Assembly (NCBI GenBank): GCA_030828505.1
Contig: JAURCJ010000002.1
Coordinates: forward strand, 1 to 64,000
Source of the DNA: Alphaproteobacteria bacterium
Lineage (GTDB): Bacteria > Pseudomonadota > Alphaproteobacteria > TMED109
Direction of reading: 5' to 3'
DNA: 64,000 nucleotides
Shown here: piece by piece, positions 1 through 64,000 of the stretch
How the letters are laid out: every line of letters starts with the position of its first letter
How positions within the stretch are numbered: the stretch's first letter is position 1
Made by a program: the position numbers and the translations under genes
Notes under the pieces: generated by a model
Seen by the model: the letters and a program-made list of their open reading frames with translations, nothing else
Told to the model about the DNA's origin: nothing
Databases searched by the model: none

Positions 1-1054
1 TACGGTGATATTTTTTAGAATTTTTAGCAAACAAAACTTTATTAAAGATTTACAAATTGCAATAGGGTTAATGTTATTTATAATGGTCGCTTTGCCATGG
101 TTTATTATTATTAATGTTGGCGACAATAGTTCTGTATTTTTAGATTCTGTAAAAAAAGATATGTTTTTAAAATTGATAAGTGCGCAAGAATCACATGGTG
201 CCCCACCTGGAACATATTTATTATCATCAATAGTTTCAGCTTGGCCAATTTTTCTTTTTATTATTCCGACTAGTATATGGGCTTACAAAAAAAGAAAAGA
301 AAAAGCTGTAATATTTTTATTATGTTCGATATTGCCAGCATGGATTGTATTTGAACTAGTACCAACTAAACTAATGCATTATATTCTTCCACTATTACCT
401 AGTCTCGCAATTCTTTCAGCTGCCATGATTGTTTCATTAAATAAAATGAATACATTAAATATTCTTAATAAGTTCTTTATTAGAATTATTTCTTTATTAC
501 CTTCTCTAGGTGGAATAATTATTTCCTCTGCAATTTGGGTTTTAGCAATTAAATTTGGTAAAGGTATTACTTTATCAGTCTTTCTTGTTATTTTTATATA
601 TTTTATAAGCTCCATAATTTGTGCATATTTTCTTTTTAAGAGAAATTATTTGACATCTTTCATAACTATTGTTTTTTCAAATTTATTGGCATTAAATATA
701 TTATTTATATTTCTGCCCAAACAATTAGATAAAATATGGGTAACGGAGAAAGTTTATGAATATATAAAAGAAGAAAATATTCAACATTCTGTCGGAATGT
801 TAGGGTATTCAGAGCCTTCATTAGTATTTAGATTAGGGTCAAGTTCTAGAATATTAACCAGTAGCGATGATGCTATTGATAAAATTATTAAAAACAAAAT
901 AAAATATATAATTATTGAAGATAAATATACGGAGGAGTTTATAATAAAGGCAGATGAAAATCAATTATCTATAAATGTATTAAATATAAAAGTATCAGGC
1001 TTTAATTATTCTAAGGGAAAGTATGTAAGTATTAATATAATTAATGTTCTATAA
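1..1054 (+). CDS. ArnT-like membrane glycosyltransferase, C-terminal part
   Basis: This gene is cut by the left edge: its frame is open through base 2, and the GTG at 5 is only the first start-like codon inside the window. About seven hydrophobic segments fill the first 235 residues seen, followed by a roughly 110-residue soluble tail. The stretch HGAPPGTYLL, then PTKLMHYILPLLPSLAI, is characteristic of the ArnT/PMT-type (GT-C) family, which moves sugars from polyprenyl-phosphate donors to lipid A or other envelope acceptors on the periplasmic face of the inner membrane. The N-terminal catalytic DD/DE loop lies outside the window, so donor and acceptor cannot be inferred. The 92-base gap to the next gene holds only AT-rich sequence and that gene's ribosome binding site. 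Confidence 0.75.
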   Translation, partial: TVIFFRIFSKQNFIKDLQIAIGLMLFIMVALPWFIIINVGDNSSVFLDSVKKDMFLKLISAQESHGAPPGTYLLSSIVSAWPIFLFIIPTSIWAYKKRKEKAVIFLLCSILPAWIVFELVPTKLMHYILPLLPSLAILSAAMIVSLNKMNTLNILNKFFIRIISLLPSLGGIIISSAIWVLAIKFGKGITLSVFLVIFIYFISSIICAYFLFKRNYLTSFITIVFSNLLALNILFIFLPKQLDKIWVTEKVYEYIKEENIQHSVGMLGYSEPSLVFRLGSSSRILTSSDDAIDKIIKNKIKYIIIEDKYTEEFIIKADENQLSINVLNIKVSGFNYSKGKYVSINIINVL

Positions 1055-1146
1055 GAATTATTTATAAAATTATCTTTCTTAAAAAGTAATTATTATTTAT
1101 AATAATATCTTATATTATATCTATCTCATAAAAATGGAGGAAGTGA

Positions 1147-2352
1147 ATGTTACCAGAATTATCACCGAAAGTTGTGGAATTATTAGAAAGAGTAAGTAAA
1201 TTTATGGATGAGAACATTTATCCAAACGAAGAAAAAATTGCAGCAGAGATTGCTGAAGGTGATAGATGGCAACCATCACAAATACTAGAAGGTATTAAAG
1301 CAAAAGCTAAATCTGAAGGTTTATGGAATTTATTTTTGCCAGAGAGTGATCGTGGAGCTGGTTTAACAAATTATGAATATGGGCATTTATGTGAGCTGAT
1401 GGGAAGAACTCAATTTGGACCAGAGGCATTTAATTGTTCTGCTCCTGATACAGGTAATATGGAAACTTTAGAGAGGTATGCATCTGAAGAAGTAAGAAAT
1501 GAATGGATGACTCCTTTACTAGAAGGTAAAATACGTTCTGCATTTGCAATGACTGAGCCGGCAGTGGCCTCATCCGATGCTACAAATATAGAATCATCAA
1601 TAGTAAGAGATGGCGATGAATATGTAATTAATGGTAGGAAGTGGTGGACTTCGGGAGCTAATGATCCAAGATGTAAAGTTTTTATATTTATGGGAAAATC
1701 AGATCCAAAGAATCCCGATAGACATAAACAACAGTCTATGATTGTGGTTCCTGCAGATACAAAAGGTGTAAAAGTGTTACGCCATTTACCAGTTTTTGGT
1801 TTTGATGATGCACCTCATGGTCATGGTGAAGTTTTATTTGAAAATGTTAGAGTGCCTGCAAAAAATATATTATTGGGAGAAGGAAGAGGTTTTGAGATAG
1901 CGCAAGGACGTCTTGGGCCTGGCAGAATTCATCACTGTATGAGATTAATTGGTGTAGCTGAGGTAGCATTAGAAAAAATGTGTAAAAGAACAAAAGAAAG
2001 AGTTGCATTTGGGAAGCCAGTAGCAGAGCAATCAGTAACACAAGAAAGGATTGCCGAATCAAGAATAATGATAGATCAATGCAGATTATTGACTTTATAT
2101 GCTGCACATAAAATGGATGTTCATGGAAATAAAGAGGCTCGTAAAGAAATAGCTATGATTAAAGTATCTGCTCCTAATATGGCATGTACAATTATTGATT
2201 GGGCAATTCAAGCTCATGGAGCTGGCGGAGTTTCTAATGATTTTGGTTTGTCTAAAATGTATGCTCAATCTAGAACTTTAAGATTAGCAGATGGTCCGGA
2301 TGAGGTTCATCGTAATCAAATAGCTAGATTGGAACTTAAAAGACATAATTAA
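1147..2352 (+). CDS. Acyl-CoA dehydrogenase, LvaC / ACAD10-11 type
   Basis: A full-length (401 aa) acyl-CoA dehydrogenase fold with N-terminal helical, middle beta and C-terminal helical domains. [13 protein letters not shown] near residues 136-148 is the flavin/substrate loop, and [11 protein letters not shown] (about 163-173) follows. The C-terminal motif is ADGPDEVH (381-388), so Asp382 stands where most family members carry the EGT glutamate. This form is typical of ACAD10/ACAD11 and LvaC, which with a partner kinase turn phosphorylated 4-hydroxyacyl-CoA into enoyl-CoA. The kinase-like gene follows after 13 bases, which strongly supports that reading. GGAGG sits just upstream of ATG 1147. 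The substrate chain length is not visible; an ordinary dehydrogenase role is the alternative. Confidence 0.85.
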
Positions 2353-2365
2353 TAGGACTTAATTT

Positions 2366-3439
2366 ATGAAAAATAAATATGTTCTAAATTTAGATGATAT
2401 ACCTGTTAAGCAAGCTCATAAGTTTAATATAAATAAACTAAATGAGTTCTTAACAGGTAAATTAGATGATTTTCATGAAATTAGTAAGGTTGGTCAATTT
2501 AATGCTGGTCAGTCTAATCCTACATTTGTAATAGAAGATTCAAATCATAAAAGATATGTTCTACGAAAAAAACCTCCAGGAAAGTTGCTCCCATCTGCAC
2601 ATGCTGTTGATAGGGAATATAAAGTCCAAAAAGCTTTATATGATACTGATGTTCCTGTAGCGAAAATGTATTTATACTGTGAAGACCAAGATATTATTGG
2701 TACAGAATTTTATATAATGGAATATCTGGAAGGAAGAGTATTTGAGGATACTACTTTACCTGGTCACTCTCCAAAAGATAGAAGTTTGATATACAATAGT
2801 ATGAATGAAACATTAGCTGCTTTACATAAGGTTAAACCTGAAGACGTTGGTTTAGAAAATTTTGGAAGACCTGGAAGCTATTTTTTAAGACAATTAAAAA
2901 GATGGTCACAGCAATGGGAGATATCTAAGCAACAAGATATTCCAGAAATGCCGTTATTAATAGAATGGTTATCAAATAATATTCCTGAAAGTGATGAAAC
3001 AACAATTGTTCATGGTGATTATAGGTTAGGTAACTTAATTTATGATCTAAATGAGCCTAAAGTTATTGCTGTCTTAGATTGGGAATTATCTACTTTAGGT
3101 CATCCTCTTGCAGATTTGGGATATAATTTAATGCTTCATGAAGAAGATTCAGACGTTCGTTCTGGTTTTAGTTTAAAGAATTTGGATTTAGTAAAATTAG
3201 GTATACCAACTAAGGATTACTTAGTGGAAAAATACTGTGAAATGGTAAAGAGAGATATTATTAATCCAAATTTTTATATAGTATTTTCAATGTTTAGAAA
3301 TGTAGCTATTTTAGAAGGTGTTTTAGCTAGGGGAAGAGCAGGCAATGCTTCTTCTTCATTAGCTGAAGAAAAAGGAGCTATGTCAAAGCCCATTGCAAAA
3401 ATAGCTTGGGATTTAGTGCAAAACAGTAAACTAGATTAG
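2366..3439 (+). CDS. APH-family phosphotransferase (LvaA / ACAD10-11 kinase-domain like)
   Basis: This 357-residue protein belongs to the aminoglycoside phosphotransferase (APH) kinase fold. The catalytic loop VHGDYRLGN (about 216-224) gives the HxDxxxxN signature, and VLDWELSTLGHPLADLGY further on supplies the metal-binding Asp (DWE in place of DFG). An N-terminal glycine-rich region (GQFNAGQSNPTF) matches the nucleotide loop. In bacteria and animals, close relatives sit beside or are fused to the ACAD10/11 dehydrogenase and phosphorylate the 4-hydroxyl of 4-hydroxyacyl-CoA. Here it lies 13 bases behind such a dehydrogenase, so the two are read as one enzyme pair. Its TAG stop overlaps the stop of the convergent oxidase gene by four bases (TTAG). 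Antibiotic resistance is unlikely. Confidence 0.85.
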   Translation: MKNKYVLNLDDIPVKQAHKFNINKLNEFLTGKLDDFHEISKVGQFNAGQSNPTFVIEDSNHKRYVLRKKPPGKLLPSAHAVDREYKVQKALYDTDVPVAKMYLYCEDQDIIGTEFYIMEYLEGRVFEDTTLPGHSPKDRSLIYNSMNETLAALHKVKPEDVGLENFGRPGSYFLRQLKRWSQQWEISKQQDIPEMPLLIEWLSNNIPESDETTIVHGDYRLGNLIYDLNEPKVIAVLDWELSTLGHPLADLGYNLMLHEEDSDVRSGFSLKNLDLVKLGIPTKDYLVEKYCEMVKRDIINPNFYIVFSMFRNVAILEGVLARGRAGNASSSLAEEKGAMSKPIAKIAWDLVQNSKLD

Positions 3440-4599
3440 TTATTTCTATATCTAAGGTTTTCTCTGGACAAGTCAGATATTTTATTGCATCCCATAAGTT
3501 TCATATCACGTTCTATTTCATTCCTGAAGTTACCCAGAGCTTTCTCAACTGCAGGTTGACCTCCACCTCCTAGAGCATAAAGATAGTATTTACCTCCAGA
3601 ACAACACTTTGCTCCTACGGATAGAGCTTTAAGAACATGAGTTCCTCTTTGAATGCCTCCATCACAAATAACATCAATTTTATCGCCTACTGCGTCCACT
3701 ATTTCTGCTAATTGATCGAAAGGACTTCTGGATCCATCTAACTGTCTACCTCCATGATTTGAAACCATTATTGCAGTTGCTCCAATATCTACTGCCTTTT
3801 TTGCATCCTCAACACTCATAATCCCTTTTAAACAAAAATGTTTGCCCCATTTTTTATTAATTTCTTCCGCATCTTTCCAGTTCATAGTTTGGTCTAACAT
3901 ATTTGTGAAATAGTCTCCTACAGATATAGCTATATTAGTTCCTGCATTAACAAATTTCGACAATTGAGGTAAGTCAAATTTTTCATGAGTAAAATAATTG
4001 ATTGCCCACATAGGGTGGCTTGCAAAGCTTAATAGACTTTTTAGTGTTAATTTGGGTGGACTCGTGAAACCAGTATGTAAATCTCTTTCTCTATTGCCGC
4101 CTGTTATAGTATCTACAGTAAGAGCTATAGCTTCATAATTAGCTTCTTTACATAAATCTATCATATGGTTATTTAGGCCTTTATCTTTATGATAATATAA
4201 TTGAAATAGTTTAGGAGAAGATATTTCTTTGCTCATCCTCATTATATCTACCGTACCTAAAGAAGATAAACCAGACATTGTTCCAAATTTTTCAGCTGCT
4301 CGTGCAACTGCTAATTCGCCTTCATGGTGGAATAGTCTTTGTAAAGCTGTAGGAGAACAAAATAATGGCATATCTAATTTTTGTCCCATAACAGTAACTG
4401 ACATATCTATATCCTTAACTCCTGCCAATACATTAGGAACTAAATCGCATTCTTCATATGCTGCTGTATTTCTATTCTTAGTTATTTCATCATCGGCTCC
4501 TCCATCAATATAATGAAATATTGGCCCAGGAAGTTTGCTTTTAGCTAACTCTCTAAAATCTTGAGTATTATGACAGTCCTTAATTCTTTTAAATATCAT
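3436..4599 (-). CDS. lldD: FMN-dependent alpha-hydroxy-acid dehydrogenase (L-lactate dehydrogenase/oxidase family)
   Basis: A 387-residue TIM-barrel flavoprotein of the LldD/glycolate oxidase family, which oxidises L-2-hydroxy acids to 2-oxo acids. The active-site block SNHGGRQLDGSRSP contains the catalytic histidine and substrate arginine, DGGIQRGTHVLKAL binds the FMN phosphate, and GKYYLYALGGGGQPAV ends the barrel. The N-terminus (FHYIDGGADDE) is canonical. ATG 4599 is preceded by AAGGA. L-lactate is the commonest substrate, but mandelate-, glycolate- or longer-chain hydroxy-acid specificity cannot be excluded. It lies downstream of the HSD10-like SDR on the same strand, 78 bases apart, and is convergent with the kinase gene. 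The symbol marks the family rather than a proven substrate. Confidence 0.85.
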   Translation of the reverse strand: MIFKRIKDCHNTQDFRELAKSKLPGPIFHYIDGGADDEITKNRNTAAYEECDLVPNVLAGVKDIDMSVTVMGQKLDMPLFCSPTALQRLFHHEGELAVARAAEKFGTMSGLSSLGTVDIMRMSKEISSPKLFQLYYHKDKGLNNHMIDLCKEANYEAIALTVDTITGGNRERDLHTGFTSPPKLTLKSLLSFASHPMWAINYFTHEKFDLPQLSKFVNAGTNIAISVGDYFTNMLDQTMNWKDAEEINKKWGKHFCLKGIMSVEDAKKAVDIGATAIMVSNHGGRQLDGSRSPFDQLAEIVDAVGDKIDVICDGGIQRGTHVLKALSVGAKCCSGGKYYLYALGGGGQPAVEKALGNFRNEIERDMKLMGCNKISDLSRENLRYRNN

Positions 4600-4652
4600 T
4601 TCAATATTTTTCCTTTATATTAATTATTTACTACTTAGTATAAATTTTAATA

Positions 4653-4679
4653 AAATTCTATATATAAAAATTAGAATTT
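4653..4679 (-). terminator. AT-rich perfect dyad at the end of the SDR gene
   Basis: AAATTCTA at 4653-4660 and TAGAATTT at 4672-4679 form an exact 8-bp inverted repeat with an 11-base loop. It overlaps the SDR stop codon (4678-4680) and could form a weak hairpin in that mRNA. No clear uridine run follows on the minus strand, so terminator function is uncertain; transcript end stabilisation is an alternative. Confidence 0.25.
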
Positions 4680-5445
4680 ACTTTGGTGCCATTCTTAAAG
4701 AACCATCTAACCTTATTGTTTCTCCATTCAACATTTCGTTTTCAAAAATGTGCTTTACAAGTGCGGCATACTCTTTGGGTTGTCCAAGTCGGTGTGGATG
4801 CAAAGTAGACTCAATTAGAGATTTTTTAGCTTCTTCAGGAAGTCCTGCAAGTAGTGGTGTTTCAAAAAGACCAGGAGCAATTGTATTAACTCTTATTCTT
4901 TGTCGAGCTAGTTCTCTTGCTATAGGTAAAGTCATTCCTACAATACCACCTTTAGAAGCCGAATAAGCTGCTTGACCTATTTGTCCATCATAAGCTGCAA
5001 TAGATGCTGTATTTATTATTACACCTCTACTTTCATTATTTTTATCTTCATTATGTTGCATGACATTTGCTGCTGCTTTCAAAGTATTAAATGTTCCAAT
5101 TAGGTTTACATTTATAATCTTACTAAATAGGCTTAAGGGGCAAGTGCCTTCTTTATTTAATACTTTGCTTGGACTTCCTATTCCTGCACAATTTATTACT
5201 AAATTAATAGGTCCAGTTTTATTTACGATATCAGAAAAGTTGTCAGATACTAAATTTTCATCTGTTATATCTATATTTATATAATTACAATTGGGTCCTA
5301 ATTCTTCTGCTTTATTAATTCCCAGTTCATTTTGAATATCTATAATAGTAACATGACCACCATTTTTTATAATTAAATCAGCAGTTGCCCCTCCAAGGCC
5401 ACTGGCTCCTCCTGTAATTACAGCATTGCTGTTATTAAATTCCAT
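4678..5445 (-). CDS. SDR-family 3-hydroxyacyl-CoA dehydrogenase (HSD10 type)
   Basis: This 255-residue short-chain dehydrogenase has the nucleotide motif TGGASGLGGATADLI (about 11-25), the NAG-type motif NCAGIG, and the catalytic YSASK preceded by NTASIAAYDGQIGQA. DIQ after the second strand predicts NAD(H) rather than NADP(H). The overall pattern (IAPGLFETPLLAGLPEEAKKSL) is that of HSD10-type enzymes, which oxidise 3-hydroxyacyl-CoA or 2-methyl-3-hydroxybutyryl-CoA in the cytosol. ATG 5445 has AAAGGA upstream. Its neighbours (acyl-CoA dehydrogenase, kinase, hydroxy-acid oxidase) fit a role in acyl-CoA breakdown, though it is transcribed towards them on the opposite strand. Confidence 0.85.
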   Translation of the reverse strand: MEFNNSNAVITGGASGLGGATADLIIKNGGHVTIIDIQNELGINKAEELGPNCNYINIDITDENLVSDNFSDIVNKTGPINLVINCAGIGSPSKVLNKEGTCPLSLFSKIINVNLIGTFNTLKAAANVMQHNEDKNNESRGVIINTASIAAYDGQIGQAAYSASKGGIVGMTLPIARELARQRIRVNTIAPGLFETPLLAGLPEEAKKSLIESTLHPHRLGQPKEYAALVKHIFENEMLNGETIRLDGSLRMAPK

Positions 5446-5463
5446 ATTTTTTCCTTTCTTAAA

Positions 5464-6231
5464 TTATGAAGAAAATTGTTCATTTATAAACTTTTCTTCA
5501 AGACTGCTTTCAGTATCAAATAATAATTTAAATGCTAGTTTGGTGGATAGTTTAATATTAACTGATTTAACATTTCTTACTTCTAAATTACCGGCAGTAG
5601 CACTTACTCCTCTTATTTTAGGTTCTTTAACAATAAAGTCTACTGAGGAAGCTTTAGGCAATAATGCTCCTCTCCATCTCCTAGGTCTAAAGGCGCATAT
5701 AGATGTTAAAGATAGTAATTTCGAATTTATAGGTAATATTGGGCCATTTGCTGAGAGATTATAGGCAGTACTACCTGCAGGAGTAGCTACCATTACCCCA
5801 TCACATACTAATTCATTAAGTCGTTTTTTATTATTTACGTTAATTATTACTTTTGCAGTCATCCTAGATTGTCTCAGTAATGAAACTTCATTGATAGCAA
5901 TGCCTTTATATTTATTATCATTAATATCAATAGCTTCCATTACTAAAGGAGATATTTTAGTTAAAATAGCATTATTAATTCTTGCTATTAGATTTTCTTT
6001 TGAGAAGGAATTCATTAAAAAACCAATAGTTCCCCTGTTCATACCATATATGGGGGTTTTATTTATACCATATGTTTCTATTACATTAAGCAGAAGGCCA
6101 TCACCACCTAAAGCAACAATAACATCAGCTTGATCAATACTTGTATTTTTATATATTTTTATTAATTCTTTTAGTGCTTTTTGTGCAACTTTTGAATCAG
6201 AGGCAATGAAAGCAATTTTATTATATTTCAT
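5464..6231 (-). CDS. nadK: NAD kinase
   Basis: NAD kinase phosphorylates NAD to NADP in the cytosol. The 255-residue protein has the GGDGLLLNVI motif (about 42-51) with the catalytic Asp, the YGMNRGTIGFLMN block, and the TPAGSTAYNLSANGPILP signature that contacts the substrate. The length is normal for alphaproteobacterial NadK. ATG 6231 has no clear Shine-Dalgarno sequence, and the 5' region is AT-rich. It follows moaA on the same strand after 78 bases and precedes the SDR gene by 18 bases, so it is probably co-transcribed with the SDR at least. Confidence 0.93.
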   Translation of the reverse strand: MKYNKIAFIASDSKVAQKALKELIKIYKNTSIDQADVIVALGGDGLLLNVIETYGINKTPIYGMNRGTIGFLMNSFSKENLIARINNAILTKISPLVMEAIDINDNKYKGIAINEVSLLRQSRMTAKVIINVNNKKRLNELVCDGVMVATPAGSTAYNLSANGPILPINSKLLSLTSICAFRPRRWRGALLPKASSVDFIVKEPKIRGVSATAGNLEVRNVKSVNIKLSTKLAFKLLFDTESSLEEKFINEQFSS

Positions 6232-6281
6232 TTTATAATTAAACCGTATTATTTGATTATTATAGATATTTGGAAGTTAGC

Positions 6282-6297
6282 ACTTAATAAATTAAGT
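6282..6297. repeat. Perfect 16-bp dyad between moaA and nadK
   Basis: ACTTAAT-AA-ATTAAGT is an exact inverted repeat in the 78-base gap between moaA and nadK. It is too short and too AT-rich, and lacks a following T-run, to call it a terminator with confidence. It may be a binding site or chance in AT-rich DNA. Confidence 0.2.
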
Positions 6298-6309
6298 TTA
6301 AAGATAAAT

Positions 6310-7353
6310 TTATCCGCCAGTAACGCTCATATGCCTTGTTACTGCAGGACCTGAAGCTCTTCTACTAATTTCAAAATCATGACCTTTAGGCTTTCTTAAT
6401 ATAGCTTCTCTAATAGCATTTTCTAATTCTATACCTTTTTTTCCATCCTGAAGTTCTTTTCTTAAATTAGCGGAGTCATCCTGTCCAAGACACATATAAA
6501 GCATTCCTGTACAGGTAAGTCGAACCCTATTACACGATTCACAAAAATTATGTGTAAGAGGAGTTATAAATCCTAATCTACCATCAGTTTCTTTTATTTT
6601 TACATATCTAGCTGGACCTCCAGTTTTGTAATCACTATCTATTAATGTAAATTTTTTTCTTAAATTAGCTCTAACAATTGATAAAGGTAAATACTGATCA
6701 GTTCTATCTTCAGAAATTTCTCCCATTGGCATAGTTTCTATTATTGTGAAATCATGCCCTTCATTATGAGCCCATTCAATCATGCTTTGTAACTCATCTT
6801 CATTTACGCCTTTTAAGGCTACAGCATTAATTTTACATTTTAAACCTGCTTTAGTAGCTGATTTAAGACCATTTAAAACCTTTGCTAAATCCCCCCATCT
6901 TGTTATTTTTTTAAAAAGATCTGGGTTTAGTGTATCAATAGAAACATTTACTCTTCTTACTCCGTAGTCATATAGTTGGTCAGAAAACCTTGAAAGTTGA
7001 CTACCATTAGTGGTTAGAGTTAATTCTTCAAGTCCAGAACCAATTTTTGAACCGAGTGCTTTTATTAATGTTAATACATTTTTTCTTACTAATGGTTCGC
7101 CTCCAGTAAGTCTAATTTTTTTAGTACCAAGATTTATAAATGATGAGCAGATAGTTTCTATTTCTTCAAGAGATAATACGTCAGATTTAGGTAGGAAGCT
7201 CATATTTTCAGCCATACAGTAAACACACCTGAAATCACATCTGTCAGTAAGAGATACCCTTAAGTATGAAATAGCTCTACCAAATGGGTCTATTAAAGGG
7301 GCACTATTATTATTTATTTTTTCTTCTTGGTTTATCAACATTTGCAAATCCAA
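6310..7353 (-). CDS. moaA: GTP 3',8-cyclase MoaA (molybdenum cofactor synthesis)
   Basis: MoaA is a radical-SAM enzyme that starts molybdopterin synthesis from GTP with MoaC. The CDFRCVYC motif (CxxxCxxC) binds the SAM [4Fe-4S] cluster, and the C-terminal cysteines in [15 protein letters not shown] bind the second cluster. TGGEPLVRK and the final Gly-Gly dipeptide are also present, so the enzyme looks intact at 347 aa. The start is uncertain: TTG 7353 has AGGA eight bases upstream, while ATG 7341 would remove four residues. No other moa gene is in the window. The promoter region faces the ThDP decarboxylase genes and contains a 20-bp dyad. Confidence 0.95.
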
Positions 7354-7371
7354 TAACTACATCCTGTATGG

Positions 7372-7391
7372 TTATATACGACTGTATATAA
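7372..7391. promoter_or_regulatory. Candidate operator: 8-4-8 dyad in divergent promoter region
   Basis: TTATATAC-GACT-GTATATAA is a perfect inverted repeat in the 113-base region between moaA and the divergent decarboxylase operon. TATAAT at 7387-7392 could be a -10 element for the + strand genes, and the minus strand also offers a TATAAC-like element, so a bound dimer would cover both. The symmetry is that of a dimeric repressor site, but no regulator gene lies nearby to name it. Confidence 0.4.
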
Positions 7392-7469
7392 TGGATCAAG
7401 AATTACTTTCAATATAATTCTTTATTATGTATAATAATTAATTCTAAATGAAAGATATTAAGTGTATTG

Positions 7470-8009
7470 ATGAAAAAATCTATTAATAAAAATATAGCAA
7501 ATTGGTCTTATGATATATACCAAGTTTTAAGCCAAAATAATGCTAAACAAATAGCATATGTCCCAGATGCTGGACATAAAGAACTTATAGAATATTGTGA
7601 AAATAATAAATCGATGAAGATGGTAAGTTTAACTTCTGAAGAAGAAGGTTTAGGCTTATTAGCTGGTGCTTGGTTAGGAGGAGAAAAAGGGGTATTATTA
7701 ATGCAATCAAGTGGAGTAGGAAATTGCATTAATGCTATCGCATCTATAACAAGAGCTTGTGATTTTCCTCTTTTAATGCTTATAACTATGAGGGGTGAAT
7801 GGAATGAATTTAATCCATGGCAAGTTCCAATGGGGCAAGCTACAGAAAAAGTTTTAGAAGCATTAAATGTAGTGACAACCAGATGTAATAAAATAGAAGA
7901 AATTTCTGACGCGGTCTCTGCAATGCTGGGCTTAGCCTATAAATCTAATTGTATATCTGCTGTTCTTTTATCTCAAAGATTAATAGGTGCAAAGAGTTTC
8001 AAGGAATAA
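7470..8009 (+). CDS. ThDP-dependent 2-oxo-acid decarboxylase, alpha subunit (ComD-like)
   Basis: This 179-residue protein matches the N-terminal (PYR) half of ThDP decarboxylases of the sulfopyruvate/phosphonopyruvate decarboxylase group. TSEEEGLGLLAGAWLGG carries the glutamate that activates the ThDP pyrimidine, and MQSSGVGNCINA is the next conserved block. It lacks the cofactor diphosphate motif, which is in the following gene, so the enzyme is a split heteromer. ATG 7470 is preferred to TTG 7467; no strong ribosome binding site is seen. It begins a + strand cluster with the beta subunit (two bases apart), an acyl-CoA dehydrogenase, a CoA-transferase and a hydratase. Sulfopyruvate is only one possible substrate; no sulfonate genes are nearby. 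Confidence 0.78.
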   Translation: MKKSINKNIANWSYDIYQVLSQNNAKQIAYVPDAGHKELIEYCENNKSMKMVSLTSEEEGLGLLAGAWLGGEKGVLLMQSSGVGNCINAIASITRACDFPLLMLITMRGEWNEFNPWQVPMGQATEKVLEALNVVTTRCNKIEEISDAVSAMLGLAYKSNCISAVLLSQRLIGAKSFKE

Positions 8010-8011
8010 AT

Positions 8012-8605
8012 ATGAATAATTATGAATTAAATAGACGGTACGTAATAAGCGAGTTGTTAAAAAATAGAAAAGATAATTTGGTTATTAATGGTTTAGGAGG
8101 AACATGTTGGGATGTTGCTTCTTTAGGGGATAATAAATTAAATTTTTATGTATGGGGAGGTATGGGTAATGCCTCTATGATTGGATTAGGTTTGGCTTTA
8201 AGCCAACCTAATAAAAAAATTATAGTAGTTACGGGTGATGGTGAGATGCTAATGGGATTAGGTTCCTTAGTAACAATAGCGGTTAAAAAACCTAAAAATC
8301 TTGCCATAGTGGTATTTGATAATGAATTATATGGAGAAACAGGTAATCAAAAAACACATACAGCATATGGAGTAGACTTAAGCGAAATAGCTATGGGTTC
8401 TGGTATAAAAAATTCTAAAATATTACAGAGTAAAACGGATTTAAAAATTTTATCTGAAGATATAAATCAAATAAATGAGCTTTCGTTTACCCAAATAAAA
8501 ATTAATAATGAATTGGGGGAAACTGTATTGCCTATTAGAGAGGGACCATATATAAAATCACGTTTTAGAGAAACTTTATTAGGTAAAGAAGCTTTACTTG
8601 AATAA
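8012..8605 (+). CDS. ThDP-dependent 2-oxo-acid decarboxylase, beta subunit (ComE-like)
   Basis: This is the C-terminal (PP) half of the split decarboxylase. GDGEMLMGLGSL with an Asn about 27 residues after the GDG (VVFDN) is the ThDP/Mg-binding motif, and ELYGETGNQ follows as in sulfopyruvate and phosphonopyruvate decarboxylases. The start is taken at ATG 8012, two bases after the alpha stop and behind AAGGA; a frame extension to 7949 would overlap the alpha gene by 61 bases and is unlikely. It is 197 residues long, normal for ComE-type subunits. Together with alpha it should decarboxylate a small 2-oxo acid to an aldehyde in the cytosol. No aldehyde-using partner such as Xsc is visible here. 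Confidence 0.8.
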   Translation: MNNYELNRRYVISELLKNRKDNLVINGLGGTCWDVASLGDNKLNFYVWGGMGNASMIGLGLALSQPNKKIIVVTGDGEMLMGLGSLVTIAVKKPKNLAIVVFDNELYGETGNQKTHTAYGVDLSEIAMGSGIKNSKILQSKTDLKILSEDINQINELSFTQIKINNELGETVLPIREGPYIKSRFRETLLGKEALLE

Positions 8606-8618
8606 AAATTTGTTACAT

Positions 8619-8634
8619 GAGCATAATAATGCTC
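8619..8634 (+). repeat. Perfect GC-containing dyad after the decarboxylase genes
   Basis: GAGCAT-AATA-ATGCTC is an exact 6-4-6 inverted repeat 14 bases past the ComE-like stop codon. It would form a small hairpin in the transcript between this gene and the acyl-CoA dehydrogenase. There is no following T-run, so it is not a standard terminator; an mRNA processing or binding site is possible. Confidence 0.3.
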
Positions 8635-8700
8635 TATATGAAAATAAAAAAATTGAATTATAAATTATATAATTGTTAACTAACTTTTTTTAAGGAATAT

Positions 8701-9894
8701 GTGTTGTCAGAAAATAATAATAGAATTGAGAGTATCAAAAGTTTAAACCCAGATGAATGGGAGGATATAAGAAGTGGAGTTATCAACCTTTGTCATAATT
8801 TTCCAGGAGAGTATTGGAGAAGTTTAGACAGTGAAAGAAAATACCCAGAAGAATTTGTTAAAGCTCTTACAGAAGCTGGCTATTTAGCATGTCTGATACC
8901 TGAAGAGTATGGAGGTTCAGGCCTTCCTATTCAAGCTGCGTGCGTAATTCTTGAAGAAATACAGAGATCTGGCGGAAATGGTGCAGCATGTCATGCGCAA
9001 ATGTATATTATGGGAGCTCTATTAAGGCATGGATCGAAAGAGCAAAAAGATAAATACTTACCAAAAATATCTTCAGGTGAATTACGTTTACAGGCTTTTG
9101 GAGTAACGGAACCAGATGCCGGGACAGATACTTTATCAATCAGAACTAAAGCAACTAAAACAAATAATGGCTATGTTGTGAATGGACAAAAAGTTTGGAC
9201 AAGTAGAGCTGAGTATTCTGATTTAATGTTACTCTTGGCGAGAACTTCTTCGGATAAAAATATAAAAAGAACTGAAGGTTTGTCATTATTTATAATTGAT
9301 ATGCAAAAAGCAAAAAATGAAGGTCTTTCAATTAAACCTATTAAAACTATGATAAACCATGCAACTACAGAAGTATTTTTTGACGATTTAGAGATACCCT
9401 TAGATAGTTTAATAGGTGAGGAGGGCAAAGGTTTTAAATATATATTAGATGGAATGAATGCTGAACGTATTTTAATTGCTGCCGAATGTATAGGTGATGC
9501 AAAGTTTTTTTTAGATAAAACAACAAAATATGCCTCTTCTAGAGAAGTTTTTGGAAGACCAATTGGTCAAAATCAGGGAATTCAATTCCCTATTGCCAGA
9601 TCTTATGCAGATATGGAAGCAGCTGCTCTCATGGTAGATAGAGCAGCTAATTTATTTGATAATAATATAGCATGTGGAGCGGAAGCAAATATGGCAAAAT
9701 TATTATCGTCAGAAGCTTCATGGAAGGCAGCTGAAGCTGCTATGCAAACATTCGGAGGTTATGGTTTTGCTGAGGATTATGATATAGAAAGAAAGTTTAG
9801 AGAGACAAGATTATACCAAACTGCTCCAATCTCTACTAATTTAATCTTAGCTTTTATAGCACAAAATGTTTTAGGGCTTAAAAGGTCATATTAG
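8701..9894 (+). CDS. Acyl-CoA dehydrogenase with helix-G catalytic base
   Basis: A 397-residue acyl-CoA dehydrogenase. TEPDAGTDTLSI (136-147) and VNGQKVWTSRAEYSDLMLLLAR are the flavin-contact strands, FGGYGFAEDYDIERKFRETRLYQTAPIST the C-terminal helix. The usual C-terminal EGT glutamate is absent (QTAPIST instead). GMNAERILIA places Glu255 where isovaleryl- and long-chain acyl-CoA dehydrogenases carry their base, so the enzyme is probably active with that residue. The start is GTG 8701 or TTG 8704, the latter seven bases from AAGGA. It is followed after nine bases by the CoA-transferase. Members beside CaiB and MaoC-type genes often act on short branched or dicarboxylic acyl-CoAs; the substrate here is inferred only. 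Confidence 0.85.
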   Translation: MLSENNNRIESIKSLNPDEWEDIRSGVINLCHNFPGEYWRSLDSERKYPEEFVKALTEAGYLACLIPEEYGGSGLPIQAACVILEEIQRSGGNGAACHAQMYIMGALLRHGSKEQKDKYLPKISSGELRLQAFGVTEPDAGTDTLSIRTKATKTNNGYVVNGQKVWTSRAEYSDLMLLLARTSSDKNIKRTEGLSLFIIDMQKAKNEGLSIKPIKTMINHATTEVFFDDLEIPLDSLIGEEGKGFKYILDGMNAERILIAAECIGDAKFFLDKTTKYASSREVFGRPIGQNQGIQFPIARSYADMEAAALMVDRAANLFDNNIACGAEANMAKLLSSEASWKAAEAAMQTFGGYGFAEDYDIERKFRETRLYQTAPISTNLILAFIAQNVLGLKRSY

Positions 9895-9903
9895 GAGATA
9901 ACT

Positions 9904-11028
9904 GTGAAAACATTAGATGGAATTTTAGTAGTATCTTTAGAGCAAGCAGTAGCTGCACCTTATTGTTCATTAAGGCTAGCTGAGGCAGGAGCAAGGGTAA
10001 TTAAAATTGAAAGAAAAGAAGGTGATTTTGCTAGGTATTATGATAAAGATGTTAAAGGTAATAGTGCTTACTTTGTATGGCTTAATAGGGGGAAAGAATC
10101 TTTAGTTATTGATATAAAAAATATTGATGATATGAAATTATTAAAAAAAATAATTTCTAACGCTGATATATACATTCAAAATTTAGCTCCGGGAGCAGCA
10201 GAAAGAGCAGGGTTAGGCTCGAAAGAAATGAGAGTATTAAATAAAAAGTTGATTACATGTGATATTTCAGGATATGGCCAGAATGGCCCTTATAGAGATA
10301 TGAAAGCCTATGATCTACTTGTACAAGCCGAAACCGGTTTATGCAGTGTTACGGGAACAGAAGAAGAAGAAGGAAGAGTTGGTGTCTCTGTATGCGATAT
10401 TGCATGTGGTATGAACGCACATGCTTCTATCTTACAAGCGTTATATAATAGAGAAAAAACAGGAAAAGGAAAAGGAATAGAAGTCTCATTATTTGATGGG
10501 ATGGCAGATTGGATGAATGTTCCTTATTTACAAACAGTATACGGAAAAAGATCAGTGAAAAGAGTCGGATTATCTCATCCGTCTATTGCTCCTTATGGAG
10601 CGTTTAAGTCAAAATGTGGTAAAAGAATTCTTATTTCTATTCAAAATGAAAGAGAATGGGTTCAACTGTGTTCATCTGTACTAATGTTAGAACATTTAGT
10701 GAAAGATAAGAGATTTAATAAGCCAACTAATAGAGTGAAAAACAGAAAAGAATTAGATCGAATAATTTCTATAGAGTTTCTTAAATTTGATAAAGATATT
10801 CTTTTAAAAAGGTTAAGAGATCAAAAGATAGCCTGTGGAGTATTAAATTCAATTCAAGATTTAGAGCAACATCCGCAACTCAGAAAAGTAAAATGTTTAA
10901 TTGGTAATGATGAAATTGAATTAATTGCTTCTCCATCTATAATAATTGGCGAAGAAAATTATATTGGAGAAGTTCCTGATATAGGCAGCAATTCTGAAGA
11001 TATAAGGATAGAATTTAATGGAGAATAA
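9904..11028 (+). CDS. CaiB/BaiF family III CoA-transferase
   Basis: This 374-residue protein is a family III CoA-transferase, which passes CoA from a donor such as succinyl-CoA to an organic acid without a free acyl-enzyme release. The N-terminus LDGILVVSLEQAVAAPYCSLRLAEAGARVIKIE is the family signature, and ENxA-type core RGKESLVIDIKN, DIYIQNLAPGAAERAGLG and YGQNGPYRDMKAYDLLVQAETG follow. The YDLL block includes the catalytic Asp. GTG 9904 is preceded by AGGAG. It overlaps the hydratase gene by 11 bases, showing tight co-expression. Activation of an itaconate- or mesaconate-like acid is plausible given the neighbours, but no specificity residue was decoded. Confidence 0.87.
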   Translation: MKTLDGILVVSLEQAVAAPYCSLRLAEAGARVIKIERKEGDFARYYDKDVKGNSAYFVWLNRGKESLVIDIKNIDDMKLLKKIISNADIYIQNLAPGAAERAGLGSKEMRVLNKKLITCDISGYGQNGPYRDMKAYDLLVQAETGLCSVTGTEEEEGRVGVSVCDIACGMNAHASILQALYNREKTGKGKGIEVSLFDGMADWMNVPYLQTVYGKRSVKRVGLSHPSIAPYGAFKSKCGKRILISIQNEREWVQLCSSVLMLEHLVKDKRFNKPTNRVKNRKELDRIISIEFLKFDKDILLKRLRDQKIACGVLNSIQDLEQHPQLRKVKCLIGNDEIELIASPSIIIGEENYIGEVPDIGSNSEDIRIEFNGE

Positions 11029-11866
11029 TGCAGATATAATGTCTTGGATAGGTAAGTCTATAGAAAAAGATGATTATATTAGTGATTTTCCTCTTAAAGC
11101 TATGGCTGCCGTTTTTGATTATAATGTCAAAATATTTGAAAAAGTTCCTTCTGGCTGGCATTGGCTATACTTTTTAAATTTACCATTACAAAAGAATTTG
11201 GGCTTAGATGGACATGAGAAAAGAACAGGTTTTATGCCCCCAATACAATTGCCAATTAGAATGTATGCAGGCGGAGAAATTATTTTTCATAAACCATTAT
11301 CTATAGGGCAAAAATTACGAAAAAAATCTAGTATAGTATCTATTGATAATAAAATTGGGGCTACAGGAAATTTAACTTTTTTAAAAATTAATCATGAAAT
11401 ATTCAATGAAAAAGAAATTCTTATTAATGAGTTCCAAAACCTTGTTTATAGAGAAGATAAGAAAAACCAAAAGAAGAAAAAAGTTTTTGCTATGAAAGCA
11501 CCTGATAAATATGATTATGAAAAACAATGGAATACTTCTTCGGAAATGTTATTTCGGTATTCCGCTTTAACTCATAACACTCATAAAATTCATTATGATT
11601 TTCCATACGCCACTAAAAAAGAAGGTTATCCCAATATAGTTGTTCATGGCCCTTTGATGGCAACATTTTTGTTAGATTTAATAGATAATATACTTAAAGA
11701 TAATAACAAAAAACTTATTAAGTTTACATTTAAATTAGAAAGCCCTGTTTTTGTAGGTGGAACCATTTCAGCCCAAGCTGTTAAAACAAGTAAAGGCCTA
11801 GATCTTTGGATTAAAGATCAAAATGGATATCAATCTTTGTCTGCTGAGGCAGAAATAAGCTCCTAA
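11018..11866 (+). CDS. HTD2/MaoC-type acyl-CoA hydratase (mesaconyl/itaconyl-CoA hydratase-like)
   Basis: This 282-residue protein has two hot-dog-like halves: an N-terminal FAS1-type dehydratase region (GWHWLYFLNLPLQKNLGLDGHEKRTGFMPP, about 41-70) and a C-terminal MaoC-like half in which LFRYSALTHNTHKIHYDFPYA contains the expected Asn-His/His-Asp catalytic region and VVHGPLMATFLLDLI ends the fold. It resembles mesaconyl-C4-CoA, itaconyl-CoA and 3-methylfumaryl-CoA hydratases. AAGGA lies about nine bases before ATG 11018; ATG 11039 is a weaker alternative. The last gene of the + strand cluster, its stop overlaps the convergent acyl-CoA dehydrogenase stop by four bases (CTAA). Confidence 0.8.
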   Translation: MENNADIMSWIGKSIEKDDYISDFPLKAMAAVFDYNVKIFEKVPSGWHWLYFLNLPLQKNLGLDGHEKRTGFMPPIQLPIRMYAGGEIIFHKPLSIGQKLRKKSSIVSIDNKIGATGNLTFLKINHEIFNEKEILINEFQNLVYREDKKNQKKKKVFAMKAPDKYDYEKQWNTSSEMLFRYSALTHNTHKIHYDFPYATKKEGYPNIVVHGPLMATFLLDLIDNILKDNNKKLIKFTFKLESPVFVGGTISAQAVKTSKGLDLWIKDQNGYQSLSAEAEISS

Positions 11867-13647
11867 TTTTTCATATTCATAAATATAGAATCTAAATTTT
11901 TATGAGTGTTAACTACAACATTTTTTAAACTTAATGAAGTTTCTAGTATAGTATGCACGTAAAAATAAGCAGTTTCAATTTTTTGATTGAGAAAATTATC
12001 GGTATCAGTACTTTCCAGTAAATTGAATGCTTTGACTGCACTTTTTGCCATTATCCACCCTCCAAATATATTACCACACATATCTAAAAATGGTGTTGCC
12101 CCTGATGCTGCATTTCTTTTATTTTTTTTCCACATATCCAAAAGTTTATCAGCAGTATCTTCAAGAGTATTAATAGCAAAAATTACCTTATCTCCTATTT
12201 CAATTAATTTATCTTTGTCAGATTTTATACAGTCTTGAGCGTCTTTTCTCATATCATCTAAAAACCTTTTAAATACATTACCATTATCAAGGGTGAGCTT
12301 TCTTCTTAATAGATCTAGAGCTTGAATGCCATTTGTTCCTTCATATATAGGTAAAATTCTTGCATCTCTATAATGCTGTGCAGCACCAGTTTCTTCTATA
12401 AAACCCATTCCACCATGAATTTGAACGCCGGTAGATGCTATCAGTACTCCTTGATCAGTACACCACCCTTTAACTATAGGTGTTAAAAGGTCTAAGTTTT
12501 CTTGAGCTTTATTCTTTTCATCTGTAGACGATGCATTTTTTGATAAGTCCAACTCATTTGCTGTAAATAATGATAAAGCTCGCATAGCTTCTATTCTTGA
12601 TCGCATATCCATTAACATTCTTTGTACATCTGGATGATCAATGATAGCTACTGTTCCTTCTTTAGAGTTATCTATTGAATTTCCTTGTTCACGAGAAAAA
12701 GAAAAATTAAGTGCTTGTTGATATGCTCTTTCAGCTATAGAAACACCTTGAATACCTACATTAAGTCTTGCGTTATTCATCATAGTAAACATTGCTTTTA
12801 GGCCACTATGTTTTTCACCAATTAATTCTGCATTAGCGCCTTCATTATCTCCATATGCTAAAACACATGTAGGGCTAGCATTTGTTCCAAGCTTATGCTC
12901 AATTGAAACTACCCTTACATCATTTTTTTCTAATGTTTCTCCCTCTTCATTTACTAGTTTTTTTGGGGATATAAATAATGATATACCTTTACTGCCTTCA
13001 GGCGCATCTGGTAATCTTGCTAAAACTAAATGAATAATATTGTCATTCATATCTTGATCACCATGAGTAATATATATTTTATTTCCATATAATTTATAAT
13101 TGTCTTTATTTGGAATAGCTTTTGACTTTAGTAAAGCTAGATCTGACCCTGCCTGAGATTCTGTAAGATTCATAGTGCCTGACCATTCACCACTTATCAT
13201 TTTAGGTAAATATTTTTTCTTTTGTTTATCTGTTCCATAAGCTTCTATAACTTCTATCGCACCCTGCGTTAAAAGCATATTTAGAGAAAAACTCATATTA
13301 GCTGCATGCCAAATTTCATTTAGGCCACCTACAATATTCCATGGCATTTCTTGACCACCATAGTCTTTTGAACCGGCAACTGAAGACCAACCTCCTTGTA
13401 TATATTGATTATAAGCATCTTTAAAACCTTTAGGCATTCTTACGACTCCATTTTCTAGAGTAAGGCCTTCTTTATCTCCTGTACTATTTAAAGGCGCAAG
13501 AACATTAGAAGCAAATTTACCTGCTTCTTCAAATATTTGTTTTCTTAGATCTGGATCAGAATATTCATCATTTTTATTTTCTACTTTTGAATTAATATTA
13601 TTTAATACAAATAAAATATCTTCAATTGGAGCATTATATTCTTGCAT
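11863..13647 (-). CDS. Long acyl-CoA dehydrogenase (about 600 aa, DmdC/FadE-like)
   Basis: A 594-residue acyl-CoA dehydrogenase of the long type, with an extra N-terminal segment beginning YNAPIEDILFVLNNI and a roughly 130-residue C-terminal extension. NLTESQAGSDLALLKSKA is the flavin loop, and GGMGFIEETGAAQHYRDARILPIYEGTNGIQALDLL carries the catalytic EGT glutamate intact. Proteins of this architecture include the methylmercaptopropionyl-CoA dehydrogenase DmdC of marine bacteria and generic FadE-type enzymes; the sequence alone does not separate them. It lies 17 bases downstream of the FAD-linked oxidase. ATG 13647 has only a weak purine-rich ribosome binding site. Confidence 0.87.
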   Translation of the reverse strand: MQEYNAPIEDILFVLNNINSKVENKNDEYSDPDLRKQIFEEAGKFASNVLAPLNSTGDKEGLTLENGVVRMPKGFKDAYNQYIQGGWSSVAGSKDYGGQEMPWNIVGGLNEIWHAANMSFSLNMLLTQGAIEVIEAYGTDKQKKKYLPKMISGEWSGTMNLTESQAGSDLALLKSKAIPNKDNYKLYGNKIYITHGDQDMNDNIIHLVLARLPDAPEGSKGISLFISPKKLVNEEGETLEKNDVRVVSIEHKLGTNASPTCVLAYGDNEGANAELIGEKHSGLKAMFTMMNNARLNVGIQGVSIAERAYQQALNFSFSREQGNSIDNSKEGTVAIIDHPDVQRMLMDMRSRIEAMRALSLFTANELDLSKNASSTDEKNKAQENLDLLTPIVKGWCTDQGVLIASTGVQIHGGMGFIEETGAAQHYRDARILPIYEGTNGIQALDLLRRKLTLDNGNVFKRFLDDMRKDAQDCIKSDKDKLIEIGDKVIFAINTLEDTADKLLDMWKKNKRNAASGATPFLDMCGNIFGGWIMAKSAVKAFNLLESTDTDNFLNQKIETAYFYVHTILETSLSLKNVVVNTHKNLDSIFMNMKN

Positions 13648-13664
13648 ATTATTTCTTTCTGTTT

Positions 13665-15077
13665 TTAAAGTACTTTTCCAGGGTTTAAAATATTTTTTGG
13701 ATCAAAAGTATCTTTTATTGAACGCATCAAACTAACTTCTATTTTTGGATTATAAAACTTTAGTTCTTCTCTTTTAAGTTTTCCAATTCCATGCTCAGCT
13801 GAAAAACTTCCATTTAAGCCGTGAACTATATCAAATACAATTTTATTTACGCTTTCCCATTTTTTTAGAAATTCTTCTTTATTACTTTTAATAGGTTGGC
13901 TAATATTAAAGTGTATATTGCCATCACCTATGTGACCGAATGCAACAACTCTTGAATCTGGAATAAATTTTTCTATTTGAATTGTTGCATTATCAATAAA
14001 TTTACTCACATTATTTATGGGTATTGAAACATCATGTTTAATAGACCCTCCTTCAGGTTTTTGTGCTTCATTCAATCCATCTCTTAAAACCCATAACTCT
14101 TTTCTTTGTTGAGAGCTTTCTGCAATTACACCATCACAAACTATATTTTTATTAAGAGCTATTTCAAAAAGAGTTTCCATTTGTGCTCTCATACTATTTT
14201 TAGATGAAGATGAAAATTCTAATAGTACATACCATTTATATTTATCTTTTATAGGGTCTTTAGTATTTGGTATATTTTTTAAAACCATTTCCATCCCTAA
14301 TCTGCTTACCAGTTCATAAGCATTTAGAAGATCAGTACTTACACTTCGAGCTAATCCCAAAAGTTCAACAGCTGCCTGAGTATTGGGAACAGCAAATAAT
14401 GCTGTTTCAATATTAGATGGAAATGGAAATAATTTTAAAACAGCTTTGGTTATTATTCCCAATGTTCCTTCGCTTCCAATAAATAATTGTTTTAGATCAT
14501 AACCTCGATTATCTTTTCTAAGACCTGTTAAGTTATCCCATATTTGACCATCAGCTAATACCACTTCTATTCCTAGTACTAAGTCTCTAGCCATACCATA
14601 TCTTAGTACATTTATTCCTCCTGCATTAGTTGATAAATTTCCGCCAATAGTACAGGAGCCTTCTGATGCTAGACTAAGAGGAAAGAGAAGTTTTTTTTCT
14701 TCTACTTTATCTTGTATATTTCCTAATACACATCCTGCTTCAACAGTTATTGTAAAATTTTCTTCATTAAATTCGTCAATTTTATTCATCCTTTCAAGAG
14801 ATAACATTACTTCTAGTCCATTATCTGATGGAATAGTTCCTCCACATAGACCAGTTCTTCCCCCTTGAGGTACAATCTTAATATTATGCTCATTGCACAG
14901 TTTAAGTATATTACTTACTTCATATGTATTGCTAGGTTTTAATAATAATTCAGACTTACCTTTATATAAGCCTCTTTCTTCAATCAGATAAGGCTCAATT
15001 ATATTTGGATCTTCTATCCAACCTTTGGATCCTAAAAGAATTTTTAAAGGTAATAATTTCTTTAGTTTAGCATGCAT
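13665..15077 (-). CDS. FAD-linked 2-hydroxy-acid oxidase (GlcD / D2HGDH family)
   Basis: A 470-residue vanillyl-alcohol-oxidase-type flavoprotein. PQGGRTGLCGGTIPSD (about 71-86) and GSCTIGGNLSTNAGGINVLRYGMARDLVLG form the FAD pyrophosphate site; FGHIGDGNIHFNI and GSFSAEHGIGKLKREEL near the C-terminus contain the metal/substrate histidines. This pattern fits D-2-hydroxyglutarate dehydrogenase or D-lactate/glycolate dehydrogenase GlcD; electrons probably go to ETF or quinone. No GlcE/GlcF partners are adjacent, which favours a single-subunit D2HGDH-like enzyme. It lies between TsaC/Sua5 upstream (56 bases) and the long acyl-CoA dehydrogenase downstream. Confidence 0.85.
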   Translation of the reverse strand: MHAKLKKLLPLKILLGSKGWIEDPNIIEPYLIEERGLYKGKSELLLKPSNTYEVSNILKLCNEHNIKIVPQGGRTGLCGGTIPSDNGLEVMLSLERMNKIDEFNEENFTITVEAGCVLGNIQDKVEEKKLLFPLSLASEGSCTIGGNLSTNAGGINVLRYGMARDLVLGIEVVLADGQIWDNLTGLRKDNRGYDLKQLFIGSEGTLGIITKAVLKLFPFPSNIETALFAVPNTQAAVELLGLARSVSTDLLNAYELVSRLGMEMVLKNIPNTKDPIKDKYKWYVLLEFSSSSKNSMRAQMETLFEIALNKNIVCDGVIAESSQQRKELWVLRDGLNEAQKPEGGSIKHDVSIPINNVSKFIDNATIQIEKFIPDSRVVAFGHIGDGNIHFNISQPIKSNKEEFLKKWESVNKIVFDIVHGLNGSFSAEHGIGKLKREELKFYNPKIEVSLMRSIKDTFDPKNILNPGKVL

Positions 15078-15133
15078 ATTATTTCTTCTATTTTTTACAA
15101 TGCAATATAGACTTTTGTATATTTAGATCAAGA

Positions 15134-16102
15134 TTAATTAGATGCTCCTCTATATAATCTGTCATTTATTGCTATTCCTATATCTTTATTTGGTATTGTT
15201 TTTACAGCTATTTTTTTAACTTGCATTTTATCTAAATGTCTTAGCATAGAAAATAAATTTTTAGCGGCCTCTTCCAAACTTTCTTCTTCACTTAGATTAA
15301 TATTTATAAAATTATTTATACCTTTTGGATTTTTTCCAAAACCTAACCAAGCTTCCCCTTCAATAGGAAAATCTGCATTTAATCTAAGTGTAGCTTTTGG
15401 TGAATAATGTTTTTTAAAAAGACCAGGGCTTAAAGGCCTTTGATTATTTATTTTAGCTAAATTATATGAAGTTTTAATCAGTTCATTAATTAATTTTATA
15501 CTTAAACCTCCTGGACGCAATATTTCAGGATTTGTTTTTGTAAAATCAATAACTGTAGATTCAAGACCAATATTGGTATCACCTCCATCTAGTATCATAT
15601 CTTTTTCATTATCCAACTTATTAAATAAATCATATTTTACATGATCTGCAGAAGTAGGACTTAAATGTTGTGATGTATTAGCACTAGGTGCTATTAATGG
15701 AGCATTGACTAACTTTAAAAGCTTTAAAGCAATTGGATTATTAGGAATTCTTAGGGCAACTGTATCTAAATTTGCTCTTGCCATAAAACTAATATTTGAT
15801 GAAGGGTTATAAGGAACTATTATTGTAAGTGGGCCTGGCCAATATTTTTTTATTAACTTAATAGCATCAGGTGGAATAATTTTCGCTATAGATAATGCTT
15901 GTTCAATTTTATATATATGCACTATTAATGGATTATTCTCTGGTCTACCTTTTACTTCATAAATACGTTTTACTGCATTTTTGTTAGAGGCTAAGGCTCC
16001 AAGTCCATAGACTGTCTCGGTTGGAAAAGCAACAATACCTCCATTATTAATAAGAGTAGCGGCTAGTTTAATATTATCATTATTTGCTTTAAAAATTCTC
16101 AT
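15134..16102 (-). CDS. tsaC: Threonylcarbamoyl-AMP synthase (Sua5 type)
   Basis: This enzyme makes threonylcarbamoyl-AMP from threonine, bicarbonate and ATP for the t6A modification of tRNAs reading ANN codons. The YrdC domain fills the first two-thirds: GGIVAFPTETVYGLGALASN, KGRPENNPLIVHI, WPGPLTIIV and APSANTSQHLSPTSADHV are all present. GLFKKHYSPKA marks the linker to a C-terminal Sua5 domain, so at 322 aa this is the long Sua5 form rather than short TsaC. ATG 16102 shares one base with the aminotransferase stop (TGATG), so translation is likely coupled; a TTG one codon earlier is possible. Confidence 0.92.
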   Translation of the reverse strand: MRIFKANNDNIKLAATLINNGGIVAFPTETVYGLGALASNKNAVKRIYEVKGRPENNPLIVHIYKIEQALSIAKIIPPDAIKLIKKYWPGPLTIIVPYNPSSNISFMARANLDTVALRIPNNPIALKLLKLVNAPLIAPSANTSQHLSPTSADHVKYDLFNKLDNEKDMILDGGDTNIGLESTVIDFTKTNPEILRPGGLSIKLINELIKTSYNLAKINNQRPLSPGLFKKHYSPKATLRLNADFPIEGEAWLGFGKNPKGINNFININLSEEESLEEAAKNLFSMLRHLDKMQVKKIAVKTIPNKDIGIAINDRLYRGASN

Positions 16103-17292
16103 CAAGAAAGTACAGGTTTTAATTTTTCAAAGGCTTCATTAAGTAAATCTGGACTCTTAGCATAACAAATTCTTACCCAACTTTCACCACCATTACCAAA
16201 TGAAGTTCCTGGCGCTAGTCCAACTCCTGTAGATTGTAAAGTATCAAAACAAAATTTTTCTGAATCTGATATATCTTTTATTTTAAAATATGCATAAAAA
16301 GCAGCTTCTGAGTATGGAAAAATAACTTGAGAAAAATTATTTAAATATTTTATAGTTATATTTCTTGATAACTTTAAATCATTAATCATATTTTGAATAA
16401 ATTTTTCTCCTTCTTTAATTGCTACTAACCCTGCGTGTTGTGCAGGAGAAGATGGTGAAGCAACATTAAATTCATTAAGCTTTTCAAAAATATTAATTAA
16501 GCCCTCTGGAATAATCATCCATCCTAACCTCCATCCTGTCATAGCCCATGATTTAGAAAAGCTATTTACTACAATTAATAAATCGTCATCTTTTGAAATA
16601 TCTAAAAAAGATGGAGCAACTTTTTTATCATAAATAATTCTTTCGTATACTTCATCTGATATAACCCAAACTTTTTCTTTTCTGCATATTTCTAAAATTT
16701 CTAATTGTTCATTTCTACTCATTACCCATCCGGTAGGATTATTAGGTGTATTAATATAAATTGCTTTGGCATCTTTTATATTCTTTTTTATTTCTTCTAA
16801 ATTAAGTTTCCATTTATTATCATTATCATGGTGTCTTAATGGTATCTCAATTACTTTGCCTCCCATAATTTCTATGCATCTCATAAAATTTGGCCAAACA
16901 GGTGTAATACATATTACTTTGTCATTAGGGTTTATGAGAGCTTCAGAAGCGATCATTAAAGCATTCATTCCTGCTGAAGTAACCATTATTCTTGAAGGAG
17001 AAATATTATTTTTATGTAAATCTGAACTATAACAAGAAATAGTTTCAATTAGATCAGGTATTCCCTGATTTGCACTATAAAAAGTGTGTCCTTCATCTAA
17101 AGCCGTTTTCATAGCTTCTGATATAAATGAAGGAGTAGCAACATCTGTTTCACCAAAGTAAAGTGGAATAATATTTTTTTTTCCAATAACTGAGTTTGCA
17201 ATGTTTCTAATTGGAGAAGATTTTAAAGAACTTATTATTTTTCTTATTTTAAAATCATTATTGTCAATCAAGTTATAGCGCCCATTTGCCAA
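16102..17292 (-). CDS. Class I/II PLP aminotransferase
   Basis: A fold-type I aminotransferase of 396 residues. YINTPNNPTGW binds PLP and substrate, SDEVYERIIYD holds the cofactor aspartate, and SFSKSWAMTGWRLGW contains the Schiff-base lysine. It resembles the aspartate/aromatic aminotransferase group, but the substrate is not evident. The start is odd: only TTG codons (17292 or 17271) are available before conserved sequence, both lie inside the end of the UxaA-like gene, and neither has a clear ribosome binding site. Translation probably depends on ribosomes finishing the upstream gene. Its stop shares a base with the tsaC start. Confidence 0.88.
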   Translation of the reverse strand: MANGRYNLIDNNDFKIRKIISSLKSSPIRNIANSVIGKKNIIPLYFGETDVATPSFISEAMKTALDEGHTFYSANQGIPDLIETISCYSSDLHKNNISPSRIMVTSAGMNALMIASEALINPNDKVICITPVWPNFMRCIEIMGGKVIEIPLRHHDNDNKWKLNLEEIKKNIKDAKAIYINTPNNPTGWVMSRNEQLEILEICRKEKVWVISDEVYERIIYDKKVAPSFLDISKDDDLLIVVNSFSKSWAMTGWRLGWMIIPEGLINIFEKLNEFNVASPSSPAQHAGLVAIKEGEKFIQNMINDLKLSRNITIKYLNNFSQVIFPYSEAAFYAYFKIKDISDSEKFCFDTLQSTGVGLAPGTSFGNGGESWVRICYAKSPDLLNEAFEKLKPVLS

Positions 17293-18800
17293 GGAACAAA
17301 TTCAAGATCACCTAATCCATTAATTTCAGATTTTGACTGTTTTCCGGAAGCTACATCTAAAATAAGTTTAAAAATTTCTTCGCCCATTTCTTCAATAGTT
17401 GATTGACCAAGTAATATTTTACCACAATTTACATCCATATCTTCAGTCATTCTATTATATAGATCATCGTTAGTTGCAAGTTTTATTGAAGGGGCTGGTT
17501 TACATCCAAATACTGAACCTCTTCCTGTAGTAAAACATATCATATTTGCTCCTCCAGCGATTAAACCTGTAACGCTAGCAGCATCATAGCCAGGTGTATT
17601 CATAAATGTAAATCCTTTAGCTTTTATATTTTCAGCAAATTGATATACATCCACTAAATTTGTAGTGCCACCTTTTGCTACAGCGCCAAGAGATTTTTCA
17701 AGAATAGTCGTTAATCCTCCTGCTTTATTTCCTGGAGATGGATCTTGATGTAATTGTTCTTTATTTTCTTCGAATTTAATTAAGTAATCCTCTTGCCACC
17801 ATTTTACAAAGTTTACAATTTTTTGTCCTACTTCCTCATTTATTGCCCTTCTTGTTAATAAATACTCAGCTCCAAATATTTCTGGAGTTTCAGCTAGTGT
17901 TCCCGTTCCTCCATTTTTTACTAATAAGTCAACTGCTGCTCCTAATGCTGGATTAGCCGTCATCCCAGAGTACGCATCGGATCCTCCGCATTCTAATCCC
18001 AAAATTAATTCTGAAGCAGGAGTTTTTTCTCGTTTAGTTTTATTAAGAATAGGTAGCATTTGTTTGACAAGTTCAACACCCTCTTGGATTGTTTTTCTTG
18101 TTCCCCCAACTTCTTGAATAGTCATCATTTTAAATGTATCTGAATTTGCCCAATTCATAGATTGAGCCATTCCACTCACTTGATTTACCTCGCAACCTAG
18201 TCCTATTACAATTAATCCACCAAAATTTGGATGTCTTGAATACCCCGCAATAGTAGATTGAAGTAATTCCCATCCCATACCATTACTATTTATACCACAT
18301 CCAGTTCCATGGGTAATTGAAAAAACTCCATCAACATTTTCATAATCTGCTAAAACATTATCATTAAAAGCTTCTGCTATTTTTTTACAGACAGTAGCAG
18401 AACAGTTTACAGAAGAAATTATACCAACAAAATTTCTAGTTCCTACTTTGCCATTTGGCCTTCGATAACCCATAAATGTAGCTCTCTCATTTTCGGGTAA
18501 AATTTCATCATTTTTACATCCTTGAGAAAATGCATAGTCTTTTCTTTTACTGGACATACCTGCATTATGAACATGAACGTGATCTCCTACTTTTATGTCT
18601 TCCTTGGCTATACCAATGATTGTATCATATTTGATAATATCATCACCTTGAGAGATATTTTTTGTAGCTATTTTATGCCCAACAGGAATATGTTGATTAG
18701 TACTAACTTTTTCTTCAATAATATTAGTATTGACATCAATATCTGATTTTGCAGTAACTACATTATCATTTTTATGAATACGAATTGCTAGCGGTTCCAT
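17268..18800 (-). CDS. uxaA: UxaA/GarD-family sugar-acid dehydratase (altronate dehydratase-like)
   Basis: This full-length (510 aa) enzyme joins an N-terminal SAF domain (about residues 5-80, ending VGDHVHVHNAG) to the large UxaA catalytic region. YRRPNGKVGTRNFVGIISSVNCSATV, THGTGCGINSNG, GLGCEVNQ, GLECGGSDAYSGMTANPALG and FTTGRGSVFGCKPAPSIKLATN are conserved blocks holding the iron/cysteine ligands. The family removes water from altronate, galactarate or related aldonates to give 2-keto-3-deoxy acids. ATG 18800 is chosen over TTG 18815 because GGGAG lies eight bases upstream. It is divergent from the FAH/dehydrogenase/SDR operon, a natural downstream pathway. The precise sugar acid is unknown. 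Confidence 0.85.
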   Translation of the reverse strand: MEPLAIRIHKNDNVVTAKSDIDVNTNIIEEKVSTNQHIPVGHKIATKNISQGDDIIKYDTIIGIAKEDIKVGDHVHVHNAGMSSKRKDYAFSQGCKNDEILPENERATFMGYRRPNGKVGTRNFVGIISSVNCSATVCKKIAEAFNDNVLADYENVDGVFSITHGTGCGINSNGMGWELLQSTIAGYSRHPNFGGLIVIGLGCEVNQVSGMAQSMNWANSDTFKMMTIQEVGGTRKTIQEGVELVKQMLPILNKTKREKTPASELILGLECGGSDAYSGMTANPALGAAVDLLVKNGGTGTLAETPEIFGAEYLLTRRAINEEVGQKIVNFVKWWQEDYLIKFEENKEQLHQDPSPGNKAGGLTTILEKSLGAVAKGGTTNLVDVYQFAENIKAKGFTFMNTPGYDAASVTGLIAGGANMICFTTGRGSVFGCKPAPSIKLATNDDLYNRMTEDMDVNCGKILLGQSTIEEMGEEIFKLILDVASGKQSKSEINGLGDLEFVPWQMGAIT

Positions 18801-18931
18801 CTCTAATTCTCCCAAAACTTTAAAGATAAATTAATATATATTATATTTTTATAGATTTAAATATATTTTATGTTTACTTTTTATAGCTTATTATAGAATA
18901 TTTTAATTTATTATTTTTTAAGGGGAATAGA

Positions 18932-19816
18932 ATGAAATTAGTAAGGTATGGCGTTAAAGGAAAAGAAAAACCAGGAGTAATTGATGCAGATGGAAATATT
19001 AGGGACTTGTCTAAGAAAGTTTCTGATATAGATGGAACAGTTTTATCATCAGCAAAGCTAAAAAAATTAGCTGCAGCCAATATTAATAAGCTTCCTTTGG
19101 TAAAAGGTAAAAAAAGACTGGGAGTACCTTTATCTGGAATAGGTAAAATTGTTTGTATTGGACTCAATTATGTTGATCATGCTAAAGAAACGGGAAGCCC
19201 TATTCCTAGTGAGCCAATAATATTTATGAAGCCTACTAGTTCATTAAGCGGACCAAATGATGATGTTATGCTTCCAAAGGGTTTAGTTTTAGGAAAAAAA
19301 ACCTCCAAAGTAAAAGATAGTAAATGTGGAGATTGGGAAGTAGAATTAGGTATTGTAATTGGCGAGACAGCAAGATCTGTAAGTGTATCTAGAGCATTAA
19401 GTCATGTTGCAGGCTATACCTTAGTAAATGATGTTTCTGAAAGAGAGTATCAAATGAAAGCAGCTGGTGGACAGTGGATTAGAGGTAAGGGATTTGACAC
19501 GTCTTGCCCTGTGGGACCTTGGTTAGTTACCAGAGATGAAGTTAGAAAGGTTCAAGATTTAGACCTTTGGTTAAATCTCAATGGGAAAAGAATGCAAACT
19601 GGAAATACCTCAACTATGATATTTGATGTAAAAACAATTGTCTCCTATGTAAGTCATTATATGACTCTTGAGCCAGGAGATTTGATTGCTACAGGTACTC
19701 CGCCAGGAGTTGGTGCGGGAATGAAGCCTCAAAAATTTTTAAAGCATGGTGACGAAATGCATTTAGGAATAGAGAAATTAGGTGAGCAGTGCCAAAAAGT
19801 TGTTAAATGGAAGTAA
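18932..19816 (+). CDS. Fumarylacetoacetase-family hydrolase (diketo-deoxy-sugar-acid hydrolase-like)
   Basis: A 294-residue FAH-fold enzyme. The small N-terminal domain (MKLVRYGVKGKEKPGVID) is followed by CIGLNYVDHAKETG, IFMKPTSSLSG, the metal site CGDWEVELGIVIG and the loop GYTLVNDVSEREYQ, ending with GDLIATGTPPGVG. Glu/Glu/Asp metal ligands look intact. Relatives include ureidoglycolate lyase-annotated proteins and 2,4-diketo-3-deoxy-L-fuconate hydrolase, which cleaves C-C bonds to release pyruvate. AAGGGG precedes ATG 18932. The next two genes are dehydrogenases, which favours a role in sugar-acid breakdown. It starts an operon divergent from the UxaA-like gene. Confidence 0.87.
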   Translation: MKLVRYGVKGKEKPGVIDADGNIRDLSKKVSDIDGTVLSSAKLKKLAAANINKLPLVKGKKRLGVPLSGIGKIVCIGLNYVDHAKETGSPIPSEPIIFMKPTSSLSGPNDDVMLPKGLVLGKKTSKVKDSKCGDWEVELGIVIGETARSVSVSRALSHVAGYTLVNDVSEREYQMKAAGGQWIRGKGFDTSCPVGPWLVTRDEVRKVQDLDLWLNLNGKRMQTGNTSTMIFDVKTIVSYVSHYMTLEPGDLIATGTPPGVGAGMKPQKFLKHGDEMHLGIEKLGEQCQKVVKWK

Positions 19817-20787
19817 AATATAAGCCTAAAATTTTTGTTCATTCATGGTTATCTGATGATCTTTTATTAAAATTAAAAAAAAATTTTAATATAGATCATC
19901 ATGATACTAAAGATAGTATATTAGCAGGAAAAGACCTTTTAGATAGAGTATTAGATGCTGACGGAATCTTAGTTCAGTCATCTCTAATTGACAAAAAATT
20001 GATAGAGTCATGCCCCAATTTAAAAGTTGTAAGTAATGTGGGAGTGGGCTTCGATAATATAGATGTAGAATTTTGTACTAAGAGGGGTATTCAAGTTACT
20101 AATACGCCAGGAATACTAAATGATGCAGTTGCTGATATGTCAATGGCTCTGCTACTAGCAGTAGCAAGAAGAGTTCCTGAGGGAGATAAGCTTGTTAGGA
20201 CAGGAGGCTTTAAAGCTAATTTTTACCATATCTTATGGGGGGCAGATTTAAAAGGAGAAAATTTAGGTATAATTGGTATGGGAAGCATAGGACAAGAAGT
20301 TGCAAAAAGAGCTTTACCATTTGGATTAAATATAAAATATCATAATAGAAACAGGCTTAGTGAGAATATTGAAAATTCACTAAACGCAGAATGGATGTCA
20401 CTTATAGAATTATTACAATCTTGTAGGTTTATTATTATTTTATGTCCTTTAACAAATGAAACAAAGCATTTGATTACCATTAAAGAATTCCAAGCTATGA
20501 ATAATAATAGTTTTTTAGTAAATATAGCACGCGGTCCTATTGTAAAAGAAAGTGATTTAATAATAGCTTTAGAAAAAAAATTAATTTCAGGATGTGCACT
20601 TGATGTGTATGAATTTGAACCAGATTATGATATTAAATTAGCAAAGATGGATAATGTTGTTTTAGCCCCCCATGCTGGAAGTGCAAGTGTAAAGACGAGA
20701 AAAGGTATGGTTGAGTTGGCTAAAAAAAATATTGAAGAGTTCTTTCTTAGTAAAGATGTAAGTAATCCAGTAAATACTTTAAATTAA
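19807..20787 (+). CDS. D-isomer-specific 2-hydroxyacid dehydrogenase (hydroxypyruvate/glyoxylate reductase-like)
   Basis: This 326-residue NAD(P)-dependent dehydrogenase has the Rossmann motif GENLGIIGMGSIGQEVAKRA (about 155-174), followed by HNR, where the arginine suggests NADPH preference. The catalytic Arg/Glu/His set appears in VNIARGPIVKESDLI, LDVYEFEP and LAPHAGSAS. It resembles GhrB and gluconate 2-dehydrogenases, which reduce glyoxylate, hydroxypyruvate or 2-keto-sugar acids. It overlaps the end of the FAH gene by ten bases and precedes the SDR by ten, so the three are one operon. A function on a two- or three-carbon product of the pathway is an inference. Confidence 0.87.
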   Translation: MEVKYKPKIFVHSWLSDDLLLKLKKNFNIDHHDTKDSILAGKDLLDRVLDADGILVQSSLIDKKLIESCPNLKVVSNVGVGFDNIDVEFCTKRGIQVTNTPGILNDAVADMSMALLLAVARRVPEGDKLVRTGGFKANFYHILWGADLKGENLGIIGMGSIGQEVAKRALPFGLNIKYHNRNRLSENIENSLNAEWMSLIELLQSCRFIIILCPLTNETKHLITIKEFQAMNNNSFLVNIARGPIVKESDLIIALEKKLISGCALDVYEFEPDYDIKLAKMDNVVLAPHAGSASVKTRKGMVELAKKNIEEFFLSKDVSNPVNTLN

Positions 20788-20797
20788 GAGGTGAATT

Positions 20798-21532
20798 ATG
20801 GCTTATACAATTGATCTAACAGGAAAAATAGCACTTGTTACTGGAGGAGCAACCGGAATAGGTTATGCAATAGCAGAAGGTTTTCAGGAAGCAGGAGCAG
20901 AGGTAATTGTGACTGCACAATCTGATGAGAGCTTAGAAAAATGTTCAGAAAAAACAAAATTTGGAACCTTACGCAAGCTAAAATTAGATGTAACAAATGA
21001 TATATCAATTGAAAAAGTATTTAATGAAATAGATGATTTACATATTTTAGTTAATAATGCGGGAAGAATTAAGAGAGGTTTAGAATATAGAATTGAGCAT
21101 TTTGCAGATGTAATTAATACTAACTTAATGGGTGTTATGCGAATGAGTCATGAGGCTTTGCCTAAATTAGCTTTAACTCATGGTAATATCATTAATATTG
21201 CATCTATGTTTTCTTTTTTTGGATCTCCAATGTCTCCAGGTTATACTGCCTCAAAAACAGGTTTAGTAGGATTAACTAAAAGTTTAGCGAATGGTTGGAG
21301 TGAACACCACGTAAGAGTGAATGCAATAGCTCCTGGATATATCGAGACTAAACTTACGAAAGCATTAAGAGATGAACAGGAACAAAAAGATAAAATAACA
21401 GATCGTACAGCACTAAAAAAATGGGGTAAGCCAGAGGATATAGCAGGTGCAGCTGTATATTTAGCCAGTGATAGAGCTAGCTATACGACTGGAACTACAA
21501 TTACTGTTGATGGCGGATATAGTATTACTTAA
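20798..21532 (+). CDS. SDR-family sugar-acid dehydrogenase (KduD-like)
   Basis: A 244-residue classical short-chain dehydrogenase: TGGATGIGYAIAEGF (about 14-28) binds the dinucleotide, NNAG stabilises the core, NIASMFSFFGSP carries the catalytic serine and YTASK the Tyr-Lys pair; GYSIT closes the protein. The pattern ITVDGGYS and the neighbours suggest a KduD or 2-keto-3-deoxy-fuconate dehydrogenase-like role, oxidising a hydroxyl on a 2-keto-3-deoxy acid to the diketo substrate of the FAH enzyme encoded two genes earlier. The gene has AGAGGTG before ATG 20798. Its end overlaps the convergent GST gene by eight bases. Confidence 0.86.
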   Translation: MAYTIDLTGKIALVTGGATGIGYAIAEGFQEAGAEVIVTAQSDESLEKCSEKTKFGTLRKLKLDVTNDISIEKVFNEIDDLHILVNNAGRIKRGLEYRIEHFADVINTNLMGVMRMSHEALPKLALTHGNIINIASMFSFFGSPMSPGYTASKTGLVGLTKSLANGWSEHHVRVNAIAPGYIETKLTKALRDEQEQKDKITDRTALKKWGKPEDIAGAAVYLASDRASYTTGTTITVDGGYSIT

Positions 21533-22220
21533 TTTCGTATCCATTTGATTTTTTTGCGAATCCATTAAATAAATTTAGCATTCTATGTCTCCAATGCCAG
21601 AGAACATCATCCTTAACTAATAGTTGTTTTGGACTTGTATTTCTAGCCCACATAAAAAATCCAAATAATAAATAATCACAGTACATAGGATGGTCTCCAG
21701 TTAAGTAGTCATTATTTTTTATGATTTTTCTAAAAGGGTTTAATTCTTTCTGAAATATAAGAATATATTTATCACTTTCTAATTCTATATCCTCAATTTT
21801 TTTATTTAACATTTTTTCTCTAGTTTCTCTAAAGTATTTTTTATCGTCAGGTTGTAATACTTTATAAACATCAGCAACAATAATACGGGCCAAAATACTT
21901 AATATTTTTGGGTCTAGCATTTGATTGATAATGTATGTAAGTTTCATGCTTTCTTTTCCTCCAAATAAAGATGGAGTATCCGGGTATTCTTGCTCTAAAT
22001 ATTTTGCGATTTCAAATGATTCATTAATCCATGTATCTTTATCTTTAAGAACCGGAACTGTGTTAAAGCCTTTATGACTAATTAATGATTTGTCAGAAAA
22101 TTTGACTTGAATTCTTTTTGTATTTTTATAGAGTCCTTTATGATTTAGGGACATTAATATTCGCCATGTATATGGGCTAAAATATTGCTTATTAATTGCA
22201 TCTAGTTCATATAGAATCAT
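21525..22220 (-). CDS. Glutathione S-transferase family protein (LigE-like)
   Basis: This 231-residue protein has an N-terminal thioredoxin-like GST domain: YFSPYTWRILMSLNHKGL, the cis-proline motif TVPVLKD, and ESFEIAKYLEQEYPDTPSLFGG. That arrangement resembles LigE/beta-etherase and fungal-type GSTs more than standard beta- or zeta-class enzymes. The catalytic position has Ser/Tyr near SPYTW rather than cysteine. The C-terminal half is helical. Members act on ether bonds of aromatics or have unknown detoxification roles; there is no lignin pathway nearby, so the function is open. It is convergent with the SDR gene (eight-base overlap) and divergent from hemA. Confidence 0.8.
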   Translation of the reverse strand: MILYELDAINKQYFSPYTWRILMSLNHKGLYKNTKRIQVKFSDKSLISHKGFNTVPVLKDKDTWINESFEIAKYLEQEYPDTPSLFGGKESMKLTYIINQMLDPKILSILARIIVADVYKVLQPDDKKYFRETREKMLNKKIEDIELESDKYILIFQKELNPFRKIIKNNDYLTGDHPMYCDYLLFGFFMWARNTSPKQLLVKDDVLWHWRHRMLNLFNGFAKKSNGYEIK

Positions 22221-22309
22221 TTTAAATAACTTTCTTTTTTCTGTTAATTAATTATATATAAGCGTATATGAGGTATATTTTTTAACAATTATAGTAATAA
22301 TTAAATATT

Positions 22310-23521
22310 ATGAATTATAATAAATTTTTTTCAAGTGCATTAAATACTCTAAAATCTGAAGGCAGGTATAGAGTTTTTAATGATATTAAAAGAACACTAG
22401 GTAATTTCCCTAATGCCATTCATTATACAAATTCAGAAGAAAAAGAAGTTTCTGTATGGTGTTCTAATGATTATTTAGGTATGGGACAAAATAAGAAAGT
22501 TTTAAAAGCTATGCATGAAGCTATAGATTCTTCTGGTGCAGGTTCAGGTGGGACGAGAAATATATCTGGAACGTCACATTACCATGTTTTGTTGGAGAAA
22601 GAATTAGCGGATTTGCACAATAAAGAATCTGCTTTATTATTTACTTCTGGTTATATTTCTAATGAAGCATCTCTTAGTACAATAGCTTCTATACTTCCTG
22701 ATTGTGTAGTTTTGTCTGATGAATTAAATCATGCTTCTATGATTCAAGGAATGAAAAATAGTAGAGCAGAAAGATTTATTTTTAAACATAATAATCCGAA
22801 ACATCTAGAAGAACTCTTACGAAATATTCATCCAGATAGGCCTAAATTAATTGCTTTTGAATCAGTTTATTCTATGGACGGAGATATTGCTCCAATAAAA
22901 GAGTTATGTGAGGTAGCAAAAAATTATAATGCCCTTACTTATTTAGATGAAGTTCATGCAGTAGGTATGTATGGACCAAGAGGAGGTGGTATTGCCGAAC
23001 GAGAGGGGTTAATGGATGAATTGGATATTATAGAAGGAACATTGGCAAAAGCTTATGGTACTATGGGAGGGTATGTGGCTTCAAATAAAGATATAATAGA
23101 TGTAATAAGATCTTTTGCATCAAGTTTTATTTTTACTACATCTTTGCCACCAGCAATTGCAGCTGGAGCATTAGCTTCTGTAAAACATTTAAAAAAATCA
23201 AATGAAGAAAGAATAATTCATCAAGCAAGAGCAAATAGTCTGAAAGAAAAATTAAGACAAACAGGAATAGTAGTCATGCCCTCTGAAAGTCATATTGTTC
23301 CAATTTTGGTAGGTGATCCTGTTCTATGTAAAAAAGCTTCTGATTTATTACTTTCGGATCACTCTATATATGTGCAACCAATTAATTATCCGACTGTTCC
23401 AAAAGGAAAAGAGAGATTAAGAATTACTCCTAATCCTTTGCATGATGAAAAAATGATTGATAATTTGGTGGATTCATTAAAAGTTGTATGGAAACAGTTA
23501 AACATCTCCGCTGTTAGTTAA
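22310..23521 (+). CDS. hemA: 5-aminolevulinate synthase
   Basis: This PLP enzyme condenses glycine and succinyl-CoA to 5-aminolevulinate, the first step of haem synthesis by the C4 route found in alphaproteobacteria and mitochondria. The 403-residue protein starts [17 protein letters not shown] and has [63 protein letters not shown] and the PLP-lysine region [16 protein letters not shown]. All are as in HemA rather than KBL or BioF. The length is standard. It stands alone between a divergent GST gene and the AGCS symporter gene, with an AT-rich 89-base upstream gap in which no clear promoter was recognised. Confidence 0.96.
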
Positions 23522-23589
23522 TATTTTAACTTTACTTAAGTATTAATTATTTAATATGTTAAATATATAATTATAGGGAGAGATTGCTA

Positions 23590-25110
23590 ATGTCAGTTTT
23601 AAAGAAAATTTTATATTTTAGTATTATTTTTTTATTCTCAAAGTTTTCATATGCTGATGATGGAATAGATTCTACAATAGATAAATGGTTAAGTCCTATA
23701 TCTGATTTCGTAGTTGGTAAAGTATTTTATTCAATTAGTATAGCAGGTGCAGATATAAAGTTGATTGTTCTTTGGCTAATTGCAGGCTCAATATTCTGTA
23801 CATTTTATTTTAATTTTATAAATTTAAAAATGTTTACACATGCACTAGATTTAGTAAGAGGTAGGTATGATAAGCCCGATTCTAAAGGGGAAGTTTCTCA
23901 TTTTCAAGCCTTATCTACTGCTATATCGGGAACTGTAGGATTAGGTAATATTGCAGGTGTTGCTGTAGCAGTAACGGTTGGAGGTCCTGGAGCTACATTT
24001 TGGATGATATTGGCAGGTTTTCTTGGCATGTCTCTTAAATTTTGTGAATGTACTCTTGGAGTAAAATATAGAGTTATAAATGATGATGGAACTGTTTCCG
24101 GTGGACCGATGCACTATCTTTCTAAAGGGCTTGCTGAGAAAGGACATGCTTCTTTAGGCAAAATCTTGGCAGTATTTTTCTCTATTTGTTGTATTGGAGG
24201 AGCGCTTGGAGGAGGTAACATGTTTCAAGCTAATCAGTCATTCCAACAATTTGTATCAGTAACAGGAGGGGATGGATCCTTTTTTGCAGACAAAGGTTGG
24301 TTATTTGGGTTAATAATTTCCGTTATTTTAGGTTTTGTAATTATAGGAGGTATAAAGTCTATAGCTAAAGTTACCTCAAGATTAGTCCCTTTGATGGCAA
24401 TCATATATTTAGCAGCAGGAATAATTATAATATTATTAAATATAACAGGTGTTCCTGAAGCTATTATTAGAATAATTACAGAAGCTTTTTCACCTTCTGC
24501 TGCAGCTGGTGGAGCACTTGGTGCATTAATTATTGGTTTTCAAAGAGCGGCTTTTTCAAATGAAGCTGGATTGGGTTCTGCTCCAATTGCACATTCTGCA
24601 GTTAAAAGTGATAAACCTGTAACAGAAGGAATAGTATCTGTATTAGAACCATTTATCGATACTATTGTAATTTGTACTATTACAGCATTAGTAATTGTTA
24701 TAACTGGAATGTACGATGACAGAGGAGACTTAACTGGTATTGGTTTAACCTCTGCAGCTTTTGCAACAACTATTTCTTGGTTCCCAATTATATTAGCTAT
24801 TGCTGCTATTTTATTTGCTTTTTCTACTATGATTGCATGGTCTTATTATGGATTAAAATCATGGACTTATTTATTTGGTAATTCAAAGTTTTCAGAAAAT
24901 TTATTTAAAATAATATTTTGTATTTTTATTATTATTGGCTCTTCAGTAAGTCTCGGCTCAGTCTTAAATTTATCAGATTCTATGATATTTTTAATGTCTG
25001 TTGCTAATTTAGTTGGAGTCTATTTCTTAGCATCAGTCGTAAGAAGTGAAGTAAATAATTATTTATCTGATTTGGCAAAAGGAAAAATTAAGAGAACTGA
25101 TAATAATTAA
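23590..25110 (+). CDS. Sodium:alanine/glycine symporter (AGCS family)
   Basis: A 506-residue integral membrane carrier of the amino acid-cation symporter family, which imports alanine or glycine with sodium across the inner membrane. ATG 23590 is preferred to TTG 23584 because GGGAG is nine bases before it; the protein then starts with a signal-like segment ending FSKFSYADD. About ten or eleven hydrophobic helices follow. GTVGLGNIAGVAVAVTVGGPGATFWMI, GGPMHYLSKGL and RAAFSNEAGLGSAPIAHSA are the family hallmarks. No glycine riboswitch fits in the 68-base upstream gap. Glycine uptake would suit the adjacent glyA and hemA genes, but this is inference. Confidence 0.92.
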   Translation: MSVLKKILYFSIIFLFSKFSYADDGIDSTIDKWLSPISDFVVGKVFYSISIAGADIKLIVLWLIAGSIFCTFYFNFINLKMFTHALDLVRGRYDKPDSKGEVSHFQALSTAISGTVGLGNIAGVAVAVTVGGPGATFWMILAGFLGMSLKFCECTLGVKYRVINDDGTVSGGPMHYLSKGLAEKGHASLGKILAVFFSICCIGGALGGGNMFQANQSFQQFVSVTGGDGSFFADKGWLFGLIISVILGFVIIGGIKSIAKVTSRLVPLMAIIYLAAGIIIILLNITGVPEAIIRIITEAFSPSAAAGGALGALIIGFQRAAFSNEAGLGSAPIAHSAVKSDKPVTEGIVSVLEPFIDTIVICTITALVIVITGMYDDRGDLTGIGLTSAAFATTISWFPIILAIAAILFAFSTMIAWSYYGLKSWTYLFGNSKFSENLFKIIFCIFIIIGSSVSLGSVLNLSDSMIFLMSVANLVGVYFLASVVRSEVNNYLSDLAKGKIKRTDNN

Positions 25111-25171
25111 CTATTAAATTCTTTTTTTTATATTATATATAATTAGGAATTGTTTTTTTTAATTATTTTAA

Positions 25172-25639
25172 ATGACAGATAGAAAGGTTTTTTTATTGAA
25201 AAAACAAACCGGAAAGATATATGCATTAGCTTCTGATCACGCTGGTTTTGAATTAAAAGAAAAGATAAAGTCTTATTTAGAAAAGAAAAATTTTAATATT
25301 GTTGATTTAGGTCCTTTTAATATTGAATCAGTAGATTATCCAGATTATGGAAAAACTCTTGGTGAATATGTTTTAGATAATAAAAATTCTATGGGTATTG
25401 CTATATGTGGAAGTGGTATAGGTATAAGTATTGCATTAAATAGGTTGCCAGGAATAAGAGCAGCTTTGTGTAATAATGAAGAAATTGCAAAATTATCTAG
25501 AAATCATAATGATGCAAATATACTTGTATTAGCAGGAAGATTTATTTCCATAAATAAATCATCACGCATAATAGATACTTTTTGTAGGGAGTCTTTTGAA
25601 GGAGGAAGACATGAAAGAAGGGTTAAAAAACTTGGCTAA
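25172..25639 (+). CDS. rpiB: Ribose-5-phosphate isomerase B
   Basis: RpiB interconverts ribose-5-phosphate and ribulose-5-phosphate in the cytosol. The protein has ALASDHAGFELKEKI, ESVDYPDYG, the active-site CGSGIGISIALNRLPGIRAALCN loop and NDANILVLAGRFI, all typical of the RpiB/LacAB family. The start is uncertain: ATG 25172 (155 aa) has no ribosome binding site, while TTG 25196 lies eight bases after AAAGG and would give 147 aa, closer to the family length. It precedes glyA by 23 bases, the usual alphaproteobacterial rpiB-glyA-nrdR arrangement. Confidence 0.93.
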   Translation: MTDRKVFLLKKQTGKIYALASDHAGFELKEKIKSYLEKKNFNIVDLGPFNIESVDYPDYGKTLGEYVLDNKNSMGIAICGSGIGISIALNRLPGIRAALCNNEEIAKLSRNHNDANILVLAGRFISINKSSRIIDTFCRESFEGGRHERRVKKLG

Positions 25640-25662
25640 TTTTAGTAATAAAGGATTAATAA

Positions 25663-26976
25663 ATGAATACAATTAATAATTCTAATATTTTTAATTCAAG
25701 CAGTACTGACATCGATGATAGTTATGAAGATAAGGAATTATTGTCAGCTATGAAGAGCGAATTATACAGGCAACAAAATTCTATAGAATTAATTGCGTCT
25801 GAAAATTTTGTAAGTGAAGCAGTTCTTAATATTCAAGGGTCGGTTTTAACAAATAAATATGCAGAAGGTTATCCAGGTAAGAGGTATTATGGAGGTTGTG
25901 AATTTGTTGATCAAGCAGAAGAGCTAGCAATTCAAAGAGCTTGTAAGTTGTTTTCATGTAATTGGGCTAACGTTCAGCCAAATTCTGGCTCGCAGGCAAA
26001 CCAAGCTGTCTTTATGGCATTACTTAAACCTGGTGATACTATTTTAGGTATGTCTTTAGCTGCAGGAGGACATTTGACGCATGGAGCTAAGCCTAATCAA
26101 TCAGGTAAATGGTTTAAATCTATTCAGTATGGTGTTAATAAAGATGACGGAATAATTGACTACAATGAGCTTGAAAAATTAGCAACTGAAGAAAGCCCGA
26201 AATTAATAATAGCAGGAGCATCTGCTTATTCTAGACATATAGATTTTGAAAAAATAAGACTTATTGCTGATAAAGTTGGAGCATACTTTCTTGCCGATAT
26301 TGCCCATTACTCAGGGTTAATTGCTGCTGGTCAATATCCGAATCCAATTGAATATGCTCATGTTGCGACTACTACTACGCATAAAACTCTAAGAGGTCCG
26401 AGAGGTGGTATGATATTAAGTAATGATTTAGAATTAGGAAAATTATTTGATAAAGCAATATTTCCTGGAATTCAAGGTGGACCTTTAATGCATGTAATTG
26501 CTGCAAAAGCAGCAGCATTTGGTGAAGCCTTAAAACCTGATTTTAAGGAGTATATTAAACAAATAATTAAGAACGCTAAAGCTTTAGCTAATGAATTAGA
26601 GAACCAAGGGGTGAAAATCGTTTCTGGTGGAACGGACAGCCATGTAATATTATGTGATTTAAGGCCACTTAATATTACGGGAAAAACTTCAGAAGAAAGT
26701 TTAGATAGGGCAGGTATAACGTGTAATAAAAATGCAGTTCCTTATGATACTCAAAAACCTTTTATAACATCAGGGTTAAGAATTGGAACACCAGCTATTA
26801 CAACTAGAGGATTTAAAGAAAAAGAAATGTTAAAGATAGGACAATTAATAGGTAAGATACTAAAAGCTATAGAAAAAAATGAAGATAATATTAATTCAGT
26901 AGAAGCAGAGGTAAAGAAAGAAGTAATATCTTTATGTAAAGAATTTCCTCTTTATTCGTCTTTAAGTTATAATTAG
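25663..26976 (+). CDS. glyA: Serine hydroxymethyltransferase
   Basis: GlyA transfers the serine hydroxymethyl group to tetrahydrofolate, giving glycine and 5,10-methylene-THF. [51 protein letters not shown] and [15 protein letters not shown] (with the PLP lysine) are diagnostic. The 437-residue protein has a slightly long, polar N-terminal extension of about 25 residues rich in Asn, Ser and Asp. AAGGA precedes ATG 25663. It feeds one-carbon units to the purine and methionine routes and glycine to hemA nearby. It is followed by nrdR. Confidence 0.97.
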
Positions 26977-27006
26977 AATGATTTAAATTATTAAAGGATA
27001 TTTTTC

Positions 27007-27474
27007 ATGAGATGCCCTTATTGTAATGAGTTAGATACTCAAGTAAAAGATTCTCGTCCAACTGAAGATAATGCAGTAATAAGAAGAAGACGTTCTTGCC
27101 CTCAATGTGCGGCACGTTTTACAACATTTGAGAGAGTGCAATTAAGAGATTTAATGGTTAAAAAAAGAGATGGAAAAAGAGTAGAGTTTGATAGAGATAA
27201 ACTTGCTCGTTCTATAATGATAGCTTTTCGGAAAAGACCAGTAGAGTCAGAAAGAATAGAAAAAATGATAACAGGCATTGTTAGGAGATTAGAGTCTTCT
27301 GGTGAAAGTGAAATTTTAAGTAGTGATATAGGTGAAATGGTTATGGATACATTATCTGAAATAGATCAAGTTGCTTATGTAAGATTTGCAAGTGTATATA
27401 GGAATTTTAGAGAAGCTAGAGACTTTGAAAAATTTGTTGGAGGTTTAAAAGAAGATTTTTCTAAAGATCAGTAA
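27007..27474 (+). CDS. nrdR: Transcriptional repressor NrdR
   Basis: NrdR is a zinc-ribbon/ATP-cone repressor that controls ribonucleotide reductase genes according to (d)ATP levels. [17 protein letters not shown] and [17 protein letters not shown] supply the four zinc cysteines (first about 45 residues), and [20 protein letters not shown] begins the ATP cone. The 155-residue length is standard. AAAGGA precedes the start. No NrdR boxes or nrd genes are in the window. It continues the rpiB-glyA-nrdR-rib order and is 15 bases from ribD. Confidence 0.97.
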
Positions 27475-27489
27475 AAGGAATTTTTAGAT

Positions 27490-28593
27490 ATGCAATTAAA
27501 TGTGGCAATGAGAAGTGCATTATCTCTTGCAAAAAAAGGATTGGGAATGTGTTATCCTAATCCATCAGTAGGGTGCATAATATTAGATAAATATAATAAT
27601 TTAATTGGTTTAGGTAATACATCAAAAACAGGTAGACCTCACGCTGAAGAAGTTGCTTTAACTAATTTAGTAGGTAATCCAAAAGGAGGAACTGCTGTAA
27701 TCACTCTAGAGCCATGTGCTCATAAAAATAATAATAATTTATCTTGTACTGAATTATTAATAAATGCTGGTATTAGTCATGTAGTGATACCTATTCTTGA
27801 TCCGGACAAAAGAACGCACGGTAAAGGGGTAAAGTTATTAAAAAAATCTGGTATAAAAGTATCAGTTGGAAGTTACAAAGATGAAGCTTTAGATATAAAT
27901 TATGGTTTTTATTCTAGAATTAAATATAACCGTCCTTTAGTAAGTTTAAAATTGGCTTCTAGTTTAGATGGAAAAATTGCTATTAAAACGGGGGAAAGTA
28001 AGTGGATAACAGGTGAAGTAGCGAGATTACATGGGCATAGTTTAAGAGCAAGTCATGATGCTATTTTAGTGGGAATTAATACAGTCGTTAAAGATAATCC
28101 TTCGCTTGATTGCAGGATTAAAGGATTAGAAAAATATTCGCCTGTAAAAGTGGTTGTAGATAGTAACTTAAAAATACCTCTATCATCGAAAGTTTTAAAG
28201 AATTTAAAAGATCATCCTGTAATTATTTGGACAAAAAAAAATAATATTAAGTCTACAAAAAAAGATAAGTTAATTAGAATGGGTGTATCTATTATTGAAT
28301 TAAAACAACGCAATAAAAAATTAGTTTTGTTAGAAGGACTAAATGCTCTAGCAAAGAAAGGTTTTAATAGAATTTTAGTAGAGGGTGGAAGTAATATATC
28401 AGCTTCTTTAATAGAAAGTAATTTAATTGATAATGTATATTTGTATAGGAATGGAATTTTTATAGGTGATGATGGTTTATCAAGTGTAGGCAAATACAAA
28501 CTTAAAAATTTATCTTTGGCTAAACGCTTCAAACTAAAAGATACTAGAATACTTGACGGTGATGTACTAGAAGAATGGAAATTAATAAATTAG
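27490..28593 (+). CDS. ribD: Riboflavin bifunctional deaminase/reductase RibD
   Basis: RibD deaminates and then reduces the pyrimidine formed by GTP cyclohydrolase II. The N-terminal deaminase domain has HAEEVAL and LEPCAHKNNNNLSC, providing the zinc ligands. The C-terminal reductase domain begins RPLVSLKLASSLDGKIA and contains GESKWITGE and LVEGGSNISASLIE. Both halves look complete at 367 aa. It is followed after nine bases by ribE and precedes ribB, ribH and nusB. No FMN riboswitch fits in the 15 bases separating it from nrdR. Confidence 0.95.
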   Translation: MQLNVAMRSALSLAKKGLGMCYPNPSVGCIILDKYNNLIGLGNTSKTGRPHAEEVALTNLVGNPKGGTAVITLEPCAHKNNNNLSCTELLINAGISHVVIPILDPDKRTHGKGVKLLKKSGIKVSVGSYKDEALDINYGFYSRIKYNRPLVSLKLASSLDGKIAIKTGESKWITGEVARLHGHSLRASHDAILVGINTVVKDNPSLDCRIKGLEKYSPVKVVVDSNLKIPLSSKVLKNLKDHPVIIWTKKNNIKSTKKDKLIRMGVSIIELKQRNKKLVLLEGLNALAKKGFNRILVEGGSNISASLIESNLIDNVYLYRNGIFIGDDGLSSVGKYKLKNLSLAKRFKLKDTRILDGDVLEEWKLIN

Positions 28594-28602
28594 GAGTACA
28601 AT

Positions 28603-29205
28603 TTGTTTACTGGAATTATTAAAGATATAGGAAAAATAACAAATTTAGATATTAAGAAAAGCGACCTTAATATAGAAGTTAAAACTAATTTAACATTGAG
28701 TGATATTAATATTGGTGATTCTATTTGTTGCGATGGAATTTGCTTAACAGCTATTTCATTAAGTAAAAATACATTTAATGCGGAGCTATCTAAGGAAACG
28801 TTATCTATAACCACGTCTAGTAATTGGGAAAAAGGAAAAAAAATTAATATAGAAAAATCTTTATTATTAGGGGATCAGGTTGGTGGACATCTTGTAAGTG
28901 GTCATGTTGATGGTTTGGGTGTTTTAAAGAAAAAAAAAGTTATTAAAGGTTCTGTTAAGTTAGATTTTTTAGTTCCTAAAGTTTTAGCAAAATATATTAG
29001 TACAAAAGGTTCAATTGCTATAAATGGGGTTTCTTTAACTGTTAATTCAGTAAATAAAAATTTATTTAGTGTTAATATTATTTCCCATACATTAAATAAT
29101 ACTACTATGAGTTTATTAAAAGTAAATGATCAAGTTAATATAGAAGTTGACACTATTGCAAGGTATGCTGTTAATGCAGCGGAAAGTTATATAAAAGAGA
29201 AATGA
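28603..29205 (+). CDS. ribE: Riboflavin synthase alpha chain
   Basis: This enzyme dismutates two lumazines to riboflavin. Two homologous barrels are visible, each starting with a MFTGII- or G-x-VSGHVDG-type block: MFTGIIKDIGKI, then GDQVGGHLVSGHVDGLG, and ISTKGSIAINGVSLTVNSV. The start is TTG 28603, confirmed by AGGAG upstream and by the near-invariant N-terminal MFTGI. The 200-residue length is normal. It lies between ribD and ribB in the riboflavin operon, with its end one base from the ribB start codon. Confidence 0.95.
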   Translation: MFTGIIKDIGKITNLDIKKSDLNIEVKTNLTLSDINIGDSICCDGICLTAISLSKNTFNAELSKETLSITTSSNWEKGKKINIEKSLLLGDQVGGHLVSGHVDGLGVLKKKKVIKGSVKLDFLVPKVLAKYISTKGSIAINGVSLTVNSVNKNLFSVNIISHTLNNTTMSLLKVNDQVNIEVDTIARYAVNAAESYIKEK

Positions 29206-29206
29206 A

Positions 29207-30346
29207 ATGAATAAAAAGGAAAATATTAATAATTTTTTATCTCCTATTGAAGAGATCGTAGATGAGGCTAGAAATGGAAGAATGTTTGTCTTAGTAGATA
29301 ATGAAGACAGAGAAAACGAAGGAGATTTAATTATACCTGCTCAAATGGCTACCCCTGATGCAATTAATTTTATGGCGACACATGGAAGAGGTTTAATTTG
29401 TTTATCTTTAACAAAAAATAGAATTCATGAGCTTGAATTATCTCCTATGGGAAGAAGAAACCCTGGTAAACTAGATACTGCTTTTACTGTGTCTATAGAA
29501 GCAACAAAAGATGTGACAACTGGAATATCAGCAGCTGATAGAGCTAAAACTATCCAGGTTGCAATAGATAAAAGTTCAGGTCCTTCAGATATAAGAACTC
29601 CAGGTCATGTTTTTCCATTGACAGCAAGAGAGGGAGGAGTTTTAGTTAGAGCAGGGCATACAGAAGCGGCAGTTGATATTTCTAGAATTGCTGGTTTAAA
29701 CCCCGCGGCAGTTATATGTGAAATTATGAAAGATGATGGAACTATGGCTAGATTAAAAGACTTAATTCCTTTTTGTAAAACTCATAATTTAAAGATTGGC
29801 TCAATAGCAGATTTAATAAGATATAGAGTTAATAATGATCCTATTATAAAAAGAAAAAATAATAATGTTCTAAATACTAAGTTATATGGAGAGTGGAATA
29901 TTTTTTCATATGAAAACACAGTAAATAAAGATGGTCCAGAGCATCTTGCCTTAGTTAAAGGAAAGTTAGATAACCCCTCTTCAGTTTTAGTTAGAGTGCA
30001 TGTTTCTAATTTTATAAATGATGCATTTGATGGAGAAATAGGAAATATTAATGATAAAAATTCTATTTCGTTAAAAGAATCAATGTATGAAATTGATAAA
30101 AATGGTTCTGGTTTAATAGTTGTAATTAACTACCAAGACTCTTCTCATATTCTGTCTAATTATATTGACGGAAATAAAGCCTGGAATGAAGAAGATAAAA
30201 TACGAGAAAATGGTATTGGAGCTCAAATCATTAGAGACCAGGGAGTTAAAGAGATGATTTTATTAAGTCAATCAAAAAGAGAGGTTGTAGGTTTGGAAGG
30301 TTTTGATATAAAAGTTGTTGATCAGAGAAATCTAATGAAAAATTAA
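29207..30346 (+). CDS. ribB: 3,4-dihydroxy-2-butanone-4-phosphate synthase with degenerate RibA half
   Basis: The N-terminal half (about 1-210) is a complete DHBP synthase that forms the four-carbon unit of riboflavin from ribulose-5-phosphate: LVDNEDRENEGDLIIPAQ, FMATHGRGLICL, TAREGGVLVRAGHTEAAVD. The C-terminal half keeps the outline of GTP cyclohydrolase II (LVRVH at 261-265; GIGAQIIRDQGV later), but the zinc/GTP motif RxHSECxTGDxFxSxRCDCG is replaced by RVHVSNFINDAFDG, without any of the three cysteines. It is therefore unlikely to open GTP. Such RibBA proteins with dead RibA halves are known in proteobacteria; a separate ribA should exist elsewhere. It is 379 aa and translationally close to ribE and ribH. 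Confidence 0.93.
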   Translation: MNKKENINNFLSPIEEIVDEARNGRMFVLVDNEDRENEGDLIIPAQMATPDAINFMATHGRGLICLSLTKNRIHELELSPMGRRNPGKLDTAFTVSIEATKDVTTGISAADRAKTIQVAIDKSSGPSDIRTPGHVFPLTAREGGVLVRAGHTEAAVDISRIAGLNPAAVICEIMKDDGTMARLKDLIPFCKTHNLKIGSIADLIRYRVNNDPIIKRKNNNVLNTKLYGEWNIFSYENTVNKDGPEHLALVKGKLDNPSSVLVRVHVSNFINDAFDGEIGNINDKNSISLKESMYEIDKNGSGLIVVINYQDSSHILSNYIDGNKAWNEEDKIRENGIGAQIIRDQGVKEMILLSQSKREVVGLEGFDIKVVDQRNLMKN

Positions 30347-30347
30347 T

Positions 30348-30776
30348 ATGAAAAAAAATTGTATATTAATAATTACTTCTAGATTCTATCCAGAAATATC
30401 TGCGTCATTAGAATATGAATCTATTAAAGCAATCAAAGAACATGGATATGATTATAAAATACTAAATGTCCCTGGTGCTTTTGAAGTGCCTGCAGCAATA
30501 TCTTATGCAGCAAAAAATTCTAAATATATAGGTTATGTGGCCTTAGGTTGCGTCATAAGAGGAGAAACTTCACATTATGATTACGTTTGTAGTGAATCTG
30601 CACGAGCACTGATGCAACTATCAATTGAAGGGTTATCCATTGGCTATGGTATATTGACATGTGAAAATAAAGATCAAGCTTTGTTAAGAGCTAAATCTGA
30701 TGGATTAAATAAAGGTAGGGCTTCAACATTAGCTTGTTTAAGAATGATAGAACTTAAAAAAGAAATAGACGAATGA
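30348..30776 (+). CDS. ribH: 6,7-dimethyl-8-ribityllumazine synthase
   Basis: RibH joins the RibD and RibB products to make lumazine, usually as a cage-like oligomer. SRFYPEISASLEYESI opens the chain, then VPGAFEVPAAISYAA, LGCVIRGETSHYDYVCSESARAL (with the catalytic His) and YGILTCENKDQA are conserved. The 142-residue length is on the short side of normal. It follows ribB by one base and its TGA overlaps the nusB ATG (ATGA), so translation of the two is coupled. Confidence 0.95.
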   Translation: MKKNCILIITSRFYPEISASLEYESIKAIKEHGYDYKILNVPGAFEVPAAISYAAKNSKYIGYVALGCVIRGETSHYDYVCSESARALMQLSIEGLSIGYGILTCENKDQALLRAKSDGLNKGRASTLACLRMIELKKEIDE

Positions 30777-31246
30777 CTATATCTAACAACAGATCATTAT
30801 CCAGATTAGCTGCTGTTCAAATGTTATTTCATAACGATTTTAATGAAAAAATGAACCTAGAGAGATTAAAACCAATAAAGGATCTTGATACTTCAGAAAT
30901 ATATGAAACTATTCAAAATTTTAATAATGGAATAAAAGAATATGATGGCTTACAACTAGAAAAAGATTGGTTTTTAAAATTAGTTAATTCAGTATTTAAT
31001 AATAAAAAAAAAATAGATTCTTTTCTTTCAGGGTTTTTAAATGAGGATTGGTCAATAGAGAGAATGGATAATACTTTAATAAACATTTTAAGGTGTGCAT
31101 ATATAGAATTTAAGGATTTTTCTAATATTCCTCCAAATGTAATTATAAGTGAATATACTAATATTGCTTCAAGTTTTTTTAATAGAACGGAAGTAAACTT
31201 TATTAATGGAGTTTTAGATAAAGTGTCCAAAAGTTTTAAAAACTAG
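30773..31246 (+). CDS. nusB: Transcription antitermination factor NusB
   Basis: NusB binds boxA in ribosomal RNA leaders with NusE (S10). The 157-residue all-helical protein begins RSLSRLAAVQMLFHNDF, and ends IPPNVIISEYTNIASSFFNRTEVNFINGVLDKV, the family signature. The order ribH-nusB-thiL is widely conserved in alphaproteobacteria. Its start overlaps the ribH stop by four bases. The middle is lysine- and asparagine-rich and diverged, as expected in an AT-rich genome. Confidence 0.92.
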   Translation: MTISNNRSLSRLAAVQMLFHNDFNEKMNLERLKPIKDLDTSEIYETIQNFNNGIKEYDGLQLEKDWFLKLVNSVFNNKKKIDSFLSGFLNEDWSIERMDNTLINILRCAYIEFKDFSNIPPNVIISEYTNIASSFFNRTEVNFINGVLDKVSKSFKN

Positions 31247-31267
31247 TGTATATATTGGTAAATTTGT

Positions 31268-32215
31268 ATGGAAAATGAGTTTGAGTTTATAAAAAACAAG
31301 CTTAAACCCCTAACTTTTTCAAAAAAAGAGGCTAGAGGTTTATCAGATGATTGTGCACTTTTTGAAAATATAAAAGATTTAGTAGTTAGTGTTGATTCTT
31401 CTATAGAGGGAGTTCATGTACCTGAAGGTACTGATATAGCTGTACAAGCTAGAAGAGCAGTATTAAGATCTATTTCAGATCTTGCAACTTTTGGATCTTC
31501 ACCAATATGTGCTTTCATAGCAATGAGCCTTCCAAGTTCATTTGAGCAACAAGATTTTGATAAAGTTGCAGATGGGTTAAAAAAAGCATTTCTAGAGTAT
31601 GATATTTTTTTAGCAGGGGGAGATATTACTACTCATAACGGACTTCCAATATTTTCTGTAACTGTTTTTGGAGATAATGCTAATAAAGAATTGGGAAGGA
31701 ATAAGTCAAAACCAGGGGATTTAATTGTCGTGTCTGGACCTATAGGAGATTCTTTTTTAGGTTTAGAACTTTTAAATAAAAATTTGAAATCTTCTTCATT
31801 AGAAGATAAAAATTTAATAAAAAAATTTTTAATTCCAGAACCAAAAATTGAACTTGGTAAAAATATTAAATCGTTTGCTACTTCAATAATAGACATTTCT
31901 GATGGAGTATTGTCTGAATTAAATCACCTATGTAAAAATAGTGGAGTTGGATCAGAAGTATATATAAGAGATATTCCTTTCTCATCATACGCTAAAAAAT
32001 ATATTACATCTAATCTGTATAATTATAAGGATTTATTATGTGGGGGAGATGATTATGAATTATTATATACCATAGACCCTAAAGATAAAAAATTAATTGA
32101 CGAGAATTCATTTATTATAGGAAAAATTAATTCTAAAAACAAAATTAGTATTTATTTAGAAGATGGTAATATAATAGATATAAATGATGGAATACTCGGT
32201 TATAAGCATTTTTAG
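31268..32215 (+). CDS. thiL: Thiamine-monophosphate kinase
   Basis: ThiL phosphorylates thiamine monophosphate to the active diphosphate, the cofactor of the ComDE-like decarboxylase earlier in the window. SDDCALFE, VSVDSSIEGVHVP, RRAVLRSISDLATFGSSP, GGDITTHNGLP and DISDGVLSELNHLC are the ATP/Mg and substrate motifs of the AIR-synthase-like fold; CGGDDYELLYTI follows. The length (315 aa) is normal. It is the last gene before a 100-base gap that holds the predicted hppA promoter. Confidence 0.95.
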   Translation: MENEFEFIKNKLKPLTFSKKEARGLSDDCALFENIKDLVVSVDSSIEGVHVPEGTDIAVQARRAVLRSISDLATFGSSPICAFIAMSLPSSFEQQDFDKVADGLKKAFLEYDIFLAGGDITTHNGLPIFSVTVFGDNANKELGRNKSKPGDLIVVSGPIGDSFLGLELLNKNLKSSSLEDKNLIKKFLIPEPKIELGKNIKSFATSIIDISDGVLSELNHLCKNSGVGSEVYIRDIPFSSYAKKYITSNLYNYKDLLCGGDDYELLYTIDPKDKKLIDENSFIIGKINSKNKISIYLEDGNIIDINDGILGYKHF

Positions 32216-32246
32216 ATATAATTTCTTTAAAATTTTTTAATTAATG

Positions 32247-32275
32247 TTGCACTAAACTCTCACCTCTGGCATGTT
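32247..32275 (+). promoter_or_regulatory. Putative sigma-70-type promoter for hppA
   Basis: TTGCAC at 32247-32252, a 17-base spacer and CATGTT at 32270-32275 lie about 40-70 bases before hppA. The bases GG immediately before the -10 (GGCATGTT) recur in the predicted promoters of rplM (GGCATACT) and rpmG (GGTATTCT), which supports this otherwise weak match. Confidence 0.4.
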
Positions 32276-32315
32276 AGCCACAATTTTATAAAATTATTAT
32301 ATTTTAACATAAATA

Positions 32316-34442
32316 ATGGGATTAATTATTATGACTGAAGTTTTATATTTTGCTATTGCTAGTGGTGCAATAGCTCTAATCTATGGCTTAATTACAGCTA
32401 AGTCAGTAATAAGCGCAGATGCAGGATCTAAAAAAATGCAAGAAATTGCAGGTGCAGTTCAAGCAGGAGCTTATGCGTATTTAAATAGGCAATACAGAAC
32501 AATTTTTGTTGTTGGAATTGTAATTTTTGCTTTATTAGCATTTTTATTAGGTATCAAGGTAGCTTTAGCGTTTGCTGTTGGTGCAGTTTTATCTGGTGCT
32601 GCAGGATATATCGGAATGGTTGTTTCTGTAAAAGCGAATGTAAGAACAGCCCAAGCTGCAAGTGAGGGGTTAGCTCAAGGTCTTAGTATAGCGTTTAAGT
32701 CTGGTGCAGTAACAGGTATGCTTGTTGCAGGTTTAGCTCTTTTAGCAGTAACTGGAACTTATTATATTTTATTATTAAATGGAGCTGAAGGAAGAGAATT
32801 AATTGATCCTTTAGTAGCTTTAGGCTTTGGTGCATCACTAATATCAATATTTGCAAGATTAGGTGGAGGAATATTCACTAAAGGAGCTGACGTAGGAGCA
32901 GATTTAGTTGGTAAAGTTGAAGCTGGTATTCCAGAAGATGACCCTCGTAATCCTGCTACTATAGCAGATAATGTAGGTGATAATGTGGGTGATTGTGCTG
33001 GAATGGCTGCTGATTTATTTGAAACATATGCTGTTACAGTAGTTGCTACTATGGTTTTAGCATCAATATTCTTTACTAATATTATAATGGAACAAATGAT
33101 GATTATTCCTCTAGCAATTGGTGGAGTATGTATAATAGCATCAGTTGTTGGAACTTATTTTGTGAAATTAGGAAGTAATGGTTCTATTATGGGTGCTTTA
33201 TATAAAGGGTTTATAGTATCCGCTATCTTATCCCTTATAGGTATAGGTTATGTAATTAATTATGTTTTAGGATTTGATTCAATATTTCAAGCTAATGGTG
33301 CTTCATTTTCTGGTATGGAAGTTTTTTACTGTGGCATTGTAGGTATAGTTCTCACAGGATTATTAATATGGGTAACTGAATATTATACTGGCACTAATTA
33401 TCGTCCTGTTAAATCAGTAGCAGCTGCTTCAGAGACTGGTCACGGAACAAACGTTATTCAAGGACTAGCAGTATCTATGGAAGCAACAGCTATTCCTGCC
33501 TTATTGATATGTGCAGCTATTATTATAGCTAATATGTTTGCTGGACTGTTTGGGATTGCTATAGCTGTTTCTAGCATGCTGGCTTTAGCTGGAATGGTTG
33601 TGGCTTTAGATGCATACGGACCTGTTACTGATAATGCAGGAGGAATAGCAGAGATGTCTAATTTAGATGAGTCAGTTAGAAAAACGACCGATGCATTAGA
33701 TGCTGTTGGAAATACAACTAAAGCGGTAACTAAAGGTTATGCAATTGGATCTGCAGGTTTAGGTGCATTAGTATTATTTGCTGCGTATACTTCAGATTTA
33801 AAGTATTTTAGTGCAAACCCTGATTTATTTCCATATTTTGAAGGTATTACTTTAAACTTTTCACTTGAAAATCCTTATATAATAGTTGGTTTATTATTAG
33901 GAGGATTACTACCATATTTATTTGGTGCTATGTCAATGACTGCAGTAGGTAGAGCGGCTGGATCAGTTGTGATTGAAGTTAGAAGGCAATTTAAAGAAAT
34001 AAAAGGTATCATGACGGGTAAAGCAAAACCTGATTATGAAAGAGCTGTTGACTTGCTTACTCAAGCTGCTATTAAAGAGATGATAATACCATCTTTACTT
34101 CCTGTTTTAGCTCCAATTGTATTTTATTTTGTAATATTATACATTACTGGTGGAGATAAATCCGCAGCATTCTCTGCGTTAGGTGCTATGTTGCTCGGAG
34201 TTATTGTTACTGGATTATTTGTAGCAGTATCTATGACTGCAGGTGGCGGTGCGTGGGATAATGCCAAGAAGCTTATAGAAGATGGAAATCATGGTGGAAA
34301 GGGGTCTGAGGCCCATAAAGCTGCAGTAACTGGTGATACAGTTGGAGACCCTTATAAAGATACTGCCGGACCTGCAGTAAATCCTATGATTAAAATAACT
34401 AATATTGTTGCTTTAATGTTACTGGCCATTTTAGCTCATTAG
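32316..34442 (+). CDS. hppA: Proton-translocating pyrophosphatase (K+-independent type)
   Basis: HppA couples pyrophosphate hydrolysis to proton export through the inner membrane. The 708-residue protein has about 16 hydrophobic helices. [44 protein letters not shown] holds the acidic pyrophosphate-Mg site (KxxDVGAD...), with [10 protein letters not shown] and [18 protein letters not shown] as later motifs. [10 protein letters not shown] carries Lys469 and Thr472, the residues that define the K+-independent subclass. Either ATG 32316 or ATG 32331 may be used. Streamlined marine bacteria commonly carry such energy-saving pumps. A strong terminator follows. Confidence 0.96.
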
Positions 34443-34453
34443 TAAATATTAAT

Positions 34454-34496
34454 AAAATATACAGAAAAGATAATACTAAACTTTTCTGTATATTTT
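34454..34496. terminator. Bidirectional intrinsic terminator between hppA and bamE
   Basis: AAAATATACAGAAAAG at 34454-34469 pairs perfectly with CTTTTCTGTATATTTT at 34481-34496 across an 11-base loop (16-bp stem). T-rich sequence follows on the + side, and A-rich sequence precedes it so that the minus strand also gives a U-run. Its right arm touches the bamE stop codon (34495-34497). It can serve both convergent genes. Confidence 0.85.
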
Positions 34497-34947
34497 ATTT
34501 TCTAATATCACTGTTTCCTATACCTTTTAAAATATATTGTAATAGAGGTTTATCATTACCTCTAGTTTTTGTAATATCAAGATTATAAGCTATTTCATTT
34601 AAATCATCTTGGTCATAAGTATTAACTTTAATAGCTTGGTTTTCTTTATTAAATATAATTTCATAAACTTTATGATTTATGACCTCAGGCTTATAAAAGG
34701 CAATATGTCTAATTGTAGTATTTATATAATACCATTTATTAAATTCGAATGCTGAAATTGTTGATGGAGGACCTAAAAGAGCTTCTATTTCCGCTTTTTC
34801 TAAATTATTATTCACTATAGTTAAGATATGCTTATCAATATTTAATACTCCATGATTACTAATTCTTCCGGAACAATTATTCACAGAAAAAATAATAAAA
34901 AAATAAATTAAATACTTGTATAAGTTGCTTTTATATATAATTTTCAT
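34495..34947 (-). CDS. bamE: Outer-membrane assembly lipoprotein BamE (SmpA/OmlA)
   Basis: A 150-residue putative lipoprotein of the BAM complex that folds beta-barrel proteins into the outer membrane. The signal peptide runs to Cys25 (FSVNNC; an unusual lipobox, as Asn-Asn replaces small residues). After it, RISNHGVLNID, IEALLGPPSTISAFEFNKWYYIN and AFYKPEVINHKVYEIIF match the SmpA/OmlA fold. The gene is divergent from the CBP3-like gene, as in many alphaproteobacteria. Its leader contains a hairpin directly before the start codon and no clear ribosome binding site. Confidence 0.87.
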   Translation of the reverse strand: MKIIYKSNLYKYLIYFFIIFSVNNCSGRISNHGVLNIDKHILTIVNNNLEKAEIEALLGPPSTISAFEFNKWYYINTTIRHIAFYKPEVINHKVYEIIFNKENQAIKVNTYDQDDLNEIAYNLDITKTRGNDKPLLQYILKGIGNSDIRK

Positions 34948-34948
34948 A

Positions 34949-34971
34949 AATTTACATTTAACATGTAAATT
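34949..34971 (-). promoter_or_regulatory. Dyad directly upstream of the bamE start codon
   Basis: AATTTACAT-TTAAC-ATGTAAATT is a perfect 9-bp inverted repeat with a five-base centre, ending two bases before ATG 34947 of bamE. It lies in the 67-base divergent region between bamE and the CBP3-like gene. It could be a repressor operator or an mRNA hairpin that limits bamE translation; the sequence does not decide between them. Confidence 0.35.
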
Positions 34972-35020
34972 ATAAATTATAAATATAGAAATTAAATTAT
35001 TTAAAGAAATATATTTGAAA

Positions 35021-35575
35021 ATGATGAATCTATTTAAAATATTTGTATCGAAAGAAGATAGTACAAAAATTGAAAACTTTTATAATAATATTGTTAAATT
35101 AGCTAGAAATAAAAAGCTTTATATTCAAGGAGGTGTTCCTGATACTTTAGATGGCCGTTTTGAATTAATAATATTACATTGTCATTTATTTATAAAACGT
35201 TTGTTGGAAGCTAGTTTAAAAGAAAAAAAATTTGCTCAAGATATAATAGATTATATGTTTAAAGACTTTGATAGATCTTTAAGAGAAATTGGAGTTGGTG
35301 ATTTGTCAGTCGGAAAGAAGATTAAATTTATGGTGTCTTCTTATTATGGAAGAGCTAATATATATAAAAAAGCTTTTAATAAAAATAGTAAAAATATTGA
35401 TACTGCTCTAAAAAATAATTTGTATGGAACAAACTCTCCAAGTGAAATTGAGATAAAATATATAAAATTGTATATAAATAATTTAATAAAAAATTTAGCT
35501 ACTTTAAAAGATGAAGAAATTTTGACTTGTTTTCAAAATAAAAAAAATCTTTTTAAGGACATTTCAAATGATTAA
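35021..35575 (+). CDS. Ubiquinol-cytochrome c chaperone family protein (CBP3/UQCC1-like)
   Basis: This roughly 184-residue protein is the bacterial relative of mitochondrial CBP3/UQCC1, which helps assemble the cytochrome bc1 complex. YNNIVKLARNKKLYIQGGVPDTLDGRFELIILHCHLF and DFDRSLREIGVGDLSVGKKIKFM are the conserved helices. It sits between bamE and the DUF177 gene, its usual alphaproteobacterial location. ATG 35021 or 35024 are the likely starts, rather than TTG 35015. Its end overlaps the DUF177 start by eight bases. No bc1 genes are in the window. Confidence 0.82.
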   Translation: MMNLFKIFVSKEDSTKIENFYNNIVKLARNKKLYIQGGVPDTLDGRFELIILHCHLFIKRLLEASLKEKKFAQDIIDYMFKDFDRSLREIGVGDLSVGKKIKFMVSSYYGRANIYKKAFNKNSKNIDTALKNNLYGTNSPSEIEIKYIKLYINNLIKNLATLKDEEILTCFQNKKNLFKDISND

Positions 35576-36086
35576 GTTAAAAATAAAATTAAATGAAATA
35601 ATAAAAGTGAATGCCTTAAAAAAAAAAATAGGAAATATTCAATTAATTGATAATGATTATAACAAATTATCTATAAGCCAGCGCTTAGGCTTATTGAGTT
35701 TAAATATATTTACCGTAAGTATAAAATATAAAATAGTGAACTCTAGTGATATTATTGCTAATTATAAAATGTATGCTGAAGGTGAACAAAAGTGTGTTAT
35801 TTCTCTCAGACCTGTAAAATTTATAGTTAAAAAAAGTTTTGATATTAAATTTTTTGATCAAAAAAAAATAGAATTATCTCTTTTGGAAGACGAATTTGTT
35901 GAACCTATTTATAATGGAGAAATCAATTTTTATGATATAGCAGTACAAATGTTATCATCTTTTTTAGACCCATATCCAAAAATTAATAATGGTAAAATTA
36001 AATTAGAAAATTTTTATAAAGATAAATTAGAGACAAATAAAAGTAAGAATAATCCATTTGAAGTATTGAATAATTTAAATAAATAG
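35568..36086 (+). CDS. DUF177 (YceD-like) protein
   Basis: A 172-residue acidic/lysine-rich protein matching the YceD/DUF177 family, which in many bacteria lies upstream of rpmF and plsX and is linked to ribosomal large-subunit RNA assembly or cell-division phenotypes. GEQKCVISLRPVKFIVKKSFDIKFF (about 69-93, with a conserved Cys and later LLEDEFVEPIYNGEINFYDIAVQMLSS) matches the family's C-terminal block. It overlaps the upstream CBP3-like gene by eight bases and precedes rpmF by 44. Function is not established in this organism. Confidence 0.8.
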   Translation: MIKLKIKLNEIIKVNALKKKIGNIQLIDNDYNKLSISQRLGLLSLNIFTVSIKYKIVNSSDIIANYKMYAEGEQKCVISLRPVKFIVKKSFDIKFFDQKKIELSLLEDEFVEPIYNGEINFYDIAVQMLSSFLDPYPKINNGKIKLENFYKDKLETNKSKNNPFEVLNNLNK

Positions 36087-36130
36087 TTATAACATCATAT
36101 TAATATAATATTTCTATGAAAGGTAATGAG

Positions 36131-36313
36131 ATGGCAGTTCCTAAAAGTAAGATTTCTCGGTCAAGGAGAGGTCAAAGAAGGTCTCATGATTCTCTAACGC
36201 AAATTAATGTAGTTGAGTGTGCTAATTGCGGAGAAATGAAGCGTCAGCATAATATATGTCCTGCATGTGGTTATTATGACGGAAAAGAAATTTTAACTTC
36301 AGCTGAAGATTAA
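36131..36313 (+). CDS. rpmF: 50S ribosomal protein L32
   Basis: A 60-residue basic protein of the large ribosomal subunit. AVPKSKISRSRRGQRRSHD is the signature N-terminus, and CANCGEMKRQHNICPACG supplies the CxxC...CxxC zinc site. ATG 36131 is preferred to ATG 36116 because L32 begins MAVPK and AAAGG lies eight bases upstream. It is located in the DUF177-rpmF-plsX order typical of alphaproteobacteria. Confidence 0.96.
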   Translation: MAVPKSKISRSRRGQRRSHDSLTQINVVECANCGEMKRQHNICPACGYYDGKEILTSAED

Positions 36314-36333
36314 AATAATATAATATTTTCATT

Positions 36334-37353
36334 ATGGTAAAAAATACTATAGCAATAGATGCAATGGGAGGAGATAATGCTCCTAAATCTGTGATTTCAG
36401 GTTTAGCAATTTCTGCTGTTAGAAACCCTGGTGTTGAATATATAGTCTATGGTGATGAAAATAAATTATCGCCATTATTAAAAAATAAAGACAGTTTAAA
36501 AAATATAGTAAAAGTAGTTCACGTTGAAGATTGGATAAGAGCCGATGAAAAAGCTTCTAAATCTTTAAGGAGAGCAAAAACTACGAGTATGGGTTTAGCA
36601 ATAGCGGCAGTTGCTAATAGTGAAGCTGGAGCAATTGTTTCAGCTGGTAATAGTGGAGCACTATTAGCTATGTCTATATTTGGTCTTAAAAAATTATCTG
36701 GGATCAGTAGGCCTGCTTTAGCTGCTGTAATGCCAACTGTTTATGGAGAAATAATTGCCCTAGACTTGGGTGCAAATATAGATTGTAGTAGTCAAAATTT
36801 AATAGATTTTTCAGTAATGGGAATAGTTTTTGCTAAAAATGTATTAGGTAAACCAAGCCCTAAATTAGCATTGTTAAATGTAGGAGAGGAAGAAAATAAG
36901 GGAAGTACTATTATAAAAGAAGCCGCTAATTTAATGAAGGTAAGTAATTTATCAAAGTATTATGTTGGTTTTGCTGAGGGAGATAAAATTATTACTGGTA
37001 ATTTTGATATAGTAGTGTGTGATGGTTTTAGTGGTAACATAATGCTTAAAACTGCAGAAGGAACTGCTAAACTTTGTAGTGAGTATTTAAAGCAAGTATT
37101 TAATTCAAGTTTTTTAGGTAAGGTTTCTTTTGCTATAGGTAAGGCATCATTTTTAGGTTTAAGAAAGAAATTAGATCCTAGAAAGCATAATGGTGCAGTT
37201 CTGCTTGGGCTTAACGGTATAGTTGTTAAAAGTCACGGAGGAGCAGATTCTTTTAGCTTTGCACATGCTGTTGATTTGGCCACTGAAATGTCTACAGGTA
37301 ATTATAATGATTTAATCAAAAAAGAATTAAGTAATTTAAAAGCAACGCATTAG
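36334..37353 (+). CDS. plsX: Phosphate acyltransferase PlsX
   Basis: PlsX makes acyl-phosphate from acyl-ACP, the donor that PlsY (encoded at 61220-61879) uses to acylate glycerol-3-phosphate. IAIDAMGGDNAPKSVISGL opens the protein; SAGNSGALLAMSIFGL, GISRPALAAVMPT, LDLGANIDC and DGFSGNIMLKTAEGTAKL are diagnostic. The 339-residue length is standard. There is no clear ribosome binding site. The usual next gene, fabH, is absent: only 64 bases separate plsX from ihfA. Confidence 0.96.
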   Translation: MVKNTIAIDAMGGDNAPKSVISGLAISAVRNPGVEYIVYGDENKLSPLLKNKDSLKNIVKVVHVEDWIRADEKASKSLRRAKTTSMGLAIAAVANSEAGAIVSAGNSGALLAMSIFGLKKLSGISRPALAAVMPTVYGEIIALDLGANIDCSSQNLIDFSVMGIVFAKNVLGKPSPKLALLNVGEEENKGSTIIKEAANLMKVSNLSKYYVGFAEGDKIITGNFDIVVCDGFSGNIMLKTAEGTAKLCSEYLKQVFNSSFLGKVSFAIGKASFLGLRKKLDPRKHNGAVLLGLNGIVVKSHGGADSFSFAHAVDLATEMSTGNYNDLIKKELSNLKATH

Positions 37354-37417
37354 AAAAAATAGTTTTTTTATTTATAAATATATGTTTCTATATATACATA
37401 TAAGATAGAGATTAATT

Positions 37418-37708
37418 ATGAAAAAAACTATTACCAAAGAATATTTAGCTGGCCGTATAAAAGAAGAATTAGGTCTAAGTAGATCTGAATCACTTAAATT
37501 AGTGTCTTTAATTTTAAATAATCTGTCTAGTTCTATAAATAAAGATAAATTATTAAAGTTGCCTAATTTAGGAACCTTTAAAGTTAAAAATAAAAATAGT
37601 AGAATTGGAAGAAATCCAAAAACTGGAGAAGAATCAGTCATCACTGCTAGGTCTGTGATATCTTTTAAGGCTTCAGAAAAGCTAAAATCTAGATTAAATT
37701 TAAAGTAG
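37418..37708 (+). CDS. ihfA: Integration host factor subunit alpha
   Basis: A 96-residue DNA-bending protein of the HU/IHF family. The N-terminal helices (ITKEYLAGRIKEELGLSRSESLKLVSLIL) and the beta-arm with RIGRNPKTGEES carrying the intercalating proline are present. Basic C-terminal residues follow. Its place after plsX and before merR and tRNA-Pro is the conserved alphaproteobacterial order and supports ihfA rather than hup. It may organise the compact chromosome and affect the many closely packed promoters. Confidence 0.9.
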   Translation: MKKTITKEYLAGRIKEELGLSRSESLKLVSLILNNLSSSINKDKLLKLPNLGTFKVKNKNSRIGRNPKTGEESVITARSVISFKASEKLKSRLNLK

Positions 37709-37729
37709 AGTAATAAGAGAGTTTATCAT

Positions 37730-38059
37730 ATGAATAAACAAATGGATGCGCTTAAAACAATTGGGGAAGTTTCTAAGGAATTAAATATCCCCTCTTATAT
37801 TATTCGTTTTTGGGAAACAAAATTTCAAAAATTAAAATCTATAAAAAGAATAAATAGCCATAGATATTATTCAAAAGAAGATATTTTATTTTTAAAATAT
37901 TTAAATAAATTAATTTCAGAAGAAGGGTATACTATAAAAGGTGTTCAAAAACATCTTCAAAAAGATAAGGATTTAATATTTGTTAGTTATGAAGAAGAAT
38001 ATTTAGAGTTATTGAAAGAAATTAAGACCGATATTAACAACATAATTAATGAAAAATAA
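37730..38059 (+). CDS. MerR-family transcriptional regulator
   Basis: A 109-residue protein with an N-terminal winged-helix MerR DNA-binding domain: [43 protein letters not shown] (about 11-53), then a coiled helix ([22 protein letters not shown]) and a short acidic tail. There is no cysteine-rich metal-binding end, so it is not a classic metal regulator. This short MerR beside ihfA and tRNA-Pro is conserved in alphaproteobacteria; its target is not known. Confidence 0.87.
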
Positions 38060-38065
38060 TATATA

Positions 38066-38142
38066 CGGAATGTAGCGCAGCCTGGTAGCGCACTGGTCTG
38101 GGGGACCAGGGGTCGTCGGTTCGAATCCGGCCGTTCCGACCA
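38066..38142 (+). tRNA. tRNA-Pro (GGG anticodon)
   Basis: A 77-base cloverleaf with acceptor arm CGGAATG/CGTTCCG, D arm GCGC/GCGC, anticodon stem CTGGT/ACCAG around loop CTGGGGG (anticodon GGG), T arm GTCGG/CCGGC with TTCGAAT loop, discriminator A and encoded CCA at 140-142. All stems pair (one T-G in the acceptor and one in the T stem). It follows merR by six bases. Confidence 0.97.
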
Positions 38143-38163
38143 TTAATATATAAGGGGATAATA

Positions 38164-38457
38164 ATGATAGGTGTAGTGGCAGAAATTATAGTAAAAAATG
38201 GGAAAGAAAAAGAATTTGAGGAAATTGCTAAAAAGTTGGTAAGTGCTGTTAATTCAGAAGAAAAAGATAATTTATTTTATAGACTATATAAAAAATCTTT
38301 TCATAAATATGTTTTTCTTGAGGGATATAAGGATAAGGAAGCACTTAATACTCATACCAAAACAAATCATTATAAAATTTATGGTAAAGCTATGGCCAAA
38401 TTTTTAGATAATGCTCCAAAAGTTGAAATATTGGAAGAATTAGCTCCAAATCATTAA
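38164..38457 (+). CDS. Antibiotic biosynthesis monooxygenase (ABM) domain protein
   Basis: A 97-residue ferredoxin-like-fold protein of the ABM/YgiN family. GVVAEIIVKNGKEKEFEEIAKKLV, the FYRLYKKSFHKYVFLEGYKDKEALNTHTKTNHYK central part and a short C-terminal strand fit the dimeric alpha-beta barrel. Family roles include quinol or haem-like oxygenation, but many members have unknown substrates. It is 21 bases after tRNA-Pro, behind GGGGA, and is separated from the convergent metY by one base. Confidence 0.8.
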   Translation: MIGVVAEIIVKNGKEKEFEEIAKKLVSAVNSEEKDNLFYRLYKKSFHKYVFLEGYKDKEALNTHTKTNHYKIYGKAMAKFLDNAPKVEILEELAPNH

Positions 38458-38458
38458 T

Positions 38459-39748
38459 TTATAAAGATGATAAAGCTATTCTTAGATCTTTTATTAGATC
38501 TAGATAATGCTCAATTCCTATAGATACTCTAATAACTTCTGGGCCAGCACCAGCCTTTATTTTTTGATTATCGGACAACTGATTATGAGTGGTAGAGGCT
38601 GGATGTAAGATTAAACTTCTTGTATCACCAACATTTGCAACATGAGAAAAAATTTTTACATTATTTATTAGTTTTTTTCCAGCTGCATATCCTCCTTTTA
38701 AACCAAATGTGAAAACGGGCCCAACTCCTTTATTCATATATTTTTTAGCTAAATTATTAAATTTACTTTTTTCTAATCCGGCATAAGAAACCCAAGAAAT
38801 ATTTTTATGTTTTACTAAAAATTTTGATACCTTTAGAGCATTTGAACAATGCCTTTCCATTCTTAAATGCAAAGTTTCAAGACCATTTATAAAATAAAAG
38901 GCATTTGTTGGAGAAAGTGTTGCTCCTATATCCCTTAATGAATCAGCTCTAATTTTCATTGAATAACCAAAATCACCAAAAGTTTCAGCAAAAACTAATC
39001 CATGATAAGATTCTGTTGGAAGAGACATAGAAGGGTATTTATCAGTTGCAAACCAGTCAAAATTACCTCCTTCAATAATTATACCTCCCATAGAATTTCC
39101 ATGACCTCCTATAAATTTTGTTAATGAGTGAGTAACAATATTAGCTCCCCAATCAATAGGCTTAAACAAATAAGGGCTAGCCATAGTATTATCGACTATA
39201 AGGGGTATCTTTGCACTATCTGCAATTTTTGCAATTTTTTCTATATCAAGGATTATTCCACTTGGGTTTGATAAACTCTCAATAAATATACATTTATGAT
39301 TTGGTTTTATTAATTTAGCAATATTTTTGGCATTAGTGGCATCTACAAAGTCTACACCCCATCCAAATTTTTTAAAAGCATGATTGAATTGAGTTATAGA
39401 ACCTCCGTATAAGTTTTGAGATGCTATTATTCTGTCTCCAGGCTCCATTAGTGGGTGAAGTGCTAAAAGTTGAGCTGAGTGCCCTGATGCGCATGCTACC
39501 GCTGCTCTTCCGTTTTCTAAGTTAGCTATTCTTTCCTCAAGAACTGAAACGGTTGGATTTCCTAATCGTGAATATATAAATCCAAAATTTTGTAAGTTAA
39601 ATAATGATGCTGCATGGTCTGTATTATCAAAAGTATATGCAGTAGTTTGATATATTGGTGTGTTTCTAGCTCCGGTAGAAGGATCAGGAGCAGCGCCAGC
39701 ATGTATAGTTCTTGTTTCAAATTTATAGTTATTTTTTGGTATTGCCAT
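38459..39748 (-). CDS. metY: O-acetylhomoserine aminocarboxypropyltransferase (MetY-like)
   Basis: MetY forms homocysteine directly from O-acetylhomoserine and sulfide. The 429-residue PLP enzyme has ETRTIHAGAAPDPSTGARNTPIYQTTAYTF, YSRLGNPTVSVLEERIANLE, SQNLYGGSITQF and the PLP-lysine block THSLTKFIGGHG; VGDTRSLILHPASTTHNQLS follows. These are typical of MetY rather than MetB/MetC. The homoserine supplier (hom) is encoded later in the window. No SAM riboswitch is seen. It lies 22 bases downstream of the CoA-binding protein and may share the crotonase gene's promoter. Confidence 0.93.
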   Translation of the reverse strand: MAIPKNNYKFETRTIHAGAAPDPSTGARNTPIYQTTAYTFDNTDHAASLFNLQNFGFIYSRLGNPTVSVLEERIANLENGRAAVACASGHSAQLLALHPLMEPGDRIIASQNLYGGSITQFNHAFKKFGWGVDFVDATNAKNIAKLIKPNHKCIFIESLSNPSGIILDIEKIAKIADSAKIPLIVDNTMASPYLFKPIDWGANIVTHSLTKFIGGHGNSMGGIIIEGGNFDWFATDKYPSMSLPTESYHGLVFAETFGDFGYSMKIRADSLRDIGATLSPTNAFYFINGLETLHLRMERHCSNALKVSKFLVKHKNISWVSYAGLEKSKFNNLAKKYMNKGVGPVFTFGLKGGYAAGKKLINNVKIFSHVANVGDTRSLILHPASTTHNQLSDNQKIKAGAGPEVIRVSIGIEHYLDLIKDLRIALSSL

Positions 39749-39770
39749 ATAAAACTCTATTTCTAAAACT

Positions 39771-40274
39771 TTATTTCATTATTGATTTAATTATTCTTCT
39801 TTTATTATAAAATGTGCCGGAGTTTATTCCTGCCCAGCCTAATTCTCCAGACAATCTACAATACTCAATCTTAGGACACCTATCCATTACAATATTAATA
39901 TTATTTTTCTCAGCTATATTTTGAATTTTATAGTTAATTACTCCTATTTGAAGCCATATTGTTGTTGGAGAACATTTTAAAATATCATTAATTAAAAAAT
40001 CTACATCAGATGATTTTCTAAATACATCAACCATATCAATCTGTTCTTTTATTTCTAGTATATTTGAATATACTTTTTGGTTTAAAATTTTATTTCCTGC
40101 TTCCTTCGGATTTACCGGAAATATTTTATAGCCTCTGTCTAATAAATATTTGGCAACAAAGTAAGAAGGTCTCTGCCAGGAGGAGCTGAGACCAATCATA
40201 GCTATATTTTTAGTTTTATCTAATATGTCTCTAATGTATTGGTCGTCATATATGATAGTTTTATTATTTTGCAT
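39771..40274 (-). CDS. CoA-binding domain protein (YccU type)
   Basis: A 167-residue protein with a Rossmann-like CoA-binding domain: AMIGLSSSWQRPSYFVAKYLLDRGYKIFPVNPKEAGNKIL (about 20-59), then VFRKSSDVDFLINDIL and MDRCPKIEY. It belongs to the short YccU group related to succinyl-CoA synthetase alpha subunits but lacks the catalytic histidine domain. The role is unknown; it may bind CoA or NADH. It lies directly between metY and the crotonase-like gene on the same strand, an order seen in other alphaproteobacteria. Confidence 0.85.
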   Translation of the reverse strand: MQNNKTIIYDDQYIRDILDKTKNIAMIGLSSSWQRPSYFVAKYLLDRGYKIFPVNPKEAGNKILNQKVYSNILEIKEQIDMVDVFRKSSDVDFLINDILKCSPTTIWLQIGVINYKIQNIAEKNNINIVMDRCPKIEYCRLSGELGWAGINSGTFYNKRRIIKSIMK

Positions 40275-40283
40275 ATTAAATCT

Positions 40284-41072
40284 TTATTTATCAGACCATT
40301 TAGGATTTCTATTTTCAATGAAAGCGGATATGCCTTCCTGTGCATCTTGTTTTAACATATTAGAGCTCATTATTTTACTAGTATATTTGTATGCTTCCTC
40401 AATACTCATTTCTAATTGTTTATAAAAAGCTTCTTTTCCTATTGCAACTGTAGCTGTAGATTTTGAAGCTATTATTTTTGCTACTTTCAAAGTTTCTTCT
40501 CTAATATTTTTATTTTTAACTATATTATTAATTAATCCTATATCCATTGCTTTAGATGGCGAAATAAAATCTCCCATTAAAAGCATTTCCATTGTTTGTT
40601 TTCTCCCAATATTTCTTGAAACAGCTACCATTGGCGTAGAACAAAATAAGCCAATATTTACTCCTGGAGTAGCAAATTTTGAATTTTCAGAAGCTATTGC
40701 TAAATCACAACTTGCAACTAATTGGCAACCTGCTGCTGTAGCTATACCATGAACTCCTGCAATTACTGGTTTAGGTAATTTTACAATCTTAATCATTAAA
40801 CTACTGCAAAGCTCAAATATTTGCTTAAATCTCTTTTCACTTTTATCCATTTTTAATTCTTTTAAATCATGTCCTGCACAAAAATTATTTCCATTAGCAA
40901 ATATGGTAACAACTTTGATATTTTTATTATCTTTAATTTCATCTAATTTATGTATTAAATCTTTCATTAAGTCAGAAGAGAGAGCATTTTGTTGATTAGG
41001 TCTATTAAGCGTTAATATTGCTATATTATCAGCTACTTCGTATGTTAAAAGGTTATTTAAAGTTGAAGACAT
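40284..41072 (-). CDS. Crotonase-superfamily protein (ECHDC3-like), catalytic glutamates missing
   Basis: A 262-residue enoyl-CoA hydratase-fold protein. The CoA/oxyanion elements FCAGHDLKEL and HGIATAAGCQL are present. The two glutamates of true hydratases are replaced: GCQ puts Gln117 at the first and TPGVNIG puts Gly137 at the second. The pattern GLFCSTPMVAVSRNIGRK is that of ECHDC3-like proteins, so ordinary hydration is doubtful; another crotonase reaction or a binding role is possible. It starts a minus-strand operon with the CoA-binding gene and metY and is divergent from rplM. Confidence 0.85.
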   Translation of the reverse strand: MSSTLNNLLTYEVADNIAILTLNRPNQQNALSSDLMKDLIHKLDEIKDNKNIKVVTIFANGNNFCAGHDLKELKMDKSEKRFKQIFELCSSLMIKIVKLPKPVIAGVHGIATAAGCQLVASCDLAIASENSKFATPGVNIGLFCSTPMVAVSRNIGRKQTMEMLLMGDFISPSKAMDIGLINNIVKNKNIREETLKVAKIIASKSTATVAIGKEAFYKQLEMSIEEAYKYTSKIMSSNMLKQDAQEGISAFIENRNPKWSDK

Positions 41073-41185
41073 TGCATATCCAATATATTATAATTACTAG
41101 TTGTTTATTGTTAAGTATACCATAATATATATATTATATTAGTATTTTATTTTATAAAATATTTAATGATTTTTAATTACAAACA

Positions 41186-41213
41186 TTGACAGTTCGCATC
41201 TTTTAGGCATACT
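41186..41213 (+). promoter_or_regulatory. Sigma-70 promoter for rplM-rpsI
   Basis: TTGACA (41186-41191), 16-base spacer and CATACT (41208-41213) preceded by GG. The predicted start of transcription lies about 40 bases before rplM. The match to the consensus -35 is perfect, and the GGCATACT context recurs at the hppA and rpmG promoters. The rest of the 186-base gap, the largest in the window, is AT-rich and shows no other feature. Confidence 0.65.
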
Positions 41214-41258
41214 CCGTTTTTATTATTTGTTTAATGTTTTATTTTGAAAGAAAGTATT

Positions 41259-41726
41259 ATGAAGACTTTTGTTGCTCGTCCATCTGATATAGATAGAAAA
41301 TGGTTGCTAATTGATGCAAAAGATTTAGTTTTAGGGAGGCTGTCTGTTATTATAGCTAACTATGTAAGAGGTAAACATAAACCTACTTTTTCTCCTAGCA
41401 TGGATTGTGGAGATAATGTTGTAGTAATTAATGCTGAAAAAGTATCTCTTACAGGTAAAAAAGCGAATAATAAAATACATTATTGGCATACTGGTTATCC
41501 AGGAGGGATTAAATCAGAAACTTATGGGCAAATACTAGAAAGTAAAAAACCTCAGAAAGCTCTTGAATTAGCAGTAAAAAGAATGATTCCAAAAGGACCT
41601 TTAGGTAGAGAGCAATTAAAAAAATTATATATATATACAGGTGAAAATCATCCACATGAAGCACAAAAACCTCAACTTGTAGATATATCAGTAATGAATG
41701 ATAAAAATAAAAGAGATAGTAAATGA
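41259..41726 (+). CDS. rplM: 50S ribosomal protein L13
   Basis: A 155-residue large-subunit protein. [28 protein letters not shown] opens the chain, and [46 protein letters not shown] carries the family signature; [18 protein letters not shown] follows. ATG 41259 is chosen over TTG 41244, as L13 proteins begin MKTF. Its stop overlaps the rpsI start by four bases (ATGA). It is preceded by a near-consensus promoter. Confidence 0.97.
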
Positions 41727-42208
41727 TTGATAATGAAGAAAATATAAATACTGAAGAAAATACTCCAGATCCTATAGTGAATAAAATAGAAAATGAAGAC
41801 AATTCACCAAAAATAGATAAGCTTGGAAGAAGTTATGCTACTGGAAAGAGAAAGTCATCTATAGCTAGAGTTTGGATGAAACTTGGTTCGGGTAAAATAA
41901 TAGTAAATGGAATTGAAGTAGAAAAATATTTTAAAAGAGAAACTCATAGAATTATTATATCTCAACCACTTGAGTTAGTGGAAAGAAAAGAAACCTATGA
42001 TATAAATTGTTCTGTAGTAGGAGGTGGACATACTGGGCAAGCAGGTGCATTGAGACACGGCGTAAGTAAGGCTTTATCTTTATATGAGCCTGAATTAAGA
42101 GGAGCATTAAAAACTGCAGGCTTTATAAAAAGAGATGACCGACGAGTTGAAAGAAAGAAATATGGGCAACCAAAAGCGAGAAGAAGCTTTCAGTTTTCTA
42201 AAAGATAA
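41723..42208 (+). CDS. rpsI: 30S ribosomal protein S9
   Basis: S9 is a small-subunit protein whose C-terminal tail reaches the P-site tRNA. The core starts near residue 37 ([26 protein letters not shown]) and ends [17 protein letters not shown], with the conserved terminal KR. At 161 aa it is about 30 residues longer than the E. coli protein because of an acidic, Asn/Glu-rich N-terminal extension, a feature also seen in other alphaproteobacterial S9 proteins. It is co-translated with rplM and followed by a strong terminator. Confidence 0.96.
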
Positions 42209-42229
42209 TTTTTTTTTTATTTTTTTATT

Positions 42230-42263
42230 AAAGCGGTTGTTAACTTTCAACCGCTTTTTTTTT
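42230..42263 (+). terminator. Intrinsic terminator of rplM-rpsI
   Basis: AAAGCGGTTG (42230-42239) pairs with CAACCGCTTT (42248-42257) over an eight-base loop, a 10-bp stem followed directly by a T-run to 42263. It lies 22 bases past the rpsI stop and 30 before argC. It is the clearest GC-containing terminator in the window. Confidence 0.92.
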
Positions 42264-42293
42264 ACTTAAAACCTTTTTGATGGAGTATTTAAA

Positions 42294-43349
42294 ATGTCAG
42301 AAAATCAAAAAAATACTAATTCTGCTAATATCGCAATACTTGGAGCCAGTGGCTATACTGGAATTGAAGCAATAAGATTATTAGTAAATAATAAAAATTA
42401 TAACATTGTAGATTTAACTGCAGATAGTAATGCAGGTATAAGTATTTCAGAAATCTATCCTCATCTAGGTGGAATTAATTTACCTAATTTAAAAAAAATT
42501 GAAGATATTAATTTTTCTAATATTGATGCAGTTATATCTTGCTTACCACATGGTAAAACTCAAAAAATATTATCTTCATTGCCAAAGAATATAAAAATTT
42601 GTGATTTATCTGCAGACTTTAGGTTTAAAGATATAGAATCATACGAAAAAGTTTATAGTAAAAAACATGAAGCAATAGAAATACAGAAAGATGTTATATA
42701 TGGGTTAACTGAGATTAATAGAGAAAAAATTAAAAAATCAAGATTTATAGCTAATCCAGGTTGTTATCCAACTTCTGCATTACTCCCATTATTGCCACTA
42801 ATTAATGATAACATAGTAAAAGAGGGTAATATAATTATAGACTCAAAATCAGGGGTTTCAGGAGCTGGAAGAACATTAAAAAATAATTTACTTTATGGAG
42901 AAGTTTCTGAAGGTTTTTCCGCCTATGGGTTAATTAGTCATAGACATAGACCAGAAATACAAAACCAGATTATAGATTTTGGTTCTACTATTCATAAGGT
43001 TTTATTTACACCTCACCTTTTACCTATAAAAAGAGGAATATTATCAACTATTTATTTTAGTATGAATGATCAAGCAAGTATCGATGATGTCATAAATTGT
43101 TTAAAAAATAAGTATTCTGATGAACAATTTGTTAAGTATTCAGAATCTCTTCCATCTACTCATGATGTAAGGGGCACAAATTTATGTAAAATGAAAGCTT
43201 TTTTTGATAAATCTACAGATCAGGTTATTATTATCTCAGTAATAGATAATTTATTAAAAGGAGCAACTGGCCAAGCAATACAAAATCTTAATTTAATGTT
43301 AGGTTTTAATGAAACAGATGGATTACTAAACTTTCCAATGTTTCCGTAA
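42294..43349 (+). CDS. argC: N-acetyl-gamma-glutamyl-phosphate reductase
   Basis: ArgC reduces N-acetylglutamyl phosphate with NADPH in arginine synthesis. IAILGASGYTGIEAIRLL (about 13-30) binds the nucleotide, CLPHG and LSADFRF follow, and NPGCYPTSALLPL has the catalytic cysteine. SGVSGAGRTLKNNLLY and HRHRPEI complete the active site; TPHLLPIKRGILSTIY is also present. The 351-residue length is standard. TGGAG lies about ten bases upstream of ATG 42294. The order rpsI-argC is conserved among alphaproteobacteria. No other arg genes are in the window. Confidence 0.95.
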   Translation: MSENQKNTNSANIAILGASGYTGIEAIRLLVNNKNYNIVDLTADSNAGISISEIYPHLGGINLPNLKKIEDINFSNIDAVISCLPHGKTQKILSSLPKNIKICDLSADFRFKDIESYEKVYSKKHEAIEIQKDVIYGLTEINREKIKKSRFIANPGCYPTSALLPLLPLINDNIVKEGNIIIDSKSGVSGAGRTLKNNLLYGEVSEGFSAYGLISHRHRPEIQNQIIDFGSTIHKVLFTPHLLPIKRGILSTIYFSMNDQASIDDVINCLKNKYSDEQFVKYSESLPSTHDVRGTNLCKMKAFFDKSTDQVIIISVIDNLLKGATGQAIQNLNLMLGFNETDGLLNFPMFP

Positions 43350-43369
43350 TTTAAATTTAAATATATATT

Positions 43370-43876
43370 ATGATAACAAATTACTTCAAATTATATATGA
43401 GATGTTTATTTTTAATTATTTTTCTTAATTCATGTGAAAATAAATCTATAAGTGAATTTGATAAAAATATTGAAGAACTAATTACATGGTCTTTATTAGA
43501 GAAAAATGATTATCAAAGTATAAATTATACTCCGATATCATCTAAAACTCTAGCTGGTTTATTAACTCTTCAAGAGCATAAAAATATAACACAACCTGAA
43601 GATGGAATTTTAATAGGTTATTTTAGTTTTCAAAGTAATAAAATGTTTATAAATGATTCTGACAAAGACCTTTTAATATTAATTTCTAAAGCTCAAAAAT
43701 ATGAAAATTTTGATATTCTTATTCAGTCAAATGATATAAAATCTAATTTAAATGATATTGTGGATGAAATAATAACAATTCTTTCATCTAATGGCGTTAA
43801 CAGTAGTAATATTAAATTAAATTCTATAGCGGATAAAAACCTAGATTTTGCAATTAGAATTATAAAGCTCTTATAG
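43370..43876 (+). CDS. Hypothetical lipoprotein
   Basis: This 168-residue protein is not recognised. Its N-terminus has a charged start, a hydrophobic stretch (MRCLFLIIFLNS) and Cys22 in FLNSC, consistent with a lipoprotein signal, though Asn at -2 is unusual. The mature part is acidic/Asn-rich: an N-terminal helical part (ISEFDKNIEELITWSLLEKND), a central GYFSFQSNKMFIND, and a C-terminal section with alternating strands and helices ending LDFAIRIIKLL. ATG 43370 lacks a ribosome binding site; ATG 43397 is an alternative. It lies between argC and an aminotransferase gene; no function can be inferred. Confidence 0.6.
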   Translation: MITNYFKLYMRCLFLIIFLNSCENKSISEFDKNIEELITWSLLEKNDYQSINYTPISSKTLAGLLTLQEHKNITQPEDGILIGYFSFQSNKMFINDSDKDLLILISKAQKYENFDILIQSNDIKSNLNDIVDEIITILSSNGVNSSNIKLNSIADKNLDFAIRIIKLL

Positions 43877-43892
43877 TTAAATTAGGCAGAAA

Positions 43893-45086
43893 ATGAAAAA
43901 AAATAAAAATTTTGACAGGATAGAGCTTCTTCCACCCTATGTTTTTGCAGAAGTTAACTCAATGAAAGCAAAAGAGCGTTCTTTAGGTGAAGATATTATT
44001 GATTTTGGTATGGGTAATCCTGATATGCCAACCCCTCAGCATATAGTTGATAAATTATGTGATACAATTAAAGACCCAAAATCTCACAGGTATTCTGTAT
44101 CTAGGGGAATACTTGGTCTTAGGCGAGCACAATCTAATTATTATAAAAGAAGATTTAATGTAGATATTAATCCTGAAACAGAAGTAATTGTAACATTAGG
44201 ATCTAAGGAAGGCCTTGCGAATTTAGCTTCAGCTATTACTTCTAATGGAGATAAAGTAATAGTCCCTAATCCAAGTTATCCGATTCATCCTTATGGGTTT
44301 ATTATTGCTGGAGCCTCAGTTTTATCAATAGATAGTAATCCAAATGATAATTTTATTAAAAATTTACATAAAATATTATCCTCTTCTAATAATAAAGCAA
44401 AAGCTTTGGTTTTAAATTACCCTAATAATCCTACAACGAGAATAGCTACTTTAGATTTCTTTAAAGAGGTAGTAGATATATGCATAAGATATGAGGTATA
44501 TATTCTTTCTGATATTGCATATGCAGAAATATATTTTGACGGGCAAATGCCTCCATCTATATTAGAAGTACCAAAAGCAAAAAATATTGCAGTAGAGTTT
44601 TCTTCATTAAGTAAGACATACTCTATGCCTGGTTGGAGAGTAGGATTTGCAGTAGGGAATAAAAATTTAATTCAAGCATTAACTAAAATTAAATCTTATT
44701 TAGATTATGGAGCTTTTACTCCAGTTCAGGTAGCATCTATAGCAGCACTAAATGGGCCTCAAGAATGCATAAATGATATAAGATCAGTTTATATGAAAAG
44801 AAGGGATGTTTTGGTAGAGGGTTTTAGTCGTATAGGTTGGAAAATGGATTCGCCAAAAGCAACAATGTTTGTTTGGGCTAAGTTACCAGAAAAATTTTTA
44901 AATATTGGGTCTTTAGAATTTTCAAAAAAATTACTTAAATATGGAAAAGTTGCTGTAGCACCAGGTATAGGCTTTGGCAAAAATGGCGAAGGTTTTGTAA
45001 GAATTGGTTTAGTAGAAAATGAATATAGAATTAGGCAGGCAATTAAAAATATTAAGGTATTCTTTGATAAATATGAAGAAAGTTAA
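43893..45086 (+). CDS. Class I aminotransferase (AlaC/AspC-like)
   Basis: A 397-residue PLP aminotransferase. FGMGNPDMPTPQHIVDKL, VTLGSKEGLANLASAI, NYPNNPTTRIA and FSSLSKTYSMPGWRVGFAVG (with the Schiff-base lysine) are clear; ILSDIAYAEIYFDG holds the pyridine-ring aspartate. The profile is close to AlaC-type glutamate-pyruvate aminotransferases and LL-diaminopimelate aminotransferases. It lies two bases before hom, the usual alphaproteobacterial aminotransferase-hom-glpX-recJ series, suggesting a role in aspartate-family or alanine metabolism. Confidence 0.9.
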   Translation: MKKNKNFDRIELLPPYVFAEVNSMKAKERSLGEDIIDFGMGNPDMPTPQHIVDKLCDTIKDPKSHRYSVSRGILGLRRAQSNYYKRRFNVDINPETEVIVTLGSKEGLANLASAITSNGDKVIVPNPSYPIHPYGFIIAGASVLSIDSNPNDNFIKNLHKILSSSNNKAKALVLNYPNNPTTRIATLDFFKEVVDICIRYEVYILSDIAYAEIYFDGQMPPSILEVPKAKNIAVEFSSLSKTYSMPGWRVGFAVGNKNLIQALTKIKSYLDYGAFTPVQVASIAALNGPQECINDIRSVYMKRRDVLVEGFSRIGWKMDSPKATMFVWAKLPEKFLNIGSLEFSKKLLKYGKVAVAPGIGFGKNGEGFVRIGLVENEYRIRQAIKNIKVFFDKYEES

Positions 45087-45088
45087 AA

Positions 45089-46381
45089 ATGGATAATTCA
45101 AAAAGTTTTTCTATAGGTTTAGTTGGCTTGGGTACGGTAGGTTCAGCTACGTTGAAATTATTAGAGAATCAATTAATTAATATTAATCAAAAATCTGGTA
45201 AAAAAATAATTATTAAAGCAATTTCAGCTAAAGATAAGAATAAAAATAGAAATATAGATATTAATAAATATGACTGGGAAGAATCTCCTCTAGCCTTAGC
45301 TGAAAGAGAAGATATAGATGCTATTGTAGAATTAGTTGGTGGAAGTGATGGTTTAGCTAAAAAATTAGCATATACAGCTATAGAAAATAATAAATATTTT
45401 ATTACTGCAAATAAGGCATTAATTGCAAAATATGGCTATGATTTACATGATAAGGCTTCAAATAAAGATCTAGCCATTTATTATGAAGCTGCTGTGGCTG
45501 GAGCAATTCCCGTTATAAATAGTATTAATGATGGTTTGGTATCTAATAATATAATAAGTATTCATGCGATTTTGAATGGAACATGTAATTATATTCTTTC
45601 AGATATGACAAATAATTCTAATTCATTTGAAGACGCATTAATAAAGGCAAAGGAACTAGGTTTTGCTGAAGCTGACCCTACTTTTGATGTAGAAGGAATT
45701 GATTCAGCTCATAAATTAGTGATTTTAGGATTATTAGCCTATGGAGCTAAACCTGATTTAAAAAAGGTCTACGTTGAAGGAATAACTTCTATTGAGGCTG
45801 AGGATATAAAATATGCAAATAGGCTAGGGTATAAAATTAAACTTATATGTATAGCTAGTCTTGAGAAGAATAAATTAGATTTTAGAGTTCATCCTGCATT
45901 ATGTTTATCAGGGTCTATATGTTCAGGTATTGGTGGAGCATTAAATGCAGTCTTTTTAGAAGGTGATTATAGTAAAAAACTAACTTTTATAGGAGAAGGT
46001 GCGGGAGCGGAACCCACTGCTTCTTCAGTTGTATCTGATATCATTCATGCCGCAAAAAGTAATAAATTTTTAAACAGTTTTCGTTCAATTAAAAATGTTA
46101 GAGAATATAAAAAAATAACGTCAAGGGTAGGTAAATATTATATAAGACTATTAGTAAACGATAAACCTGGTGTTTTAGCAAGTATAACGTCAGTATTAAA
46201 TGAAAATGGTATATCATTAGATTCAGTTATACAAGAAGGAAATGAAAGTGAAGAAAACAAATATATTATAATATTAACTCATGATTGTAATGAATTAAAT
46301 ATTAATAATGCTATAAATAAAATTGATAGTTTAAATTCTTTAATTGGAAAGTCATATTTAATAAGGGTAGAAAATATATAA
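45089..46381 (+). CDS. hom: Homoserine dehydrogenase
   Basis: Hom reduces aspartate semialdehyde to homoserine for threonine and methionine (MetY uses O-acetylhomoserine). GLVGLGTVGSATLKLL (about 11-26) binds the dinucleotide; NKALIAKYG, YEAAVAGAIPVINSI and LNGTCNYILSDM are family motifs, and GFAEADPTFDVEGIDSAHKLVIL carries the catalytic region. An ACT domain starts near residue 350 (YYIRLLVNDKPGVLASITSVLNENGI), which usually gives threonine feedback. At 430 aa it is full length. It is tightly packed between the aminotransferase (2 bases) and glpX (13 bases). Confidence 0.96.
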   Translation: MDNSKSFSIGLVGLGTVGSATLKLLENQLININQKSGKKIIIKAISAKDKNKNRNIDINKYDWEESPLALAEREDIDAIVELVGGSDGLAKKLAYTAIENNKYFITANKALIAKYGYDLHDKASNKDLAIYYEAAVAGAIPVINSINDGLVSNNIISIHAILNGTCNYILSDMTNNSNSFEDALIKAKELGFAEADPTFDVEGIDSAHKLVILGLLAYGAKPDLKKVYVEGITSIEAEDIKYANRLGYKIKLICIASLEKNKLDFRVHPALCLSGSICSGIGGALNAVFLEGDYSKKLTFIGEGAGAEPTASSVVSDIIHAAKSNKFLNSFRSIKNVREYKKITSRVGKYYIRLLVNDKPGVLASITSVLNENGISLDSVIQEGNESEENKYIIILTHDCNELNINNAINKIDSLNSLIGKSYLIRVENI

Positions 46382-46394
46382 ATAGGAGTAAAAA

Positions 46395-47384
46395 ATGAAC
46401 GAAAGAAATGAAACTGGTATTTTAGATAGAAATCTTGCTTTAGAAGTGGTTAGAGTTACGGAAGCAGCAGCTCTATCTGCCTCCAAATGGATGGGAAGAG
46501 GTGATGAAAAGGCAGCAGACCAAGCTGCAGTTGACTCAATGCGAGTGGCTCTGAATGGAATGGATATAGAAGGAACTGTTGTAATTGGAGAAGGAGAAAG
46601 AGATGAAGCACCTATGTTGTATATTGGAGAAAAGGTAGGTACAGGAAAAGGGCCAAAAATTGATATAGCTTTAGATCCACTTGAGGGGACGACTATATGT
46701 GCTACAGGTGGCCCCAATGCATTAGCGGTTATAGCAATGGCTGTTGATGGAGGGTTCTTAAATGCGCCTGATGTATATATGGATAAAATTGCAGTTGGAC
46801 CAGGATTAGAGAAGGATATAGTTAATATTGACAATTCTCCGCAAGCTAATTTAAAAAATTTAGCTAGAGCTAAAAATCTTGCTATTTCTGATTTAGTGGT
46901 ATGCATATTAGATCGTCCAAGACATGCAGAATTAATTGCAAAAACAAGAGAAGCAGGTGCTAGAATAATGTTGATTTCCGATGGGGATGTGGCAGGGGTA
47001 ATAGCTACAGCTAGTAAGGATACAGGAGTAGATATGTATGTTGGAAGTGGAGGAGCACCTGAAGGTGTTTTAGCCGCTTCTGCTTTAAGATGTATAGGAG
47101 GACAAATGTGGGGACGGCTCACATTTAGAAATAATGATGAAAAAAACAGAGCTGATAGATTAGGTATTACTGATTATAATAAAATTTATAGTTTAAATGA
47201 ACTAGCACATGGTGAGGTAATGTTCGCTGCATCAGGTGTAACTGATGGTTCTATGTTAAGAGGAGTTAGAAGATGGAATTCTGGAGCTAGCACACAATCA
47301 ATAATAATGAGATCAAAGACCGGAACTGTTAGAACCATTTCTGCAGAGCATAATTTTACTAAAAAAAGTGTTATTGAAGATTAA
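46395..47384 (+). CDS. glpX: Fructose-1,6-bisphosphatase class II
   Basis: GlpX dephosphorylates fructose-1,6-bisphosphate in gluconeogenesis. The 329-residue protein has KWMGRGDEKAADQAAVDSMR, GEGERDEAPMLYIGEKVG, and the metal motif DPLEGTT; GGAPEGVLAASALRCIGGQ follows. These are standard for the lithium-sensitive class II enzyme. GGAG precedes the ATG. A long antisense frame on the opposite strand (46358-47122) is a shadow. It follows hom and precedes recJ by two bases. Confidence 0.95.
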   Translation: MNERNETGILDRNLALEVVRVTEAAALSASKWMGRGDEKAADQAAVDSMRVALNGMDIEGTVVIGEGERDEAPMLYIGEKVGTGKGPKIDIALDPLEGTTICATGGPNALAVIAMAVDGGFLNAPDVYMDKIAVGPGLEKDIVNIDNSPQANLKNLARAKNLAISDLVVCILDRPRHAELIAKTREAGARIMLISDGDVAGVIATASKDTGVDMYVGSGGAPEGVLAASALRCIGGQMWGRLTFRNNDEKNRADRLGITDYNKIYSLNELAHGEVMFAASGVTDGSMLRGVRRWNSGASTQSIIMRSKTGTVRTISAEHNFTKKSVIED

Positions 47385-47386
47385 TA

Positions 47387-49126
47387 TTGAACGGTAATTA
47401 TTATAATTCTGTAAAGAAAAAAATATGGTCTCTAAAAGATATAGAAGAGAGAAAAGTAAATAAATTAGTTCAAGATTTGCAAATAAGCGATTTTTTAGCT
47501 CGTATAATTTGTGCACGTAGTATTGATATAGATAAAGCTGAGATTTATCTATATCCAAGCCTAAGAGAAACTCTTCCATCTCCATTGTCTATAAAAGATA
47601 TGGCTAAAGCTGTAGATAGAATTTCTAAAGCATTTATATCTAAAGAAAAAATTGCAATTTTTGGAGACTATGATGTTGATGGGGCAACTTCTTCTGCAGT
47701 ATTGTATAAATCATTTAAACAATTTGGAATTGAGCCTGTTATATATATACCTGATAGACAAAAAGAAGGCTATGGTCCAAATACAAAAGCTTTTAAATAC
47801 TTAAAAGACCAAGGTATAGATTTAGTTATAACTGTAGATTGTGGAATAACTGCTTTTAAAGAATTAGCATTTGCTAAGGAAATTAATTTAGATGTTATAG
47901 TTGTTGATCACCATGTTCCAGAGGCTAAATTACCAGAGGCAATAGCATTAGTTAACCCAAATAGAATTGATGATAATACTGATTTAGGAATGTTAGCAGC
48001 TGTTGGCGTATCATTTATGTTGATTGGTGCATTAAAAAATAATCTTGTAAATATAGGCTTTCTTAAAGAAAAAGATACTCAAAGTTTATCTTCGGTTTTA
48101 GATTTAGTTGCATTAGGAACAATTTGTGATGTAGTACCTTTGATTGGACCAAATAGAGCGTTAGTAAGGCATGGTTTAAAAATTATGTCAAAACGGCAAA
48201 ATATTGGATTAAATGCTTTATTTAAAGTGTCTGAGATAGAAGATTTTCCTAGCGTTTTTCATGCTGGTTTTATACTAGGTCCTAGAATTAATGCAGGTGG
48301 GAGAGTTGGTGAATCAGATCTTGGAGCTAAGTTATTAACAACAAATAATGAGCAATGTGCTAAAGAAATATCAATTCGTTTGAATTTATTAAATGAAGAA
48401 AGAAAAAAACTTGAGTCATATGTTTTAGAAGCCGCGAGTAGAATGGCAGAAAACTATCATCATAATGATATTCTAATATTAAATGGTGATAGCTGGCATC
48501 CAGGTGTAATAGGTATTGTAGCAAGTAGAATTGTAGAGCAATTTAATAAACCTGCTATTATTATTGCTGAAAATGGAGGTGAATCTAAGGGTTCAGGTAG
48601 GTCAGTATCTGGTATAGATATAGGTGGAATGATTACAGCTGCTAAGCAATCTGGTATACTAATTAATGGGGGAGGTCACCCAATGGCTTGCGGATTGACG
48701 ATTGATAAAGAAAAAATAAATGATTTAAGAATATTTCTTAATAATAAAGTTCGTAACCAAGTTAAAAATATTAAAAAGGAACATTTTGTAGATATGGCCG
48801 TATCGGTAGGGGGTGCTATACCAGATTTAATTAAGCAACTAAGTTTAATAGAACCTTTTGGGGCAGGAAACCCTGAACCCAAATTTATTATTAAAGATGT
48901 AAATTTATTTAGTGTTAAAATAGTAGGAGAAAAACATATTAAATGTATTATTTCTGATTCTTCTAATCGTAGATTAAATGGCATAGCGTTTAGAAGTGTT
49001 GGAACATCTTTAGGAAAAAGTCTTTTGAATAATTATTATGTGCATGTTATTGGAAAATTAAAAATATCTGAATGGAATGGCAGAGAAAGTTTACAAATGC
49101 ATATTGAAGATGTAATAGAACTATAA
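47387..49126 (+). CDS. recJ: Single-strand-specific exonuclease RecJ
   Basis: RecJ is a 5'-to-3' single-strand DNA exonuclease used in recombination and mismatch repair. GDYDVDGATSSAVLYK, VDCGITAF and VVDHHVPE are the DHH-domain metal motifs (about 90-180); GPRINAGGRVGES and NGGGHPMACGLTI (DHHA1) follow, then an OB-type C-terminal part. At 579 aa it is full length. The start is TTG 47387, two bases after the glpX stop; no earlier or better codon exists, and translation is likely coupled. Confidence 0.94.
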   Translation: MNGNYYNSVKKKIWSLKDIEERKVNKLVQDLQISDFLARIICARSIDIDKAEIYLYPSLRETLPSPLSIKDMAKAVDRISKAFISKEKIAIFGDYDVDGATSSAVLYKSFKQFGIEPVIYIPDRQKEGYGPNTKAFKYLKDQGIDLVITVDCGITAFKELAFAKEINLDVIVVDHHVPEAKLPEAIALVNPNRIDDNTDLGMLAAVGVSFMLIGALKNNLVNIGFLKEKDTQSLSSVLDLVALGTICDVVPLIGPNRALVRHGLKIMSKRQNIGLNALFKVSEIEDFPSVFHAGFILGPRINAGGRVGESDLGAKLLTTNNEQCAKEISIRLNLLNEERKKLESYVLEAASRMAENYHHNDILILNGDSWHPGVIGIVASRIVEQFNKPAIIIAENGGESKGSGRSVSGIDIGGMITAAKQSGILINGGGHPMACGLTIDKEKINDLRIFLNNKVRNQVKNIKKEHFVDMAVSVGGAIPDLIKQLSLIEPFGAGNPEPKFIIKDVNLFSVKIVGEKHIKCIISDSSNRRLNGIAFRSVGTSLGKSLLNNYYVHVIGKLKISEWNGRESLQMHIEDVIEL

Positions 49127-49172
49127 CTTTTATTTATTTAATTAATAAATTTTAACAGGTAAATATATATAT

Positions 49173-50048
49173 ATGAATTCTATAAATAATATTAAAACTG
49201 TAGTTTTTCCAGTTGCTGGATTAGGGTCTAGGTTTTTACCTGCTACAAAAGTAGTAGCTAAAGAACTTTTACCTATATTAAATAAACCTTTAATAGATTA
49301 TGCAGTAAATGAAGCAAAAAATGCAGGAATAGAAAGATTTATATTTGTTAATTCCCCTCATAAACCATCTGTTATTAATTATTTCAAGAAGAACGAAAAA
49401 TTAGAAAAAGAATTAGGAGATAAAAACTCTGAATATTTTAAATTAATATCTAGTAATTTAATTGAGCAAGAAAATTTAATTGAAGTTATCCAGGATAAAC
49501 CCTTAGGTTTAGGTCATGCTATATGGTGTGCAAAAGACTATATTTCTGGGCCTTTTGCAGTAATATTACCTGATGATTTAGTTTTATCAGACGTTCCTTG
49601 TATTGGGCAAATGATAGAAGTCTATAAAAAAAGTAAATCTAATGTGGTAGCTATTCAAGAAGTAGATAAAAATAATATAGAGAAATACGGAGTTATTGAT
49701 TACTATAAAAATGAAAATAATATTTATCATGTCAAGGGCATGGTTGAAAAACCTGCTAAAGAAAAAGCCCCTTCAAATTTAGCTATAATAGGGAGATATA
49801 TTTTGAATCCTAGCATAATTGAAGAATTATCAAATCATGAATTAGGAGTTGGAGGAGAAATACAATTAACTGATGCTATAAAAAAACTTATTAACACTGA
49901 AAGAGTAATAGGTTACAAATTTGATGGTAATAGATATGATTGTGGAAATATTATGGGTGCTCTTGAAGCACAATTATCAGTAGCTATTAAAGACGAAAAA
50001 TATAAAAGCCAAGTAAAAGAAATAATTAATAACTTATGCAAGGATTAG
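49173..50048 (+). CDS. galU: UTP-glucose-1-phosphate uridylyltransferase
   Basis: GalU makes UDP-glucose from UTP and glucose-1-phosphate. VFPVAGLGSRFLPATKVVAKELLPILNKPLIDYAVNEA is the signature nucleotide-binding start, with LGLGHAIWCAKDYI, ILPDDLV and GVIDYYKNENNIYHVKGMVEKPAKEKAPSNLAIIGRYIL further on. The 291-residue length is normal. The next gene, ugd, uses UDP-glucose, and the third (phosphoglucomutase-like) supplies glucose-1-phosphate or mannose-1-phosphate, so the three form a nucleotide-sugar operon. An AGGT-containing site precedes the ATG. Confidence 0.95.
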   Translation: MNSINNIKTVVFPVAGLGSRFLPATKVVAKELLPILNKPLIDYAVNEAKNAGIERFIFVNSPHKPSVINYFKKNEKLEKELGDKNSEYFKLISSNLIEQENLIEVIQDKPLGLGHAIWCAKDYISGPFAVILPDDLVLSDVPCIGQMIEVYKKSKSNVVAIQEVDKNNIEKYGVIDYYKNENNIYHVKGMVEKPAKEKAPSNLAIIGRYILNPSIIEELSNHELGVGGEIQLTDAIKKLINTERVIGYKFDGNRYDCGNIMGALEAQLSVAIKDEKYKSQVKEIINNLCKD

Positions 50049-50052
50049 ATAT

Positions 50053-51387
50053 ATGAATATTTCTATTGTTGGGACTGGCTATGTTGGATTGGTATCAGGT
50101 GCCTGTTTTTCAGAATTTGGATTTAATGTAACATGTATAGATAAAGATAAAAATAAAATAGATAATCTAAATAGTGGAATAATTCCCATTTATGAGCCTA
50201 GCTTAGAAGATTTAGTAAAAAAAAATGTCAAAGCAAAAAGATTGTTTTTTTCTACTAATCTATCTGAAGATTTTTATAATAGTGATGCAATATTTATAGC
50301 TGTTGGAACTCCTACAAATACAAATAATAATAAAGCTGACTTAAAATATATATATGAAGTTGCGAAAGAGATAGCAGAATTAATTAACGTAGAGGACAAA
50401 CCTAAACTTATAGTTACAAAGTCCACTGTTCCCGTAGGTACTGGTAAAAAAATCGAGTCTTATATGCTTAATTATAGAAAAGAACTTAAATCAGAAATTA
50501 ATTTTGAAGTGGCTTCTAATCCAGAATTTTTAAGAGAAGGATCAGCTATAGAAGATTTTATGAGACCTGATAGAGTCATATGCGGAGTAGAAAGTAATTT
50601 TGCTAAGTCTATTTTAGAGAAATTATATAGACCATTAAATCTAAGAGAGACTCCTATACTTTTTGCAAAAAGAGAAACAGCTGAGTTAATAAAATATGCT
50701 TCTAACGGTTTTTTAGCTACTAAAATAACTTTTATTAACGAAATGGCTGATATCTGTGAAAAAGTGGGAGCAGACATTCAAGAGGTGGCTAAAGGTATAG
50801 GTTTAGATGGAAGAATTGGTTCAAAATTTCTTCATCCTGGTCCTGGTTTTGGTGGTTCTTGTTTTCCAAAAGATACAAGAGCATTGTCTGAGATAGGAAA
50901 AGAAGTAGGTGCTAAAAGTCAAATAATAGATAGTGTTATAGAAGTTAATGAGTCCAGAAAAATTAATATGGTAAAAAAAATTAAAGATACGCTTGAGCCA
51001 TTAACTAATAAATCACTTTCTATATTAGGTTTAACATTTAAGCCTAATACGGATGATATGAGAGAATCTCCATCTTTAATAATAGTTCCTGAATTAGTTA
51101 AAATGACAAAAGAAGTCAAAGTTTATGATCCAGCAGGAATGCCAATTGCAAAAGAAATGAAGGAATTTGATGGCGTGAGGTGGATGTATGATACATACGA
51201 ATGTATAAATAATACTGATGCAATAGTTTTGATAACGGAGTGGAATGAATTTAGGGCTTTAGATTTGGATAAAGTAAAAAAATTATTAAACAAACCAGTT
51301 ATGATAGATCTTCGTAATATATATAAGCCGGTATCCATGGCTGAATTAGGGTTTCAATATGTTAGTATAGGTAGGAGTAGTATTTGA
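50053..51387 (+). CDS. ugd: UDP-glucose 6-dehydrogenase
   Basis: Ugd oxidises UDP-glucose twice to UDP-glucuronate, a precursor of cell-surface polysaccharides. ISIVGTGYVGLVSGACFSEFGFNVTCIDKD (1-31) binds NAD; TKSTVPVGTGK, SNPEFLREGSAI, ELIKYASNGFLATKITFINEM and the catalytic GFGGSCFPKDTRAL are in place. At 444 aa it is a standard-length enzyme. It lies four bases after galU and three bases before the phosphomutase gene. A closely related GDP-mannose dehydrogenase role is less likely next to galU. Confidence 0.95.
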   Translation: MNISIVGTGYVGLVSGACFSEFGFNVTCIDKDKNKIDNLNSGIIPIYEPSLEDLVKKNVKAKRLFFSTNLSEDFYNSDAIFIAVGTPTNTNNNKADLKYIYEVAKEIAELINVEDKPKLIVTKSTVPVGTGKKIESYMLNYRKELKSEINFEVASNPEFLREGSAIEDFMRPDRVICGVESNFAKSILEKLYRPLNLRETPILFAKRETAELIKYASNGFLATKITFINEMADICEKVGADIQEVAKGIGLDGRIGSKFLHPGPGFGGSCFPKDTRALSEIGKEVGAKSQIIDSVIEVNESRKINMVKKIKDTLEPLTNKSLSILGLTFKPNTDDMRESPSLIIVPELVKMTKEVKVYDPAGMPIAKEMKEFDGVRWMYDTYECINNTDAIVLITEWNEFRALDLDKVKKLLNKPVMIDLRNIYKPVSMAELGFQYVSIGRSSI

Positions 51388-51390
51388 AAT

Positions 51391-52770
51391 ATGTCTAATA
51401 CCCATGTTTTTAATAAAAATATATTACGTGCTTATGATATTAGGGGTGAGGTCGGTAATACCTTAAATAATATAGATGCAGAGAGATTAGGTAATATTTT
51501 TGCATCTTCTTTTGATAAAAATAAAAAAATAGTAATTGTATGCAGGGATGGAAGAATATCCTCTCCTTCATTAGTTGAGAATTTAAAAAAAGGTTTATAT
51601 GAGTCAGGTGCAGATGTAATAGATATTGGAGTAGGACCATCACCAATGCTATACTTTGCCGCTAATCACTTAAGGTCAGATGGAGCTATAATGGTAACTG
51701 GTTCACATAATCCCCCAAATCATAATGGTTTCAAAATTATGAAGGGTAAAGTACCTTTTTTTGGAAAAGATATACTTGAAATTGGTGAAAAGGCTCTAAA
51801 TGGAGAATGGTACTTTCAGCTTGGGAGTAAATCAGATTATTTGATTACTGATAAATATATAGACTTTATGCTGAAATCTTTAAAACTAGATAAATTTAAT
51901 AGGTCTTTAAAGGTTGCCTGGGATCCTGGAAATGGTGCTGCAGGAGACATAATTAAAAAACTTATAAAATTTTTACCAGGAGAACATATTTTAATTAATG
52001 AAAATATAGATGGTATGTTTCCAGCGCATCATCCTGATCCTACTGAGCCAAAAAACCTAGAACAAATTATAAACTTAGTTATAGATAAAAAACTTGATAT
52101 TGGATTAGCTTTTGATGGAGATGGAGATAGGTTAGGAGTAGTATCAAGTAGTGGTAATATCGTATGGGGAGATCAGCTTTTAGCTTTTTTATCAAAAGAA
52201 GTTTTAAGAGATATTCCAAATGCGCCAATTATAGCAGATGTAAAGGCTTCTCAAAACTTATTTCATGAAATAAAAAAATTAGGTGGAACGCCAGTAATGT
52301 GGAAAACTGGTCACTCATTTATTAAATCTAAGATGAAAGAAATTTCTGCTCCATTAGCTGGAGAGATGTCTGGTCATATATTTTTTGCTGATAGATACCT
52401 TGGGTATGACGATGGAATTTATGCAGGATTAAGAGTATTGGAATTAATTAAAGATAGAGAGGCTTTAGACAACTTTTTAAATAGTCTTCCTAAAACATTT
52501 TCAACGCAAGAAATTAAAATAGACTGCTCTGATGAAAAGAAATTTAATGTTATAAAAGAACTAACAAGTATTTTAGATAATGAAAAAATAATAGTTAATA
52601 AAGTTGATGGTTTAAGAGTAGAAAAAGATGATGGGTGGTGGCTGTTAAGAGCATCTAATACTCAAGCTGTTTTGGTAGCAAGAATTGAAGCAAAAAGTGA
52701 AATCTCTCTTAATAATTTGCAAAGAGAATTAAATTTATACTTAGAAAAATTTAATTTAACTTTAACATAG
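51391..52770 (+). CDS. Phosphomannomutase/phosphoglucomutase
   Basis: This 459-residue alpha-D-phosphohexomutase interconverts sugar 1- and 6-phosphates. RAYDIRGEVGNTLN, the phosphoserine loop MVTGSHNPPNHNGFK (Ser about 105), FDGDGDRLGVV with the metal aspartates, and GEMSGHIFF are typical of bifunctional AlgC/ManB-type enzymes. The C-terminal WWLLRASNTQAVLVARIEA binds the substrate phosphate. It follows ugd and galU closely, so supplying glucose-1-phosphate to GalU is a likely role, with mannose-1-phosphate also possible. Confidence 0.93.
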   Translation: MSNTHVFNKNILRAYDIRGEVGNTLNNIDAERLGNIFASSFDKNKKIVIVCRDGRISSPSLVENLKKGLYESGADVIDIGVGPSPMLYFAANHLRSDGAIMVTGSHNPPNHNGFKIMKGKVPFFGKDILEIGEKALNGEWYFQLGSKSDYLITDKYIDFMLKSLKLDKFNRSLKVAWDPGNGAAGDIIKKLIKFLPGEHILINENIDGMFPAHHPDPTEPKNLEQIINLVIDKKLDIGLAFDGDGDRLGVVSSSGNIVWGDQLLAFLSKEVLRDIPNAPIIADVKASQNLFHEIKKLGGTPVMWKTGHSFIKSKMKEISAPLAGEMSGHIFFADRYLGYDDGIYAGLRVLELIKDREALDNFLNSLPKTFSTQEIKIDCSDEKKFNVIKELTSILDNEKIIVNKVDGLRVEKDDGWWLLRASNTQAVLVARIEAKSEISLNNLQRELNLYLEKFNLTLT

Positions 52771-52858
52771 TATCTATATTTTGTAGAATTCATTATAAAA
52801 ATGTTTATATAATGTTATATTATAGATATTAAAAAAATAAAAAATAGGATCGAATTTT

Positions 52859-53179
52859 ATGACTTCTAAAGATAAATTAAATTCTGATAATACTGGAACT
52901 ATAATAGAAGAAAAAATTAAAGCTAAAAAACCTTCTTTTTATCAGGTATTAATTATGAATGATGATTATACTCCTATGGAATTTGTTATTTTAGTTTTAG
53001 AAAGGTTTTTTAAAAAATCTAGAGCTGAAGCTACACAAATTATGCTACACGTACATCAAAAAGGTATGGGTGTATGTGGATTATATCCTTATGAAATAGC
53101 AGAAACTAAAGTTGTTCAAGTTATGGATTTTGCTAGAAAAAATGAACATCCACTTCAGTGTACTATGGAAAAAGAATAA
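52859..53179 (+). CDS. clpS: ClpA adaptor ClpS
   Basis: ClpS delivers N-degron proteins to ClpAP. Of the 106 residues, the first 25 are a polar extension; then [24 protein letters not shown] with the conserved Asp-Asp, and [25 protein letters not shown] are the binding-pocket segments. The AGGA site precedes ATG 52859. The stop codon shares its last base with the clpA start (TAATG), giving coupled synthesis of adaptor and unfoldase. The 88-base upstream gap is very AT-rich with possible -10 elements but no confident -35. Confidence 0.96.
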
Positions 53180-55437
53180 TGCTTTCTAACAGGTTAGAAA
53201 AAACATTAAATAGATCTTTTGAGCTTGCTGCTGAAAATAAACATGAGTACGTTACCCTAGAACATTTATTGTTAGCTTTAATAGATGATGAAGATGCAAA
53301 TGAAGTTTTAATATCTTGTAATGTAGATATTGAACAATTACGAGCTGTTTTGAATGATTTTATTATTAATGAATTAACTGCTTTAAAATTAAATAAAGGA
53401 GAAGAGGTTAAGCCTACTACTTCATTTCAGAGAGTGATACAAAGAGCAGCTAATCATGTCCAAATGTCTGGAAGTGAAGAAGTTACAGGAGCTAATATAC
53501 TTGTTGCAATATTTAGTGAAAGAGAAAGCCATGCTGTATTTTATTTAAATAATCAAAATATGACGAGGCTTGATGCAGTATCCTATATAAGTCATGGTTC
53601 AAAATCTGATGGTATATATGAGGAAAAAACAAACCAAAACTCTGAAAATAATAACACTAAAAAGAAAAGTATTATTGAAACCTATTGTGTTAATTTAAAT
53701 TTAAAAGCTAAAAAAGGTGAAATTGATCCTTTAATTGGCAGAGATAAAGAAGTTGATAGAACAATACAAGTTTTATGTAGAAGGACTAAAAATAACCCAT
53801 TATATGTAGGAGATCCAGGAGTAGGAAAAACGGCGATTGCGGAAGGATTAGCTAGAAAAATTGTTAATGGAGATACTCCAGAAATTTTAAAAGAGGCTAT
53901 AATTTACAGTTTAGATATGGGAACCCTATTAGCAGGTACTAGATACAGAGGTGATTTTGAAGAAAGACTAAAAGCTATATTAAGAGAGATTTCACAGGAT
54001 AATAGAGCAATCTTATTTATTGATGAAATTCATACTGTAGTTGGAGCTGGAGCAACGAGCGGCGGCTCAATGGATGCATCCAATCTCCTTAAACCTGCTT
54101 TGGCATCAGGTGAACTAAAATGTATTGGCTCAACTACTTATAAGGAATACCGAAGTCATTTTGAGAAAGATAGAGCATTAGTGAGAAGGTTTCAAAAAAT
54201 AGATATAGCTGAGCCTACAAAAAAAGATGCAGTAAAAATTTTAAATGGATTGAAGGGTTACTATGAGGAACATCACGGAGTCAAATATACCCATGCAGCA
54301 ATTAAAGCTGCTGTTGACTTAAGTGATAGATACATAGGAGATAGAAAGCTTCCTGATAAAGCTATAGACGTAATAGATGAATTAGGTGCTTCTCAAATAC
54401 TTTTACCTCCTTCTCGAAGAAAAAAAATGCTTGGGGTTTCAGATCTTGAAAATATCATCTCAAAAATAGCCAGAATTCCATCTAAAAGGGTGAATTCGAG
54501 TGATAAAGATCAATTATTAAATCTTGAAAGGGATTTAAAATTAGTAGTTTATGGTCAGGATGAGGCAGTCAGTGAGCTTTCTGATGCCATAAAATTAGCA
54601 AGAGCAGGTTTAAGAGATATTGAGAAACCTATAGGATGCTATCTTTTTACTGGGCCAACAGGTGTAGGTAAAACTGAAGTTTCGAGACAGTTAGCAAGAA
54701 ATCTAGGATTAGAATTAATGAGATTTGATATGTCTGAATATATGGAAAGACACTCTGTTTCTAGATTAATAGGTGCTCCTCCTGGATACGTTGGCTTTGA
54801 TCAAGGTGGTTTATTAACAGATAAGGTGGATCAAAATCCTCACGCAGTATTATTATTAGATGAAATTGAAAAAGCTCATCCAGATTTATTTAATATTCTT
54901 CTGCAAATTATGGATCATGGAAAATTAACGGATCATAATGGTAAGACAATTGATTTTAGAAATATTATTTTAATAATGACATCAAATGCAGGTGCAGCAG
55001 ACTTGGCTAAAGCTCCTATAGGTTTTGAAAGAAAAAATAGGACAGGAGATGATAGCGAGGCAATAAAAAATCTTTTTGCGCCTGAATTTAGAAATAGACT
55101 AGATTCAATTATTAAATTTAAGAACCTAAATGAAGAAGTAATTGAAAAAATTGTAGATAAATTTATCGATCAATTAGAAGCTCAACTAGAAGAGAAAAAA
55201 ATATCAATTGAATTAGATATAAGTGCAAAATTATCTCTAGCCAAAAAAGGATTCGATCCGGTTTTTGGAGCACGTCCTTTAGCTAGAGTAATCCAAGAGG
55301 AAATAAAAAAGCCACTAGCTAACAGTATATTATTTGGTGAGTTATCAAATGGAGGACATATAAAAATTTCTTTTAAAAAGGATATGTTTAAATTTGATAT
55401 TTCTCTTAATAAAACTAAAGAAAAAAGTTTTAATTAA
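53179..55437 (+). CDS. clpA: ATP-dependent Clp protease ATP-binding subunit ClpA
   Basis: ClpA is the AAA+ unfoldase that feeds ClpP. The N-domain (LSNRLEKTLNRSFELAAENKHEYVTLEHLLLALI) precedes two ATPase domains: Walker A GDPGVGKTAIA with Walker B ILFIDEIHTVVGAG, and Walker A GPTGVGKTEVS with Walker B LLLDEIEKAHPD. There is no long middle coiled coil, so it is ClpA rather than ClpB. ATG 53179 (752 aa) is preferred; an earlier in-frame ATG at 53158 lies within clpS. Its stop overlaps the convergent acetyltransferase stop by four bases (TTAA). Confidence 0.96.
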   Translation: MLSNRLEKTLNRSFELAAENKHEYVTLEHLLLALIDDEDANEVLISCNVDIEQLRAVLNDFIINELTALKLNKGEEVKPTTSFQRVIQRAANHVQMSGSEEVTGANILVAIFSERESHAVFYLNNQNMTRLDAVSYISHGSKSDGIYEEKTNQNSENNNTKKKSIIETYCVNLNLKAKKGEIDPLIGRDKEVDRTIQVLCRRTKNNPLYVGDPGVGKTAIAEGLARKIVNGDTPEILKEAIIYSLDMGTLLAGTRYRGDFEERLKAILREISQDNRAILFIDEIHTVVGAGATSGGSMDASNLLKPALASGELKCIGSTTYKEYRSHFEKDRALVRRFQKIDIAEPTKKDAVKILNGLKGYYEEHHGVKYTHAAIKAAVDLSDRYIGDRKLPDKAIDVIDELGASQILLPPSRRKKMLGVSDLENIISKIARIPSKRVNSSDKDQLLNLERDLKLVVYGQDEAVSELSDAIKLARAGLRDIEKPIGCYLFTGPTGVGKTEVSRQLARNLGLELMRFDMSEYMERHSVSRLIGAPPGYVGFDQGGLLTDKVDQNPHAVLLLDEIEKAHPDLFNILLQIMDHGKLTDHNGKTIDFRNIILIMTSNAGAADLAKAPIGFERKNRTGDDSEAIKNLFAPEFRNRLDSIIKFKNLNEEVIEKIVDKFIDQLEAQLEEKKISIELDISAKLSLAKKGFDPVFGARPLARVIQEEIKKPLANSILFGELSNGGHIKISFKKDMFKFDISLNKTKEKSFN

Positions 55438-56579
55438 CTCCTTTTAAAAGGTGTAAATTCTCTATTTATAGTCTCAATATCATTATTAATAATTTTTGAT
55501 TCTTTAGATAAAAATTCTTTAACAGCATCTCTAAAATTTTTATTTGAAATATAATGTGAACTGTATGTTTTAGTTGGCAAGTAGCCTCTCTGAATTTTAT
55601 GAGGGCCTTGCGCGCCGCCTTCTACATATTTATAATTTTTATTTATAGCCCATTCTATCGCTTGATAGTAGCATAATTCAAAATGTAAATATCTAATATT
55701 TTTATTACAGCCCCAATATCTTCCATATAGCGTATTTTTACCGATAACATGCATTGCGCCAGCTATATTATGACCTTTTTCTTTAGCAAAAATAATTAAA
55801 ATTTTATCTGAAAAATTTTTTTCCAATAATTTAAAAAAATCTTTATTTAAATATGCATTACCCCATTTTTTATCTGAAGTATTAATGTAAAAATCATACA
55901 TACACTTCCAGTCAATATTTTTAATATTTTTTCCTGTTTTTAGTATAATTTCTATATTACTGTCTTTAATAAATTTTCTTTCTTTTAATATAGATTTTCT
56001 TTTTCTTGATATTAAAGTGCTTAAAAAATGATTAAAGTCGTTATAATTATTATTCTTCCAGTGAAATTGTTCACCAATTCGAGTTAAAAATTTATATTTA
56101 TTTAATTCTATACTTTCTTCTTTGGTGCAAAATGTTAGGTGTGCTGAAGAAAAATTATTATCAGTAATATTAATAATAGATTCTGCAAAATAACTCATAA
56201 TATTTTTTTTTTGTTGATTATTTAAGCTATTTTTTATTAATAACCTATTTCCAGTAACTGGTGTAAATGGAATTGATAATTGTAGTTTAGGGTAGTAATT
56301 ACCACCAGCATTATAATAGGCGTTAGCCCATGCATGATCAAATACGTATTCACCTTGACTATCTAATTTGATATACATTGGGGATACAGCAACAGTTTCA
56401 TTTTCATCTAAAATACATAGGTACTTTGTTAACCAAGACGTTCCAGGCCCTACTGATTTAGATTCTTCCAAGTTATGCAGAAATGTATAAGATAAAAAGG
56501 GGTTTAAGTTTTTTGAACAGGCATCCCACTTTATTTTTCCAATAGAAGAAATTTTATTAAAGGTCTTAAATGAAAACAT
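55434..56579 (-). CDS. FemAB/GNAT-like N-acyltransferase (DUF482)
   Basis: This 381-residue protein matches the DUF482/peptidogalycan GNAT-like family. NPFLSYTFLHNLEESKSVGPGTSW near the start, IPFTPVTGNRLLI, HWKNNNYNDFNHFLSTLISRKRKSILKERK and the C-terminal GRYWGCNKNIRYLHFELCYYQAIEWAINKNYKYVEGGAQGPHKIQRGYLP are typical. The fold has two GNAT-like domains; the acyl acceptor is not known. It shares one base with the upstream ridA gene (TAATG), so the two are co-translated; it is convergent with clpA. Confidence 0.85.
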   Translation of the reverse strand: MFSFKTFNKISSIGKIKWDACSKNLNPFLSYTFLHNLEESKSVGPGTSWLTKYLCILDENETVAVSPMYIKLDSQGEYVFDHAWANAYYNAGGNYYPKLQLSIPFTPVTGNRLLIKNSLNNQQKKNIMSYFAESIINITDNNFSSAHLTFCTKEESIELNKYKFLTRIGEQFHWKNNNYNDFNHFLSTLISRKRKSILKERKFIKDSNIEIILKTGKNIKNIDWKCMYDFYINTSDKKWGNAYLNKDFFKLLEKNFSDKILIIFAKEKGHNIAGAMHVIGKNTLYGRYWGCNKNIRYLHFELCYYQAIEWAINKNYKYVEGGAQGPHKIQRGYLPTKTYSSHYISNKNFRDAVKEFLSKESKIINNDIETINREFTPFKRS

Positions 56580-57043
56580 TATTTAAATTCAAATATTGCA
56601 TCCACTTCGACAGGTACATTTCTAGGTAAACTATTTGTACCTACTGCAAACCTAGCATGCTTACCTTTATCTCCAAATATTTCTACCATAAGATCAGAGG
56701 CACCGTTTGCGACTTCTGGCTGGTTATGAAAATCATTTGTACTAGAAACAAATATACCTAATTTAACACACTTTGTAACTCGAGATAAATCTCCATTTAA
56801 GGCATCTTTCAAAACTGAAATTACATTTAATCCACATATTCTTGCAATTTTTTTTGCTGTATCTATATCTATATTATCTCCAACTTTACCAGTTTGTTTA
56901 ATTTCTCCATTTTCAAAAGGAACTTGACCAGCTATAAAGACTAAATTATTAGTTATTACATATGGTATATAATTTGCGGCAGGTATTGGTGCTGAAGGTA
57001 AAACAATATTCAGATTATTTAATTTTTCTTCAATAATATTCAT
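56579..57043 (-). CDS. ridA: RidA family protein (YjgF/YER057c)
   Basis: RidA proteins hydrolyse reactive enamine/imine intermediates from PLP enzymes. The 154-residue chain has PSAPIPAANYIPYVITNNLVFIAGQVPFENGE, VTKCVKLGIFVSST, and PRNVPVEVDAIFEFK. The last block includes the conserved arginine and glutamate that bind the substrate carboxylate and water. The slightly long form (about 150 aa) is the RidA subgroup common in alphaproteobacteria. Many PLP enzymes are encoded in this window. It leads a two-gene operon with the acyltransferase and is divergent from the EipB-like gene. Confidence 0.92.
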   Translation of the reverse strand: MNIIEEKLNNLNIVLPSAPIPAANYIPYVITNNLVFIAGQVPFENGEIKQTGKVGDNIDIDTAKKIARICGLNVISVLKDALNGDLSRVTKCVKLGIFVSSTNDFHNQPEVANGASDLMVEIFGDKGKHARFAVGTNSLPRNVPVEVDAIFEFK

Positions 57044-57128
57044 CTCTTATCCTTTACTTATACTCTCATGTTGATATTTTATTACAAGTTTACTTAGTAT
57101 TTATTTTTAAAACATAATGAGGTTTAAT

Positions 57129-57890
57129 ATGAAAACAACCATATTTATATTTTTTATATTATATTTCATCAATATTAATATTTATGCAAATGAAGAACAT
57201 ACTAATTTCACATTTATTCCTCATGAAGCAATATATAATCTAAATATAGGTAAAGTAACTAATTCTTCAAAAGTACATAATGCCATAGGACAAATGCATT
57301 TATCTGTGCGTGAAGTATGTAATGGCTGGGTAGTTAATCAAAATACAACTATTGATATAACAGATAAAAATGGCTCTCAAGTAAGAAATATATTCAGGTA
57401 TTCTTCTTGGGAATCAAAAAAGCATGATACCTTTAGGTTTACGTCCAAAATAGTAATTAATGATAAAGAATTGATATCATACGAAGGAAAATCAAAAAAA
57501 ATTGGAAATAATGCTGAAGTAGTATATTTGAAGCCAGAGAAAAAAGTAATAGAAATTCCTGCAAATACTCTCTATCCTATTCAACACTTTTTTACTATAT
57601 TAGAAAATAATTCAACTGATAAATTTAATAATAATATAGTTTTTACTGGTGAAGATGATGAATCGCTTAATAACGTTACTACATTTGTCTTGGATAGAAT
57701 AAACAATTATAAAATATTAAGGTCAGCAAATTTTCTTTATGGTGACATAGTTTCAAAGCCAAAAAATGAAATAGAAATTTTAGTTAATTTAAAGAATGGA
57801 ATAGTGCATAAAGTTATATTTGATTATTTTGATTATCAAATAATTGGTTCCTTGAAAGAACAAAATTTCATAGAAAAACCAAATTGCTAA
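57129..57890 (+). CDS. eipB: EipB-like periplasmic protein (DUF1849)
   Basis: A 253-residue secreted protein with a signal peptide cleaved after about residue 21 (NINIYANEE). FIPHEAIYNLNIGKVTNSSKVHNAIGQMHLSVREVCNGWVVNQ and SWESKKHDTFRFTSKIVIND fit DUF1849; EipB in Brucella is a beta-spiral envelope-integrity protein that is held by one disulfide. The two cysteines expected are visible, one in REVCNGW and one as the very last residue (PNC). GAGG lies six bases before ATG 57129, preferred to ATG 57117. Its end overlaps the HAD gene by four bases (CTAA). Confidence 0.82.
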   Translation: MKTTIFIFFILYFININIYANEEHTNFTFIPHEAIYNLNIGKVTNSSKVHNAIGQMHLSVREVCNGWVVNQNTTIDITDKNGSQVRNIFRYSSWESKKHDTFRFTSKIVINDKELISYEGKSKKIGNNAEVVYLKPEKKVIEIPANTLYPIQHFFTILENNSTDKFNNNIVFTGEDDESLNNVTTFVLDRINNYKILRSANFLYGDIVSKPKNEIEILVNLKNGIVHKVIFDYFDYQIIGSLKEQNFIEKPNC

Positions 57891-58510
57891 ATATTATTGA
57901 GAATGATTTTCTTTATAGATTTCCAATTATTAACTTTATAATCACAATCTTTAATCTCAGGAATAATTTTAATTAATTTTTCATTTTGTAAGAAATGAAT
58001 AGTAATAATTTCTTTACAAGTCTTGCTTACAGAAGAAATTTGATTAGGTAAATCATCAACAAAAAAAACATTTTTATTCGTTAATTTCGCTAATTCCATA
58101 CATTTATTGCCTTTAGTACCTTCGTTGCTAATAAAATTATAATGCATATTATGTTTTTTAAGGCATGCTATTCTATCATTAGAAGAAGCCATAGGAATAT
58201 TAGAAAGAATAACTATATTAATTTTATTACTAAGCTCTTCCAAGGTTTTCTTGGCATTTTTTATTAAGGGCATATCTAATGTATGCATTTTAAAAAAATT
58301 TGATATTAATCTAGGTATATCATCGCTATTTATAGCTTGATCAGTATCTTTGTTTTTTATATTTCCGTTAAGCTTAAATGTTTCATAAGAAAAATACATA
58401 TTTTTATTTTCAAGATAATAATCAAATGTATCCATAAATTTAAAAATAACCTCATCAGCATCACATATTAAAAGAGGCAAATTTTTATTAATTTTTATAT
58501 TTGATTCCAT
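57887..58510 (-). CDS. HAD-superfamily hydrolase
   Basis: A 207-residue haloacid-dehalogenase-like protein. ICDADEVIFKFMDTFDYYL gives motif I with two aspartates (D-x-D), VILSNIPMASSNDR motif II, KGNKCMELAKL the lysine of motif III and NVFFVDDLPNQISSV the acidic motif IV. A helical cap lies between I and II. The first motif has Glu after DAD in place of the usual Gly, but the catalytic residues are present. It is probably a phosphatase of unknown substrate. It lies 20 bases downstream of rpmG on the same strand. Confidence 0.78.
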   Translation of the reverse strand: MESNIKINKNLPLLICDADEVIFKFMDTFDYYLENKNMYFSYETFKLNGNIKNKDTDQAINSDDIPRLISNFFKMHTLDMPLIKNAKKTLEELSNKINIVILSNIPMASSNDRIACLKKHNMHYNFISNEGTKGNKCMELAKLTNKNVFFVDDLPNQISSVSKTCKEIITIHFLQNEKLIKIIPEIKDCDYKVNNWKSIKKIILNNI

Positions 58511-58530
58511 TTAGTATTGGATCTAGAGGG

Positions 58531-58695
58531 CTATTTAATCTTATCTTCTTTAAATAAAACATGTTTTCTTGCTATTGGATCGTATTTTTTTACTTCCATT
58601 TTTTCTGTCATAGTCCTACTATTTTTTTTTGTCACATAGAAAAAACCTGACTCAGTACTTTTCAGTCTTATTTTTATAGTAGTTGGTTTTGCCAT
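58531..58695 (-). CDS. rpmG: 50S ribosomal protein L33
   Basis: A 54-residue basic protein found by reading the gap between the HAD gene and topA. The chain [38 protein letters not shown] and [13 protein letters not shown] matches L33 throughout; it lacks the zinc cysteines, as in most proteobacterial forms. ATG 58695 has AAAGGG seven bases upstream. It has its own near-consensus promoter between topA and rpmG. The pair topA-rpmG keeps the alphaproteobacterial order, though rnr, usually between them, is missing. Confidence 0.95.
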
Positions 58696-58720
58696 TTTTT
58701 AACCCTTTATTTTGATGGAG

Positions 58721-58748
58721 AGAATACCTTAACTTTATTATGTGTCAA
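58721..58748 (-). promoter_or_regulatory. Sigma-70 promoter for rpmG
   Basis: On the minus strand TTGACA (58748-58743), a 16-base spacer and TATTCT (58726-58721) preceded by GG. The start codon of rpmG lies about 25 bases further on. The -35 is a perfect consensus and the -10 (GGTATTCT) resembles those of rplM and hppA. Confidence 0.65.
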
Positions 58749-58762
58749 GATAGTATAATAAT

Positions 58763-61129
58763 TTATTTACTTTTTTGCTTTTTTTTTGAATATTTCCTTC
58801 TTTTTGAAGGATTATTTTCTTTCTCAACAATTAAATCTATTGCTCTATTTATTCCTATAGTAAAAACATCCTCACTATCTCCTTTTATGCTAGCAAAAGT
58901 ACTGCCATGCTTAACATAAGGGCCAAATCTTCCATTATTTGCTGTTATCATTTTACCTGATTCAGGATGTAATCCTATATCCCTCGGTAAGGCAAGCATT
59001 GATAAGGCAGTTTCAAGTGTAACGCTATCAATATCTATATCCTTAGGTATAGATGCACGCTTAGGTTTTATCGCTTTTTTATTTCCTTTATCTGGAGTTT
59101 CTCCTGCTTGCACATAAGGACCATATGGGCCTATCCTTAATGTAATAGTAGCATTATCATCATTTACTCCTAACTTAACAGGTTCAAATTTACTAGATTC
59201 TTTCCCTTTTCCTACTATTAATTGTGCAGTATGGTCACAATCAGGGTGCGCGGAGCAACCAATAAATCCTCCACTTCTTCCATATCGTATATTTAACTTA
59301 CCATCATTACATTTAGGGCATTTTCTTGGGTCAGAGCCATCTTCAGTTTCTGGAAAAAAATGAGGTCCTAAGTCATTATCTATTCGTTTTTCAACATCTC
59401 TTACTCTTAGTTCAGAGGCATCATCTATATTAGATTTGAATGGTAACCACCATTTTTTTAGAGTCTCTTTCCAATTTTCTTGGCCACTAGATATATTATC
59501 TAACTGACTTTCAAGTTTAGCAGTGAAATTCTCTTCAATATAATTACTAAAATAACCATTTAAAAATGCTGTAACAATTCTTCCTTTTGTTTCAGGTTCA
59601 AACCTCCTTTTTTCATATTTAACATAACCCTTATCTTTAATAACAGATACAATTGATGCATATGTAGAAGGTCTGCCAATCCCAAGTTCTTCTAATTTTT
59701 TAACTAAAGAAGCTTCAGTATACCTTGGTGGGGGCTCAGTAAAATGTTGTGAAGACTTTAGGTTAAAAAATTTAAGTTCATCTCCTTCATTAACATTCGG
59801 AATATTATTATTGTCTTCATCTTTATCTGTATCATCTTGATCTTCAGTGTAAATTTTTTTATAGCCATCAAAAACTAAAATTGAACCTGAAGTTCTAAAT
59901 CCTATGTCTTGTTCTTTTGACATAATATTAATGCTTACTTGATCAATTTCTGCACTTTGCATCTGTGACGCTATTGTTCTTTTCCATATCAATTCATATA
60001 AAAGTCTTTGTCTTTCATCTAAATAATTTTTTATATCTTCTGGAGTATTACTTATATCTGTAGGTCTGATAGCTTCATGAGCTTCTTGAGCATTAGCAGA
60101 CTTTTTTGTATATTTATTAGGAGATTTTGGAACGTATGTATTTCCATATTTTTTTTCTATTAATTGTCTAATTTGTTGTGTTGCAGTATCTGATAAATTT
60201 ACAGAGTCTGTTCTCATATATGTAATTAAACCTATTGTTTCACCATTTATCTCTATACCTTCATACAAACTTTGAGCTATTCTCATAGTATTTTTTGCTC
60301 CTATACCTAATTTTCTTGAAGCTTCTTGTTGTAGTGTAGATGTAATAAATGGAGCAGCAGCTCGGCTTTTAATTCGTTTCTTTTGTATTGAGTTTATGTA
60401 AAAATTATTTACATTTGTAATCTTACTGATTGCTTCATCAGCAATTTTTTTACTATAGATATCAAATTTTTTAAGTTTATTATTATTCAAAATCGTTAAG
60501 TTAGCAGAGAAAGATTCGCTATTCTCTTTTTTAAATGAAGAATTAATAGTCCAATATTCTTTTGGTAAGAATTTTTCTCTTTCAGTCTCCCTATCACAAA
60601 TTAATTTGAGAGCAACTGATTGCACTCTACCAGCCGATTTTGCTCTAGGAAGTGTTTTCCATAAAACTGGAGATAGTGAGAAACCCATCAAGTAGTCTAG
60701 AGCTCTTCTGGCTTGGTATGCATCTACCATATTTATATCAATATTATTTGGATTATTAAAAGCTTCTAAAATTGCATTTTTTGTAATTTCATTAAATACC
60801 ACTCTTTTAATTTCAACATCCTTTAATTTATTCTTCTCAGATAAAAATGAATGAATATGCCATGCGATTGCTTCTCCCTCTCTATCAGCATCAGTTGCTA
60901 ACCAAAGAGTATCTCCTTTAGAAATTGATTTGCTAATAGCTTGTATCTGCTTTTTTTTATCATCTTGTACTTCATATTTCATAAAGAAATTATCATCTGG
61001 TATTACAGAACCTTTTTTATTTGGTAGGTCTCTTATGTGTCCATATGATGCTAAAACTTTATAATCATTACCTAAGTATTGATTTATAGTTTTGGCTTTT
61101 GCTGGTGATTCTACTATTACAATATTCAT
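58763..61129 (-). CDS. topA: DNA topoisomerase I
   Basis: TopA relaxes negatively supercoiled DNA. The 788-residue enzyme has the Toprim domain (VIVESPAKAKTINQYLG; DADREGEAIAWHI), the ring domains with RRALDYLMGFSLSPVLWK, the active-site tyrosine in GLITYMRTDSV, and C-terminal zinc and topo-C repeats: one zinc-ribbon CPKCNDGKLNIRYGRSGGFIGCSAHPDC, then RIGPYGPYVQAGE, and a basic tail of Lys/Arg. It is complete. It is 90 bases downstream of plsY; dprA, often found between these two in alphaproteobacteria, is not present. Confidence 0.97.
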   Translation of the reverse strand: MNIVIVESPAKAKTINQYLGNDYKVLASYGHIRDLPNKKGSVIPDDNFFMKYEVQDDKKKQIQAISKSISKGDTLWLATDADREGEAIAWHIHSFLSEKNKLKDVEIKRVVFNEITKNAILEAFNNPNNIDINMVDAYQARRALDYLMGFSLSPVLWKTLPRAKSAGRVQSVALKLICDRETEREKFLPKEYWTINSSFKKENSESFSANLTILNNNKLKKFDIYSKKIADEAISKITNVNNFYINSIQKKRIKSRAAAPFITSTLQQEASRKLGIGAKNTMRIAQSLYEGIEINGETIGLITYMRTDSVNLSDTATQQIRQLIEKKYGNTYVPKSPNKYTKKSANAQEAHEAIRPTDISNTPEDIKNYLDERQRLLYELIWKRTIASQMQSAEIDQVSINIMSKEQDIGFRTSGSILVFDGYKKIYTEDQDDTDKDEDNNNIPNVNEGDELKFFNLKSSQHFTEPPPRYTEASLVKKLEELGIGRPSTYASIVSVIKDKGYVKYEKRRFEPETKGRIVTAFLNGYFSNYIEENFTAKLESQLDNISSGQENWKETLKKWWLPFKSNIDDASELRVRDVEKRIDNDLGPHFFPETEDGSDPRKCPKCNDGKLNIRYGRSGGFIGCSAHPDCDHTAQLIVGKGKESSKFEPVKLGVNDDNATITLRIGPYGPYVQAGETPDKGNKKAIKPKRASIPKDIDIDSVTLETALSMLALPRDIGLHPESGKMITANNGRFGPYVKHGSTFASIKGDSEDVFTIGINRAIDLIVEKENNPSKRRKYSKKKQKSK

Positions 61130-61219
61130 ATTAACTCTAACTATAATTAAATATATAAATTCACAATTAATAATCTTTTACAATTTTAGCAAATTATTTT
61201 TTTAAATTAATTGGTTTAT

Positions 61220-61879
61220 CTAAATTTTTGTTTCAGTTCCTGCTATTAGCCTTTTAATATTAGGAATATGTTTAACCCATATTAAAATTGTTATTATTAA
61301 GACTAAATAAACTTCTAGAATTGAAATTTCTATATTTTTTATAAAATTACTTTTATATAAAAACCAAAATAATATAGGACAAATAAAACTAGCAGTTAAA
61401 GCACCTATAGAAGATGTTTTAAATTTTATTGCCATTATTAACCAGATAAATAAGGTAAACACCGCTAGAAACCAATTAATGAAAAAAAGTATTCCGGCAG
61501 CAGTTGCTATGCCTTTTCCTCCTTTAAATGATATGAATGGACTAAACATGTGCCCTAATAATGATAATAAAGCTATAATTACATATAGAAGTATTAAAAA
61601 ATTTTCTTCAAGTTTAAATTCAAAATTTATTTTAACTAGGTAAAGTATAGTAAAGCTTTTTAGTAGATCCAAACAAAGTGTTAAAATAGCTAAAAATTTA
61701 TTTCCTGTTCTTAGAACATTTGTGGCCCCAATATTTCCTGAACCTATTTTTCTTATGTCTCCATAACCAGATATTCTTGTAATGATGAGTCCAAATGGAA
61801 TGGAGCCAATAAAAAAACTAGCAATAATAAAAAAAATAACATTATGATACGAAAATAATTCTATAATGTTAACTAACAT
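61220..61879 (-). CDS. plsY: Glycerol-3-phosphate acyltransferase PlsY
   Basis: PlsY is an inner-membrane enzyme that transfers acyl groups from acyl-phosphate (PlsX product) to glycerol-3-phosphate. The 219-residue protein has five or six hydrophobic segments; FIGSIPFGLIIT, IGSGNIGATNVLRTGNK and GHMFSPFISFKGGKGIATAAGI are the three catalytic loops. A longer C-terminal segment closes the protein. The gene follows the pyrC-like gene by eight bases in the same orientation, within pyrB-pyrC-plsY order, and is far from plsX. Confidence 0.95.
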   Translation of the reverse strand: MLVNIIELFSYHNVIFFIIASFFIGSIPFGLIITRISGYGDIRKIGSGNIGATNVLRTGNKFLAILTLCLDLLKSFTILYLVKINFEFKLEENFLILLYVIIALLSLLGHMFSPFISFKGGKGIATAAGILFFINWFLAVFTLFIWLIMAIKFKTSSIGALTASFICPILFWFLYKSNFIKNIEISILEVYLVLIITILIWVKHIPNIKRLIAGTETKI

Positions 61880-61887
61880 GTATATCC

Positions 61888-63210
61888 TTAATTATATTCA
61901 AAGCTTGGTTCGGAATAAACTATTCTTCCATCAACAACAGTACATAATATTCTTCCTTTTACATTATACTCATCAAAAAGTGAATTTTTAGATTTGCTGT
62001 TCATATTTTCTAAAATTAACTGGTATGGTGTATTTATATCAATTAATGTTAAATCTGCCGGAGCATTTATTTTAATTTTACCAGTATTTAAATTTAAGAG
62101 TTTTGCAGGCTCATAAGTAAGTTTGTCAATTAAATTTATAAGCTTCATCTTACCATTAGTATGCAAATCAAGAGATATAGGGAATAAAGTCTCAAAACCT
62201 ATTATACCAAACTCTGCTTGTTCAAAAGGTAACCTTTTACTATCTTGGTCTTGTGGAGTATGATGGCTTGATATTATATCAATTTTATCTTCTACTAGTG
62301 CCTTATATATTGCTTCTTTATCTTCATACTCTCTTAATGGAGGAAAAACTTTTGCAAATGTTTTCCATTCGTCAACAGCAGTTTCATCTAAACTGAAATA
62401 ATGTGGTGCGGTAGAGCAAGTTACATTTAATCCTTTATTTTTCGCATTTAAGATTGCAATAATTGCATCATTTGTAGTTATATTAATAAAATGTAATTTT
62501 CCACCTGTACTCTCTAATAGCCTGAGATCTCTTTCTATTTGAATAATTTCTGCAACTTTAGGTATTCCTGGTAATCCTAATCTATTAGCTAAAGCACCTC
62601 CATTCATTACCCCATTTTTAGAAAGATCTGGGTCTTGGGGGGATATCATAATTGTTGCATCAAAATTTTTAGCATAAGTTAGAGCTTGTTTCATTACTTT
62701 AGTATTGCTTATCACTTTATTAGCTTCTGAAAATAATATTGCTCCTGCTTCCAATAATAAACCCATTTCAGTAAGTTGTGTTCCTTCTAAATTTTTTGTA
62801 ATAGCAGCTGAAGGATATATTTTTACTCCATTTGTTTCTTTAGCTCTTTTTTCTATATATTGAATGATAGGTATTTGGTCTATTACAGGATCTGTATTAG
62901 GCATACAAACAATACTGGTAATTCCAGAAGCTAAAGCTGCATCCGAAGCAGTATTTATGTTTTCCTTAAATTCTTCGCCTGGTTCCCCTATATTTGCACC
63001 TAAATCTATAAACCCTGGGCATAGAATATGCCTTTCACAATCAATTATTTGAGCATCATCAGGTATGTGATTTTTTAATAAATTTACTCCAAAGTCTTTT
63101 ATAACTCTATCTTCAATTATTAAATCTCCTAAATTGTCAAAACCTGAGCAAGGGTCTATTATTCTTGCATTTTTAAAAACTAATTTGCTATTATTTTTTG
63201 CTTTTATCAT
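61888..63210 (-). CDS. Dihydroorotase-like protein without metal ligands (pseudo-PyrC / PyrX)
   Basis: A 440-residue amidohydrolase-fold protein beside pyr[16 protein letters not shown] (67-80) replaces the standard HxH plus Arg motif (HVHLREPG) by Gly71, Asn73 and Gly75. The later metal/substrate histidines are also gone: Ser190 in ISPQD, Asn243 in HFINITT and His316 in ISSHHTPQ where Asp is expected. [11 protein letters not shown] and [11 protein letters not shown] show the family clearly. Such PyrX proteins form a stabilising complex with aspartate carbamoyltransferase and are not active. Its start overlaps the pyrB stop (ATGA). A true PyrC must lie elsewhere. Confidence 0.9.
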
Positions 63211-64000
63211 TTTTTGAACTCTAAATTATGAATGAGATGCTCTATAACTGACATTCTTATAGCAACACCAAGTTCAACTTGTTCAAGGATAAGAGTTCTA
63301 TTTATATCATCTGCAAGTTCACTATCTATTTCCACACCTCTGTTTATTGGACCAGGGTGCATAACTAAGGCGTCACTTTTTGCAAAACTAAGTTTTTCTC
63401 GATCTAAACCATAAAATTTAAAATATTCTTTTGCTGACGGAATATAAGACCCTTGCATTCTTTCCCTTTGTAATCTAAGTATCATTACTATATCTACATC
63501 ATTTAACCCTTCTTTAAAGTTAGAAAATGTATTTGCTCCATAGTAAGATAATCCTTCTGCCATAAGAGTAGAAGGAGCAATTAAATTAACTTTTGCTCCC
63601 ATGGTTATAAGTAATTTTATATTTGATCTCGCAACTCTACTATGGGCAATGTCTCCACAAATAGCTATTTTTAAACCTTTAATTTGTTTTTTTCTACGTC
63701 GGATAGCTAAGGCATCTAATAATGCTTGAGTTGGATGTTCGTGCTGTCCATCACCAGCATTGATTACTCCACAATTTACTTTATTAGCAAGTAAGTGGGG
63801 TGTGCCACTTAAAGAGTGTCTGATAACAAGTATATCAGGTTGCATAGCATTTAAAGTCATTGCAGTATCAAGTAAACTTTCTCCTTTCCTAATTGAAGAT
63901 GTCTCAATTTGCATATTGATAACATCAATTCCTAGTCGTTTTGCGGCTAATTCAAAAGATGTTTTAGTTCTAGTAGAATCTTCAAAAAATAAATTTACAA
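63207..64000 (-). CDS. pyrB: Aspartate carbamoyltransferase catalytic chain, N-terminus cut off
   Basis: ATCase makes carbamoyl-aspartate, the first committed step of pyrimidine synthesis. The gene runs off the right edge; reading the minus strand from 64000 gives [18 protein letters not shown], the carbamoyl-phosphate loop, before the internal Met at 63914. [41 protein letters not shown] and [13 protein letters not shown] are all present, so the visible part (about 264 residues) is intact. The FFED variant of FFEP/FFEN is slightly unusual. It is coupled to the pseudo-dihydroorotase gene, which probably stabilises it. Confidence 0.95.

What the first reader, a model, noticed from the sequence alone, without database searches (positions are those of the whole stretch)
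7470..11866. Possible new organic-acid pathway: ComDE-like decarboxylase with ACAD, CaiB and HTD2 hydratase
Five same-strand genes combine a split ThDP 2-oxo-acid decarboxylase, an acyl-CoA dehydrogenase, a family III CoA-transferase and a two-domain hot-dog hydratase. The last three resemble itaconate/mesaconate-type clusters, but the expected CitE-like lyase is absent and a decarboxylase stands there instead. No sulfonate or phosphonate genes are near. The gene set does not match any single pathway I know, and a decarboxylation branch for a branched or dicarboxylic acid is a reasonable proposal.
Basis: partly seen in the sequence, partly recalled or inferred. Interest (0 to 1): 0.62.

Follow-up and report, generated by a model that had tools for sequence, protein, structure and literature searches.

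The report
Decarboxylase-fed methylsuccinate breakdown operon
A marine alphaproteobacterium carries an operon that most likely strips CO2 from a branched 2-oxo acid and feeds the product into the recently described methylsuccinate/itaconate breakdown route; the same gene combination recurs in many unrelated bacteria and appears to be undescribed.

Summary
[quoted passage not shown] The lyase is not replaced by the decarboxylase: a RipC/Ccl-like lyase sits elsewhere in the genome. The split ThDP decarboxylase is an accessory. It is missing beside the CoA genes in several relatives, but it has joined this ACAD in at least four, probably about six, separate decarboxylase lineages, in Alpha- and Betaproteobacteria, Deinococcus, Acidobacteriota and Thermomicrobiota. 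In Bosea one operon reads decarboxylase alpha-beta, aldehyde dehydrogenase, ACAD, CoA-transferase, hydratase, lyase. That gives the order of steps: 2-oxo acid, aldehyde, acid, CoA ester, enoyl-CoA, hydroxyacyl-CoA, then pyruvate plus acetyl-CoA. The best-fitting 2-oxo acid is a methyl- or methylene-2-oxoglutarate, which would give methylsuccinate or itaconate; this identity is inferred only. Sulfopyruvate and phosphonopyruvate roles are not supported. I found no paper describing the combination. It is a new variant of a known pathway and a testable source of methylsuccinate.

The parts
7470..8009 (+). alpha subunit (PYR domain) of a split ThDP-dependent 2-oxo acid decarboxylase, ComD/RhiE-like
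   Evidence: Pfam TPP_enzyme_N; TIGR03845 139.3 bits, below its 147.95 cut-off; RhiE (9iz3_A) E 5e-13; EEG motif conserved in 104 aligned pairs
8012..8605 (+). beta subunit (PP domain) of the same decarboxylase, ComE/RhiF-like
   Evidence: Pfam TPP_enzyme_C; GDG...DNELYGETG ThDP motif intact; TIGR03846 138.9 bits, far below its 221.5 cut-off; RhiF (9iz3_B) E 5e-17
8701..9894 (+). acyl-CoA dehydrogenase, probable (RS)-methylsuccinyl-C4-CoA dehydrogenase
   Evidence: 59-61% identical to the ACADs of five-gene Hyd-ACAD-MmgE-CoaT-CitE clusters; shares NAER and RKFRETRLYQ-AP signatures with them
9904..11028 (+). family III CoA-transferase, probable itaconate/methylsuccinate CoA-transferase
   Evidence: CoA_transf_3 E 5.5e-94; 41-45% identical to the CoaT of five-gene clusters
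11018..11866 (+). two-hot-dog hydratase, probable itaconyl-CoA / mesaconyl-C4-CoA hydratase
   Evidence: PDB 8khg itaconyl-CoA hydratase E 5.6e-45, motif FRYSAxTxNxHxIHYDxPYxTxxEGYP shared
11863..13647 (-). convergent FadE/DmdC-type acyl-CoA dehydrogenase, conserved neighbour in the family; role in the pathway not shown
   Evidence: Pfam ACAD domains + PF12806; adjacent to Hyd in 18 of the 20 family loci fetched

Best explanation
The operon is a catabolic unit for a 2-oxo acid whose decarboxylation and oxidation give a C5 branched dicarboxylate. (1) The alpha-beta ThDP enzyme decarboxylates the 2-oxo acid to an aldehyde [inferred from family and neighbours]. (2) An aldehyde dehydrogenase, encoded elsewhere in this genome but beside alpha-beta in many others, oxidises it to methylsuccinate (or itaconate) [inferred]. 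(3) The CoA-transferase makes the C4-CoA ester from succinyl-CoA. (4) The ACAD forms mesaconyl-C4-CoA. (5) The hydratase forms (S)-citramalyl-CoA. (6) A RipC/Ccl-like lyase on another contig cleaves it to pyruvate and acetyl-CoA. Steps 3-6 are shown biochemically for homologues in P. aeruginosa and C. necator (PMC12290011), not for these proteins. The most likely 2-oxo acid is 4-methyl-, 4-methylene- or 3-methyl-2-oxoglutarate [inferred; about 45% for this substrate class].
For: ACAD subfamily and five-gene cluster match (PMC12290011). Complete operon alpha-beta-ALDH-ACAD-CaiB-hydratase-lyase in Bosea. Divergent or split versions in Sinorhizobium, Mesorhizobium, Haematobacter, Sphingobium, Variovorax, Deinococcus. 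The Variovorax one abuts ACAD-CoaT-MmgE, ETF, CitE and a predicted carbonic anhydrase. Same order alpha-beta-ACAD-CoaT in unrelated G307. Co-occurrence: alpha in 17 of 398 Pseudomonadota genomes, ACAD in 16 of those 17 against 64 of 398 overall (P 5e-13; by genus 8 of 9, P 3e-5); 3 alpha loci within 5 kb of an ACAD against 0.04 expected. The alpha-beta tree needs 1 + 5 changes of the ACAD-linked label, at least 1 + 3 forced by strongly supported branches. ALDH (45% identity or more) within 9 kb in 28 of 110 alpha-beta loci, and in 13 of the 18 with the ACAD. Own genome has a RipC-like lyase (228 bits, cut-off 375) and two ALDHs.
Against: The pair is absent from most other genera of the family (g3-g7) and lost in G010. 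Many alpha-beta relatives sit without the ACAD (92 of 110 loci), so the family has several substrates. The window's own alpha-beta lineage has its nearest relative (L064) without CoA genes. No ALDH, MmgE or lyase lies in the window operon. The lyase is only 26-34% identical to cluster lyases and below the RipC cut-off. The 2-oxo acid has not been identified by any direct evidence.
Confidence: 0.66

Rival explanations
1. The three CoA genes are an itaconate/methylsuccinate unit, and the alpha-beta pair serves a separate pathway, having been inserted next to them by chance or because both are useful organic-acid genes.
For: Family relatives in g5 and g7 keep ACAD-CoaT-Hyd without the pair; many alpha-beta loci elsewhere lack CoA genes; in G012/G013 a PcaC-like decarboxylase and an HIBADH-like dehydrogenase travel with the pair, a module also seen in Betaproteobacteria without the ACAD.
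Against: Repeated independent adjacency to the same ACAD subfamily across phyla, one-operon order in Bosea and G307, and genome-level co-occurrence.
Confidence: 0.2
2. Alpha-beta is a sulfopyruvate decarboxylase (ComDE-like) feeding sulfoacetaldehyde to Xsc.
For: Best NCBIfam hits are sulfopyruvate decarboxylase alpha and beta; beta-proteobacterial relatives lie beside a sulfite-oxidase-like gene.
Against: Both scores are below the curated cut-offs (139.3 vs 147.95; 138.9 vs 221.5). No Xsc at cut-off in the genome (best 272.6 vs 676.4), though the assembly is only about 70% complete.
Confidence: 0.04
3. Alpha-beta is a phosphonopyruvate decarboxylase (RhiEF/Ppd-like) in phosphonate biosynthesis.
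For: RhiEF is the closest solved relative; some GenBank records call the homologue phosphonopyruvate decarboxylase.
Against: TIGR03297 77.5 and 117.1 bits against a 312.5 cut-off. The only PEP-mutase-family hit is a partial match in a 470-aa ORF, which looks like isocitrate lyase. Partner genes elsewhere are CoA-ester genes.
Confidence: 0.03
4. The same operon logic but for another diacid: the 2-oxo acid yields a substrate other than methylsuccinate/itaconate (for example a different branched or C6 diacid), and the ACAD of alpha-beta clusters has shifted specificity.
For: Window ACAD is 60% and hydratase 33% identical to the Pseudomonas-type set; several Deinococcus and Thermus clusters use a short MaoC instead of the two-domain hydratase; accessory genes vary (PxpA, DAO, SDR, VOC).
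Against: Methylsuccinate-isomerase-type MmgE and CitE genes accompany many of these clusters; ACAD signature residues are unchanged.
Confidence: 0.2

Closest known systems
Itaconate/methylsuccinate degradation cluster of P. aeruginosa (PA0878-PA0883) and Cupriavidus necator (E6A55_22580-22600), PMC12290011
   Same: Same ACAD subfamily (59-61% identity to five-gene clusters of that gene content, L202/L206/L207/L208), family III CoA-transferase, two-hot-dog itaconyl-CoA hydratase
   Different: Window operon has no adjacent lyase or MmgE methylsuccinate isomerase, and begins with a split ThDP 2-oxo acid decarboxylase that the described clusters do not have
ComDE sulfopyruvate decarboxylase / RhiEF phosphonopyruvate decarboxylase / LumKL quinoxaline-carboxylate decarboxylase (two-subunit ThDP decarboxylases; PMC12141560, PMC12746152)
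   Same: Two-subunit architecture, intact ThDP motifs, homologous to RhiE and RhiF by sequence (LumKL was compared by description only)
   Different: Below the ComDE equivalog cut-offs; neighbours are ALDH and CoA-ester genes, not coenzyme M, phosphonate or flavin genes
Yersinia-type ripABC itaconate degradation
   Same: Carboxylate to CoA ester, hydration and C-C cleavage logic; the genome's lyase scores best against RipC (228 bits, below the 375 cut-off)
   Different: No ACAD or decarboxylase in ripABC, and PMC12290011 describes the Yersinia and Pseudomonas clusters as convergent

Membership tests
P. aeruginosa-type itaconate/methylsuccinate cluster | (RS)-methylsuccinyl-C4-CoA dehydrogenase subfamily ACAD | tested here: met
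   59-61% identity to ACADs inside five-gene Hyd-ACAD-MmgE-CoaT-CitE clusters; signature motifs shared. Activity itself not testable; PA0879 itself was not in the collections, only clusters of the same gene content.
P. aeruginosa-type itaconate/methylsuccinate cluster | Family III itaconate/methylsuccinate CoA-transferase | tested here: met
   PF02515 E 5.5e-94; 41-45% to cluster CoaTs
P. aeruginosa-type itaconate/methylsuccinate cluster | Itaconyl-CoA / mesaconyl-C4-CoA hydratase | tested here: met
   PDB 8khg E 5.6e-45 with shared motif
P. aeruginosa-type itaconate/methylsuccinate cluster | (S)-citramalyl-CoA lyase in the cluster | tested here: not met
   No lyase in the operon; a RipC/Ccl-like gene on another contig, 228 bits vs cut-off 375
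P. aeruginosa-type itaconate/methylsuccinate cluster | MmgE/PrpD methylsuccinate isomerase in the cluster | tested here: not met
   No such ORF in or next to the operon; rest of the genome not searched
ComDE sulfopyruvate decarboxylase | NCBIfam equivalog scores TIGR03845 and TIGR03846 | tested here: not met
   139.3 < 147.95 and 138.9 < 221.5 bits
ComDE sulfopyruvate decarboxylase | Downstream sulfoacetaldehyde acetyltransferase (Xsc) in the genome | tested here: inconclusive
   Best 272.6 bits vs cut-off 676.4; assembly about 70% complete
RhiEF/Ppd phosphonopyruvate decarboxylase | NCBIfam TIGR03297 score | tested here: not met
   77.5 and 117.1 bits vs 312.5; the model is a fused single chain, so split subunits score low by design
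RhiEF/Ppd phosphonopyruvate decarboxylase | PEP mutase partner in the genome | tested here: inconclusive
   One partial hit of 50.6 bits inside a 470-aa ORF, probably isocitrate lyase; genome incomplete
Two-subunit ThDP 2-oxo acid decarboxylases (general) | Separate PYR and PP domain proteins with intact ThDP motifs | tested here: met
   Pfam TPP_enzyme_N and TPP_enzyme_C; GDG...N motif and EEG conserved
Two-subunit ThDP 2-oxo acid decarboxylases (general) | Decarboxylase activity and substrate | not testable with these tools
   Needs enzyme assay

The most novel reading that the evidence does not exclude
A widespread, undescribed catabolic pathway converts methyl- or methylene-substituted 2-oxoglutarates (from substituted glutamates or oxoprolines) by ThDP decarboxylation and aldehyde oxidation into methylsuccinate or itaconate, and on to pyruvate and acetyl-CoA. 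It would be an internal biological source of methylsuccinate, and would explain the peanut-Bradyrhizobium version (glutamate-dehydrogenase family enzyme, alpha-beta, ALDH, CoA-transferase and hydratase, with no ACAD nearby) as a route for an already unsaturated methyleneglutamate.
Probability: 0.4. Interest if true: 0.75.

Novelty: new variant of a known kind. Interest (0 to 1): 0.6.

Why it matters
[quoted passage not shown] A decarboxylase-ALDH branch physically joined to the methylsuccinate genes in many bacteria suggests methylsuccinate is made inside the cell from a 2-oxo acid, and gives a short list of substrates to test. It also gives a likely function to a large group of split ThDP decarboxylases that databases now call sulfo- or phosphonopyruvate decarboxylases, including in marine and rhizosphere bacteria.

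Tried and rejected
Sulfopyruvate and phosphonopyruvate roles: scores below cut-offs and partner genes not found. FMN 2-hydroxy-acid dehydrogenase at 3436-4599 as a co-gained partner: rejected, because orthologues lie elsewhere in genera that lack the pair. Literature searches for the gene combination, for methyleneglutamate catabolism and for methylsuccinate semialdehyde gave nothing relevant. Structure prediction was not run: homology by sequence was already clear and substrate identity would not be settled by a fold.
Full report
Setting. The window lies in a 1.44-Mb, about 70% complete genome; congeners in the public collection are titled MarineAlpha9_Bin3 and TMED109, marine Alphaproteobacteria.

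Check. The five genes are present at the stated coordinates, same strand, closely packed, with complete domains. The order is kept in the genus and in genus g2. In G012 and G013 two further genes lie between beta and the ACAD: a PcaC-like carboxymuconolactone decarboxylase-family protein and an HIBADH-like dehydrogenase. G010 has lost alpha, beta and most of that insert, leaving a short ORF that resembles the HIBADH C-terminus (read by eye).

The three CoA genes. The ACAD belongs to a tight subfamily found in 64 of 398 Pseudomonadota genomes (58-70% identity). In L206, L207 and L208 it sits in Hyd-ACAD-MmgE-CoaT-CitE order, the gene content of the itaconate/methylsuccinate cluster whose ACAD was shown to be an (RS)-methylsuccinyl-C4-CoA dehydrogenase, whose MmgE protein is a methylsuccinate isomerase and whose CoA-transferase prefers (R)-methylsuccinate (PMC12290011). 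The window ACAD shares the subfamily's NAER and RKFRETRLYQ-AP motifs, including Gln where the usual C-terminal catalytic Glu of ACADs stands and a Glu in the helix-G position known from isovaleryl-CoA dehydrogenase (alignment; residue roles from my own knowledge). The hydratase matches the itaconyl-CoA hydratase structure 8khg. A Thermus plasmid places the same ACAD with a class-I fumarase-like pair, CaiB, MaoC and a lyase, again a C5-branched diacid setting. I therefore assign methylsuccinate/itaconate chemistry to these three genes with good but indirect support.

The lyase. The genome holds one CitE-like protein elsewhere (contig C16; L225:7307-8155). NCBIfam ranks RipC/Ccl, the itaconate lyase, first (228 bits; cut-off 375). 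A homologue occurs in five of seven genus members. The lyase is thus relocated, not replaced.

The decarboxylase pair. Alpha and beta are homologous to RhiE and RhiF and score below the ComDE cut-offs. Genera g3 to g7 of the family lack the pair (in the assemblies held); genus g8 has it about 10 kb from the CoA genes. In g5 and g7 the ACAD-CoaT-Hyd unit stands directly next to MoaA, without the pair. So the pair is an accessory to a three-gene unit that can stand alone.

Why the link is real. First, co-occurrence: in one sample of 398 Pseudomonadota, alpha (E up to 1e-20) occurs in 17 genomes and 16 of these carry the ACAD, against 64 of 398 overall (hypergeometric P 5e-13; by genus 8 of 9 against 47 of 213, P 3e-5). 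Genome size and relatedness inflate the first figure; the genus figure is safer. Second, adjacency: three alpha loci in that sample lie within 5 kb of an ACAD, 0.04 expected (P 8e-6; 6e-4 if the related pair G304/G082 counts once). Third, recurrence: on a tree of 104 alpha-beta pairs the ACAD-linked label arises once in the window's own family and needs five changes among the other seven linked rows, at least three of them forced by strongly supported branches. Fourth, named clusters: Bosea sp. F3-2 has alpha-beta-ALDH-ACAD-CaiB-hydratase-lyase in one run. Sinorhizobium RAC02, Mesorhizobium ciceri WSM1271 and Mesorhizobium AR02 have lyase-hydratase-CaiB-oxidoreductase-ACAD-LysR divergent from alpha-beta-ALDH. 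Haematobacter, two Sphingobium plasmids, Variovorax and two Deinococcus species have further arrangements. Of 110 alpha-beta loci outside the window's genus and g2 (some chosen because the ACAD was already known to be there), 18 have the ACAD, 28 an ALDH and 13 ACAD + CoaT + ALDH within 9 kb.

Mechanism. The gene order dictates 2-oxo acid, aldehyde, acid, CoA ester, enoyl-CoA, hydroxyacyl-CoA, lyase products. If the acid is methylsuccinate, the 2-oxo acid must be 3- or 4-methyl-2-oxoglutarate; if itaconate, 4-methylene-2-oxoglutarate (simple chemistry). Hints towards glutamate-like sources: PxpA (5-oxoprolinase family) genes near alpha-beta in 7 of 110 loci, amino-acid-oxidase-like FAD enzymes, an aminotransferase in the two Mesorhizobium clusters, and a Glu/Leu/Phe/Val dehydrogenase in a peanut Bradyrhizobium plasmid whose cluster has CoA-transferase and hydratase but no nearby ACAD, as expected for an unsaturated substrate. 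Six further peanut-associated Bradyrhizobium plasmids carry a matching alpha gene but were not opened. That peanut is rich in 4-methyleneglutamine is from memory; no held paper confirmed it.

Limits. No activity is shown for any protein of the window. ALDH, lyase and isomerase are not in the operon; two ALDH genes exist elsewhere. The 2-oxo acid is a hypothesis.

Noticed in passing
L063:8990-10251 and L060:11143-12404 (G012, G013): PcaC-like and HIBADH-like genes inserted between beta and ACAD; the set alpha-beta + CMD + HIBADH also occurs in Betaproteobacteria (L085, L087, L101, L104, L111, L127) without CoA genes, so it may be a module of its own.
   Followed up: partly
L040:6679-6840 (G010): Short ORF resembling the C-terminus of the HIBADH-like gene where alpha-beta should be: apparent recent deletion of the decarboxylase module in one congener.
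   Followed up: partly
L225:8148-12178 (own genome, contig C16): HD-domain protein, PhyH/PhnY-like dioxygenase (192 bits to methylphosphonate hydroxylase, below cut-off) and a phosphonate-type ABC transporter: probable methylphosphonate or phosphonate oxidation genes in this marine genome.
   Followed up: no
L080, L086, L097, L098, L124, L134: Two alpha-beta pairs in tandem followed by an ALDH in marine Alphaproteobacteria, with enoyl-CoA hydratase nearby: another, different use of the same decarboxylase family.
   Followed up: no
L066, L067, L069, L071, L072, L081, L089, L106, L107, L126: In Betaproteobacteria alpha-beta lies directly after a sulfite-oxidase-like molybdopterin protein, a recurrent pairing of unknown meaning.
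   Followed up: no
L186, L219, L224, L236, L241, L243, L255: PxpA (5-oxoprolinase subunit) genes recur next to alpha-beta; L070 and L246 have hydantoinase/oxoprolinase genes instead, hinting at a lactam or oxoproline precursor.
   Followed up: partly
G001 contigs C7, C11, C18: The same cluster appears two or three times in one MAG on different contigs with near-identical sequence, which may be strain mixture or true duplication.
   Followed up: no
G021-G027 (L252, L253): In genus g8 alpha-beta lies about 10 kb from Hyd and, where read, directly upstream of a pantothenate-synthetase-like gene.
   Followed up: partly
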